Assembly: GCF_018446385.1 (NCBI RefSeq) | Contig: NC_055987.1 | Coordinates: 32,623,202 to 32,687,201, forward strand | From: Zingiber officinale | Taxonomy: Eukaryota; Streptophyta; Magnoliopsida; Zingiberales; Zingiberaceae | Direction of reading: 5' to 3' | DNA: 64,000 nt | Part shown: positions 1 through 64,000 of the stretch, one piece after another | Position numbering within the stretch: position 1 is the stretch's first letter | How the letters are laid out: the number at the start of each line of letters is the position of its first letter | Notes under the pieces: generated by a model | Databases searched by the model: none | What the model was told of the DNA's origin: nothing | Seen by the model: only the letters and a program-made list of their open reading frames with translations | Position numbers and translations under genes: made by a program

Positions 1-1153
1 TAAGAGTCCTATACCTTCCTTTTTCTACACCATTCTGTTGGAGTGTACCAGGTGCAGTTAGTTTGAATTGAATCCCTACTTCTGATAAATGACTCCTAAA
101 TTCTCCCAAGAGGTACTTGCCACTACGATCTTACCGTAGTGTCTTGATACTTTTACATTGTCGTTTCTCCACATCAGCCTCGTATTCTTTGAACTAATCA
201 AAGCACTTAGACTTGCGGCACATCAAGTAAATATATCCGTATCTCAAATAGTTGTCTATAAAATAGATGAAATATTTGAAACAACCTCTTGTCTGGATGC
301 TCATAGGATCACACAAATCAGAATGAACCAATTCCAATATATCTTTGACTCCATACCCCTTAGACTTAAAAGCTTCTGGGTTATTTTTCCTTCCAAGTAA
401 GACTCGTAGGTTGGAAATATTTCCACTACTAATGAACCCAAAAGTTCATCAGCTACCAATGAATCCTACTCAAGTTAATATAACCTAGCCTTAGAAGCCA
501 AAGATATAATTGGTTCATTTTCGAAGGTTACTTTCTCTTAAAGTTAGAAGATGTGTTACTAATTTCCATTTGTTGCATCGTGAGAGTTATTGGATTTATA
601 AATTGCCAACCAACGTACCAGAACAGATAACTTCCCTCTTTTTCTTAATAACAACTTTGTTATTAAAAGAGGCAGAATATCAAGTTCTTTGAATAGTTTA
701 GAAATTGAAAACTAGTTCTTTCTAAACTTGGTGCGTAAAGACAATTACTCAAAAATCTATGTTTTATTTTTATCAAAAGATAAACATCTCCCACTGCAAC
801 AGCTACCATTTTTACAGTAGTGCCCATGTAGACAGTGTTTTAATTTTTATTTAGTTGCCGGGTTTCCTGGAACCCTGCAATGAATTGCGGACATGATTAA
901 TGGCATCTGTATCTACACCAGGTTCTGGTATATAACACCACTAAACATGTTTCAACTAATGAAATAAATACACTTATATTGTTCTTAGTTCTAAGAAGAC
1001 AGTTTACCTTAATGTCCAAGTCCTATTTCCAATCATTACACTTGGGATTACTAAGTCTTTCTTATAGTATGACTACTAGGGGATTGACAAACATTTTAAA
1101 TCCTAAGAATCACAAAAATACTTGGTCAAGATCAACTCCTTAAAAATCCCCAT

Positions 1154-1529
1154 GAATTTTGTATGCCACGATAGTGTGGACGTATACAAAATCGAAGAGG
1201 AGATTTTATTCATTAATTTTATTATCTCGTCAACTTTACTTTATGACGAATAAAATTAATAGTTGATCTGTCTTTGATCAAATATTTGGTCAAAAACTTT
1301 TGAATTTAAAAAAATATTGATTCCTCAAACAATATTATTTAAATTCATCAACACCTCAAACACCGTGAATTTTGCATGCCACGTTAGTGTGGACGTATAC
1401 AAATTCAACATTTGTAAAAGGAGGGTTTTACCCATTAACTATCTTGTCAACGTATCTTTATGACAAATAAAATTATCTCAAACACCGTTAATTTTGTATG
1501 CCACGTTAGTGTGGACGTATACAAAATCA
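1154..1529. repeat. Three spaced copies of a ~40-bp motif in a retroelement leader
   Basis: A nearly identical motif with the core gtgtggacgtatacaaa occurs at about 1154-1192, 1366-1407 and 1487-1529, each followed by an AT-rich stretch containing a variant of ttatctcgtcaac. The copies lie in the non-coding leader of the minus-strand Copia element. The role is unknown. Confidence 0.75.
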
Positions 1530-2486
1530 ATCATTTGTAAGAGGGGTTTTAACCCTTTAATTTTATTATCTTGTCAACCTAGTTTTATGACAAATTAATA
1601 GTTGGTTTCATTTGGTCACACAAATAATAGCAGTGACTCCGATGGGGAGGATACTATTAGCTGTGTCTAAGTGTATACCATTACTTGACACTAAGTCCAT
1701 TAATAAGATTATGCCCCTTTCGTTGGGGAAGATCACACGCTCTTAATTAACTTCCTATAGTCATCCAAAAATGGAAGTCTGTTCTAGTGATCCACAAACA
1801 AGCTCATCCGTTATGGAGGAAGACACTCAGAGCCAACGCGCAAGCTTGTTTGCATCACTTACAAACCAATAATGGAGACCATGGGATTTATTTAAAAATC
1901 CCTCTCCCACTTAGTTATTTATAAACGAGGAATTTTAACTATGCTAGCCTACTAACATGCACACACAGCACAATATAAAAGCAATAAATAGAAAATCTAA
2001 TTTTCAACTATTATGGCTTTTATCTCTAGTTGTCCTCCGTGTGTTGTCATCCCAAGCTGCTGCCATATTTGGCCACCGCCACCGGGTCTAGCTGTCGCAT
2101 CCATCTTGCTCCTAGTTCCGCTGCACCTCTGGTCCTTAGAAGGTTCCACGCTTTGCAAGATTCGATCCGCGACATAAATAGAATTTTACATTTTGATCCT
2201 ATATTCCATAAAAGGAATGTACATGTATCTAGATCAAAAATAAAATCCTAATAAAACTAAATACAGCTCCTGCTGTATTTTAATACAATCATGCACACAC
2301 AAATAAATGCCATTGACATGTCCAAGGGTCCAATCACACACATAATAAGTAAAAGCCATAATAGTTGGATCCTGCATCCACAAAGTTAGCACATCCTACT
2401 ATTAACCTGCCTAAATTATGTATGACATGTGCATAATTAACCTAATACCAAATACACAGAGGCAAAACCCTAACTCTGATACCAAT

Positions 2487-5060
2487 TGTTGGTTGCTACT
2501 CGGAAAACCTAGAGGTTCCACTGTACAAAAATTTTGTACAAAGGTCTGAACCTTTTCCTAGCTACCATGTGTTCTTTTAAATTAAATATTGGATCGCCTG
2601 CGGAACTTAACACGTTTGATCCAAAACTTAATCTATTTGTTCTTTTAGGTTTTGACTTGGATCTCCTGCGGAACTTAACACGTTCGACCCAAGTCACCTT
2701 AAGTTATTAATTCCATTAAATATTAATTTCCATAATTGGTTCCCAGTACTGACGTGGCGAGGCACATGGCCTTCTTGGATATGGGAGCAACCACCACCGA
2801 CTAGACAAAACCTTTTATAGAAAGCTAATATTTAATTTCCTAAAATAATTTTAGGTTAACCGAAAAGAACAATCAAATCACAAGGAAAAGAAAAACAAAA
2901 GAACACTATATCGAAAACAAATTTGAAACACTAAAATCGTATGCCTCTTTTATTTGGTATTATTTCCAAAAATAACTAGTATGATGCGGAAAGGAAAAAT
3001 ACTAGTCATACCTTTTAGAAAGACCTTTTGATCTTCTATCGTATTCCTCTTCTAACCTCGGACGTTGTGTGGGCAACGATCTTCCGAGATGAGAACCACC
3101 AAGCACCTTCTTCTTCCTTGCAAGTTTCGGCCATCAAAACTTCTTCTAGGATGAAGAGGTTCGGCAACTACCACCATGCTCCAAGGGATGCTAGAAACAA
3201 AGCTTTCTTTCTCTCCTTCTTCTTCTTCTTCTCTAAACTTGATCCGGCCACCATATGAGTCTCCACAAGAAGGATGAGGTTCAGCCATCAAAGAGAAGAA
3301 AAGAGGAGAGGATGGCCGGCCACACCAAGGAAGAAAAAGAGAGAGGAAAAATAATAGAGTTGTTCACCATGAAGGCACCTCTACCCTCTCTTTTATAATC
3401 CTTGGCCTTGGCAAATAAGGAAATTTAAATAAAAATTTCCTTAATTCTTTTGCCATTGATAAGGAAAATTTATTTAATTAAAAATAATTTTTTTCTCATC
3501 AACAATGTGGCCGACCACTTTAAACCAAGCAAAGGAAATTTAATTCAATCAAGAATTAAAACTTTCCTAATTTGTTTCCGGAAATTTTATAAAAAATTTT
3601 TCTAAAATTTTTCCCTTCATGATGGTCAATAAAAAGGAAATTTTATAAATTAAAATATTTCTTTTAAACATGTGGATTAAAAAGAAAGTTATCTTTAAAA
3701 ATTAAAATCTCTTCCAATCTACAAATAAGGAAAGATATCTAATCTTTTCTTAATCTTTGTAGAAGCTTTATAAAAGAGATATTTAATTTTTAAACTCTCT
3801 TTTAAATCATGAACATGATTAAAAGGAAAGTTTTTACCAAAATTAAAATCAACCTTTTAATCTACAAATAAGGAAAGAGATTTAACTCTTCTCTTAATCT
3901 TTTGTAGAATCTTATAAAAGGAAAGATTTAAATTTTTAAACTCTCTTTTAAATCATGTTATCCACATAAGAAAAATTTAAAAAAAAAAATCCTTTTTATT
4001 TTAATAGGGCCGGCCACATGAATTCACCCATGAACATACCCATGGCCGGCCCTAGCTTGGTCTCCAAGCTAGCTTGGTCTCCAAGCTAGCTTGGCCGACC
4101 CCTATAGGATGGGTAAGAAGGTGGGTATAGGTGGGTATAGTACTCTATAATTAAGAGGCTACGATAGGGACCGAGAGGAGGAATTGGTTTTGGTCTCCCG
4201 ATAAAATTAAGCATCCCGTGTTCGCCCCGAACACACAACTTAATTTTATCAATAATAATTCATTCCACTAGAGAATTATTATTGAACTACCGCACCAATC
4301 CCAAATTACATTTTGGGCTCCTTCTTATTATGAGTGTGTTAGTCTCCCTGTGTTTAAGATAACAAATATCCACTAATTAAGTAAGTTACTGACAATTCAC
4401 TTAATTAATATCTAGCTCCAAGAGTAGTACCACTCAACTTCATCATCATGTCGGACTAAGTCCACCTGCAGGGTTTAACATGACAATCCTTATGAGCTCC
4501 TCTTGGGGACATTCTCAACCTAGATTACTAGGACACAGTTTCCTTCTATAATCAACAACACACACTATAAGTGATATCACTTCCCAACTTATCGGGCTTA
4601 TTGATTCATCGAACTAAATCTCACCCATTGATAAATTAAAGAAATAAATATCAAATATATGTGCTTGTTATTATATTAGGATTAAGAGCACACACTTCCA
4701 TAATAACTGACGTCTTTGTTCCTTCATAAAGTCAGTATAAAAGGAACGACCTCAAATGGTCCTACTCAATACACTCTAAGTGTACTAGTGTAATTATATA
4801 GTTAAGATAAACTAATATCTAATTACACTACGACCTTCCAATGGTTTGCTCCTTTCCATCTTGGTCGTGAGCTACTGTTTATAATTTATAAGGAACAAAT
4901 AACATGATCTTCTGTGTGTGACACCACACACCATGTTATCTAGAATATAAATTAATTGAGCAACTACATTTATCATAAATGTAGACATTTGACCAATGTG
5001 ATTCTTTTTTCTAGATAAATATTTATACCAAAAGCTAGGCTTTTAGTATACACTCTAACA
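2487..5060 (-). repeat. Long LTR (2574 bp) of the minus-strand Copia element
   Basis: The LTR is bounded by TG...CA type ends (tgttggttgc at 2487 and ctctaaca at 5060) and lies next to the tRNA-Met primer site. On the minus strand a TATAAAAG box is visible near 3391-3398, a plausible LTR promoter. The outer part (about 4100-5060) is clearly similar to the plus-strand LTR at 58522-58859 and 62953-63560, so both belong to one family or to close relatives. Confidence 0.8.
4052..4100. repeat. 17-bp tandem repeat in the LTR
   Basis: The unit ctagcttggtctccaag is repeated almost three times in a row inside the long Copia LTR. Confidence 0.8.
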
Positions 5061-8000
5061 GTCACATCGGATTATAATATCCTTACAGACATAATGTCAT
5101 ATTATGGCTCAGATACGGTTCAAGTAGGTGATGACTCAGGTTTACAAATTGCTAATCTTGGAAACACATATATTCATTTATCTAATCGAACTTTTCACAT
5201 GCGCAATATCTTTCATGTTCCATCTATCACTAAAAATTTACTTTCTACCCGTCAGTTTTGTCTTGATAACAATGTCATTTTTGAGTTTCATCATAATCAT
5301 TATCTTATAAAAGATAAAGGAACAACTGCTATTGTGTTTCATGGGAGAATCAAAAATGACCTCTACTATCTTCAAAGTTCTTCAATCAAAGCTTTTGTTG
5401 GTGAACGCACAAATAAACCAGCTTGGCATGCTCTACTTGGTCATCCTTCTCTTTATATTGTCGAGTCAATCATCAATAGGTATGATTTACCTACTTCCAT
5501 TGCCTCCTCTCCATCTCATTCATGTAGGGCCTGCATGGAATCTAAAAGTCATAAGCTACCTTTCTATTCATCCGATTATGTTTCTAATTTCCCACTTGAA
5601 TTAATTCATTCTGATGTTTGGGGCCCTGCACCTGTTTTATCTAACCAAGGTTTCCAATATTATGTTACTTTTATTGATCATTTTAGTAAATATACTTGGC
5701 TCTATCCTATGAAAAGAAAATCTATTTTATTGGATATATTCTGTAAATTTCAAAATCAAGTTGAACGATATTTTAATCGTAAAATACTTTCTTTTCATTC
5801 TAATTGGGGAGGTGAATATCAAGCTCTCCATCGTCATCTTGTCTCTTGTGGAATTGTTCATCGAGTCTCTTGTCCTCACACTCGAGAACAAAATGGCTCT
5901 GCTGAGAGAAAACATAGACACATAGTCGAAACTGTCTTATCTCTTCTTCATCATGCATCAGTTCCATGTAAATTTTGGGATGAAGCTGTTACCACTGCTG
6001 TATATCTCATAAATCGACTCCCTACTCCATTGCTCAATCATAAATGTCCTTTTGAAACACTTTATAATCAAACTCCTAATTACACTTTCCTTCGAATTTT
6101 TGGTTGTGCATGTTATCCATGGTTACGCCCCTACTCTAAACACAAACTTGACTCTCATTCACTACAATGTGTTTTCCTTGGTTACAGCAATTTGCACCAT
6201 GGTTATCGTTGCTTACATATACCAATAGGTCGAATTTATATTTCACGACATGTTACTTTTGATGAGACTCTATTCCCTTTTTCAGTATCTTCTTCGATCT
6301 CTCCTCCAGATACAGGTGGCACCTTCTTAATACCACCTAATATTGTCAGAAATGATGACATCCTAGGTCCTGCTCCGCTCTCTAATAACTCCCCTATACC
6401 ATCAGAATCACCTCAGGATGCTGCTCCAATCTTGGAAGCCTCGCCGGTCGAAGATAATATGCTCTTTAGTTCTGAATCCTCGGATAGTGCAAGTCCGTCA
6501 TCTACATCACCATGTCAGCCTAATTCCTCATCACCATCAACAAGTAATTCAGATGATAATGCTCCTCGTCGTATGCTTCCCATTAGTGACATTTATGAAC
6601 GTTGCCCACCAAATGCGACTCGATATCATCTTCCACGGGCTCTAGTGGTTTCTTCAAAATCAATTGAACCTACTTGTTTTACGCAAGCAAACAAGGATCC
6701 AAATTGGCGTAGTGCAATGGCTACAAAATTTGATGCACTTCTTCGTAATGGAACATGAAGTCTAGTTCCACGCACTTCCTCAATGAATGTTGTGGGCTCT
6801 AAATGGGTATTCCGTCTTAAGTATCGAGCTGATGGCTCTCTTGAATGATACAAACCTCGACTTGTAGCCAAAGGTTTTAGTCAGCAACCAGGTATTGACT
6901 TCAATGACACTTTTAGTCCAGTTATCAAGATTACATCTGTCAGACTATTATTATCGATAGCTGTTAGTTCCAATTGGCCTGTACGTCAATTAAACATCTC
7001 AAATACGTTTCTCCATGGTCATCTTGAGGAAATTGTATTTATGGAGCAACCACCTGGGTTCATTTATCCACAATTTCCATCTCATGTTTGATAACTTAAG
7101 AAATCCTTATATGGTTTTCGACAAGCTCCTCGTGCATGGTTTCATCGACTATCCAATTAGTTACAATCTCAAGGATTTTCTGGATCAAAGACTGACTCGT
7201 CTCTATTTCACAAATATAATGATGGGTCTATGATATTTTTTCTTATTTATGTGGATGACATCCTGATAATCGGTAATGATTACAAGGGCATCATAACTTT
7301 ATTAAGTCTTCCCAATCAAGAATTTTCTACCCGAGATTTGGGCATTGCTCGTTTTTTTTCTTGGTATTGAGCTTATTCCACATAAGGATGACTATCTTCT
7401 CTCTCAGAGCAAATACATTACTAGACTTCTTCAAAGAGCCAAAATGGATAAAGCACGTCCGGTCTCTACACCAATTGCTATAAACAACTCTCCATCTTCA
7501 TCCTCTCCTGCTCTATCTGATCTACAGATTTATCGAAGTATTGTTGGAGCCTTACAATATGTCACTATCACACGCCCTAATATTACTTTTGCAGTAAATC
7601 GTGCTTGTCAATTCATGCATGCTCCAACTGAACAAAATTGTGATAATGTAAAAAGAATATTTCGCTATCTCAAAGGTACTATTCTACATGGTCTTCTTTT
7701 ATATCGTCAATCGTCTCGAGATTTACATGTCTATAGTGATGCGGATTGGGCAAGTTCTCCTGAAGATAGACGCTCTACTAGTGGATATGCAATATTTCTT
7801 GGACGAAATCTTATCTCATGAAATTCGAAGAAGCAACCTACGGTATCTCGTTCAAGTACTGAAGCAGAATATAAAGCTATAGCAAATACAACGTCTGAAA
7901 TTATTTGACTTCAATCACTTCTCTCTGAACTTCATCTTGCATCTAATATTGCACCAAAAATTTGGTGTGACAATATTGGAGCAACATATCTCACAGCAAA

Positions 8001-8211
8001 TCTAATCTTTCATGCTCGTACAAAACATGTGGAGATTGATTTTCATTTTGTTCGTGAACGTGTGACAACTCAACAATTATCCGTCTCTTATATTTCTGCT
8101 GAGGATCAAATTGCTGATATCTTTACTAAGCCATTATCCAGACAACGTTTCAACAAGTTAGCAACCAAACTCAACGTCCAAGATCTCTCGTTAAGTTTGT
8201 TGGGGGGGGGG

Positions 8212-8699
8212 GTAAAAGAGATAAAAGAGAATTACCAGAATTGACCGGATCAAATCATCAAATCAAATCAAATTAGTTTTAGAATTATTCTAATAATTAT
8301 GTTATAATTATTAGAATAATTCTCAAAATAATTTTTAGAATTATTCTGTTATTTATTAATTGATTAATTGACCGAGTACTTATTTGAAAAAAAGATAGAT
8401 CCGCTACCTTAGCGGCCCCCCTAGTGCCGGCCCCACGGATATAGAGGGAGGTTCATGCAGGTACACAGGCCATAGGCGCATGGCGGGGTAAACCCCAGGT
8501 TGTCAGTTCCTGAGAATCGACCCCTAGCTATTACGCCAGAGATACCATGCGCGCGCCCACCGTCTGCGCTACGCCCTGGGGGCCCGAGTACTTGTTTAAA
8601 CCCTATATATTATATTGTCTTGAGGGCAAGTATCAACAAAAATAATAAGATTAATTATTACTCTCCTATTTTATCTTTTTTCTATTCTTCTTTTAACAT
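8212..8699 (+). repeat. 3' LTR of the plus-strand Copia element, with nested SINE
   Basis: The LTR starts directly after the poly-G tract (…gtaaaagag) and ends with cttttaaca, imperfect inverted ends. A TATA-like run tatatatta is present near 8602. Without the SINE the LTR would be about 280 bp. Boundaries are good to within a few bases. Confidence 0.6.
8389..8584 (-). mobile_element. tRNA-derived SINE (Au-like), with target site duplication
   Basis: On the minus strand the 196-bp unit begins with a tRNA-like head holding a box A (TAGCGCAGACGG) and a box B (GGGTCGATTCT) about 45 bp apart. It continues into a GC-rich body and ends in a short T run, as Au-type SINEs do. It is flanked by a 16-bp target duplication with two mismatches: cgagtacttatttgaa at 8373-8388 and cgagtacttgtttaaa at 8585-8600. 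It sits in a Copia LTR. Assignment to the Au family is from the general plan (pol III boxes plus T tail), not from an alignment. Confidence 0.8.
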
Positions 8700-9319
8700 T
8701 TTATACACTGGCCACTTTGATAGACCTGCGATGAGATCGGTTGTACTTAAAAGTTAAAAATACAACTTGTTTGCCTCCAAAAAAAAATTCAACAAACTCC
8801 CCAAATCAATCTAAATAACTTGGTTGAAATTTTAAAGTAACAGAATTTTCTCAATTAAACCCTGTTTCACCTTGTCACTGGAATACTTAGTTATTTGTTG
8901 TTCCACTAATGAATTTGGGAGAAATTACAAATAGGGAATTGTGATCAAGAATTTAATATATCATATGATCCATTGTGATCCAGTGAAATTGAGGGTAAGC
9001 TTGTTAGATGTAGTGAATGTAAGGCATTTGAATAGGTGGGAATATCTCTTAGTCTTTGCAGCCTTAAGGTCTTCATAAACTTTTAATCTTTAGCTGATTT
9101 GTTTGAGAGCATAATTGTTTGAGTGGTTTTAGGTGTCATTAGGCAATTGGAAATATCAATTACAAGGAAGTTAAATTGATCCGACTGCTGAATAGTTTTC
9201 TTTCCAGTGGGGTCTTAGATATAAACAAGCTTCTCTGTAGTGAATCATTACTGGTTTTGCATTTATTATTGACATCAGTGGACCACCTGAGCTGATCTCA
9301 TGTTCTTTAATCATCGCAG
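8700..9319 (+). other. Likely LSM2 intron sequence
   Basis: This is AT-rich sequence with no recognisable gene. It ends in a splice acceptor (atcgcag) directly before the LSM2 terminal exon. None of the upstream LSM2 exons can be found here, so it is read as the 3' part of an intron. Confidence 0.5.
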
Positions 9320-9442
9320 CTATCAGTTCGTAACTGTTTTATAAGGGGATCAGTGGTACGATATGCCGAACTCCCCCCTGATGGTGTAGACGTCGACATC
9401 CTCCATGATGCAACAAGGAGAGAAGCCCGTGGAAGCAGCTGA
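9320..9442 (+). CDS. LSM2: LSM2 (U6 snRNA-associated Sm-like protein), terminal exon only
   Basis: The exon encodes 40 residues and a TGA stop. It starts LSVRNCFIRGSVVRY, continues PPDGVDVDILHDATRREARG and ends in SS. This is the highly conserved C-terminal half of the second Sm motif and tail of LSM2, a subunit of the LSM1-7 mRNA-decay ring and of the LSM2-8 ring that binds the 3' end of U6 snRNA. The exon opens in phase 0 after a good acceptor. The usual LSM2 protein is about 93 residues, so the first ~55 are missing here. No upstream exon was seen between 8700 and 9319, and everything left of that is retroelement. Either the intron holds the nested elements and the 5' exons are outside the window, or this is a severed relic. 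The exon itself shows no damage. Confidence 0.85.
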   Translation, partial: LSVRNCFIRGSVVRYAELPPDGVDVDILHDATRREARGSS

Positions 9443-10395
9443 TTCTATAGCTAGGAATTTTCAAATAGCACTTTCGTTGCTGGCCTTGGATTTTTTTTTT
9501 GTCGACTCTTGCCACTTATGCAAATACAAATTAGTTCTCATGTTTGCACCACATTATACTGTGAAATAGTCTGAAACTGCTCTCGGTTTCAGGATTCAAC
9601 GTTTTCATTATTCAGCCAGTTTTTTGTCTACTGGAATAAGACCAGAAGGTGTTGATTTTTCTTGCGATCACTGCAGAATGATTTTGAGGGGTACACAATA
9701 TTTAGAACATAGAAATTCTGGCTAAATTTTGCCAACCGTTAGGGGACTTGTTGGATGAACAGGCGTTTCGCTAAATTAACAAAAGGGGCGATCTCAAAAA
9801 AAAAAAAAAAATGTATTATAAAATTATTATACGTAAAATATGATTATAATGAAAATTATTTTATCTAGATTGAAATTATAAAATATAATATTATTATATT
9901 AAAAATATTCTTTTGATTAAAATTATTTTTAACTCTATTAATATTATAAAAGAAGCATTATTTTATTACATTAAAATTATTTAAATTTAATTAAAATCAT
10001 TTAGATCAATCAAAATCATTCTAAATTTAAATAATTTAAATTAAATTGTTAAAAAATAATTTAATATAATAATGTTATATATATTTGTTTTATTAAAATA
10101 TTATTGTAATAAAAGTGACACTCATATTTGAAATTCTTTCTTTTATTTTTTTATAAAAGAAACACTTTATTTTTATAAATTAATCATATTTTATTATTTT
10201 CAAAATTATTTAATCTTGGTAAATTAGTCCCAAAATCAAAGTTTTCAATTTAAAGAGCGGGAAAATGAATTATTTGGTATTCTCAGTCGAGATGAACTCA
10301 TAAACCCGCGAACTGGCCTATAAAATAACAAACAGACAAACTAAAATCGCTAATTAAACAAACAACCGACGAAGGAAGAAACGATCGAGCGCGCG
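9443..10395. other. Intergenic, LSM2 3' region then AT-rich upstream region of Agenet gene 1
   Basis: About 9443-9780 probably holds the LSM2 3' UTR and downstream sequence. From about 9795 to 10240 the sequence is extremely AT-rich with many short attatt/aattat words and no coding signal. No typical core promoter stands out before the start at 10396. Confidence 0.5.
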
Positions 10396-11001
10396 ATGGC
10401 GGCGGCGAACATGAAGATGAAGATGCAGCTGAGGAAGGGGAGCGAGGTTGAGGTCCAGCGGTGGGACGGCGACTCCTACTCCTGGCTCTCCGGCGACGTC
10501 GTCTCCGGCAACGGCCGCACCTACCTCGTCCGCATCCACGGGGCAACTACGTCCCAGGCCGCGGTACTCGAGCGAGTCGCCCGAAAGTTTATTAGGCCGA
10601 CGCCGGTCCCGGTTGGCCTCCGCGCCCTCTACTCCTGGAGCACCGGCGACGAGGTGGAGGCGTTCGTGGACCACGCCTGGTGCCCGGCGGTGGTTACCGC
10701 CGTCGGCTACGGGAAGGTCGTTGTCTACCTTCACGGGAAGATGAAGAAAATCAGAGTCCGCACGTGCGAGCTTCGGCTGAGGAGGCAGTGGGACGGCAAT
10801 CAGTGGACGCTTCTCGATAAGGTAAATCAATCACATATAGATTCTCAATCAATTAACGCTCTGTTTTTTTTTTGTTTGTGATCATTATTAAGATTTATGA
10901 TTCGATATGTATCTCACATGTTTATCGCGCAGAAACCAAGGGAGGCGATTATTTCCCGTGAATTCCCGGCGGCGGCTGATTCACATAACGTTGCCGGCTA
11001 G
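10396..11001 (+). CDS. Agenet (Tudor-like) domain protein, copy 1, two exons
   Basis: Exon 1 is 10396-10821 (142 codons) with donor AAG|gtaaat. Exon 2 is 10933-11001, after acceptor gcgcag, giving a 164-residue protein. Two Agenet-like repeats are visible: residues about 10-70 (KGSEVEVQRWDG...YLVRIHGA...FIRP) and about 75-140 (LRALYSWSTGDEVEAFVDHAW...VVTAVGYGKVVVYL...LRLRRQW). This is the plant Agenet double-Tudor plan, which in known relatives binds histone tails or acts in chromatin and RNA processes. The substrate here is unknown. The first ATG after an in-frame GC-rich leader was chosen because it precedes a conserved KMKMxLxKGSxVEVQRWDG block shared with copy 2. Copy 2 (43118-43796) is a close relative on the same strand. 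In copy 1 exon 2 stops at TAG where copy 2 reads on for 33 more residues, although the following DNA is still similar. Exon 1 is GC-rich, unlike its surroundings. Confidence 0.85.
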
Positions 11002-12774
11002 CAGAGTACGTAGAATCTTCGGCTAAGAGGAGGAAGAGCAGAGGGGAGGAATTGTTTTACAAGATTCTGGTTATTCTTCTTCCATTGGACGTTGCAATTG
11101 AGTAATTAGGATTCATGTATAACTTTTTTAGGTTTAGGGTTCTGATTGTCCTTCCACCTTGTAATTAATTAGGATTTCGAATAACTTTTTCAGATTCTGA
11201 TCGTTCTTCCTTCGTAGGAAATTGTAGTTAACTCGGTTGAACGATAATATTTCTGTATTCATTAATATCACTTTGTCAGAAACTCCTTCCTTGTAACAAA
11301 AATACAGGCTTATTACATACTTATCATTAAAAATTTAAAAATCTAAAAAATACAAAAAAAAAAAAAAAAAAAAGAAGAAGAAGAATGAAGGTCAACGGTG
11401 TTTTTTTCTTTCCAAGACTTTATTTTTTTTTTGTACATCTTTTTTTTTTTTTTATTAATTTGTTTACAGAGTAAAGTCTGAATCTTGAATATCAATTTTC
11501 TCCTATTTGAATCTCTTCTAATTATAAGAGAAAAATCTATTCTCCAATTAAAATTTTAGTTTTATTAATACTATCATTCATCAATATATAAACGGCTTGA
11601 AAATTTTATTCATTGAAAATGAGGTATTAGAAAATTTTAACTTTGAAGATTTTATTTTTCAAAATACTAGAAGATCTAGATTTTTTTGAGGATTCTTTGA
11701 TATGTATTTTTTTGTATTTGTAGGTATTGCACTTTTTGGAAGGCTCAAGAAATATATTTGGTATAATGTTGTGTTTTTTAGAGAATATTGAGAAATATAT
11801 TTTATATAGAGTTTATCATATTTTAAATGAAATTTATTGATTTTCAAATTTTTCTATTAAACTCTATTTACTATATGTAAGTAAAAAAAAACTCCAAGTT
11901 TCTTTTTCTCTTTTCGCCAAGGGCCCCTGAAAGTCAAGATGGCCCTAAACGCAAGTAAGCTTTGCTATTAGAATTCACTATTCACAGCCACTCTCCTTCA
12001 CTCTTTAGTTTCAGCTCTCTATCTAATATGAACATCGGAGTGTCTATACTTGGGACCTCTCCCTGACTTGGTTACTGACGTTTTCTTCCTCTTTCAATCT
12101 TCTTGACATGTAGGCTCGCTCATTGGTGCCAGGTTCCTCTTGTTCGGTGTCCCCTCACTATCAACCTTGAAGTCACTTAACAAACATGTTAACTTTCTTA
12201 ATTTCAGATAGGATCATACATGAATAAAAAATAAACTCCAATTAAATCTATTCCATTCACGTGGGAAATAAAAATAATATGATATGAACAAATCCTTCTA
12301 ATCAAAGAGAGGTTGAATATAATTAGTCATTGCAAAGTTCAATTATCTGTACTGACGGGTCCAGCTCCAGGCGTACACCTCTAAGCCTTGCCTATGCCTG
12401 TATTTTATTGAGCCCCCAAGAATAATAATATTTTAATATTATTTGTATTATTATTTTTTCTTTTTAACTATATATATATATATACCCTTCATCTTCCAAT
12501 GTCCTATTTTCTTAAACTCAAACGACTCATCGGTGATCTCACACTCTTTCCCTTCCCCGCTAGTGATCTGGCTCTTAAAGGACGCTCATCTCATTCCTTG
12601 TAAGTAATTTCCTTCTCTTCCTCTCTCTTCCTCAATAAGAATGGGAAGTAGGGGTTCCTCATATATTCAATGAAAAACAACGTTCATCTTCTTCCTCAAT
12701 AGGAATAGGAAGCAAGCGTTCCTCATCTATTTGCAAAGCAGCCTCTTCTTCTTCCATAAGAAACCTTAGCTGAT
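11002..12774. other. Agenet gene 1 3' region and intergenic AT-rich spacer
   Basis: The first ~230 bases resemble the 3' end of the second Agenet gene (gagtaattagg word in both). After that come poly-A and AAG runs at 11346-11385, a poly-T run at 11439-11455, an AT-rich stretch with no gene, a TA dinucleotide run near 12468-12484, and a short duplication containing gttcctcat at about 12624-12735. No coding region is supported. Confidence 0.55.
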
Positions 12775-13253
12775 GTGGCAAATATAAGAGCCTACCCATG
12801 GCAAGGTTAGGTCAAGAGTTAAGCTGCTAGGTCAAAAATCAAGCCAAGGTGTAAATTGAAAAGATTGGTTTAGGTTATGACATAGAGAACCTGGTGGCAC
12901 CCAACTCCCTCAATTCCGTTACTTGACTCTCACAGCTAGCTAAGTCATGGCCAACTTCCTCGGTCCGGTACACCTGACTCCCCTAGCATGGTCATATGAC
13001 TCCTCCTATTTGGCCAACAAACCTCTTCGACTTGGTCACTAGACTCTTTCAACTCAGTCATCTGACTCCTACTCGATCAATAGACCTCTTCAACTTGGTT
13101 TACCAAACTCCTTCAGCTCAATCATCCTCGGTTGAGACTTACATCCTATGTGGCTTGTTGTACCATTTTTATTGGATAACGTGAATAATATAGCCGTTTT
13201 TCCCAGAAGATGTGGGCAAACATGTGGATAATGAAAAGGCATGACTACAACCC

Positions 13254-13261
13254 TATATAAA
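13254..13261 (+). promoter_or_regulatory. TATA box of the gypsy LTR
   Basis: TATATAAA lies about 260 bp before the primer-site-like segment, a position expected for the LTR U3/R border. Confidence 0.5.
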
Positions 13262-14268
13262 CTCGTTCTCTCTTGCGAGTGCAAGTATCGACATACAATC
13301 ATCTAGACTCTTAATTACTCCACAACTTTTAACTTTTCCTATCCCCTGTTCTAAGTTGAAGGTCGGAGTGGTCACACCAAGTCCCATCTTAGTGACCATT
13401 CTAACATATGTTGAGTGTTGTAGATATCCCAAATATTTTTTCATTAATGAAGCATCCAAGATTGCCCCCTCAGCAATTGCCTCCCGTTAACTCGCCATAT
13501 CGTGATCTCAGACATGAATAAATTGGCATCCTTTATGAGAACGCTTGAACTGAGACGTTGAGATGGTGGAACTCGGTAGAACTGTCAAGGGTCCTAGCCA
13601 CATAGGAGACATAGTTCGTGGTGAGGCTTTCATCATGGCTAGGGAAGAGTTCCAAGTATTTGTTGATCAGGCGGTGCAACAGGTTCTTCAAAGACTCCCG
13701 CCTGCGAATGCAACTCTTGATGAAGTACTCACTGCCTCGACTAAGGTGTCTCTCATTCCTCGTCGAGTACCACAAGGCCCGACGGGCCCTCCCCCTTCTG
13801 TTGGTACTAATTAACGTAACAAGATTGTGATTCTACCCAAAGAACATTCACACGAATCGACGACGGGTGAAACACCTCCTAGAAATTGGAAAAAAAGAGC
13901 CCTTGCATGATGAGGAAAAGAGTTCCCAAGGCACGCCTTTCTCAAGCCGTGTCCTGAAAGATGAAGTACCTACCACATAATTTTCGGACACCTCAGCTCG
14001 GGGAGTACACTGGTTTAATCATTCCCGAGGACCATTTAGGCCGATTTAAGAACATCTTTCTAACGACTCTTTCTGGCTTTGTTCAATGATAGTTTAACCG
14101 ACTACTGTATTTATCCATTTGGACCTTCATCGACTTCAAGATTGCATTCCTACACCACTTTGTCGATAGTAAACGGTACCATAAGACACATGCATCTCAG
14201 GTAGTTTGTAGTTGTGTCAATTGTTAGAAGCATCAAAATCTCTCTTGAGTCCCCATGGAGTTATTGAA

Positions 14269-14771
14269 TGTTGGATTCAATTAAAGTCCCACATTAAAAA
14301 GATATGAAAAAGATCATGAATTTAAAAGGATATATGATATTTTCATTGGCATGAGACCTTTTGGGTAGAGCCCAAGAGTAAAGTCATGAGGGCTTAGACT
14401 CAACGTGGACAATATCATATCATTGTGGAGATATATGAACATTCTTTGGGCACAACAAATGGTATCAAAGTCATGATCCAGACCAAATGCCATGTGGAAT
14501 GACCTTGAACAAATTTGAGGGTAGCCCGAAGCATGTCAGGGTGACCGGATACTCACGAGGAGGCCCAGAGCATATCAAGAGTGATCAGATGCAGATACTT
14601 GCGGGAAGGCCTGAAATAGTTCAGGGTGACCGAATACTCACAGGGAGGTCCGAAATAGGTCAAGAGTGAGCAGATGCTCACGGAGGACCTAGACCATGAG
14701 AGTATTAATGGTGGTCTTTCATTTGAGGGGATGATTGACATTCATTAGGCTTTCACCTTGATCACTTACCA
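14269..14771 (+). mobile_element. TRIM element, partial (one LTR plus interior)
   Basis: The LTR-like segment 14269-14457 starts tgttggattc and ends cacaaca, followed by a tRNA-Met type site (tggtatcaaag). It shares the words ccttttgggtagagccc and gcccaagagtaaag with the TRIM LTRs at 16558-17372 and 52525-53190. The interior holds about four degenerate copies of a roughly 45-bp unit around gtgaccggatactcac, and ends in a polypurine-like tttgagggga. A matching second LTR is not present. Confidence 0.65.
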
Positions 14772-14774
14772 TTA

Positions 14775-15486
14775 GGGTGCGTTTGGTTGGGGGGGGGGGG
14801 GTTATCATTCTAAGGTTATCAACAAAAACTTTGTTTGATTTACGTAATCGATGATTCCCGAGTAATGATCCATGTCCGACACATCAGCAAAAGAGACATG
14901 CAATCCGGAATCGGAAAACCTTAGAAAAGTGAGATTTTTCTTGATTTCAGGATTAACGAATTTTTTTGACAAAAAATATCCTCCAATATTTATACTTTAG
15001 GACAAAAATACTCCTAAAATTTTTATAACGAAAGTTTTATTTTAAATTATAAAAAATAAACAAAAAATAAAAATATGTGGTATTTTATTTAAAAATAAAT
15101 TTGTATTTTTGAAAATATTACATATATAAATATATTATTAGGAAAGTAAAACGTAATGTTCAAACAGAGGAAAAAAAATATAAAGTAAAAAAAACGCAAA
15201 GTTCAAAAGGAGAAAAAAAAAATGTAAAGTAAAAAACATAAAGTTCACGAGGAAACATAAAGTTCAAAAAAAAATAATAATATTTGGTTTTGAAATGAAG
15301 GGTAATATAATAAAATATTAAATTAAATTATACATTAAAATATTCAAACAAATAAATTTTTATTACATTACCTAAGTTGAACCAAATAATATTAGATTAT
15401 ATTTTATTCTCCATAACCTTAGTTATGTGATTACTAAGTAATCATATAACAAAAGTTATACACGATGACTTGAACCAAATACACTC
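14775..15486. mobile_element. PIF/Harbinger-like MITE with TTA target duplication
   Basis: The ends are imperfect inverted repeats: gggtgcgtttggtt at 14775 and, on the other strand, gagtgtatttggtt ending at 15486. Both sides carry the trinucleotide tta (14772-14774 and 15487-15489), the target duplication of PIF/Harbinger and Tourist-type elements. The 712-bp interior is AT-rich, has no coding region and includes a poly-G run near 14790 and repeated aaagttca words at about 15190-15270. It is non-autonomous. Confidence 0.7.
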
Positions 15487-16151
15487 TTAAAGTAATGGGT
15501 ACACTAAGGTAATCAATTGGGAGATCATCTGAGGACTCAAGATGAAGCTTGATCACGTCGGTAGCAGCTAGGTAGATGAACTACCAAACATCCTATGGGC
15601 TTATAGAACTACCCCCTTGGGAAAGTATGAGGATGACTCCTTTCTATTTGGTATAAGGAGGAGAGGCACTTGTTCCTATCGAAATCAGAATAGAGTCCGC
15701 CAGCATACGAACCTACAATTCTGACAATCCTGACAAGTGACTACACAGGCTCGACTTGATCACTTAAACTAGGGAGAAAGCAACAGCACGACTCTCAGCC
15801 TACTGACAAGAATATGTCAGACATAAAAACAAGAGGGTCATTCCCCATATCTTTCATGTTAGTGACTTTGTCTAGAAGAAAGCCAAACCCGTGGGTGATG
15901 TGGGAAAACTTGAGCCTCAATGGGGAGGACCCTATCGAGTCACTCATAAGCTGAGCATAGGAGCATACTATCTGGAGGACTCAGATGGTAAAGAGCTTGG
16001 CCAATTACCACAGTGGGTTGTGCATTTGTGGCCTTATCACACTTAGGGGCATCAAATACCTGTCATTTTCTATTTTATCACAAGTACTTAATTATTTTGT
16101 ACCTATTATTTTTTCCTTTAGTAGTAAAAGACTATCTTGCCTTTCCAAATC

Positions 16152-16350
16152 ACTAAGGTCATACACTGAATCTATGCATGCTCTCACGAAATCAAAGACA
16201 CTCAGATCATACACCTAGTCTATGCATGTTCCCATAGAAGACACTCGGGTCATACACCAAGACTATGCATGCTCCCATGAAATCGAAGACACTTAGGTTA
16301 TACACCGAGTCTATATCACTCCCATGAAATCGAAGACAAACAGGTCATAT
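16152..16350 (+). repeat. Degenerate ~45-bp tandem repeat, 4-5 copies
   Basis: The unit gtcatacaccgagtctatgc...gaagacactcag is repeated with a spacing of 43-48 bp. It follows the integrase end of the gypsy fossil and is probably part of its 3' non-coding region. Confidence 0.75.
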
Positions 16351-16383
16351 ACCTAGGGGCAGATCCAAGAATTGGAGTCAGGG

Positions 16384-19300
16384 GTGAAGGACCATCATGG
16401 ACTGACTAGAGGAGGGGTAAATAGCCTGCTAAAGTAAGTTAGAACAATTTCTCTTACTACTATATTTTACCAAGGACACAATATTATGTGACAATTAATT
16501 AACATAAAAAATAATAACATAAAAATGTAAGAAGGATAAAATTTTTTACTTGGTTACTGTTAGGACTAAAAAAAATTAAGATATTTACTCAATGGTATAA
16601 TATTATTTACTTTAAGCTTAAGCCCTCATGTCTTTATTTTTAGACTCTACCCAAAAGGTCTCATACCAATGGAGCTATCTTTCCCTTATAAGTGCATGAT
16701 TATTTTCATGTGTTTTTAATGTGGGATTTTGTTTGTAACCATTATAACCCAACAACTCCCCCTTAAATGAAGGACCACCCCCTCAAGTCTATTCACTTGA
16801 TATCATTTGATCCTTGACCTACCAAGACTCTCCTACCCCTCTAACCAACCGGCCTATTAGGACTTCTTTGCCCCTTAGGTTAACAACTCCCCCTCAAACG
16901 AAGGACCACCCCTCAAGCCTATCCACTTGATATCATCTGATCCTTGACCTACCAAGACTTTCCTGCCCCTCCATCCAACCAGCCTATTAGGACTTCTTTG
17001 CCCCTCGGTCCACCTGACATAGTAGGAATTCTTTCCTCCTCAGTCCAACCAACTTACTAGGTTGCCAGGTGTCTGGTCATCTTGATTTAGACATGGAAGC
17101 CTCCACTTCCTTCGTCCTTAGCTCTTGTGCAAAGTAAGCAATTAGTCCTTCTGGAAGTCTAAGCTCTGATACCAATTGTTACAACCAAAAGAATTAAGAT
17201 ATCTCCATAATTGTATGATATTGTCTACTTTGGGCCTAAGCCCTCATGGTTTTATTTTTGGACTCTACACAAAAGGCCTCATATTAATGGAGATATTTTT
17301 CACTTATAAGTCCATGATCATTTCCATGTGTTTTCAATGTGGAACTTTATTTGCAACCATTGCAATTCAATAGTTACAACTTAGGTGGTTGTTAATCCAA
17401 GGTAGTTGAAAAGTTCTATTAAAAATCTCCTTCATGAAGGCAAAGTAACCTCTTACAGACTTTGAAAACTCAAGAACAACTCAGAAGATGAATACAGTGA
17501 TTGTTATTAAACTCCTAGCTCCAGGTTGCTATTTATATTGTTCTGAAAAAAGTTATCATTTATTGACGCGACTTGGAGGCGTCTCCAATTTCATCCATGG
17601 CATCCTTAATAGATAAGGTTTTATCCATGCAGGCAACGGTTCTTCAATGACTCTGCCACGTAGGAGGCGCCTTTAATGTGATTGGAGGTGCATCGACTAC
17701 TGTTCATCTGAGGTGCCTCCAATCAATTGAGGTGTCTCAGGTACTATTCATCCGAGGTACCTCTAGTCCCATTAGAGGCACCTCAAGAACTGTTCATCTG
17801 AGAATGGTTAACCTCTATTGTTAACCATTTTTCGTTTCGCTCACTTGGGTGATTCTTCGGTTGTCCAGAGTTGAGATCACCCGAACCCAACTTTGACATT
17901 CTCCTCGAACAGACTTCCTCCTTGTATTCTCGTCCCTCAGATGCATCATGCAAATCATTCTCATCCACAAGTGTACTCTTCCTCATCTCCTCGTCCCTCA
18001 GATGCACTGAGCCCGTCGACTCTCTTCCCGTGCCATCTTTCTCGCACACTGTGTCTTCCACTCTACTTCTTGTGTTCATAAATCCCTACACACTTAGACA
18101 CAAGACATCAAATCCGTAGAATCTAACTTAACTCAGTTGATCACATCAAAACTATCTGAGGTACTTATAATATCTTCCTTTTTTTATGTGAATCAATTCG
18201 AGTTAAGATTAAGACATAAACAAAAAAAAAAGTTTGTAAAAACAATGATAACTTAAATGTCATTTAAGTACAAGTATTAAACAAAATTATTTAAATTGCA
18301 ATTAAATAAAATCTCCCCCCCTAAATTTAATATCTAGTTATTATACCACTTTTTCACATCAAAAAATAAGGGAAAATAAAATTTAAAAAATAATCAAAAT
18401 TTTTTTCTATGGGTAAGAAACAGCTTACTCATGTCTTTTTATCAAAATTATTTTATAAAGAAAATAATTTTTAACAATTAATCGTTAGTTTTTCCAAAAA
18501 TAATTTTAAATTATTTATAATTTTTAAAAAATTATGAATTTTTTTCCAAAATCAAATAGAAGCATTTGGATTATGATAAAAATTTTCAAAAAAAATATTT
18601 TTCTAGTAACCAGAATAAATATATTTGTATAGAAATAGTTATTTTTGAATTTAAATACTTAAAAATAGATTTTAAATTCTAAAAATCTTTCTATTTTTTT
18701 GAACATTCAAAATCTATCTATTAGTTTTGAAAAAAATTAAAATTTTCAAAAATTTATCGCCAAAAATTTTTGATATTAAAATTTCATTTTTGGGTAAAAA
18801 AATCATAAATATTGTATAATTGTTAAAAAAATTTAAAAATATTTTTCCAGCAATAGAAAACATAATTTTATATTAGATAAAAATTTAAGTCGAATTAAAA
18901 TCGAATAGGAGGGTTGCTAAAAATAAATGCAAATTTCTAGCAATACAAATTTCTTGCAAAATAAAAAAACAGCTAACATATCAGAATGGATTTTGAAATC
19001 CAAAATAAATTCCTACTACTGAATTTATTAGGTATTTTTTAGAACTATTATTTTTTGAACACTTTTATAATTTGACCCCTATAATTTCTCAAATACCAAT
19101 TAATTTCACCATAATTTCTAAACTTTGAAATTCAAAAAATATTTGAATTAGAGCATGTAGATTTTTTTTTTATTTTAATGTTTCTATTTATTCATTTAAT
19201 TTTTCATTCTCAATTTTAATTTTATCAAAATCTTCTATTAGGCATGCATGGTCTTTCTTTGATTTTATATATTTTGTTCTAATTTTACATAATAATCTAC

Positions 19301-20521
19301 TTAACATCTTGGTAGCATCTTATAATTGATCGGAGCATAGCTCACTTATCTTGTCGGACTTGTAGTTAAATGCTCCCCCTTCATTGATGCTCTCGTCTGA
19401 AGTAGTTCCGTTATCCTCTTCTCAGTGACTAGCCATTAGTATTAGTCTGACGTATTGTTCTGTCTCAGACTTGGATGATGACGACTCGCTCCATGTTGCT
19501 TTGAGCTTTCTGACCCTTTGTCCTTTTTCCTTTCCTGTTCTTTTCTTTTCGATTTTGGGTGGTTGTCCATTATATGCCCATCTTTTTGGCAGTTGTAACA
19601 CCTCACTTTCCTTTTTCCTCATAGAAGCTTCTTGGTCTGTATCTTATTAAATTTGTTAGTTTTAGAAAATTTATTAAACTTCCTTATCATGTAGGCTTTT
19701 TTATCTTTGTCGAGGGAAGATTTTGAATCTGATCCTTACTTCTTGGCTTGCAGTGCTAGGTTTTGATTCAGCTCCTTTTTTTATCCTGCACACTGAGACT
19801 CATGTAATTTTAAAGTTGAAAATAACTCTTTGAAAGTACTTACCTCCAAGTGTTTTGAAATGTAGTAGGCATCTACTATTGATGTTCACCCTTGGGTTCT
19901 CATAAAGGCATTGAGTGCATATCAGATTGAGTGTCCATTTATTACCATTTCTTCAAGGTTGGTGAGTTTGATAATCAACTCCTTGATTTTTGCATGTAGT
20001 TAAGACACTGTTTCTCTTTTTTCCATTTGAAGGTTCATTATTTGATTCGGAGGATGCCCCATCTTGCTAACTTGGCCTCTGATATTCCTTCATGAAGTTT
20101 TAGTAACTTCTCCAAGAGTTCTTTAGCCGAGTCATAGGTGCCGATTCGGTTGACTTTTTGGGGCAGTAGTACGCTCATCAGATGAAACCCTACTTTGTTG
20201 TTGGCTACAAAGTCAGCCTGCTCTTTTTTGCTCCAGATATGTTCCTCCTTTTCTTCTCCATGCTAATCTCTAGGTACTATAAAACCATATTTGATTGTAA
20301 GAAGAATGTCAAGTTTGATCTTGAAAATACCTCCATATGACACTTCCAAAGCGCAAACTCCCCCTTGAACTTTAATGGATGAATGCTCGACCCAACCATC
20401 GTCTTGTTGTTTTAGCTGGTAGTTAGTCCTTCTAAAGTCATTGTGCTCTGATACCACTTGAAGGACCATTGTAGACCGGATAGAAGGGGTGAATAGCTTA
20501 CCAAAGTAAGTTAGAACAATT
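16384..20521 (-). mobile_element. Gag-only Copia-like element, minus strand, broken, with TRIM nested in its 3' LTR
   Basis: On the minus strand, a 5' LTR piece (20459-20521) is followed by a tRNA-Met primer site (TGGTATCAGAG, about 20447-20458). Next is a gag region at about 19400-20440 related to the DUF4219/UBN2-type Copia gag, including a zinc-knuckle remnant (CYNCQKDGHIM). AT-rich interior follows, and then a 3' LTR from about 18170 to 16384. The two LTR pieces share gaaggacca and aaagtaagttagaacaattt. The 3' LTR carries the TRIM at 16558-17372. No protease, integrase or reverse transcriptase coding sequence is present. The 5' LTR is cut by the plus-strand element starting at 20522. It is a fossil with several interruptions in gag. 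Confidence 0.75.
16558..17372 (-). mobile_element. TRIM element, complete, target duplication gttac
   Basis: The two LTRs are 16558-16754 and 17177-17372, about 196 bp each and clearly alike. The interior (16755-17176) carries, on the minus strand, a tRNA-Met type primer site (ATTGGTATCAGAGCT) beside the right LTR and a polypurine tract (rich in G, rc of actccccct) beside the left LTR. The 5-bp target duplication gttac flanks the unit at 16553-16557 and 17373-17377. The interior contains a roughly 110-bp direct duplication (the gaaggaccacc...cacttgatatc block occurs twice). There is no coding capacity. Its host is the 3' LTR of the minus-strand gag-only element. Confidence 0.9.
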
Positions 20522-23500
20522 TGTAGGATCCATGTACCCTATGGTAGTTTTGATGTGATCAATCAAGTTAGGTCATGTTTTGTTTTGATCCTTGGTTCTA
20601 AGTGTGTAGGAACTTAGGAGTACAAGAAGTCAAGCGAAAGATGCAGTTAGTGAGAAGGATGACACAGGAAATAGTCGACGGGCTCGGTGCATCCAAGGGA
20701 CGAGGTGCTACTGAAGAGTACATTAGCGGAGGAGAAGGAAGCGCACGGAGGTTTTCAAGGGATGAGTAGCTGGAGTGGAAGCTTGCTCGGGGAGAAGGTT
20801 AGAAAATGGGTTCGAGTGAGGCCTATTCCGAATGACCAAGATCACCCAAGTGAGTGAAGCCGGAGCGGAATACCCGGATAAAAAGTCAACTCTAAGTTGA
20901 CTAGTGTCAGGGTACTCGAACCACTTTGGTCTAGGGCGCCGCGTGCCTCGTCGAGTGGATCACCGTTGGGTCCACCTAGCCAACAATCCAAGTGTCTAGA
21001 GTGGGTCTGGGTGCCCAGAGCAGGATAAAATTTTATCCTTTTGTTGTTGCGTAACCTTTTGTGAGAAGATAAAATTTATCAGGCTAGGCTGGGGTGCTCG
21101 GAGAGGGTTCAGGTGCCCGGGCCGTGCCATGTTAGCAAACAGTTATTTTCGACTAGTGGACTATAAATAGAGCCATGGTCTTCTCCTTTTCGAATAACAC
21201 ACTTTGTACTTCGAGTTTCTTTCTATCTTTCATTTCCTAGCGTCATTTTCGTGTATGAGGCTTCTCCGCTTCCGACATTTTATTCGAGAAGGAGATCTTC
21301 TTACTTAATGGACTTTCCTTAGAGTAGAAATCCTCTGGTTGCAAACTAAGTAAAAATTTGTGTCTCATATTCTTTTAATTCTATTATATTTTGATTAATT
21401 ATGTAATTGATAAAGCCCAATTTCTTGAGAAAGGTGTTTGCTATTTTATTTTGTGTAGGGCAAGTCACCTCCCTTTTGTGAGCCACAAGGACCTACAAAA
21501 TTGGTATCATAGCCCAACCACTTCAAAAGGACTAACCATCGAATGAAGCATAAAAGACGATGGCCAGAACAAGCATCCACCCACAGAAGTTCGAGAGAGA
21601 CTTTTCATATTGGAAGAAGAAAATGGAGGCATATTTCAAAACTAATTTTGAGATATTATTAATCTTGAAAAATAGTTTTACAGTATCTACCGACGGCAAC
21701 GGGGAGTTAAAGAAAGAAGAAAGTTGGACAAAGAAGGAATAAACTGAGTTTGTGGCCAACGAAAAAGTAGAATTCTATCAGCTAAGTGCGCTGCCATCAC
21801 AAGAGGTAAACAGAATCAGAGTCTACAAATCTGTAAAAGACCTCTGGGAAAAATTCCTAGAGCTTCACGAAGGATCCTTCGAAGCCAAGCTTGTAAGAAG
21901 AGATCTTCTTCGAAATCAACTGGTGAATCTGTGACTAAAGGAAGGTGAAACATCCCTCAATTGCATGCCAAGCTAAAGAAGCTAGTCACCAAACTCACAA
22001 ATCTCAGAGAAAAGATAACCAACCAAGATTCGCTAAGGTATATGCTTAACACTTTTCCTAGAACACCTGAATGGTTAACTCTAGTAGATGCATATTACAT
22101 CTCTAGAGACTTTGAGATAAGTAATTTAGAAGAGTTATTTTCTACATTTGAAATTCATGAGTCTAAATGTGCATAGCTAAAGAAGGAGTCAAAGCAAAAC
22201 ATTGCCTTAAAGACAAAAATAGATGAACCAAATTCTAAAACATCTCTCAATGATAATGAAATGACATTTATGGTAAGGAAGCTTAAAAGATTTTTTTAAA
22301 GCTAATAAGTTCAATCAAATGCAGGCCAAAAGAAGAAAATGGAAGGTAAGGTGATATCACTGCAATGAAGAAGAGCACATTAAAGACAACTGCCCAAAAC
22401 TGAAGAACAAAAACAAGGACTAGGATAAAAAACTGACCCAGAAAAAACACAGGAACCTAAAAGCAACATGGGATGAAATGTCATCAGAATCGGAGATTGA
22501 AGCCTATGCCAGACTTGTGCTGATGGCAAGTCATGAAGACGATGATGAATGAAGTACATCCGAGATGAGCTTCGAGAGCATCGATGAAAGAGGAGTAACA
22601 CTAGAAGGAAGTAGCACTACAAGGGGAGCTTCAAATAATAAGATCGACAAGGTAAGTAAGAAATTCTTGTCAATTAGAAAATAAGAATAAAAAATTATTA
22701 AAATAAACCCAACATCTAAAAGAAACTTTCATAAAATCTTGTTGACTAGAAGGCATTGACAAAATAAGTATAGAAAATGAAAATTGAAAGAACAAATAGA
22801 AAATTTCAAGAATTCTGCATGTTTGAAGTTTACTACTTTTAGAAATTATCAAGGACTTAATTGATATTTTAGATATAATAAGGGTCAAATTAGCAAATAA
22901 TCACCAAAATATGTTCTTAAAAAATTTCTAGTTAATCCAGTATCTAGGAACATATATTGAGTTCCAAAATCATGCTTAGATTAAAAATCGTTATGCATGC
23001 TTTATTTTTTATTTAATATTTTTATTACTTAAAATTGTCTAACATTTTTTGTTTTATATAATTTATGTTAAAAGTTAATTTAATATTAATTTTTACGAGA
23101 AAGAGAATTTTATTACTTATGTGTAGAAAAAATTTTAAAAGTTTTTGACTATTACATTATTTTTATGATTTTTTTTACAAAACTTATATTTTTATATTTA
23201 AAAATATTTTATAGAGTTATTTTTTGTAAACTTTATTTTTTTTTGTAAAAATTTATCATATTCTCTATTCAAAAAAATATTTTTAAATTTTTTTTACCTT
23301 TATTGAATATTCTGTGAATTTGTTTTATAAAATACTAATTTTTAATATTCAAAATTCTTGAAGATTTAATTTTTTAATTTTTTTTACAAAAATACTTTCT
23401 CTGTTACATTTTCAGAATTTTTTTTAATTTTTTTTTGAGTTTAGAAAATATTTTTAAGTAATTTTTAAAGAAGATATATCTTTTTGTAGAAAAGAATATA

Positions 23501-23815
23501 TTATTGCTTAAATTAATTTTACTTTTTCATGAAAATTTTATCACTACTTTGGATATATCTGTTTAACTATTATAAACTTTTTAAAAATTTTTGAACAAGT
23601 AAAAAATTTTAAAATTATTTTTTCCAAAATTGCTTTATAAATCGCAAAAGGTCAAATTTTTTAAATTAACCGTTCATAATTTTTCTGAATGTTAGTACAT
23701 TTTTTCCCTTAGAGATTATTTCAGATTAATTTCAAAGTTATTTTCCAATATTTTTCCTATTTTTAGTATGATCAATGGGGTAGAATTGGAGATTAAGTTT
23801 AGGGGGAGGGTACAA
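20522..23815 (+). mobile_element. Gag-only Copia-like element, plus strand, 3' LTR missing, broken
   Basis: The 5' LTR is 20522-21497 (tgtaggatcc ... gacctaca) with a TATAAATAG box at 21162-21170. A primer site tggtatcatag follows at about 21501. The gag region runs from about 21560 to 22600: a start IHPQKFERDFSYWKKKME, a DLWEKFLELHEGS block, and a zinc-knuckle region near 22355-22400. The rest (22600-23815) is AT-rich without pol, ending at a polypurine-like tttagggggag. The 3' LTR is not seen, because a Copia leader of opposite strand begins there. It is the same gag family as 58860-62947 and older, with several interruptions. Confidence 0.78.
21162..21170 (+). promoter_or_regulatory. TATA box of the gag-only element LTR
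   Basis: TATAAATAG lies in the last third of the LTR, at the expected U3/R position. Confidence 0.55.
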
Positions 23816-25983
23816 TTGCGAGCGTAATCGCGGAATGAATCCCCTTGTGGGGCCAGGGGCAGCGCCCCTACTTGCAATCTAACTATCGCGAGTGTTCCTA
23901 AGCGATCCTACAGCGCCTTAGCCTGCTGTCCCAAAATGTTTTGGAGCGAAACCTTGCCGTTTCGGAAAAATCTTCTCGGTAGTCGAAGCCTACAAGTGTC
24001 GAAACACTTGTGCTTCGCTTCTACGAGAAAAATACCCATAAAAATCATAAAAATCAGAAATTTACAGAAAAATACAGTACTGAATTTTTGAAATAAAAAC
24101 AAAAACAAAACTTGTACAAGCTTCGTACGTGGCTCTGATACCACTGTTGGGTTCTTCGGGCCGCGAAAACCGCTTTTTCGCGTCACAAAAACCCCAAAGC
24201 CCCCACCACCGGATCCGTGCGAAGAATAAAACTTTCGAAAATACGAGTATGAGTTTACCAACCTATAGATCTACACTAGAACTATATGTTAAAGAATTTT
24301 ACCCTCGTAGCATGCCCTTCGCGAGTCCCGCTTGTCCAAGGAGATGTCGGATCTCAAGTTGTCAAAGTAGACAACTCTCTATGCATATCCACACGAACTA
24401 ATTAAGTGGAGAAGACTAAACAATAGGTGTGCTAGCACCTAGGTGGTTCTGCCAAGGAGAAGAGGGATAGGAGAAGGAGAGCTCGAGGAAGAAGATGATG
24501 GAATAATGCCTTGAATGAAAATGAATCTCATTCATTCCCCTTAGTGGCCGACCACAACATTGTAACTCCTCTCATTTAATGTGGCCGACCACATTAAAGC
24601 AAAGGGAATTTGTAACCTCCATTAGGTGGCATACAAATGTGTTAACTATGATGATATGACACATCATCATTAACCACTTAATGCCAAGTCACAAATGATG
24701 TGGCATAAAGTCAAGTCAAACTTGACTTTTCCTCTTCTTCTCAAGTCAAGTCAAACTTGACTTAATCTCTCTTATGGTTGATCTAATCCAACCATTTAAT
24801 TGAAGTCAATTTAATATAATGAATCTAATTCATTTAATTAAATTGATTCAATGAGTCATAATTTAAATTAGACTCATTAAACACGTGAATCAACTTGAGT
24901 CCAACTCAATTAGCCCAATTAGGATTACTCTTAATCCAATTTGATTCATCACATGAATCTAATCCTCTTGGTTCATCATATGAACCTAATCTCCATCTAA
25001 TTGTCCTTAGTGTGTGACCCTATAAGTTCTTGTAACGTTGGCAATGCCCTTAAACCCATTTAGGAGCATAAGTAATGAGCGGTATCTAGCAACACATCAT
25101 TACTATCCAAATTACAAGAATATTGAATTCCAACATCACCTTGTGACTACTAATTGTGACTCCTCACAATATATGACATGTATCCTTCTATCCTAGACAT
25201 CTAGATTGATCAATGTGAGGCATAGACCGTGTCATCCTCTGACTAATCTAAATCTTGATCTCCAAGTAGACTCACTAAATCAAATGAGCTCAATATCTCA
25301 TATTGACTCATTTGGGCATGGTGATGCACTTCGTGGTCTCACTTTATCAAGAATATCGATGTCACTCCCGTCATATAGGAGGGATATATCCTATCTACAT
25401 CACTCACATCCCTCTGCATAATTCGTTACATACCCAGTAATTGCCTTTATAGTCCACCCAGTTACGGGTGACATTTGACGAAACCAAAGTACATAACTCC
25501 TTATGTAGGGATCTATGGTGACTTCAGGTCCAAGGACTAGTAGTCATACTAATAGCCACATGAGAAAGTATACGACACTCATATAACGATCTATGATACT
25601 TTCTCATGGCGGGTCATTCAGTATACATTCTCCAATGCATACCCATGTGTCAACTTGATATCTCTATATCCATTACTTGTGAGATCAAGTCATCGAATTG
25701 ACCTACATGCTAGTCTTATTGCATTAACATTGTCCCTGAATGTTAATACTTGACTAGGAATGATTAAGAGTAGTGTTCCCTATATCATCTCACTATCGGT
25801 TCAACTAACCGATTAATATAGGTGAGAACCTTCTACTCAAGGACGCTATTATACTTAGTTTATTTGGCACCAATACAAGTAAGTATAATAACCAAAAACA
25901 GATACCTTTATTTATATAAAAATATGATACAAGAAGTCTATAATACAATCATCAAATGATTGGCTCTAGGGCTCTAACTAACA
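23816..25983 (-). mobile_element. Copia LTR with short leader, minus strand
   Basis: The LTR is 24145-25983 (1839 bp, ends tgttgggttc and ctaactaaca). On the minus strand it is followed by a tRNA-Met primer site (GTGGTATCAGAGCC, about 24131-24144) and about 310 bp of leader (23816-24130) that lacks coding sequence. The left side of the element is lost at the junction with the gag-only element. The LTR contains a run of short direct repeats around aagtcaagtttgacttgac near 24710-24765. Confidence 0.75.
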
Positions 25984-27070
25984 TTTTCACTTCCCAATTG
26001 ATTGGTCGATCGATTGGGCCAGCCTTCTTCGCAGCACACCTTCAATCGATTGACTGATCGATTGAACCAAAGTTCAATCGATCGGTTGATTGATTGACTT
26101 CCCTTTGACTTGCTTAACTCAATTCTAGGGTCCCCAATTCGAACAACCAGTCAACCATGACCTGTTGGAATTCCTCATGCCTAACATCTGGTCAACTTTG
26201 ACCTGTCGGGACTTCTTCGCCAAGTGTCCGATCAACCCTTTGACCCACTTGGACTTTTCTTCTCGTGCCAAGTGTCCGGTCAACCTTGACCCACTTAGAC
26301 TTACCGTCTCGTGCCAAGTGTCCGGTCCTCCATGACCCACTTGCACTTCCACTAGATGTCCGATCACCCTTGACCCATCTGGATTTCCTCGTGCAAAGTA
26401 TCCGGTCAATCCTTTGACCTACTTGGGCTTCCCAACACCGGGTGTCCGGTCAATCTTGACCCACCTAGATCTCCACGTGCCTCGCTTCACTTACCAGGTC
26501 TTTCCATCTGCCTGGCTTCACTCACCAGGACTTTTCATCTGCCTGACTTCACTCACCAGGACTTTCACCTAGCTTCACTCACCAAGATTTTCACCTAGCT
26601 TCACTCATCAAGATTTTCCCATTGCCCGACTTCACTCACCGGAACTTTCACCTACCTAGCTTCACTCATTAGGTCTTTCACCTAGCTTCACTCACCAGAA
26701 TTTTCCACTGCCCGACTTTATCACCGGGACTTTCACCTGTCTAGTTTCACTCACTAGGGCTTTCACCTAGCTTCACTCACTAGGTCTTTCACCTGGCTTC
26801 AATCACCAAGATTTTCCCTTATCTAACCTCTAGTTAGGACTTTCCTAGTCAAGTATCTGGTCCACCTTAACCTACTTGACTCTTTTTCACATCTAACTGG
26901 TCAGTCCTTGACCAGAAGAAAATTGTATCAACAATCTCTCCAATTGGATGATTGCATCTGCAATCTCCATATATTGTTAAACTTCGAAATCCAAACATCA
27001 AGACTCAAGCTTGAGCCAACTCAAGTTTAGTCAACCAAGTTAGCCTTGACGTAGGGATATTGCACCAACA
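25984..27070 (-). mobile_element. Partial LTR with two minisatellite-like regions, minus strand
   Basis: On the minus strand the segment begins tgttggtgcaatatcc at 27070, a start resembling the gag-only LTR at 27656. It carries a repeat of the motif tcactcaccaggactttcac (about 26500-26820, 8-10 degenerate copies) and a second repeat of the motif gtccggtcaaccttgaccc (about 26140-26460, 7-8 copies). Near 25990-26100 it has several ATCGATTG/CAATCGAT words. It is cut at 25984 by the Copia LTR. No coding sequence. Confidence 0.65.
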
Positions 27071-27082
27071 ATAAGTAATTTT

Positions 27083-27630
27083 CTACTTGTCTTGCTTCCT
27101 AGAGCTATCAGATTGTTCTACCCATTCCAAGTGTGGGCATGTGGTGGAATGATAGCCTGGACAAAGAGGAGATGTTTGTCCTGCCCTCTTGCGCTTGCGT
27201 GATTCACCCTCTTGGGTTTGTGGCAAAGAAGCTAGCTTTAATTTGACCCAATCTAATTCAGCCTGCAAAATATTTACCTTAGCTTTCTGCCGGTCCAAGT
27301 CTTTTTGTTGCCGCAATATCAGTAAACCGTCTACATGAACTTTTTTAGTCAAAACAGTTATTTCTAAGCATGTCGAGATCTCAGATCATCTAATTCTTCA
27401 GTCTTCTGTTATAAATCCAAATAAGCTTTTCTCCTCAAAGCTACTTTGGACCGAACTTGAGACTGAGCTACTAGTAAACGTACTTCCAGCTCTCTTTGGT
27501 GTGAGTGATGGAAATCTAAGGCTTGTATAGCCTCTCCCAAAGACTTCTCTTTCTCATACAATAGTTGATCCCAAGGAGGAAAATTTGAAGCCATAACTCT
27601 CAATAATATCTCTGGAAGAAAGCGAAGCAA
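27083..27630 (-). pseudogene. Antisense additional ORF remnant of a Tat-type element
   Basis: On the minus strand the region encodes two stretches of charged, heptad-like sequence (for example KDLDRQKAKVNILQAELDWV and LLYEKEKSLGEAIQALDFHH), probably coiled coil. It resembles the coiled-coil part of the plus-strand ORF at 54000-54480. I interpret both as the antisense extra ORF known from Tat-type gypsy elements, because here too it runs against the LTR orientation. It is broken. Confidence 0.5.
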
Positions 27631-27655
27631 AAAAGAGTAAAGTTGGCATTGAAGA

Positions 27656-29132
27656 TGTTGGTGCAGGAAGCATCCGACGATTGAACCTAAGTTTTGATAA
27701 TGGCAAAGGGATTCAAAGTTAAGATTCTCTGTTATCTAACGTGGTTAAATAAGGTTTCAGGAAAGTCCTAACTGCGGTTAGGTAAGGGAAAATCCTAAGG
27801 GGGGGTAACCTTAGGTCTTAGGGGGTGGTAACCCTAGGTGAAGGAAAATCCTAAGGGGGGGTAACCTTAGGTCATAGGGGGCGGTAACCCTAGGTGGAGG
27901 AAAACCCTAAGGGGCGGCAACCTTAGGTCCTAGGGGGTGGTAACCCTAGGTGAAGGAAAATCCTAGGGGGTGGTAACACTAGGTGAAGAAAAACCCTAAG
28001 GGGCGGTAACCTTAGGTCCTAGGGGGTGGTAACCCTAGGTGAAGGAAAATCCTAAGGGGGGTAACCTTAGGTCCTAGGGGGCGGTAACCCTAGGTGGAGG
28101 AAAACCCTAAGGGGCGGCAACCTTAGGTCCTAGGGGGTGGTAACCCTAGGTGGAGAAAAACCCTAGGGGGCGGTAACCCTAGGTCCTAGGGGGTGGTAAC
28201 CCTAGGCGGAAAGTCCAGTCGGTCTGGAGGGCCAGACTGGCAACAGGTAAATCTCCTGAGTGGAGTAGGTGAGGACGCGTTCCCCGCAGAGGGAACAGTA
28301 GGCGTCGGGTCGACCTAGGGTTTCCGGTTGGAAACCCGAAGTCAGACTCGGACAGTCCGGAGACTGTTAATACTTCATTTATAATATCTATTGTATTATG
28401 TGCTAACTTTGTGCTGCAGGATAGTGTTTGGGACTAACGTATCTTGCAGGTGCAAAGGAGCAACTTAAAGCCTCGGATGAACAGTGTCCAAGGCGCCTCC
28501 ATGGAGCTTGGAGGCGCCTCGGGTACAAAGGAAGAGCTGGCTGCGAAACAGTGTTCAAGGCGCCTTGAGTGGTGATGGAGGCGCCTTGGACCTGTTGAAG
28601 GCGCCTTGAGTGGTGATGGAGGCGCCTTCAACTGTGATAAGCGCAGAATGGTCAGCGCTTATCTGCACGATGGAATCGGAGCGGTGGAGGCGCCTTGGAT
28701 GGCTTTCAAGGCGCCTTGGATGCCCTTTATAAGGGGACTTCGAGCAGCTTCTTCAATGAACAACTGACAAGCGATCTTTCTGCTACAAGCTGCTCACGAG
28801 ACGATTCCGAAGTGCTGCTACGAGACACCGACGACCCGGAGCTCCGAATTTTCAGATTACGATATTGTCGTCGGTATAATTAATTGTTGTCATTTATTGT
28901 ACTTGAAATTGTAATCATTATCGAGCTTATAGTTGTTGCCCACCGGAAGCGATCAAGGATCGCGGGCCTTCGAGTAGGAGTCGATCAAGGCTCCGAACGA
29001 AGTAAAATCCTCCTGTCTCTGTGTGCTTGCTTTCTTATTTTCCGCTGCGTTTTAATTACTCGAGTGTTTTCCGAAAAACGAAATAGCCGCGAGCGCTATT
29101 CACCCCCCCCTCTAGCGCGTATCGATCCAACA
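27656..29132 (+). repeat. 5' LTR of the young gag-only element
   Basis: The 1477-bp LTR runs from tgttggtgca to gatccaaca. It includes a minisatellite at about 27785-28210 (a ~55-bp unit built from cctagggggtggtaaccc and variants, 7-8 copies) and eight GGCGCC-centred palindromes at about 28490-28715. A TATA box lies at 28726-28733. Confidence 0.92.
28726..28733 (+). promoter_or_regulatory. TATA box, 5' LTR of the gag-only element
   Basis: TTTATAAG lies directly after the last GGCGCC palindrome. An identical site is in the 3' LTR at 34342-34349. Transcription would start about 30 bp downstream. Confidence 0.6.
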
Positions 29133-29478
29133 ATTGGTATCAGAGGGGGTCGCTTTGAACTGGTGCAACCACCATTCAAGCATTTTTCGCGGCTTTGTCG
29201 TTTGTATAGGTTGAAAATATAACCTTACGCCTTTCGTTTTTTTCCCTCCAAAACTGTTTTCAAAAAATCCATTTTCAAATTTTCACCATTGATTGGAATT
29301 AGTGAAATATCGTATTTTCAAAAATTTGTAGTAATATTGTTTTATAATATTTTAATAATATTTTATTATTTTCTCTCGAAATTCCTGAATTACTATTTTT
29401 ATTTCTCTCCCGCACTACTAATCCAAGACCAAGTCTTGGAACAAATTTTATTGTATTTATTTTGCGAGATTCCTTCTA

Positions 29479-30207
29479 ATGGCCTACGAAGATGGGTACA
29501 ACTCAACATGCCTACCACTGCTGTCTAACGAGAACCTCAGATACTGGAAAGACCAGGTGGAGCATCAATTAAAGACCGAAGCAGAAATATGGACCATAGT
29601 CCATATTGGATTCACTCTTCCCACTAAAGAAGGTGTACCCATCACCTGTGACAAGTGGGATGCACAAACAATAAGGACATTCGAGGCAAATGCAAAAGCA
29701 ACTTACATTCTCCTATGCGGACTAACAAATTCAGATCTTGATCGAGTTGGAAAGTTCAACAATGCTAAGGAGCTTTGGGAGAAAGTGCTCAAGCTTTATG
29801 AGATCCCTTCAGAGTTAGAAGATCGAATAGAACCTGAGTCCGAATTTGAAATTGAATCCTCAGAGTCAACCTCCGAACCAGACTCAGAAAAATCAGAGCA
29901 AACCGATATCATAGCACTGATGGCCAAAGACGAGATATTTGAATCTGAGTCAGAATTTGAAATAGCAACAGTCAAGGGGGAGGATCCTATCACGGATCTA
30001 AAAGGTAAAATTGTAAATTCGAATTGTAAATCTCTCATAATCTGTTTTAAGTGTAGGGAGAGAGGGCACTATAGAAACGACTGCCCCACTCGTAAGACTC
30101 GACCGACACAATCGGAGGAGAAGGAGAAAATGATCAGGAGAGGGAAGAAATACATCAAATGCTCCAAATGCAAACTAATGGGTCACTGCAAAAGACAATG
30201 CCCGTAA
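29479..30207 (+). CDS. Copia-type gag protein of the gag-only element
   Basis: The reading frame of 242 residues has an N-terminal region of the DUF4219/UBN2 Copia gag kind (LLSNENLRYWKDQVEHQLKT, then ELWEKVLKLYE), an acidic Ser/Glu-rich middle, and two CCHC zinc knuckles: CFKCRERGHYRNDC at about residues 187-200 and CSKCKLMGHCKRQC at about 228-241. Gag forms the virus-like particle and binds RNA through the knuckles. It starts about 330 bp after the primer site. A short coiled-coil reading frame rich in Lys and Asn follows at 30364-30576. Nothing pol-like follows. Confidence 0.85.
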   Translation: MAYEDGYNSTCLPLLSNENLRYWKDQVEHQLKTEAEIWTIVHIGFTLPTKEGVPITCDKWDAQTIRTFEANAKATYILLCGLTNSDLDRVGKFNNAKELWEKVLKLYEIPSELEDRIEPESEFEIESSESTSEPDSEKSEQTDIIALMAKDEIFESESEFEIATVKGEDPITDLKGKIVNSNCKSLIICFKCRERGHYRNDCPTRKTRPTQSEEKEKMIRRGKKYIKCSKCKLMGHCKRQCP

Positions 30208-30599
30208 AGAAGACCCAAGAATCCAGAGGGAGAAATCAAGGTTAGTACATTTACATTATATGAAAATCCAGTTTTTGCAACACATGATCGCACTAGCTTA
30301 ACTAATCCTACTTGCTCTAGTATAGATTTCTCTTCAAAATTAGATATACATGCTAATAATGTAATGAATAAAATTAATTCAAATAAAAATAAGAAATTAA
30401 CTCTTAGAAAAGTAGAAATACAAAATAATATTTTAAAAGATAAAGTTGATAAATTAGAGAAGATTGTTAATAATTTAGTCAAATCACGAAATCTAGACTT
30501 GGGTTATAAATCTAAAGTAAAACTTAAACAGTACAAACCAAGTTATAATCAAGTACCTTTTATTTACTTAACTTAATAAAACGTAAATCAATAACATAG

Positions 30600-31180
30600 G
30601 AGGAGGCTCCAGAATAGCTGGCACCTCCGAAATTAATCCACCCGATAAGGGTAAACAAGAGTAGATTACCCGGCAGGGTAATTTAGGTTAGATTAAAATG
30701 GATTAGGTTTAACTTAACCAACGGTACTGGTGAAGTTTTTGGATGATAGTACGTTAGGGAAGCTTGGGCATCGCATGTCTAGGAAGATATGGCTTCGACC
30801 TGGTGCATTTGGCCAAGTGGAACTGACCGAAGCTACCCTTAAATGGATCCTAACTAGTTAGACCAAGGTTTAGTATTAAGTTCAATGGGTAGGACTATTT
30901 GGAAAACCTCGAAGGCATGGTTACTTTAATGAGTTCCTTGTGACTCACCATAGCCCAGAAGTTTATCCAAAGAATGCTTACTTGTTGAACCCAAAGCTAA
31001 ACCTGAATCTAACACAAAGTTAAACTAAACCTGTAAATTGAACCTCAATTCATCTCACAACAATCGTAGGATTACCTGATTGAAGATTTAGATCGGGTGA
31101 GATGACTAAGGAATTTAAAATTCAAATTCAGAATTAAACTCGTAACTATAATTAATTCAAAAATAGATTCATAATTAATA
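30600..31180 (+). other. Non-coding interior of the gag-only element
   Basis: This stretch follows the coiled-coil frame. A short conserved-looking piece (LDDSTLGKLGHRMSRK) can be read near 30736-30785, but no domain is recognised. Confidence 0.4.
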
Positions 31181-31189
31181 TTACATTTT

Positions 31190-32310
31190 CAAATAACACT
31201 TAATTTCATTATTTGAAAAATCTTTCAAAATTATTTTCAAAATTATTGAAAAATCTTTCAAAATCAATTTCAAAATTATTGAAAAAACTTTCAAAATCAA
31301 TTTCAAAATTATTTGAAAAATCTTTCAAAATCAATTTCAAAATTATTTAAAAAACTTTCAAAATCAATTTCAAAATTATTTAAAAAACTTTCAAAATCAA
31401 TTTCAAAATTATTTAAAAATCTTTTCAAAATTATTTTCAAAATTATTGAAAAAACTTTCAAAATCAATTTCAAAATTATTTAAAAAACTTTCAAAATCAA
31501 TTTCAAAATTATTTAAAAATCTTTTCAAAATTATTTTCAAAATTATTGAAAAATCTTTCAAAATCAATTTCAAAATTATTTAAAAAACTTTCAAAATCAA
31601 TTTCAAAATTATTTAAAAATCTTTTCAAAATTATTTTCAAAATTATTGAAAAATCCTTCAAAATCATTTAAAACTGAATGCTAAAATATTTGAAAAATCT
31701 TTCAAAATCAACTTCAAAATTATTTGAAAAATCATTTCAAAATCTTTTAAAACTTAATTTCAAAATCATTAAAAATTAATTTCAAAATCATATAAAACTT
31801 AATTCCAAAATCTTTGAAAAACCACTTCAAAATCATTTAAAACTTAATTTCAAAATTCTTTGAAAAATGTTTGAAAAACATATTTCAAAATCCTTTGAAA
31901 AATATTTGAAAATCAATTTCAAAATCCTTTGAAAAACCTTTGAAAAACTTATTTCAAAATTCATTGAAAAATGTTTGAAAAACTTATTTCAAAATCCTTT
32001 GAAAAATATTTGAAAATCAATTTCAAAATCCTTTGAAAAATATTTGAAAATCAATTTCAAAATCCTTTGAAAAACTTATTTCAAAATCCTTTGAAAAATA
32101 TTTGAAAATCAATTTCAAAATCCTTTGAAAAATATTTGAAAAACTTATTTTAAAATCCTTTGAAAAACTTATTTCAAAATCCTTTGAAAAACTTATTTCA
32201 AAATCCTTGAAAAATCTTTGAAAAACTTATTTCAAAATCCTTTGAAAATCAATTTCAAAAACCTTTGAAAAATCATTGAAAAACTAAATCCTTTGAAAAA
32301 TACTTGAAAA
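31190..32310 (+). repeat. 34-bp AT-rich tandem array inside the gag-only element
   Basis: About 30 degenerate units of 33-34 bp fill 1.1 kb. The first block (to about 31660) is built on aaaatcaatttcaaaattat plus ttaaaaaactttc. The second block (from about 31860) is built on aaaatcctttgaaaaatatt plus tgaaaatcaatttc. The array shows a strict alternation of ttcaaaa and ttgaaaa words. There is no coding sequence. Confidence 0.9.
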
Positions 32311-32319
32311 AACTAACTT

Positions 32320-33270
32320 GAAAATCTTGCTCCTCTAAATTTACTAGACTTACAAGAATATGGAATTAGCCCTGAAGGAAATGGAGATTTGAAGTTTGAG
32401 CATGCTCATACTTTAGGGCTCTGATACCTCAACAAAACAATCTGGATAACTTAAAATCTATTAAACATCATGCTTGGACTTAAAGACCAACTAAAATAAA
32501 TAACCTAAATTAAACATTTAGCTACTCCCTCTTCATCCTAAAAATTAACAAGATCTTAGTCCTATTTTTCAAACTTAAGCCTTTAAGCTAAGTACCTTTT
32601 TAAACTGAACCTACATTCTCAAAATTCATTGTTTGCAAAAGGCTTAGCTAAAGTGACTCATATAGCAACCTTCAAACTTTCTCAAACTTAGCCACCTTAT
32701 AAATTTTAACTCTAAATGATAAAATACTTTTCTAAGTTAAAAGTATTAAAAAGCATTTAACTCATGGCTTTCAAAAGATTTTTGCTAAGTAAATTGAGAC
32801 ATTAAATTTCTTTACAAACAACTTGGCTCCAAAATTTAAATCTAGCTAAGTTTTTCTAACTTTAGTTAGGTATGTCTTTCTAAAAACAACTAAGTCTCAA
32901 AAGTGGCTAAAGACATCATTCGAAATAATCCATATATTAGCCTTTTAAACTTAGGTGAAAAATATTCCGTTTAACTAAGTTTCACAAGCCTTCTTCTTCC
33001 TTCTCTCAAAAAAGATTGTTTTTGCTTTCAACTGATTTTTGATATATGGCAAAGGGGGAGAGTAGAAGAAAATTCAAAGAATTAAAGAAAATTGAAAGAA
33101 ATTCAGAATTAAAGAAAATTAAAAGAAATTCAAATTTTAAGGGGGAGTCTTTACATTAAGGGGGAGCTCTGCACTTAACTATCATTATGCTTGTATTTTC
33201 ATGCTTATCTTTTAATGACATTATTTTCTTAACTTTGAATTTTTGTTGCCATAATCAAAAAGGGGGAGAT
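32320..33270 (+). other. 3' interior of the gag-only element up to the polypurine tract
   Basis: This is AT-rich non-coding sequence with several gggggag words (33053-33170). It ends in the polypurine tract at about 33257-33270, directly before the 3' LTR. Confidence 0.6.
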
Positions 33271-34753
33271 TGTTGGTGCAGGAAGCATCCGACGATTGAA
33301 CCTAAGTTTTGATAATGGCAAAGGGATTCAAAGTTAAGATTCTCTGTTATCTAACGTGGTTAAATAAGGTTTCAGGAAAGTCCTAACTGCGGTTAGGTAA
33401 GGGAAAATCCTAAGGGGGGGGTAACCTTAGGTCCTAGGGGGTGGTAACCCTAGGTGAAGGAAAATCCTAAGGGGGGGTAACCTTAGGTCCTAGGGGGCGG
33501 TAACCCTAGGTGGAGGAAAACCCTAAGGGGCGGCAACCTTAGGTCCTAGGGGGTGGTAACCCTAGGTGAAGGAAAATCCTAGGGGGTGGTAACCCTAGGT
33601 GGAGAAAAACCCTAAGGGGCGGTAACCTTAGGTCCTAGGGGGTGGTAACCCTAGGTGAAGGAAAATCCTAAGGGGGGTAACCTTAGGTCCTAGGGGGCGG
33701 TAACCCTAGGTGGAGGAAAACCCTGAGGCGCGGCAACCTTAGGTCCTAGGGGGTGGTAACCCTAGGTGGAGAAAAACCCTAGGGGGCGGTAACCCTAGGT
33801 CCTAGGGGGTGGTAACCCTAGGCGGAAAGTCCAGTCGGTCTGGAGGGCCAGACTGGCAACAGGTAAATCTCCTGAGTGGAGTAGGTGAGGACGCGTTCCC
33901 CGCAGAGGGAATAGTAGGCGTCGGGTCGACCTAGGGTTTCCGGTTGAAAACCCGAAGTCAGACTCGGACAGTCCGGAGACTGTTAATACTTCATTTATAA
34001 TATCTATTGTATTATGTGCTAACTTTGTGCTGCAGGATAGTGTTTGGGACTAACGTATCTTGCAGGTGCAAAGGAGCACCTTAAAGCCTCGGATGAACAG
34101 TGTCCAAGGCGCCTCCATGGAGCTTGGAGGCGCCTCGGGTACAAAGGAAGAGCTGGCTGCGAAACAGTGTTCAAGGCGCCTTGAGTGGTGATGGAGGCGC
34201 CTTGGACCTGTTGAAGGCGCCTTGAGTGGTGATGGAGGCGCCTTCAACTGTGATAAGTGCAGAATGGTCAGCGCTTATCTGCACGATGGAATCGGAGCGG
34301 TGGAGGCGCCTTGGATGGCTTTCAAGGCGCCTTGGATGCCCTTTATAAGGGGACTTCGAGCAGCTTCTTCAATGAACAACTGACAAGCGATCTTTCTGCT
34401 ACAAGCTGCTCACGAGACGATTCCGAAGTGCTGCTACGAGACACCGACGACCCGGAGCTCCGAATTTTCAGATTACGATATTGTTGTCGGTATAATTAAT
34501 TGTTGTCATTTATTGTACTTGAAATTGTAATCATTATCGAGCTTATAGTTGTTGCCCACCAGAAGCGATCAAGGATCGCGGGCCTTCGAGTAGGAGTCGA
34601 TCAAGGCTTCGAACGAAGTAAAATCCTCCTGTCTCTGTGTGCTTGCTTTCTTATTTTCCGCTGCGTTTTAATTACTCGAGTGTTTTCCGAAAAACGAAAT
34701 AGTCGCGAGCGCTATTCACCCCCCCCCCCCCTCTAGCGCGTCTCGATCCAACA
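33271..34753 (+). repeat. 3' LTR of the young gag-only element
   Basis: The 1483-bp LTR is nearly identical to 27656-29132, including the minisatellite, the eight GGCGCC palindromes and the TATA box at 34342-34349. The longest length change is in a poly-C run near 34720. Confidence 0.92.
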
Positions 34754-34935
34754 GAAGAAACTAGGATCACACCTTTATTAAACTTGGTCACAAGATATAT
34801 GCTGAGGGTATCACGGGATCACTGTAGTAGATATGAAATGTTCAGAAGAATTAATATTTATCAAAAGGACAGAAGTAGACTTAGGTCTAGTTAATCAGCT
34901 ATACCTCCTTCGACTAGACTTGAAGGGGAGCCTAG

Positions 34936-35196
34936 TGATACGGGTTATGATAGGTCGACCTGGCTAGTGAAGGAGGGGTCAAGGTCGAGAAAGATAGGAA
35001 AGATATATAGCCGGGCGAGTGAAGGCCGAGCGAGCACCCACGTCCGGCAAAGTTTGCTCGAACGTAAAGGCACTTAGCCTTATTTATGACTTTTGGTACA
35101 TTATCGACCGACTGAAGGCCGAGTGAGCACCCATGTGCTCATATATGCTCGGACGGGCAAAACCCGCCGGAGCGTAAAGGCATTTAGCCTTATATA
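34936..35196 (+). repeat. LTR of the Tat-type fossil, left part before the hAT insertion
   Basis: The LTR starts tgatacgggttatg. It contains about one and a half copies of a ~110-bp unit (gcgagcaccca ... cgtaaaggcatttagcc) and stops at the hAT end. The right part continues at 41978. Confidence 0.65.
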
Positions 35197-35201
35197 TAGG
35201 G

Positions 35202-35375
35202 CTGAGCATTCGGTTAAAACCGAACCGAATAAACCGAAAACCGAATAAACCAAAATTTTTTAGACGAACCGAACCGACCGATTTCCACAAGAAAAACCGA
35301 GAAAACCGAACTGAAAAAAAATCGGTTTATTCGGTAAAAACCGAATAACCCGATTTAGCCGAATTTCCCATGAAC
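35202..35375. repeat. hAT left subterminal repeats
   Basis: About ten ACCGAA or TTCGGT words occur in 170 bp, in both orientations, for example aaccgaaccgaataaaccg. They are the likely binding sites of the hAT transposase. Confidence 0.75.
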
Positions 35376-35696
35376 TGAGTATTAAGACAAGTTAAAAATA
35401 CTGTTCCAAATTCTAACTTTTTTCGTATTTGCTTTCAATCTTTTTACCATCAATTTTCTCTATCAGTAGATATCACAATATGCAATCACATAATTCAAAA
35501 ATCATACTTGAGCCAAGATACGCAAATACAAAGAATGCAAGGATAAATTTCCTCCATCTCAACAACAACAACTAGCAGATATCACAATATTCAAAAACCA
35601 TACACGAGCTGGAAAAAATTTCATTATCTGGTCAGAATACTGCATAAAAACTTCTGAATTATAACCTGCAAGCATCCACAAAGAAGGCCCTGCAGA

Positions 35697-36249
35697 CTAG
35701 CTGCTTCTCCTTTTCTTGTTGGCTTCTCTCCTCCTCTCCTCTCCGGCCTTGGCCTCCATTTTCCTTAGAAGTTCTTCCGCATTGTCTGCCGAAATGACAA
35801 TGTGACTCGCAGAGTCCTCGATTAACCCTTCTCTCACTCCTTTGTCAAACAGTTGGATCAAATCGTTGTAGTAACCGTCCACATTCAGAATCCCAACCTG
35901 CTCAAATCAAGCAAATTGAGCTAGGGTGGTTTGATTATATTTTTCCAGCTTTTGGAATTTGATAGCAAGGTGCGTGTGCATGAATGACTGAGAGATGAGC
36001 TGTGTGCATTACTCACTGGTTTGTGGTGGATGCCAAGCTGAGACCAAGCTATTATCTCAAGAAGCTCCTCCATGGTTCCATAGCCACCTAAGAGTTTGGG
36101 GATTATAAGTTGACTTGAGATTGTTTCAGATAATTCACTTGGGTCTCACCTGGAAGATCAATGAAGGCATATGCATTCTTAGCCATTTCTAACTTCCTCT
36201 CGTGCATGTCTGCAACTCTTTTCACCTCACCGATGCTTTCTACTAATAT
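35697..36249 (-). pseudogene. LOG: LOG-family fragment (cytokinin riboside 5'-monophosphate phosphoribohydrolase), captured in hAT
   Basis: Three consecutive exons are present on the minus strand with normal splice signals: 36150-36249, 36017-36089 and 35697-35897. They encode [20 protein letters not shown], then [12 protein letters not shown] (the LOG catalytic motif PGGxGTxxE, split by an intron after the proline codon), QLGIHHKP, and [19 protein letters not shown] to a stop. LOG enzymes release active cytokinin bases from their nucleotides in the cytosol. Only the C-terminal ~125 residues of a ~210-residue protein are here; the N-terminal exons with the nucleotide-binding loop are absent. 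The tail after KMEA is Lys/Arg/Glu-rich. The fragment lies inside the hAT ends and on the transposase strand. No stop or frameshift was seen in the three exons, so the copy may be recent. Confidence 0.88.
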
Positions 36250-37115
36250 CTGCACACAAAAATTTCTTTGCTGCTTAGCCGTTTTCTTGTAGCCAAAATA
36301 AAAATAGAACTATCTATATATTGAAACAAGATATATAGAGGGACATCATCTGGAACTGCACCTCACTTCTGCAGTAGTGCAGTTCCACCTCACTTCTGCA
36401 GTAGTGCAGTTCATTCTGCTTCTCACGCTCATCTGAAGACTTCAAGACTATATATTCATGAGAATGGCTAGCTATATTCATGAAAGAACAAATCAAAAAA
36501 AGAATATATCAAGAAGGACAAAGCAAATAAGACTTGAATACAGAATTAATTCAAGGAAAATATCAAGATCCCTATTTTTTATCCATACATCAGAAGAGAT
36601 CAAACCTCCTTTTTTTTTTTTTGCCTCTTTTTTGCTTTTAGTGAATCTTTTGTAAACCTCTATATTAAGAGGTATCTATCCTGTAACTAGAATAATCACA
36701 AAAATAATACATTTTTTTAATCATTTAACTATATCAGCTTTTCTATTGACATATTATTATATTCTTCCAAACATCTAGCACCAAATGCGACATAAGGTAT
36801 TAAGGTTAGGTACATCAAACAAAAACAAAACTGCAATTTGCCATTTTTCAGGAAACACATTCCAATCAGCATACTTTCCAAACTATAGAATGAGTGGGAT
36901 GCTCAAAATCTAAATATAAAATTGTATCAAAGATTTTCAGAAAGAAAAAAAAAGAAGAATCTTTCCCAGTTCCCACAATATATCAACAAAGATTACCATT
37001 TACAACAAAGTTTATAAGGCATGTGTCTCAATGCACAAATAAATATGCACATGGCTGCTACCTCGAGTCCTGGACATTTAATTAATTCAATCAACTTGCT
37101 TAAAGTCAGACTTAC
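36250..37115 (-). other. hAT interior between LOG and NEK fragments
   Basis: This is AT-rich sequence without a recognised gene. It includes a duplicated hairpin at 36352-36412 and a poly-T run at 36610-36622. Confidence 0.5.
36352..36412. repeat. 26-bp tandem duplication with a 10-bp inverted repeat
   Basis: GGAACTGCAC at 36352-36361 pairs perfectly with GTGCAGTTCC at 36377-36386, and the unit cctcacttctgcagtagtgc occurs twice with a 26-bp period. The DNA or RNA could fold as a hairpin. Confidence 0.75.
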
Positions 37116-37319
37116 AAAAGCTTTAAATGCAGGTCGATGAGCAACCATCTCATACACGCAACAACTTGCTCGATGATTTCCAAATTAATCATATGCATAA
37201 TCCACCAGAAAGAATTTGGTATAGAAATTCATGAAGAAGTCATACCTAAGGACCAGATATCTGACTTAAATCCATAAGGAATATGCTGGAGCTCTGGACA
37301 TATGGAATATGCCGAATAT
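37116..37319 (-). pseudogene. NEK (NIMA-related) kinase fragment, two exons, captured in hAT
   Basis: The exon 37246-37319, with acceptor tgcag and donor gtatga, encodes [19 protein letters not shown]. The next exon (about 37116-37165, donor gtaagt) encodes CCVYEMVAHRPAFKAF. Together these match the activation-segment to helix-F region of plant NEK kinases ([26 protein letters not shown]). Relative to the family one residue is missing after PEL. The acceptor of the second exon does not give the expected phase, so the copy looks decayed. The rest of the kinase is not visible. It lies in the hAT element, same strand as the transposase. Confidence 0.8.
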
Positions 37320-37703
37320 CTGCAAGGAAAAAGAAATCCAATCAAAGATTAACCTAGCAGAAATTATCAGACATGTTTTACATGGGTTATAATTTGGAGG
37401 TCTAACCTTACAACAAACCATAAATTTTGAATATTGTAAAAAGTGAAGTAAACAAGTCACATACTCACATGAATGAAACCAACACATATCCTCATTCAGT
37501 TCAGATGAAACCAAACATACATTTCACTCAATCACATAATTGAGTTGTCACAAAAGAGAACTCCAAATAAAACTGTCAATAAGAAAACACCACAAAAGAA
37601 GCAAAGTCTACTTGTTTGAGACATACAAAAAACTTCACACAATTGTTTGGTTACATCAAGATAAAAAAATTCATAATTTGGATGGCAGCTTTCACGTATA
37701 CAT
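37320..37703 (-). other. hAT interior between NEK and CDC48-like fragments
   Basis: AT-rich, no coding similarity recognised. It is probably intron or 3' flank carried along with the captured fragments. Confidence 0.4.
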
Positions 37704-37784
37704 CAGAGAGCAACATTAAAACAGAAAGCAGCAAGGTCAACCCCAACATAGCTATGTGTCCTTAGCAATCCTTTCCAAATAAAC
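37704..37784 (-). pseudogene. Probable CDC48/p97 AAA-ATPase exon fragment, captured in hAT
   Basis: After an acceptor (aatgcag) the minus strand reads VYLERIAKDT and, after a one-base shift of frame, HSYVGVDLAAF. This matches the CDC48 D1 segment VDLERIAKDTHGYVGADLAALC. Only about 27 residues are recognisable, so the call is tentative. It is non-coding in its present state and lies between the NEK fragment and the transposase. Confidence 0.55.
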
Positions 37785-38588
37785 CTGCATTATACACATC
37801 AAACTGCATAAATTCATCTATTCACAGGACTACTATTAAGAAAATTTGTAAATTTTTAAGATCAAACTGCATGCTACTATTAAGAAAATTTGTAAATTTT
37901 TGGAAAGACCAAGTAGTAAATGGACAAAGAAAACTATTTCACAAGACTCCTAGTTAGAGTTTGAAATGGATAAGGGGAGAAGCTTATAGTAACAAATGTA
38001 GCCAACAAAGCCTCACAAGTTCAAGAACCGAAAGCTTTTCAAACTTTAAATGAAGACCATTAAATGTTACAGGTGATGCCAATCCAAGAAATTGGAGGTA
38101 AGCAAGTTATGTAGAGTTTCTAATCACTAACTCATATTTCTCAATTTTTGGACTACTTCATGGTGGATTATGTCAACAGATTCCACATTTGTCCGGCTAG
38201 AAACTTACGAGTTCAATCAACAACATAGAAAGAATTCATATTTCACTAGAAAAGTTTGAGATGCTAGAATTTTTTAAACATAGTAACAAGTTCCAAGACA
38301 GAAAACATAGTCAAAATTACCATAAAGTAGTCAACATTAATTGATCAAGTCCTATTGAGCTAGATTGCTAGCTTGGATGGCAAGGTTGACATACCTTTTT
38401 CTTTCCGCAAGTGATTCTATATAGCTGCAAACACCACAAAAATTGAGGAATAACAATACTACAGAAAGTGAGTAAATTAGAAAGTGAGCAAATTAGAAAC
38501 AACAACACTTATATCATCATATAGCTTCATGTTCTTAGTATCGAGGTCAATTTATATAAAATATAATATTTAAACATACCATTGATCC
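37785..38588 (-). other. hAT interior between captured fragments and transposase
   Basis: AT-rich. A possible 30-bp micro-exon with good acceptor and donor lies at about 38393-38424 (could encode YIESLAERK), but its parent gene is not recognised. Confidence 0.4.
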
Positions 38589-40910
38589 TTATGTCACCGG
38601 TGTTGTCGAAGAAGACGAGTCCATTATGATTTTTGAGAAATCTGGTAAATACATGCAAGTTAAGTAAATAAAGTTTATAATTATAAATAAAAATTTAATT
38701 ATATTTTTTTTAAAAAAGGAAAACTTACCATTTTCAAGTTTTTCCACATCCTCTAAAATTTCTTCAACATTGAGTGATTGTAAATTTAACCGAAGCCAAT
38801 CTTGAGTACAAATAAGACTTTCTACCACATTAGGAGTCAATGAACTCCGAAAACAATCAAGTACCCGACCACTAGTACTGAAAGCGGATTCTGAAGCAAC
38901 TGTCGATATCGGAATAGCTAATACATCACGAGCAATTTGAGAAAGGATAGGAAATCTGTGACAATTTTGCTTCCACCATCCCAAAATGTCAAAAGTATCA
39001 CAATATTCTTCAACTATTTCATTAAGATACTTGTCTAATTCTGACATATTGCCATCACCAAAAACTTGTGCCTTTTGTTTTTATACTTCACTATGATTGC
39101 TTGTCTTTTCAAATCACTCATATTTGTTGAAGTATTATCATTGTCAACTGATTCTGGAATAGATGAAACTATTGAAGTACCACATTGAGGCTCCATTTTT
39201 TCCTTATAATTCTTGTACAAAGCAAATAAAGTGTCCTTTATTATCTTTCCTACTTTTGCACCCTTCTCATCTCCATATAATTCAATCAACATAAATTCTA
39301 CGAAATCTAATTTATACCTTGGATCAAGCACCACAGCAATATAAAGCAACTTATTCATTTTCTCGGGATCTCCCCAATACTTGTCAAATTTGTTTTTCAT
39401 TCTAATTCCCATTGAATACACATCAATATCATCACTTTGTTGCCACTCCTTCAAGATGGTATGGATATAACTAATCTCGTGTGCAAAAGTATTGGATGTG
39501 ACATACAAAGATCCTGAAACTTTTAATGTTAGTTCATAAAAAACTTGCAGTAAAGATGCAAAAAGTCTAACATTATTCCAATATGCACTTGTTGGTTTCC
39601 CATCAAAAGTCTTCAATTCTCTTTTAGGTTTACCATCTGATTCAAATATCATCTCTTCATTCTCATTCAAAATAACTTGCCATTCTGTATATTGAAGATC
39701 TAATTTAAAACATGGATCTTGTTCATCAAACCTATCAAAAGCTCTTTCAAATTTTTGAGCTGTATTCAACATCAAGAAAGTTGAGTTCCATCTGATTGGT
39801 ACATCTAAACATAATGAGTTCTTGCTTTCAATTTTTTTCAATCTCTACACATTCTTTGAACTTACTTAATCTAGAGGGAGATTACTTAACATATTTGATT
39901 GCATTCCTGACCTTCAACACAGATTGATTTATATCTTTTAAGCCATCAGTAACAATCAAATTGATTACATGAGTTACGCATCTCATATGGACATATTCTC
40001 CCTTTAAAATAGTGGAATCCCAATTAGTCATCTTTTTTCTGAAACTATTGATAGCAACATCATTTGAACTTGCATTATCAACTGTAATAGTAAAAATTTT
40101 GTTCATTCCCCAACCCCTCAAGCAATTTTCAATGGCTAAACTAATAACCTCACCTTTATGACTTGTAATTGGACAAAAATTGATAATTCTTTTATGTAAA
40201 TTCCAATTTTTATCAATGAAATGGGCTGTTAGACACATATAATTGATTTTCTGAATCGATGACCATGTATCAGTGGTCAAACAAACCCTTTGTGCTGAAT
40301 CATGTAACAATTTTTTCAATTTTTCCCTTTCAACGACATATAATTCAACACAATCACGTGCAACCGTCCATCTTGAAGGAATTCGAAATTTTGGGCATAC
40401 CATAGCCATAAATGTTTTAAATCCTTCTCTTTCTACAAATTTGAAAGGGAGTTCATCCATTATGATCATTCTAGCTAATGCTTTTCTAGATGCATCTTGA
40501 TCAAATTTCCAAGAAGTTAAACACACCTCACCCTCTTTTAAACTTTGTTGTAAACTTAGCTGTGCTTGAGTTGTTTCAATAACATGAGGGTGTTTTTTAC
40601 ATGAGGTAATATGAGATCTCAAGCTTGTTGTCCCATTTCTATATGGATCACAAAAAAATTCTTTATCACAATATTTGCATTTGGCTTTCATATCTGATGC
40701 ATCATTAGTAAACTTTATAAAATGATCCCATACTTCACTTCTTGGTTTCATTGCTTTTCTCTTAGTTGCCTTTCCTTTATAATCTACAGTAGTTTTTGTT
40801 CCCACTGAAGGACCAATTTCAGATTCTTGTACTGAACAACTATTATTAACATCCATATTTGATAAATCTCCTTGCATAAATACCAGATAAATATTGATCA
40901 CAGTCTTCAC
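38589..40910 (-). pseudogene. hAT transposase (zf-BED, RICESLEEPER/DAYSLEEPER-like), decayed
   Basis: From right to left: an N-terminal basic region and BED zinc finger (EVWDHFIKF ... CKYCDKEF ... LRSHITSCKKH) at about 40600-40770; then the catalytic domain with TTDTWSS, FCPITSHKGE, WGMNKIFTITVDNASSND and DVPIRWNSTFLML; and the C-terminal dimerisation domain (KYLNE, FPILSQIARDVLAIPISTVA, ESAFSTSGRVLD). The family is usually one ~650-700 residue frame. Here a stop interrupts it after IKYVK near 39885, and shifts of frame occur near 39845 and 39060, so it cannot make a full protein. A 3' intron seems present (donor gtaagttt near 38725, acceptor taccag near 38648), followed by a short end exon with stop at 38589. 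A cut-and-paste enzyme in origin, acting on the ends at 35197 and 41977. Confidence 0.88.
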
Positions 40911-41799
40911 ATATCACAGACACTGTTAAAAATTGCAAGTGTAATAATACTGTTTAAAATATAATTAACTAAAACTAAAAAAACAAATATGAAACTCAAC
41001 AAGCATGATAATACTTATCAGGATATCTAAACACTGTTAACTACTTGAGTTCAATAAAAATTCATATGTTAGCACAGGATCAATGCAAGGATTACTAACT
41101 AATGTTGCCAAGACCCAAGATGTGAGTCTGTAACTGAGACTAAAAAAGGAAAAGGAAGAATTAAAACCAATAATTTGTGTATTCTGAAAACAAAAAGAAA
41201 AAACAGGAAGCCAAAATCCATACATAGAAAACCCTAAACCCTTAAAATGTAGTAATTATCCAATCAATAGAACACAAACTAAATGCGACTTAATGAATTT
41301 CTTGCAAATACCTCTAATTTATGCAGGCAGTCTAGTCTTAGTGTGAGGACAAGGAGATTTCCTGGAGCAATGAGCACTCGAGTGGTGACTGGTGAGAGTG
41401 ACGAGAGGGTGAACAGGGAGGATAGACGGAGATGCTGAGTCGCAGCAGCCTTGCAGGTGCTCGGCCACGGGAGGACTGACGGAAGACGAGATCGTCGAGA
41501 TGGAAGGAGAGACGAGAGAGGGTTGAGCAAGGCGGAGAGGTGGAGTTGCAGATGATCAACGACGAGAGTCAGAAAGATCGAGTGATGCACTGACGCGGTG
41601 CGGCGGTGGGGAAGGGCCAAGGGGGGAGACGTGACTCGTGAGAGCGGCGGCGAGGGAATGAGAAAGTCAGAAAACCCTAGCCGAATAAATCTGGTGTGGA
41701 CCGTGTCCGTGTGCCGTCTGCTGTGCCCGTGTCATGACTCGTGACTGGTGACTTACTGACTTTTGGATTAAAACCTAAACTAGTAAACATATTAAATAA
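40911..41799 (-). other. hAT 5' untranslated and promoter region
   Basis: This lies upstream of the transposase on the minus strand. The part at about 41340-41650 is unusually GC-rich for the element and has CT-rich minus-strand sequence, a possible promoter or leader. No gene is recognised. Confidence 0.4.
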
Positions 41800-41966
41800 T
41801 TCGGTTGTTTCGGTTTAACCGAATAGGTAACTTTAAACCCGAACCCGAATCGAAAAACCCGAAAAAACCGAATTATTTAACCGAATTAACCGAAATTTCG
41901 AATTAAACGAACCGAATTTAAAAAATCGGCCTGTTCGGTCGGTTTATTCGGTTTGACCGAACTTTT
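41800..41966. repeat. hAT right subterminal repeats
   Basis: About a dozen ACCGAA or TTCGGT words occur in 165 bp, mirroring the left end. Confidence 0.75.
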
Positions 41967-41977
41967 GCTCACCCCTA

Positions 41978-42900
41978 GGCAAAGCCCGCCTGAGCGTAAA
42001 GGCATTTAGCCTCATATATGATTCTTAACATGTTACCGGCTGACCGAAGGCCAAGCAAGTACCCATGTGTTTATATATGCTCGGTCGGGCAAAGCCCGCC
42101 CGAGCGTAAAAATACTTTACTTTATAGCAGCTTATGGTATATTACCGACCAACAGCTTATGGTCAAAATGCACTCGTCCGGGTAAAGTCTGACCGAGCAT
42201 AAGGGCACCCAACCTCCTAAAGTTAATAAAAATTCTCGACCGAAACATGCTTAGCAGGAGACATTCTTAATATATATATACGATCGGCTTGAATGATCAG
42301 CCAAGACATGTTCAACAAAAGACATTTTTAATATATGCAGCCGACTTGAATGACCGATCGAGACATGCCTAATAGAATATTTGGCGGAAAATATCTTCTA
42401 AAAACTTCTTCAGTTATAATGGCGTGTCCCCATCATAAATATTAGTCATAAACAACAAAACGGATACATCTGGAGTACAAAAAAGATTCCTTAAAAGATT
42501 ATTGCATGAAGTATAGAAGATGACTTCATCTTCTAACAAACCCTAACGAATCAGGGACTACTTCACGACTACGGAGATCATATAAGGTAGTATAAAAAGA
42601 GAGGATCCTCTCTGTTGGCAAGGTACGCAAGTTCTAGCATCTAAACTCTGTTTCTAAATACTTCAGTTACTGTTCTTCTTTTTCTTTCTTCCACCTTTGA
42701 GAGAGAAACTGACCTGAGCGTCGGAGGGTCTAGCCAGGAATTCCCACTCCGGTCTTAAGTCACTGACGCTTTGTTAGTTTGTCGCACTGTGCATAGGATC
42801 GTGGAGAAGTTCTTTTAGATCTCTAGGAGGCTATCTTCATCAAGGATTATCGTTCACCGGAACCAACACACGTCTTCGCAGATTTCAGACAGGATCAACC
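41978..42900 (+). repeat. LTR of the Tat-type fossil, right part after the hAT insertion
   Basis: The segment continues the ~110-bp units (ggcaaagcccgcctgagcg at 41978), then unique LTR sequence with gagcgtcggagggtc at about 42718 and the LTR end near 42900. The exact end is uncertain. Agenet gene 2 starts about 200 bp further on. Confidence 0.6.
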
Positions 42901-43117
42901 GAGTATAACAAAAAATAATAAATTCATTTTCATTCTCTTTTTTTTTTAAAAAAAAAAAAATAAGTTTCCAATAAATTTATCTTTAACCACGTTTAAGATT
43001 TTTTAAATTATTTTTTTCCAGTTAATCACATTTATAAATAAAACTCATATTATTAATTTTTTAAACGTGCTCAAGCAGCGAGCGAATGATCGTTCGATCG
43101 TCGTCGTCGTGCGCGAG

Positions 43118-43796
43118 ATGGCGACGTCGATCGTGAGGATGAAGATGCGGCTGAGCAAGGGGAGCCAGGTCGAGGTCCAGCGGTGGGACGGTCAGTCGTC
43201 CTACTCCTGGCGCTGCGCCGACGTCGTCTCCGGCAACGGTCGGTACTACCTCGTCCGTATCCACGGGGCCACCGCGTCCCCGTCCGCGGTGCTCGAGCGA
43301 GTCCCCCGCAAGTTTATCAGGCCGCAGCCGGACCCGATTGGCCTCCGCGCCCTCTACTCCTGGAGCCCTGGTGACGAGGTGGAGGCGCTCGTTGACCACG
43401 CCTGGTGGCCGGCTGTGGTTACGGCCGTCGGCTACGGGAAGGTCGTCGTCTACCTCCTCGGGAAGATGAGGAAGGTCAGAGTCCGCGCGTGCGAGCTTCG
43501 GCTGAGGAGGCAGTGGGTCGACAACCAGTGGACGCTAGTCGATAAGGTAAATCGATCGCATATAGATTCTAATTAACGATATATTTCTGATTTGTGATCG
43601 TTATTAAGATTCAGGGTGTATCGTGCAGGAACCTAGGGAGGCCATAATTTCCAGTGGATTTTCGGCGGCGGCTGAGTCATGCAACGTTGCCGGCCGACAG
43701 AGCAGAATCATCAAAGAAGATGAGGAAGAAGAGCAGAGGGGAGGCGTTGTTTTAAGAGATTCTGGTTGTTGTTCCTCCGTTGGAAGTTGCAGTTGA
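43118..43796 (+). CDS. Agenet (Tudor-like) domain protein, copy 2, two exons
   Basis: Exon 1 is 43118-43546 (143 codons, donor AAG|gtaaat) and exon 2 is 43629-43796 after acceptor gtgcag, giving 198 residues. Two Agenet-like repeats occupy residues about 10-70 (KGSQVEVQRWDG ... FIRPQPDP) and 75-140 (LRALYSWSPGDEVEALVDHA ... LRLRRQWVDNQW). The end EWVDxxW-like is typical of Agenet proteins. An in-frame ATG exists at 43067, but the start at 43118 (MATSIVRMKM) aligns with copy 1. Copy 1 at 10396 shares intron position and most residues. Here the reading frame goes on after NVAGRQS into an acidic stretch (EDEEEEQRGG) that copy 1 lacks. Likely nuclear, reading chromatin or RNA marks, but the specific role is unknown. 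Confidence 0.87.
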
Positions 43797-44889
43797 GTAA
43801 TTAGGGTTCATGTTAACTAACTCTTTCAGATTCTCATTATTCTTCCACTTTGTAAGTTGTTGTAATTAATTAGGGTTTCGAGTATCATTCTTCCTTGGTA
43901 GGGAGTTTTCATCATCCTTTGATTTATAAAAGATTAATGACCGCAAGTTTTGGCAAACATGCGATCGATCTGTGTTTGATCTCCTTTAATTTGCTTGGCA
44001 TTTTAATCTTCCAAGAACGAAATAACTTTGTTTTTATAAATTAATTTATTTTGGAGAATCATTGTCTTCCAAATTATATTTAGTTTTTACACAAAGGCTT
44101 CATGTTCCATTATTAATTAAGGGATGAACAAGCTTATGTATGTGTTTGTTTGTTTTGTCTTTTTTTCTTAGCCATGACGGCCTTGTAGGATCTAAATGCT
44201 ATTAATTATACGATTTCAAAACCCTAAAATTGATTTTGATCATGGACTCTAAAGCTTGTAAAATTTGATAATATGTGATCGGATCTAAAAGACGGTGAAG
44301 TATCAATATAAACAATTATTATTATATATAAAAAATAAAACATCTATATACATTAAAAATGGGTCGACCTAGGTTCGGGTCTAGGTTGGCATTGGCATAG
44401 GCTCGGTTGGCCCGTGCCAATGCCAAGCAACATTAACGAAGTCACGGCCATGTTTACACACATCGAAATCGAATTTAGACATACACAGCATGATGCAATA
44501 CAATTCTAAGGTTATGTAATAGTATCAAAGGCAATTATAATCTAATTTCAAATGGTTTTTTAAATTGTGGTTGGTATGAATTTACTCTCATAAATCTTAA
44601 AATCAATTTAAACGGATACAAAATATCTTATTAAATATCTAACTTCTCTAATACAAAATTCCGTTGTACTAGGACAATATCCTCCTTAATTTATTTACCT
44701 ATATTTTATCACGAAACCGATACTACTAGACTGTTTGAAATAAGTAATATCAACTTTTAATTTGTATATCATATATAGTTGAAGAAAATACTTTCGTTTA
44801 ATGGCCTAAATTCAACACAAATTGGCAAAGAAAAGTTTTTTTTTTTGTTAATGCAAAATATATTTAACCTCCAGCCTTTTCTTTGATAT
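43797..44889. other. Agenet gene 2 3' region and intergenic spacer
   Basis: This holds the 3' UTR-like sequence shared with copy 1 (gagtaattagg) and then AT-rich spacer. I looked here for the missing FEN1 C-terminal exon on the minus strand and saw none. Confidence 0.5.
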
Positions 44890-45660
44890 TGTTCGCTGTG
44901 GCACACTAACGATTCATAATCTTAGCAACTGAGTTACTAGGTTGCAACTAAGTTAAATGCAACTGTGTAAATAAGACCCAGGAAATCCTACAGCCCGAGT
45001 GAACCCAATCGGATTGTCCTAGCAAACGCCCTTCACAACAACAGAGGCCCCTTGAGCCCCGACATTCTCTACCCAAGTGGCCATAGCAATTCCAAAGCGA
45101 CGAGTAACCTTAGTCGAGCAAGCAGTCTGGAACACCAACCACTGACATATCCTAACAAAAAATCAATTACAACAAGGTTAAACACAGAGCGACGTCAAGT
45201 TAACGATCAGATAACACCAATAGTCCAGATGGATGGTTGTCACCCCTTATGCAACAGCCTGCTTGTGTAGTTGGCTGGTGCCTCGCTTATACAATTGTCC
45301 ACATAACCTGCTTAAGGCTCTATATGGATCTCCCACGCCCATGGCTATATACGATTCTACACAGGTAAATAAGAATATGATTTTCTTCTCCTAATCATTC
45401 TCTGTGAGCTTTTGAAACTCTCTCGTGTACGCGAGCCTTCCATACTCACCCCATCTCTAACTTAACCATTGGAGCAACTACGCCAACAACATCTACTCTC
45501 AACTGACAAGCTTCGATTCACAAGACACACCGGAGGATGAATGCCACCACAATCCAGGAGGAAGGAGAGGGAAATCCTGCGCGAGTGGAAATGACTCCAT
45601 CCCTATCCATCATCACTTGTACATCATGAAGGCAATTTGCCTTCTACAAATGGCCTCTTC
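44890..45660 (+). mobile_element. Probable Ty3/gypsy LTR fragment
   Basis: The stretch is less AT-rich than its flanks, with a TATA-like ggctatatacg near 45344, a ctctgtgagcttttgaaac stretch and the word ggagcaactacgcc near 45473. These resemble the R region of Tat LTRs (gtcggag...ctacgcc). No primer site, gag or second LTR is seen, so the identity is uncertain. It lies 3' of FEN1. Confidence 0.4.
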
Positions 45661-46078
45661 CATGTTAACTTTCCAGGAGTATCAAGCATAGTGAATTTTT
45701 ATATAAATAAAAATGTATATACAGAACCAACACAATATATAATATATAATGTGGTTAAAAACTTTGCCCATTGATGCCAACCAAAATAGGTCACAGTTGA
45801 CCTATCCCTTACAACAGGGTTTGACTCTTAAAATGTTTCATCTTGGTTAAACTTTAGAATGGTTACAATACAAGGCAACAAAAAATAATAATAAAATGAC
45901 ACTAAACAAATATTATCTAGCCACAAGTATCCGCTCTCTCTATGTATATCTTGACCACCTATCACAGAAAAGATCATAGAGGACCAATACAAGCAAAATT
46001 TTCATTCTAATCATATGAAAGAGCAAAATGATTGCATTGACCATAAGCAACACAGTTCAGACAAGATAGCAAAAGATC

Positions 46079-49000
46079 CTACCGGCCCTGGGAAGATTTG
46101 TTCTTGGCCGATTTAATTTTTTCTATTGCCTAGAAAATTTTAGGAGCTGAGATTAACAAACAATTTAATATAGGGACTTCCATAATCAACTATTAGCAAA
46201 GAAGAAATCACTACGAAGAGGACAAATACCTTAGCAACTCGATCACTGTTGAATCCATTTTCATTCACCAGAAAGCTCAGAAGACCCTGATAAGAGAGAG
46301 GAATACTGTGTAAAGATGCCTAATGGACTTATTGGCACCTAATTAATTTTCATTACTACCTCCTCATCTGGAGCTATCCACTTTAGTTCTGGAACGTCCA
46401 TGGTCACATTTGGTTCTTTGAACAAACGTCGAGTTTCTTGATACGGCCACTCTTCAGGAATTTTATATCTATAATTATACCAAGTTTTATAAGAGAAACC
46501 ACAAGGACCACATCAAAATCCTGATGGATCTTAATTTTCACAAAACCACAACAATTGAAGATGATGCAACTAAATCTTTTGGAGCACCTTTCTTTGTTTA
46601 TGTTCTCCAAGATATGCTCTATGCAACTATGCTGACGGATGAGCTTCAAAGCAGTTTGTCCTCCAATGCCTGACAGAGTCATTCGTTTAGCAACATTGCA
46701 AAGAAAGTTACAAAAGAAAATAGTAATAAAAAAAGCTGCTATGTATATTATTTACATATTAAAAAATATACATTCTAGGGAGAAGAAATAAAAAAACCAA
46801 TGAATGTCTAACGCACATAAAGATGAGTTCTGGAAACAAAGACCATAACAAAAATGCATAAAGAACCTAAAACCTAAAATGCTACTATAGAAAGGTTTAG
46901 CAACATTATTTTGTTTTTGTTGACACAACTTCTAGATGCTCAAATAAAAAAAAAGGATAACTAGCATAACCGAGGATGGTATCACACAATTTTAAAGGAG
47001 AGTACAAACATGGCATAAAACTTGGCAATATAATAAAATTGCTTTAACAGAATGATGCAATTTCGATCATCAAACCCAAAAGAGTTGTAATGGATCAAAT
47101 CTTTTGTAGGAAAAATAATAAACGATAGCATAAACAAATCAATAAAAACAATACCAATTAAATAGAAAGGTTGTGAAAACATTTTTGAAAATAGCATCAC
47201 TGTATGATGTGTATAATTTATTTCATGGAACATCAAATGCAGAAGCAGAGTTTTTTTTTTTTCTTCAACCAAACATTTTTTAAAAAATAGAAATTTCCAA
47301 AGCATGAAATAACTACCCAAATCTGTGTTGGATATAGATACTTGGATAATAACACTCAAACAGTGACACTAAGAGTGAACAATCACTAATCCTATTGAAC
47401 ACATGTACAAATTTGTAAAAATAGCCATGTCAGAGATTGCGAACATACTCATGTTGAACACTATATCAAGTCCAAGTAACATAGACATGGAACAGTTGCA
47501 GCACTGACACCATATTCAACTACACAAGCATTATCATACTAGATTTGAATGAACATTAGTTATCAAATTTTGTACACAGTAAACGGTAGAGTACTAGCCT
47601 TGTATGTTAAATTGTTGAATGTACAATATCTCATAAGAAAGTTTACCTTTAATGCTATCACAATAATCACATCCAGAGAGAATACACAAATCAATGAACT
47701 GATCCATAGTGAGTCTTAGCTCTTCAAGAACCTGAAAAACAAGGATGAGAATAAATACAGTAATTCAATTAGCAATAAGCAGAATAAATATACCTTTGAA
47801 ACTTCAAATTCCATCACAGGGATTTTTCTGGAACTAGGATCCATTAAATGACGGAGAAACCTCGGTGCCCCAAAAGTTAAAGTATCCATGTCTTCTGAGG
47901 CAACCGCAAACACCTAGAGATTGATAATAAACAAATACATTTAGGATATTAAAGTTAAAAAAACAAAATAGAATGTGTTACATTGCATCATTTTACCTTG
48001 TCACTTTTGCAAAGAGCTGTGCATTGAGCTTCTGCTTCACACGGTGCCTTTAGATCAGAAAGATGAGTTTAGCTTCTAAAATAAGAGATACAATACTTGT
48101 ATATTAAGCAATTGCATGCAGTTTTAGGAAATGTTGGCGAGAGAAAGCAAAACTGTGTCATTGTTAGTTCAAATTCTTGTAGCAAGGATAAAGAATTCAA
48201 TAAGTGAAAGTGGACTAGTTTACCTCAATAGTAGGCACACCCATCAGTCTTAAGAGACGTTTACAATCTTCATTATGTTGCTTGGTTACCTGTGAAAAAA
48301 CTCAGCTACTGGAATCAAATTCTTCAAGTAATTTGAAAGTTCAAAATCTATTTAAAGAAAAAACTATGTTACATATGAAGGAAACAGATAATTAGCATGC
48401 TAACTTCATGCTAATTGCATCATAATCAATAAGATCCTCATGATAATTTCCAATAAAATAGCAATATCAAAGATTACCTTGACAGTCCTTTTGCTGTGCT
48501 TTTCAATTCCCTCTAGATCACTAATCTGCAAACAGCAAATGTAACCAACTAAGACAGCAAAAAAAATTCTAGCACACTAAAGAGTCCCAATAAAGGTACT
48601 TGTTATGCACAAGCAATGACCTTAATTGCTGTGTTCAGATCGTTAGTTGCATCTTCCCTCTTTGAATATCTAAAGAATAAAATAAGCTTCCAGATTATCA
48701 TTATCTTGCAATATTAAAAAAGGAGAGGGACAATTACAAAACTGTAAAGACTAGCCTCTTGGCAAATTCTTGTTTCTTCAGCTCTGGAGGTTGACCGTCA
48801 AATACATATCTGGCATCACAAAGATGATAATAAAATATGGTGGCTAAATGAGAAACAAAATGATATTTAGACATGCAAATGGACTTATACTGGCTCGATA
48901 CCTGCTTCTAATAATCTGATAGTTCGATTGAACATCCCTTGCAAATGACTTATCGGCCATACAAAATGTCAAGAGTAGAAGAAGAAATAAAGAAGTCCAA

Positions 49001-49544
49001 GTCAAGCATAGATTTTTCTCAAAATTAGAGCACTTTTAACATTTATCATCAACAACAAGATGGAATAGAAGTGTAAGATCACCGTGTAACTTCACCAGTC
49101 TGGTTAGTGAGAGTGTTCATGCCAGTTCTTCCGACAACAATCTGGGCGCGAGAAAATGGCATCAAGTTATAAATTTGAGGGAGGGAAGTGTGGGTACAAA
49201 CAGTTGCCAAAAGCTCAACAGCCACTATCTAAAACCTTAAACCCTAACTCGAGAAGAGGATGGCATATCCAAAAGCATAATTCAAAAAATAAGAAGAAAA
49301 AAAAGACTAAACATAAGTCACGGACAAGGAACTGGTACACGCTCATGCTAGCGTCAATTGCAATCTTCCGGCCGAAATAACTCTCAAACTTCTGTTCCTT
49401 CATAGCTTTGGGAGCGTGGTCCGCAAGGAGCTTCGTCAAACCCTACCGGCAAAGCGACAGCGAGCAATAACGACGCCATGGCAAAGTAAGTGAGGGTGAC
49501 AATCGAAGAGGCATATGGATGCGAAAGCCTACCTTTATCCCCAT
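46079..49544 (-). CDS. FEN1: Flap endonuclease 1, 15 exons, C-terminal tail not found
   Basis: Exons on the minus strand: 49533-49544, 49326-49442, 49083-49141, about 48889-48948, 48756-48809, 48621-48669, 48478-48525, 48224-48289, 47997-48047, 47794-47913, 47647-47731, 46588-46669, 46360-46468, 46230-46286, 46083-46129. Phases agree throughout. The protein starts [15 protein letters not shown] and keeps the metal-binding acids of the XPG family ([32 protein letters not shown]) and the H2TH region [17 protein letters not shown]1 removes 5' flaps in Okazaki fragment maturation and base excision repair in the nucleus. The last visible exon ends ...NKSSQGR. Unspliced, a TAG follows at once (46079-46081), giving about 339 residues against ~380 usually. 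The PCNA-binding motif QxxLxxFF would start at this Q, and its remainder and the basic tail were not found down to 43800. Intron 5 has a GC donor, and exon 4 lacks a good donor in the right phase. Confidence 0.9.
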
Positions 49545-50630
49545 GGCGATCTCGACGGAGAGGCTTGGGTGTAGCTCACGGAGGAGACGGCGATGGAGAT
49601 GGTGAAATGGCAAAGAAGAGTTGCTATCTTTGGGCCTTTCCCGCCTCGTTCTGGTCTCTTGTGATCTTCAACCCCTGCCCTTCCTCCCCTTTCAATCCGA
49701 AGGTCCAAATCGAACGGAACCCTAGCAGACTAAGCAGTTTGAGTGCGATGCCAACTCCAAATGATCCGTTAATTCACAATAAACCGCGTTTTTGCCACTG
49801 CGGCCCAATTAGGCCCAATTAACCTCTGATGTCACACCATGGACTACACTATCTAATAGAACAATTGAATTAGTAGACTGAAATTAGTAACAATTGAATT
49901 ATCTAATAGAAATGAAATGATAGTCATTCATCTATAATTTATTAATTTTGTAGTTAGGAGAGACAAAACACTAACTTATTCACATTCATTCCCTCTTCTT
50001 CTCTTCTAAAATTTTAAATTCAATTTAGGGATGATAGTAAATTTGATAGAATTTGATCATACAACTTATTCTTCATATAATCTAGAGATAAATTATGAGA
50101 GACGTGTGAATAAATATAACTATCTTTTACTATAATAAATTAATTTAGCTTCCCCATCTCAAACTCTTGAGATATTCTGTAACAATTTTGCACATACAAA
50201 TTCACATATTAGAGTGATTCTACAACTCATTCGATGATTTATTTAGCTTAAGAATGATTTGTTTAACTTAAAAGAACAGTTGGCTACCATCATGTCCTCT
50301 TGCCTCTGGATGGTGATACGGATGATGAACTCTTAGATGCTCTTTTAGATGTTTCCTTGAGAGAAAATTCTAATCTACTCTTATCCTCGAGGATATTTCA
50401 CATTCCTCAAGATCAAATAGTGTTAATTACTCTTCTATGAATATGAAATCAAAATAATAGTCCCCCGAGCTATGTAGTTAGATTTTTTAAATAATTAATC
50501 AGATATTTAAGATTTGAATTCTAACTATAGTGTACCATAGGAATTTTTCTCTAATGGAATAATAAATGAACATTGACTGTTTGAATGAATCTTTATAAGA
50601 GATTTATCTTAGTGGCCAATAGAAAATTTT
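49545..50630. other. FEN1 upstream region and AT-rich spacer
   Basis: About 49545-49760 is the GC-richer FEN1 5' region and likely promoter. From 49830 to 50280 the sequence is AT-rich, with short repeats of gaattatctaatag and caattgaatta. No gene is recognised. Confidence 0.45.
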
Positions 50631-50639
50631 TATAGGATC

Positions 50640-50795
50640 AAATCAGTCATCTTCATTTACTCGCGGAGCTGAGAGGGCTATAGAACAACTAAGGGAGAAG
50701 GGTTACTTGGTGTCTGAACATCCTATTAATTTTCCAGATCATAGGAAGTTATTTAAGAACAGACCCTCTGACTTATTTCCTAAATTGATGTAATT
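50640..50795 (+). pseudogene. Remnant of a Tat-type additional ORF (C-terminal part)
   Basis: The plus strand can be read as AIEQLREKGYLVSEHPINF, which resembles the sequence near 54600-54700 (QLREGGYLSREPP) at the end of the additional ORF of the neighbouring Tat element. It is a short, broken fragment. Confidence 0.5.
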
Positions 50796-50999
50796 TCTTA
50801 CGTATCGTTGTATCAAGGAATCCTTCAGTAATTCAAGCACTACCATTTTTATAACTTCTGATAACATTTCAGATACCAATATGATTCACTACTAACTTTC
50901 AAACATTAACAAATGAAAATTTAGATAATTAAGCAAAGATAAATTAGTTTTTCCTTAAAGTTTGTTTAACTTACTATATATTTATTTTTTACTAGCTAA

Positions 51000-51619
51000 A
51001 CATAGTTATTCATATTTATACCTATCCTCATTTAGAATTAACTTTCACTCGACTCTTAACATCTAAAGAGTTCATTTCAGCCCGAGTTTGTTTTTGCTAG
51101 GGCCTATAGTTCACTTTACCGCTAACTACTGACCGAGTTTATTCTTACCCATGTAAATTTTCGCCCAGACTTGGCACCTGCTCAGCTTTTAACGGCTGGC
51201 CGGGTTTATCCCTATACTTATAGAATATAAAGATTATAATATGTGTTATTCATCTGAGAATATTAAAGGTCAGTAACTTCTATAACCATTCAATGTCCAT
51301 CCGACTTTTGATCCTTAAACTTACTCTCGGTAATCTCAGCGGTGACGTGTTGCCTCGATTATCGGCATCGGTTTCTATTGGTGACACATGTGTACTTGAC
51401 ATTATATATGTACCTTTTTTATTGTATCCACCGCCTTACTTGATCAAATAGCAGCTCATAGTTGATCCCGCCCTTTACACTGTTAGCATCCAACAACTTT
51501 CCTTAACTAGTCTTTTTGAAGAATCCTTATAAACATTTGGGAAAAAATCCTAAGACTTCATCATCTTTCCCCCGACTCTTTATTCTTCTCCTTTCTGACC
51601 TTAACAATCCTTTCTCTCC
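51000..51619 (+). other. Region upstream of the antisense additional ORF
   Basis: This is non-coding. It includes gggtttatccctatac and a TATA-like ccttataaac at about 51528. It could serve as a promoter for the antisense ORF, as suspected for other Tat elements; this is inference from position. Confidence 0.35.
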
Positions 51620-54500
51620 AATATGTCGGGGTATAGCGAGTGGTATACTCAATGTTCTTCCAGTTTCACCCTCCATAAAGCTTATGAACTCTAGGCGAAC
51701 TATGACATTCCTTCCTACATAGACCTACCTACTCCAGAAGACCACCCTCACCGTCGTCCACCAGAGAGCATTGCGGTCTTCAGGGAACAAGTCCTATCTG
51801 GCCTTCAATTTCCTCTACATCCTTTTTTTTGTTGATGTTATCCGCTATTTCAAGCTTCCCTTACACCAACTTATTCCCCAATTTTTAAGATCTTGAGTGG
51901 TGTTGTTATTGCCTTCTGCTTACTCGATGTCCCTTTATCACCTCATTTATTTCATCATTTTTTCTATCTCCGTCGGATAGACAATGGTCTGTTCAAATTT
52001 TAAGCATGTCCTAAGGTCATTCTATTCAATAGGGTTCCTTCTCAAGGGGAATGGAGAGACAAATTTTTCTTCATACGCCTTCCTTTTCCTCCACCTTATC
52101 CTATAAATTGGCAGCAAGACATTCCTTCTATTCCCAACTTGGGCAATATCTCCAAGGATCCTTCCTTCTATACTTCGATGAAAAAACTAAAAGATGTCAA
52201 GTCTAACTTGCCCACATTGACTGCAAAAGGTTTACTATCTATTTTTGGACTTAGTCCCACCGACACAAAATTGAGCGCCTCCTTTGGTAAGCTCAATTTC
52301 CTTATAAATGTTTGTTTGTTACTTTTTTGATCATTTGTTATATGAGTTTTTAATCCTCACTCGTTTTCCTAGTTGAGGCTATTATATCTTAGTCTTTTTG
52401 TATAAGAATACTCGATTGACAAAAGCAGTTTTGACAGAGCTGGGAGAGGACTTATTGAGGGAACGTTGTTTTAATCAACCTTCTTCCTCCCTTGGTTTGC
52501 TTCTTTCAGCCACTCCAACATGAGTGTAGGATCGAAAAGAATTTAGATATCTCCACAATGACATGATATTGTCCACTTTGGGCCTAGGCCCTCATGGCTT
52601 TGCTCTTGGGCTCTCCCCAAAAGGCCTCATGCCAATGGAGATATCTTTTCTCTTATAAACCCATGATTTTTCCCATGTGTTTCCAATATGGGACTATGTT
52701 TGCAACCTTGCAACCCCAACAATCCCCCCTCAAACAAAGGACCATAGACTTCCCACGTTCGACTCTCGACCCACCAGGTCTTCCTGCCCCTCGGTCCACC
52801 CGACCTACTAGGACTTCCTTGCCTAGTCGCAACTAGGACTTTCTGCCTAGTGTTTGGTCCTCTTGATCCGAACATAAGAGCCCCCACTTTCTTTGTTCGA
52901 GGTCAATATTGTACTCACATGGCTCAATCAGACCATAGCTCTTGTGGTTAGTCGGCGGTTAAACCTTCTGCCAGTCCGGGCTCTGATACCACTTGTAGGA
53001 TCGAAAAGAATTTAGATATCTCCACAATGACATGATATTGTCCACTTTAGGCCTAGGCCCTCATGACTTTGCTCTTGGGCTCTCCCCAAAAGGCCTCATG
53101 CCAATGGAGATATCTTTTCTCTTATAAACCCATGATCTTTCTCATGTGTTTCCAATATGAGACTATGTTTGCAACCTTGCAACCCCAACAATGAGAACCA
53201 TCTTCCGACTCCTCAGGACAAGACACTTCTTTTGTCTTCAGGAATAAAAAATCCTGATCGGAAGCTTCGGGTTAAAAGTTACTCATATTATCTAGCGTTG
53301 AACAAATTCCCATCACTGCGGCCAAAATTTCTTATGACCGAGGTAAAGAACTTATGTCCTCAACATGCAGTTGTTCTCATTTTGCACTTGGTATGATGAG
53401 ACTTGGCCTTCTTATACCTATGTTTCGTGCACTTCCTCCAGTAATTCCTTCTATTGAGACAACCTCTGATGCCTCTTCGCCAATTTCTTTACCAACTTTA
53501 GCTCCTCCTCCAATTATACCTCGCTCGAAGCAGATTCCTTGTAGGCGATCTGCTAACCCAGGATCCAAAAGACTAGCATATGAACAAAGTCCTGAATTAG
53601 TTGAGCCAACATCCTCCGCCCAACCCTCTTTTGCTCCCTCATAATCACCTGATCTTTCCCTTGCTCCTCCTCCAGAGTCTACAACTTCTACTATCCCTCC
53701 ATGCCTCTTCAAACAATCTCATGGGTTACCTTCTCACCAAGGATTACATTATACCTCCCCTCCATCTTATGGGATACTCAAGTTAAAAGGTCCCTTAGCT
53801 AAACCATGGCTACAAGCTCAAAAATAAATGCAAAGTAGCATAATTGCTGAGCGTGCCGATGAGCACAACTGTAATGCTACTGCCATAAGTCTTTGATTAT
53901 ATTTTGTTAACTCATTACTGCAAGATATAATTCAGTAGTTGTTTTATCTAGTTCTATGCTTCAAGCTTACACTTGGGCCATCTAGTCATGGATCTAGAGA
54001 GAGCTAACAAGATTTTAAAAGATAGAATAGAAGAACTACAGACTACTCCTACTATTCCCAATGATGAAATTGTTCAATTACAAAGGAAAATAAATTCGCA
54101 AGCCGAGCTTATCACTGGCTAGGATGAAACTCTACAAGGTTATCACCAATCATTACAGACTCAAGAGACTAAGAAAGAAATCTTGGAACATCAACTACAA
54201 AAGAGTGAATCCCAATTTCGAGTGGAGAAAGCTCTAAAAGATAAGACTCTTCTGGATTTAGCTCAGAAAATCGCATCTTTAAAAAGACTAGAACCGTCGC
54301 CTGGCTCCAAATCTCCTGAACTAGCTCCAGAGTTGGGCACTAAAAATTTTTTATTGCTACAATAATAGGAGAAATTAAGAGCCCAAGATTCACAGATAAA
54401 CTCCCTACTAGATGAGCTAGAATGTTCCATAACAGAACAAGCTACCCTTAAAGTTGAGAAGGACAACCTTTAGTCTGAACTTCAGACATACAAAGTAGGT
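51620..54500 (+). pseudogene. Antisense additional ORF of the Tat element (Transposase_28-like)
   Basis: The sequence starts MSGYSEWYTQCSSSFTLHKA and contains LQFPLHPFFF. This is the style of the plant family called 'putative gypsy type transposon' (Pfam Transposase_28), whose known job in the element is unclear. It then has a Pro/Ser-rich linker (about 53390-53720) and a coiled-coil region (about 54000-54480, DKTLLDLAQKIASLKRLEPS). The name of the family is misleading: it is not a DDE transposase. The frame is broken in several places, and a TRIM is inserted at 52525. Confidence 0.55.
52525..53190 (-). mobile_element. TRIM element, complete, target duplication atgag
   Basis: The LTRs are 52525-52721 and 52994-53190, 197 bp each and differing at about five sites (2-3%). 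The 272-bp interior has, on the minus strand, a primer site AGTGGTATCAGAGCCCGG next to the right LTR and a polypurine tract tttgagggggga next to the left LTR. The target duplication atgag is at 52520-52524 and 53191-53195. No coding capacity. The LTRs belong to the same family as 16558-17372. It lies inside the antisense ORF of the Tat fossil. Confidence 0.93.
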
Positions 54501-54959
54501 GAGGAGGAATGATGAGAGAACAAATGAAGATCCTATTTAGACTCCCTCAAATTTGGTGAAGAATACACCAGACATATTGTAGGGACTCTCACTCACTCAG
54601 TTGAGGGGGGTGTTTAACAATTAAGGGAGGGAGGATACTTATCAAGGGAACCCCCTCCTCTATTCATAAATCGCCAACGACTCAATAAGGAGTTGTCGAA
54701 AGAATTTTTAAGTAAATTTGAGTGAGTATGTATTCTTGTACTATATTTCTATAATATTTACTTGCTATTCAGAATGATGATAAAACATTGGATACCATTA
54801 GAAATAAGTACTTGGTTGTCTTGTGTAACTCCATGTATTTTTATAGCATATGCTCCATAGAGAAATTTCATAGAGAAACTCTTGATAATATAGAAAGATC
54901 TTGAATATTTGACTATTGAACAAATACTCACTTATAGCATTCCCTTATTAAATAACGGC

Positions 54960-55700
54960 CAGGATAGATATAAATCATAAGGCAGAGCAAATAAGCCCAA
55001 TATTATATAAGTATTTAATTATAACTTTCTAGGCTCAATTATGAATCATCGGAGCATATAGTGCCGCATGGAACAAACAAACTAAATTCAACGATAAACC
55101 AAACGATCATATAAGGCTGAGTAAAGTAAGCAGGCTAGATGAAATATAAGCAGAGTTGATAATGATTTTTCGGACTGCGCACTAAATAGATCGGTCATAT
55201 AATTCTGAGTGAAATGGGTCATCCGGACATACTATAAGAAGAGTTTATAATGAATGTCCAGATTGCGTAATAAATTGATTAGACATGTATTCTTGAGTAA
55301 AATGAATCAGCCGAACATACTATAAGCAGAGTTTATAATGAATTTCTGAACTACGCAATAGATCGATTGACCATATATCCCAAGAGAAATGAGTCAGTCA
55401 TCCATATGATGAATTTTCAGACTGACTAATGATTCGACCAAGCATATAATTCCAAGTGAAATAGACAAACCAAATATTTGTATAATAAATTCACAAGCTG
55501 AATAATGAATCGATCGGATTTGTGACGTTGAATGAAATAAATAGATTGAATATGTATAAATATTTCATGATGAATTTCCAAATTTGAATGATAACTTGCT
55601 TGAGTCTAAATGAAATAAATATCTCAGATATCTGTGAATGTTTTATAATGAATCCCCAGACTAAATGATAAACTAGCCAAATCCGTGATGCTGAGCAAAA
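54960..55700. repeat. Degenerate ~90-bp tandem repeat in the Tat element
   Basis: Words such as ataagcagagtttataatga and gactgcgcaataaatcgat recur about eight times at 80-100 bp spacing, with growing decay to the right. The region is probably the 3' non-coding part of the minus-strand Tat fossil. Confidence 0.65.
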
Positions 55701-55728
55701 CCTCTAATTGTCTGTAGGGTTTAAAGTC

Positions 55729-56090
55729 TTCAGTCGTTTGTGCGATCAGTCGACTATTGATGGTTTAATCGACTGTTGATGGTTTAACATCTCCGAGCGT
55801 CTATGTGACCGATCGACTATTAATGGTTTAAAGTCTTTGGTCGTCTATGCGACCGGTTGACTGTTGATGATTTAAAGTCTCTGGCCGTCTATGCGGTTGG
55901 TCGACTGTTGACGGTTTAAAGTCTCCGACTGTCTATGCGACTGATCGATTTTTGATGGTTTAAAGTATCTTGTCGTCTACGCAATCAGTCGACTATTGAT
56001 GGTTTAAAGTCTTCGACCGTCTATACGACCGATCAACTGTTGATGGTTTAAAGTCTCTAGCCATCTATGCGACTGGTCAACTATTGATGG
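55729..56090. repeat. 44-bp tandem repeat, about eight copies
   Basis: The unit gtctatgcgaccggtcgact plus attgatggtttaaagtctt repeats at 44 bp with 80-90% similarity. It adjoins the pol end of the Tat fossil. Confidence 0.85.
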
Positions 56091-58010
56091 CGAATAGACC
56101 TTTTAAATGATGTTGCCTACAATTTTCATTAATGGTACAAAAAAGTTGAACAAAATACATGAAATAAGTTACAAGTGTACTTATTAGGTTCTGTAAGGTT
56201 GAAATGATTAGCACTCCAAGGTCTATCCAATCTTTAACCTTCAGCATCTTTGAGATAATAAGAGCCTGAGGCGAATTTATGTACCACCCTAAAGGGTTCT
56301 CCCCATTATGGCTCCAGCTTATTAACATCTCTGATCGGCTTAACACTCTTCCACACCAGATCACCCACTTGAAAGAATACCGGGGATAACTTTTCTGCCT
56401 CATTCATTGGCGATATGACATGAGATGAGCTGCCACCTTATCTCACACTTCTTCTTTTAGGTTGAGCTCCATGAGACGTCAGCCATCATTATCCTTATCA
56501 TATAGACATACTCGATCAGAGTCCATGCCAATCTCGATTAGGATTACTACTTCACTACCATATACTAAATAGAAAGGAGTTATACTTGTTGATTCCTGGG
56601 GAGTTATACGATATGCCCATAACACACTAGGTAACTCTTCCACCCAACTACCTCCAACATGATCTAGCTTAGTTTTCAATCCTCTAATGATTTCTCTATT
56701 GGTTACCTAAGGTTGCTTATTACTTTGTGGGTAAGCTACAGAGGTGAAAGCGTGTGTAATGTAGTATCTCAAACACCATTCTCGAATTCTTCTACCTTGG
56801 AATTACCTTCCATTATTAGAAATCAACTTATGTGGAATACCAACTCTACAAATAATATGTTGCCATAAGAACTTAATTATTGCCTGCTCAGTAATCTTGG
56901 CCAATGGTTCAACTTCCATCCATTTTGTAAAGTAGTCTGCAACTACCAATAAAAATCTCCTCCAAGTAGGTGCAATAGGGAATGGTCCTATTCTATCCAT
57001 ACCCGATTGATCAAAAGGATATGATACAATGAAAGTCTTCAATAATTCAGTAAGATGATGAGGAATATTCTGATATTTTTGACAAGATAAATATGTTCTC
57101 ACAAGTTGAGCAGCATCTGTTTGTAAAGTGGGCCAAAATATCCTGCTAATAATATTTTTCTAGCAAGAGATCGATCCCCTATATGATTACCACAAGAGCC
57201 TTGATGTGCCTCCTATAAGATATATTGCATATCATCGGGTCCTATACACTTAAGTAAAGGACAAGAGAAAGCCCGTTTATAAAGATAATCCCCAATGATA
57301 GTAAAACGTTCAGCTCTTTTCTTGAGTATACGTGCTTATTCTCCAATCAGTGGGTAGAACACCCTGTTGCAAGAATAAAATGATCGATGCCCTCCAATCA
57401 CCTTTATTTCTAGATTAGCCTGTCATTCAATACAAGCCACTAATAATGTCTATTTCATAGGCCTATCAAAACTCCAAGGAATTATGGTAGAAGCTAATTT
57501 AGCTAATTCATCTACTACTTGATTATCTGAATGGGGAATCTTTTGTATGCACACTTCTAAAAATTCCTACTTCAATTTGTCAAATGCCTCTGTATACAGC
57601 TTGAGTCTTTCATTACTGATTTCAAAATTTCTAGATAACTGCTATGCTATTAACTGAGAATCAGAAGAGATTAAAACCTGAGTGGCCCCTACGTGCTGCA
57701 CAACTTGCAATCCTACTATTAGTGCCTCATATTCTACTTCATTGTTAGTGACTCTATAATTTAACCGGGTGGATAGTTGCATTCGATCTTCCCTGGGTGA
57801 TATAAGAAGGATCCCTATTCCACTATCCTGCCGAGTGGAAGACCCATCAATATATATTTTGCAAGTTTCTCCCTCTTTAGGCCTTGCACCTTTGTTATGA
57901 TAATCGGCTAAAGCTTGGGCTTTGATGGTCGTTTAGGGCTGGTACTGTATATCATATTCGCTAAGTTCGGTTGTCCATTTAATCAACCTTTCAGATGTCT
58001 TTGGATTGAT

Positions 58011-58521
58011 AAGTGATGTGCGTAGATTATATACACTTGTATGCATGTTTGGATGCACATCTATTTGTATTTCATTAGCATAATATATGTTTATTGCATC
58101 CTATTTCATTATTATTACGTCACCGCAAGTGTACGATTACGTCGTCAATAATATAAAAGATATTGTATCCACAGAAACTGGTTATAACCACTAAAGATAT
58201 CTCAAAGTGAATTAGCTAAACAATCAACTAGGAAGTACACGAACTAAGGAACAATTAGAAAATGGAAACAGAAAAGTAATGCAGAAACTAGGTTTTATGA
58301 AAGTTCTAGGAGATTTGGTTTCTTTGTGATACTTATCAATGTAATATAATTTTATTAATTATATCCTCAATTGTCATATATTCGTAAGAAGTCGTTGGTT
58401 ATCTCCTACAGAAAACACCGACAAGGGACTTATATCTATACCTTAAGCAACTAAATAGTCATGATCCTCCCTATGAAGTCCGTTAGCGGGGCAACCCTGC
58501 CATGACGCCCCTCAATCATAC
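58011..58521. other. Unassigned repeat-like sequence left of the Copia LTR
   Basis: It lies between the Tat pol fossil and the LTR start at 58522. It contains cgcaagtgtacg and tattgtatccacaga, words often seen in the leader of other plant retroelements, but no domain or LTR was identified. Confidence 0.4.
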
Positions 58522-58859
58522 TGTTGGGATGTATACTATAAGCCTAGCTTTTGTATGAACATTTGTCTTGAAATATTTTGAAATAAGAATCACTTTGGTC
58601 AAATGTTTGCATTTTATATGTATATATATGTCAATTCAGTTGTTCATTTAATTTATATTATATATAACATGGTGTGTGGTGCCACACAGAAGATCATGTT
58701 ATCAGTTCCTTATAAATTATAAATAGTGACTCACAACTAAGATGGATTGGGACAAACCATTGGAACAGTTGTAGTGTAATTTGGTATTAGTATGTCTTGA
58801 CTATAAAATTACACTAGTACACTATGTGTGTATTGAGCAGGACCGTTTGAGGTTGTTTG

Positions 58860-59918
58860 TGTTGGACCCTGTAGTAGTTTTGATGTGATCAACCAAGTTG
58901 GTTAGGTCCTGCGTTTTGTCTAAACCCTGTGTCTAAGTGTGCAGGAACTTAGGAGCGCAGGAAGTAGAGCGGAAGACGCAGCTAGCGAGAAGGACGACAC
59001 GGGAAGGAAGCCGACGGGCTCGGTGCGTCCGAAGGACGAGAGAGCTGCGGAAGAGTAGTCCGGTGGAGCGAGAAGAACGTGTGTGGTGTTCGAGGGACGA
59101 GAAGCCGGACGGAAGCCTGCTCGAGGAGAAAGCCGGGAACTGGGTTCGGGTGAGCCCTATTCCGGATGGCCGCAATCACCCAAGGAGTCGAATCGGAGCA
59201 AGTCAACTGGAAGTTGACTTGTCAACGGTTCGGTCGACCGAACCTATTGATCGATCGATCTAACCCTTCTTTAACCGAAGCCAACCACAGCAGACACGTC
59301 GAATGCCACGTCAGAAGCTGACCGTTGGTGAAGCTGATCGGTCAACCGAACCTCCTGATCGGTCGATCGAACCGAAGTTAATCCAAAGACTTAGTCGAGC
59401 AAGATGATCGGGCCAACTCAGCTGGAAGACTGTTGGTCGATCGGTCGGCCGAACATAAGGATCGGTCGACCGAACAAAAGCTCATCCTCAGAGACTGCAC
59501 ATGGACGGAAGATTGGGCAGGTACAGCAGGTTTGGTCGACCGAACCCTCTCGAGTCAAACCTGATCCCGAAGGTTCAGGTTTACTGATAAGCTCTAGAAC
59601 CCCTATATAAAGGGGGTCTCGGGTAGCTATTCAGTACAACGAGTTTAGAACGAAATTCAACTCTGTAATTCCTGTTTAAGCAACCTCTGTGCTCTCAAAG
59701 TGTAAAAGGCTTCTTCGCCTTCAAAGAAGGAGTTTCTTACTGCGCTTTTCATCGCCCTGGATTAACAACCCTCTTGGTTGTAACCAGGTTAAGATTCTGT
59801 CTTCAGTTCTCTTTCTTTTATTAAGTGTTGCTTTATTTTAGAGTTGAATCGCTTTGAGGAGAGTAACTTTATTTGCAGGCAATTCACCCCCCTCTTGCCG
59901 GTCCCCGCTGCACCAACA
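58860..59918 (+). repeat. 5' LTR of the gag-only element
   Basis: 1059 bp from tgttggaccc to gcaccaaca. U3 contains at least five GGTCGACC/GGTCGATC-centred palindromes (59230-59545), then TATATAAA at 59605-59612. Confidence 0.92.
59605..59612 (+). promoter_or_regulatory. TATA box, 5' LTR of the gag-only element
   Basis: TATATAAA follows the palindrome cluster. The same site is in the 3' LTR at 62633-62640. Confidence 0.65.
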
Positions 59919-59983
59919 AGTAGTATCAGAGCCCAACAGCCTCAGAGGGACTAACCGTCATTTGAAGCATAAAGATCAGAACA

Positions 59984-61393
59984 ATGACCGGCGCGAACAT
60001 TCATCCCCCGAAGTTCGACGGAGATTTCGTTACATGGAAGCGAAAAATGGAGGTATTCTTTAAAACAGACTTTGAAATTTTAATTACTATGAAATATGGT
60101 TTTGCAGCTCCTAAAGACAAAGAAGAAAACACGTGGAGCAAGAAGGAGCAAGCCGATTTCGTCACAAACGGAAAAGCTGAATTCCACCTCCTCAGCGTTC
60201 TGCCACCTCAGGAGGTAAATCGGATCGGAAGCTACGACTCAGCGAAAGATCTCTGGGAGAAATTCCTGGAGCTTCACGAAGGTACCTCTGAAGCGAAGCT
60301 GGCGCGGTGCGACATCCTCCGGACACAACTAACAAACCTCCGGATGAACAACGGTGAGAAGGTATCGCAACTCCAAGCGAGAATCAAGGAGCTGATAACG
60401 TAACTAACGAACCTTGGAGAAGAAGTAACCAACTGGGATTCCATCCGATACGCGCTCAATGCCTTCCCGAGGACTTCAGAATGGGCGTCCTTAGTAGATG
60501 CTTACTACATCTCTAAGGACTTTGAGGTAAGTAGTTTAGAAAACTTGTTTTCAACTTTCGAACTTCATGAGTCTCGACTTGCAGAAAAACCAGTAGAGAA
60601 GTCGAACTTCAACGTTGCCCTACGAGCTGAAAAGGACGATCCCGACTCCGAAGCGTCAATCGACAAAAACGAAGCTGCGTTAATGGTAAGTCGTTTTAAT
60701 AAGTTTTTTAAATCTAACAAGTTTAGATCGCAGTCAAGTAAACGTCATCAAAAAGGAAGGACAGTCCGGTGCTACAATTGCAACGAAGAAGGGCACATCA
60801 AGGATGATTGCCCAAAATTGAAAAGCAAACAGAAAGATAAGGAAAGAAGCATGAAGCCAGCTCGACCCAAGCACAAAAACCTGAAGGCGACATGGGACGA
60901 CTCTTCATCCTCCGAGTCAGAAGTTGAAATATTCTCAGGATTAGCTCTACTAGCTAACCATCAGCCAGAAGAAGAGTTAAGCTCAGAGATGAGCATCGAT
61001 GAAGGGGGAGGAACATCAGAAGAGGAAAGTTGCAGTGAAGGGGGAGCCTCACCAAATCAGGTAAGTCAGGTACGCAATCTTACCCCTACTCAGTCCTTTC
61101 GCTTTATTAAAGCACTTTCTAAAGAGTTAGATAAATTTGAAAAGGAAAATGAAAATTTGAAATTAGAAAATGCAAAGTTAAAAAATAAAATTCAAGAAAT
61201 GAAATCTGATGCATGTTCAAAAGTAAATATTTTTCCAAAATCAAAAATAAAGTTATATGAAAAATTAAACTGGTATGTTAAACATCATCAGGGTCAAATT
61301 AGGAAAATACCAAGAAACTATGTACCACCTAAATTCCTGATTAATTCAGTAGGAAGGAACCTCTATTGGGTTCCAAAATCTGTGCTAAACTAA
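59984..61393 (+). pseudogene. Copia-type gag of the gag-only element, broken
   Basis: The N-terminal part (from MTGANIHPPKFDGDFVTWKR) is of the DUF4219/UBN2 gag type, with the ADFVTNGKAEFHLLSVLPPQ and DLWEKFLELHEG blocks. The downstream part has a zinc knuckle CYNCNEEGHIKDDC near 60770-60811, an acidic Ser/Glu-rich stretch and a coiled coil (about 61120-61210, rich in KLENAKLKNK). It matches the gags at 19400-20440 and 21560-22600, so these are one family. It is interrupted about once. Confidence 0.85.
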
Positions 61394-61895
61394 TCTCTTA
61401 AAATTAAAAACTTTATAGAGAGAAAATTAAACATTTTCTTTATGAAGACTTTGTCTAAGGAAGTGGTTGTTGCTCCAATAACCAAGAAGGCCTAGTGCCT
61501 CACCACGACCTGGAAGCTGAAATACTGAAACAAAAATATTTAATTAACTTTCTGACAAAAGCATTAAAAGTAGAATTAAAATGCTTTGAAAGTGTACAAA
61601 CACTTGAATAATGCTTTGAAAAATTATTCAAATAATGTTTCTTCATTTTTACTTAGAAATTCCTTTTGAAAGAACTTGCTTCCTCGTTTTTTTTGCTGTG
61701 ATCAAAGGGGGAGAGAAAAGTACAAGTTTAGGGGGAGCTAGGAAAATTAACTGTTTTCTCTCTAAACTATGTTGCAATTTTATTTATTGCAAATTTATGC
61801 TATACTTGTTAGTTTAGTAATTTTCTTAAAATTACGTTTACCTATTTTTAACCCTAACTTGAACTTGGGTTGATGCATATCAAAAAGGGGGAGAT

Positions 61896-62947
61896 TGTTG
61901 GACCCGTGGTAGTTTTGATGTGATCAACCAAGTTGGTTAGGTCCTGCGTTTTGTCTAAACCTTGTGTTTGAGTGTGCAGGAACTTAGGAGCGCAGGAAGT
62001 CGAGCGGAAGACACAGCTAGCGAGAAGGACGGCACTGGAAGGGAGTCGACAGGCTCGGTGCGTCTGAAGGACGAGAGAGCTGCGGAAGAGTACTCCGTGA
62101 GAAGAACGTGCACGACGTTCGAGGGACGAGAAGCCGGACGAAAGCCTACTCGAGGAGAAAGTCGGGAACTGGGTTTGGGTGAGCCCTATTCGGGATGGCT
62201 GCAATCACCCAAGGAGCCGAACCGGAGCAAGTCAACTGGAAGTTGACTTGTCAACGGTTCGGTCGACCGAACCTATTGATCGGTCGACCGAACCCTTCTT
62301 TAACCGAAGCCAACCGCAGCATACACGTCGAATGCCATGTCAGAAGCTGACCATTGGTGAAGCTGATCGGTCGACCGAACCTCCTGATCGGTCGACCAAC
62401 CCGAAGTTAATCCAGAGACTTAGTCGAGCAAGATGATCGGGCCAACTCAGCTGGAAGACCGTTGGCCGATCAGTCGACCGAACAAAAGCTCATCCTCAAA
62501 AACTGCACCTGGACGGAAGACTGGGCAGGTACAGCAGGTTCGGTCAACCGAACCTGGGGATCGGTCGACCGATCCCTCTCGAGTCAAACCTGATCCCGAA
62601 GGTTCAGGTTAACTAATAAGCTCTAGAACCCCTATATAAAGGGGGTCTCGAGTAGCTATTCAGTACAATGATTTTAGAACGAAATTCAACTCTGTAATTC
62701 ATGTTTAAGCAACCTCTGTGCTCTCAAAGTGTAAAAGGCTTCTCCGCCTTCAAAGAAGGAGTTTCTTACTGCGCTTTCCATCGCCCTGGATTAACAACCC
62801 TCTTGGTTGTAATCAGGTTAAGATTCTGTCTTCACTTCTCTTTCTTTTATTAAGTGTTGCTTTATTTTAGAGTTGAATCGCTTTGAGGACTGGAACTTTT
62901 ATTTGCAGGCAATTCACCCCCTCTTGCCGGTCCCCGCTGCACCAACA
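61896..62947 (+). repeat. 3' LTR of the gag-only element
   Basis: 1052 bp, the same layout as the 5' LTR, with its own GGTCGACC palindromes at 62258-62570 and TATATAAA at 62633-62640. Small length differences from the 5' LTR lie in U3. Confidence 0.92.
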
Positions 62948-63536
62948 GTTTGATTTGTACTTACTACATAAAAGAATAGAACCTCTGTTATTATAGATGC
63001 GCGTCCTCTTAATCTCTATATAATAGCAAGCACGCATACTTAGTATTTATTTCTTTAACTTATCAATGGGTGAGATTTATTCATTAAATCAATAGGCCCG
63101 ATGAGTTGGTAAATAGTACTGTTTATATGGTGTGTTATTGATTATAAAAGGAATCTGTGTCCTAATTATTTAGGCTGATGATGTCCCCTTGAGGAGCTCA
63201 TAGAATTATCATGTAAACCATGCAGGTGGACTTAATCTGACATGATAATAAAGTTGAGTGGTACTACTCTTGGAATCAGATGTTAATTAATTGGGTTGTC
63301 AGTAACTCAATTAATTAACAGACATATGACATCTTAAATACAGGGAGATTAACACACTCATGATAAGAAGGAGCCCATATTGTAATATGAGATTGGTGCG
63401 GTAGTTCAATAATAACCCTTTAGTGGTATGGGTTATTATTGATGGACTTGAGTTGAGTGTTTGGGCTGAACATAGGAAGCCCAAGCCCATCAGAAGGCCT
63501 AAACCAATTCCTCCTCTAGGTCCCTGTTGTAACCTC

Positions 63537-63545
63537 TATATAAAA
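63537..63545 (+). promoter_or_regulatory. TATA box of the right-hand Copia LTR
   Basis: TATATAAAA lies about 1 kb of LTR sequence after the LTR start, once the nested element is left out. Confidence 0.55.
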
Positions 63546-63714
63546 CCTCGCATCCACCATCCAACTTGGTTTTGGTTTTTTCTACCTTCCTAGGGCCGAC
63601 TGCAAGGGATATAAAAAGGAGTAGGTGGTGCCCCAAAAACCTAATTCCACAATTCTTTTCTCCTCCTTGTGGTCGGCGCTCCTTCTCTCCCTTGCTAGGG
63701 CTGGTGGCTTCTCC

Positions 63715-63830
63715 TTGGTGGTCTGTGCCTCCTCCTCCTTGGTGGCTGGCGCCTCCTCCTCCTTGGTGGCCGGCACCTCCTCCTCCTTGAGGGTCGGTGC
63801 CTCCTCCTCTACTCCTTGGTGGCTGGCGGT
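63715..63830 (+). repeat. ~27-bp GC-rich minisatellite in the Copia LTR
   Basis: The block ggtggctggcgcctcctcct plus ccttg repeats about four times with small changes. Long reading frames across it come from the repeat and are not genes. Confidence 0.7.
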
Positions 63831-64000
63831 TTTGGAAAGAAGCAAAGGGAAGGGTGTTTGTTGTCTTGGTAGATCGTCACCCACATGACGTCCAAGAAGA
63901 GGAGAGGAATACAATAGAAGATCAAGAGGTCTTTAGCTACAAAGGAAAAGGTACAACTAGTTCTTTGATTCCGCTGCGTAATTAGTTTATTTTTCTTTGT

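Follow-up and report, generated by a model that had tools for sequence, protein, structure and literature searches.

The 64,000-nucleotide stretch of ginger DNA analysed here (the window) contains a 6781-bp segment, 35197..41977, that raises the question of whether pieces of unrelated host genes found between two hAT transposon ends were captured by the transposon itself and, if so, in what order and by what route. The sequence-only reading had recognised clear hAT ends at this locus, and positions 35197 and 41977 do mark a matching pair of terminal inverted repeats (TIRs), TAGGGCTGAGCA at 35197..35208 on the plus strand and TGCTCACCCCTA at 41966..41977 on the minus strand, both recurring in sister copies. 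The two are 12 bp long and differ by one mismatch, as fits the short TIRs of hAT elements, and they are followed inwards by subterminal repeats rich in CCGAA (35209..35375 and 41793..41965). When the genome was searched with both ends (the best 40 of 431 and the best 40 of 614 candidates being scored), they were found paired at many places, mostly about 5–8 kb apart and in a few cases further. Together with the target-site duplications (TSDs) of sister copies, this defines the segment as a whole element, placed on the minus strand by its transposase. The left flank (35011..35196) is what remains of an array of 110-bp tandem units and the right flank (41978..42126) belongs to the same array, offset in phase with respect to the left, with no 8-bp TSD at the 35197/41977 boundaries. 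The array reaches at least 13.1 units on C1, as against fewer than two on either side of the window copy. At the corresponding site of the other haplotype, the 110-bp array is present and no element is found in the 1.9 kb compared.

The transposase gene proposed for the element lies at 38589..40913 on the minus strand, where Pfam identifies BED, hAT-like RNase-H and Dimer_Tnp_hAT domains; a transposase is thus present as claimed, but the frame is interrupted in the window copy, being divided into three ORFs of 343, 269 and 163 aa (stop to stop). An open transposase of 762 aa with all three domains is found in L033 (C1:133240978-133249142), a sister copy with three gene pieces, and the BED, RNase-H and C-terminal dimerisation domains are uninterrupted in both L033 and L042. 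By its transposase domains, its short TIRs and the 8-bp TSD of its family, the element is a member of the hAT superfamily. Helitrons have neither TIRs nor TSDs and encode a Rep/helicase protein, and Pack-MULEs have MULE TIRs and a 9-bp TSD; the first identity is ruled out by the TIRs, the TSDs and the hAT transposase, and the second by the 12-bp TIRs, the 8-bp TSDs and, again, the transposase.

Two gene pieces, both on the transposase strand, lie in the region separating the transposase gene from the left end. The one nearer the end (35697..36368, minus strand) consists of the last three exons of a LOG gene with their introns, and it ends at the stop codon of the donor, L049, to which it is 97.3% identical. 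PF03641 is matched by three exon-sized ORFs of the window, two above the Pfam cut-off and one just below it, in agreement with the LOG exons originally read here. The piece keeps the donor splice sites and stop codon and represents the 3′ half of the gene, the N-terminal half being absent. Alignment with LOG-free copies and with the donor shows that it is bracketed by a 6-bp duplication of element sequence, CTGCAG, whose left copy (35690..35695) is followed by an extra A at 35696 and whose right copy is at 36369..36374. A 27-bp tandem duplication (36359..36412), missing in L034 and L030, spans the right junction. Among the best 40 of 192 candidates, the LOG segment occurs in five elements and at two donor places, on C1 and C2.

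The second piece (36459..37427, minus strand) comprises parts of two kinase-domain exons of a NEK gene together with introns, and it matches the donor, L050, in two blocks of 92.4% and 98.9% identity; alignment with the donor also reveals a rearranged stretch near 37303–37334. The translation of the joined exons has its best PDB matches in NEK7, NEK2 and NEK1, which bears out the kinase assignment, whereas Pfam gives only a sub-threshold kinase match. The piece is preceded by junction filler (36441..36458), part of which, TATRTATTCA, is common to NEK-only and LOG+NEK copies and not found in the donor. Among the best 40 of 192 candidates, the NEK segment is present in seven elements, in donors on C7 and C8 and in a weaker C9/C10 pair. 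Inserts within the NEK piece of L035 and L036/37 resemble ordinary repeats, that of L036 containing a gag-like frame of 540 aa and a pair of 1.07-kb repeats that are 95% similar to each other. The donor alignments confirm that introns are retained in both the LOG and NEK pieces, as the sequence-only reading had stated, and the pieces are therefore of genomic origin, with the donor loci still standing elsewhere in the genome. A third piece, read as probable CDC48, was dropped, since a Pfam scan of 16 window ORFs (10 plus 6, covering part of the short frames) gave no AAA or CDC48 match. The window copy accordingly holds two captured genes, LOG and NEK, instead of the three proposed, and the statement that all pieces share the transposase strand holds for these two and is without support for CDC48. 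The stretch 37437–38600 matches many places in the genome, C11:128256326 and C12:142037129 among them, and most appear to lie at hAT copies.

We compared 18 elements of a larger family, picked for their resemblance to the ends and to 35600–38600. Five, the window copy included, carry both LOG and NEK, two carry NEK only and eleven carry neither, so that the same gene pieces recur between the same ends, the outcome of a check that the sequence-only reading had proposed. Perfect 8-bp TSDs, each different, flank four of the five LOG+NEK copies, at different sites, and one of the two NEK-only copies; overall, 11 of the 18 elements have one, and the window copy is among the seven that do not. Since piece-bearing copies are found at several sites, with perfect TSDs that differ from one to the next, the loaded element has evidently transposed. 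When the flanks of L033 and of L030/31 are joined, repeat copies elsewhere run continuously across the site (best 97% and 86%, respectively). These matches show related empty sites, within high-copy repeats that do not single out the allelic site. These observations support the capture of host gene pieces by a hAT element.

In a midpoint-rooted transposase tree of the 18 elements, the LOG copies group together (100/97), as do all NEK-bearing copies with L041 (100/99) and L038 with L040 (100/98), and a pair of copies described below, bearing a third piece, falls inside the LOG group (96/94). The fork among L035, L037, L041 and the LOG clade has no clear order. The tree and the shared junctions support a series leading from the element without captures to the gain of NEK, then of LOG and then, in two copies, of a third piece; because the root is a midpoint only and that fork is unsettled, the main support for placing NEK before LOG is the NEK junction that the copies share. 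The third piece, found in two LOG+NEK copies, one of them the three-piece copy L033, derives from an Erv/ERGIC-like gene (ERV). It is surrounded by a 13-bp duplication, ACTAGAATAATCA, and about 0.3 kb of element sequence has been lost at the junction. One of its exons is named by Pfam above the cut-off and one below, and a short exon has no match in the PDB. Another sub-lineage has taken up a piece of a BET-domain gene, antisense to the transposase; the captured exon alone (52 aa) has no Pfam match, and BET was assigned through the donor exon that is joined to it. NEK, LOG and ERV are in sense, which makes three of four events, too few to claim an orientation bias.

In our view the window element is very probably a hAT family copy whose ancestors copied in first the NEK piece and then the LOG piece. 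A family member would have copied part of a NEK gene between its transposase gene and its left end, and a descendant of this NEK-bearing element would then have copied part of a LOG gene into the same stretch, with two later descendants gaining a third gene piece. Judging from the junctions, the copying probably occurred by double-strand-break repair with template switching, gene DNA being copied in downstream of the transposase before the element transposed. The captured pieces are fragments and probably do not encode functional proteins, and any effects could be exerted through putative read-through transcripts or small RNAs.

Other histories have to be weighed against this one. The sequence-only reading had itself named an ordinary gene region around which two unrelated hAT ends had fallen, an idea to which the window copy, taken alone, lends itself, having no TSD and flanks out of phase. 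It is, however, barely credible, given that the ends and contents of the window copy recur together in four sister copies elsewhere, each with a perfect TSD, that the LOG donors (C1/C2) and the NEK donors (C7/C8) are separate loci, and that no element is present on the other haplotype within the stretch compared. It is also very unlikely that the gene pieces were brought by another transposon, such as a Helitron or a MULE, inserted inside the hAT element. The pieces do each form a block, with short direct duplications of element sequence on both sides of LOG and ERV, but these are of unequal length (6 and 13 bp), the ERV event removed element sequence, donor similarity reaches the junctions and leaves little space for other ends, and, among the best 40 of 192 candidates, the LOG and NEK segments occur only within hAT copies or at gene loci. 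We give even chances to the proposal that capture was real and that the window copy owes its position to recombination between two hAT copies in the same tandem array, or to a deletion within the array, rather than to a plain insertion. The missing TSD, the flanks formed by one 110-bp array offset by a partial unit, and the contrast between the long array on C1 and its short remnants beside the window copy all favour it, yet there is a single element at the site and a change of the array after insertion explains the data too. This question touches the history of the window copy only and leaves the capture story unchanged.

That the captured exons are expressed and held by selection as new chimeric genes is likewise highly improbable. 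In three copies (the window copy, L032 and L033) the LOG exons still have open frames and splice sites, and all the pieces of the LOG/NEK lineage are in sense to the transposase. Against this, the N-terminal half of LOG is missing, BET was captured in antisense, and an 8-bp insertion shifts the frame of L030. In the other four of the five copies, L030 being omitted for that insertion, the LOG exons show no sign of selection, with 13 non-synonymous to 2 synonymous changes, near the 287:76 ratio of sites. A sigma-70 promoter scan, a model unsuited to a plant, gave no match. A bolder extension of serial capture, which we consider rather unlikely, is that of a self-mobile hAT lineage taking up host genes one after another just downstream of its own transposase, in sense, such that their exons could be fused to its transcript. 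If true, such a lineage would still be represented by L033, which combines three pieces with an open transposase, and its activity would be recent enough for the two haplotypes of one plant to differ.

hAT elements that carry captured gene pieces alongside a transposase are already known. In the case of the grapevine hAT Hatvine-6, copies have a common transposase and TIRs, as here, and their variable region often matches introns and exons of genes (PMC2528002). The ginger family differs in that the order of its captures is resolved, backed by donors, TSDs and a tree of the transposase, a series that the passages of that paper on Hatvine-6 do not give, and in having a three-piece copy with an open full-length transposase. 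The Pack-TYPEs of maize and rice are described as non-autonomous, elements with a transposase match being set aside as autonomous (PMC8903248). The ginger element resembles the Pack-hATs of that description in its hAT ends, 8-nt TSD and captured host coding DNA, and it has host gene DNA with known donor loci (LOG and NEK) between its TIRs. It is nevertheless not a Pack-TYPE in the strict sense but a hAT that captures genes, because the family retains the transposase gene, broken in the window copy and open in L033. The Pack-TIRs of animals, of which 208 of 370 are hATs, are comparable in their breakpoint microhomology and filler and in the gap-filling model with template switching; only four cases (1.4%) are given there as multicopy (PMC8277862), whereas the ginger family has a two-piece form in five copies, one three-piece class and a transposase on board. 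Maize Helitrons, as portrayed in PMC3288121, also gain gene pieces successively across related copies, and they differ in superfamily, ends and enzyme.

The ginger family adds a new example of a known process, and one that is unusually complete. The usual capture elements reveal the finished product only; here, forms with no capture and with one, two and three pieces coexist in one genome, with donor loci still in place and with junctions legible to the single base, so that hAT capture can be tested for its order and its probable repair route. The family also points to a blind spot, since pipelines that file transposase-bearing elements as autonomous, in the manner described for Pack-TYPEs (PMC8903248), would miss gene-capturing elements of this kind. 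A transposon can, in short, load several gene pieces and yet still move.

The hAT element at window positions 35197-41977 is bounded by 12-bp terminal inverted repeats that differ at a single base, and CCGAA-rich subterminal repeats lie inside both ends. BED, hAT-like RNase-H and Dimer_Tnp_hAT domains are encoded on its minus strand, in a transposase frame divided among three separate ORFs; the clear hAT ends and transposase described in the sequence-only reading are thus borne out. The window occupies C2:32623202-32687201 in the genome searched, which comprises 3,090,333,446 bases in 211 contigs, with C2 and C22 measuring 194,392,478 and 88,687,397 bases; the haplotype-resolved ginger assembly is described as 3.09-3.1 Gb in 219 scaffolds, its pseudochromosomes forming 11 homologous pairs and ranging in size from 88.69 to 194.39 Mb (PMC8342452), and C1/C2, C7/C8 and C9/C10 behaved as allelic pairs among our search matches. 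One search per element end (best 40 of 431 and best 40 of 614 candidates) found left and right ends recurring at many places and pairing up, mostly ~5-8 kb apart and some wider. We read 18 such elements, which form the basis of the copy counts and the transposase tree below, and four sister copies hold the same two gene pieces as the window copy.

Searching the genome with window 35600-38600 (best 40 of 192 candidates) sorted the captured stretch into two pieces of different origin. Five elements share the LOG piece, which also matches C1:639780 (97%) and C2:144392 (94%). The NEK piece is present in seven elements; its matches outside them are C7:3191297, C8:2377373 and, more weakly, a pair of places at C9/C10:14.4 Mb. 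Both donor genes proved to be present elsewhere, with exons beyond the captured pieces: by manual reading of frames, the LOG donor locus (L049) has more exons upstream and the NEK donor locus (L050) more on both sides. The LOG piece is 97.3% identical to its donor, whereas NEK aligns to its own in two blocks, of 92.4% and 98.9% identity. The LOG exons match PF03641, one of three falling just below the Pfam cut-off, as well as plant LOG-like proteins of the PDB, and the piece keeps its introns, splice sites and, at its end, the donor stop codon; the NEK exons match NEK7, NEK2 and NEK1 best in the PDB. LOG exons with introns and a NEK kinase piece, as originally proposed, were therefore recovered, but not the suggested CDC48 piece, as no AAA or CDC48 match was found among 16 window ORFs scanned against Pfam. 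With the N-terminal half of LOG missing and NEK reduced to parts of two exons, neither captured piece should work as an enzyme alone. In four of the five LOG copies, exon changes number 13 non-synonymous versus 2 synonymous, about as the sites predict. Summed over the five LOG segments, C>T or G>A accounts for 34 of 75 base differences from L049, an uncontrolled count such as methylated DNA would give.

LOG and NEK occur together in five of the 18 elements (the window copy, L030/31, L032, L033 and L034), NEK without LOG in two (L035, L036/37), and neither in the remaining 11 (L038-L048). In L041, CTGCAG is present once, but it stands on both sides of the insert in LOG-bearing copies, and this empty copy shows the state of the site before the LOG event; its sequence also continues uninterrupted where other copies switch to NEK. 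The NEK left junction, including a filler, TATRTATTCA, absent from the donor, is common to NEK-only and LOG+NEK copies, and NEK was therefore most likely captured once, earlier than LOG. In a midpoint-rooted tree of the transposase region of the 18 copies, with captured DNA excluded, the LOG copies group together (100/97), with the two ERV (Erv/ERGIC-like) copies inside them (96/94), as do all NEK-bearing copies with L041 (100/99) and L038 with L040 (100/98); the tree gives no clear branching order for L035, L037, L041 and the LOG clade. The distances to the donors (LOG, 13-18 differences in 672-690 sites; NEK, 19-39 in 612-830 sites) agree with the NEK-then-LOG order, though weakly, because exon content is not equal in the two pieces. 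In both NEK-only copies, the NEK piece is broken at almost identical points by different repeat insertions (L035:1747-3778 and L036:1713-6776), the one in L036 resembling a Copia-type LTR element.

Further pieces were acquired by some copies. Between LOG and NEK, L032 and L033 carry an extra 1.63 kb (L032:1683-3314) that aligns to C10:125.6 Mb, its largest block at 98%, and to C9:135.7 Mb (95%); exons of the C9 donor match COPIIcoated_ERV (PF07970), one of them passing the Pfam cut-off and the other falling short of it, and by these matches the insert is a third captured gene piece, Erv/ERGIC-like, from C9/C10. At its edges 13 bp of element sequence are duplicated, the copies that bear it have lost ~0.3 kb from the LOG/NEK border, and ~0.77 kb of the donor is skipped inside it. 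In a separate sub-lineage, the ~0.69 kb insert of L038 (L038:678-1363) recurs in copies at C1:30.2 Mb (C1:30218228; 99%) and C13:54.3 Mb (C13:54326647; 97%). L040 shares part of it, and it also matches five loci on C13, C21 and C22 (89-93%) and two more (77-78%). The matching C22 locus encodes a BET domain (PF17035, Pfam), which marks the insert as a piece of a BET-domain gene that was captured separately and lies antisense to the transposase. A stretch of ~285 bp at L045:760-1045, also present at C3:38.31, C2:192.09 and C3:54.93 Mb, with only four family copies among the matches listed, is possibly a further insert.

The flanks indicate movement with cargo. Perfect 8-bp TSDs, all different, surround four of the five LOG+NEK copies (L032, L033, L034, L030/31), and another surrounds L036/37, one of the two NEK-only copies; overall they occur in 11/18 elements. 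By manual reading, TSDs are imperfect at L042 (7/8 bases), L046 and L048 (6/8 each), and comparison of the flanks of the 18 elements gave no clear TSD at the window copy, L035, L040 or L047. The joined flanks of L033 and L030/31 run unbroken in repeat copies elsewhere (best 97% and 86%), which fixes the limits of both insertions. On the other haplotype, the counterpart of the window site (C1:28.31 Mb; 1.9 kb fetched) contains no element but a tandem array in which a 110-bp unit is repeated at least 13.1 times (L051:1-1440). As the window flanks (35011-35196 and 41978-42126) belong to the same array, offset and with under two units per side on C2, the window TSD was probably lost through rearrangement in it. 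No mutually allelic pair was found among the LOG matches (best 40 of 192 candidates), so the insertions look haplotype-specific, the direct comparison being at the window site only; the LOG copies at C1:133.2 and C2:163.6 have opposite orientation and different TSDs.

L033, with LOG, NEK and ERV pieces, keeps a transposase ORF of 762 aa that runs without interruption through all three hAT domains and matches Hermes transposase in its C-terminal part; L033 could thus be an autonomous three-piece copy. The transposase is interrupted in the other four LOG+NEK copies, and L042, without capture, has a 723-aa transposase ORF. In the LOG+NEK copy on C14, ~9.3 kb (C14:71646662-71655954, between L031 and L030) splits the transposase.

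Read from these sequences, the copies show that genomic DNA was captured with its introns, more than once, and that elements loaded with it then spread by transposing. The capture step itself was probably repair with template switching, given the element bases duplicated at insert edges, the filler and the lost element sequence. All four captures seen fall in the interval from the transposase gene to the left end. A preferred site could explain this placement, but selection for an intact transposase, or the way copies were chosen, may do so equally well.

The closest precedent found is grapevine Hatvine-6, whose elements share transposase and TIRs and whose variable regions match genic introns and exons (PMC2528002). 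Pack-hATs are known in maize, in a study that defines Pack-TYPEs as non-autonomous elements (PMC8903248). Among animal Pack-TIRs, hAT elements make up 208 of 370, with four multicopy cases (PMC8277862), and maize Helitrons have been described as capturing gene pieces stepwise (PMC3288121). Given these precedents, and as the open-access literature searched yielded neither a stepwise hAT series resolved in this way nor an account of this family in ginger, we rate the ginger series as a new, unusually complete case of gene capture by hAT elements, a process itself already known.
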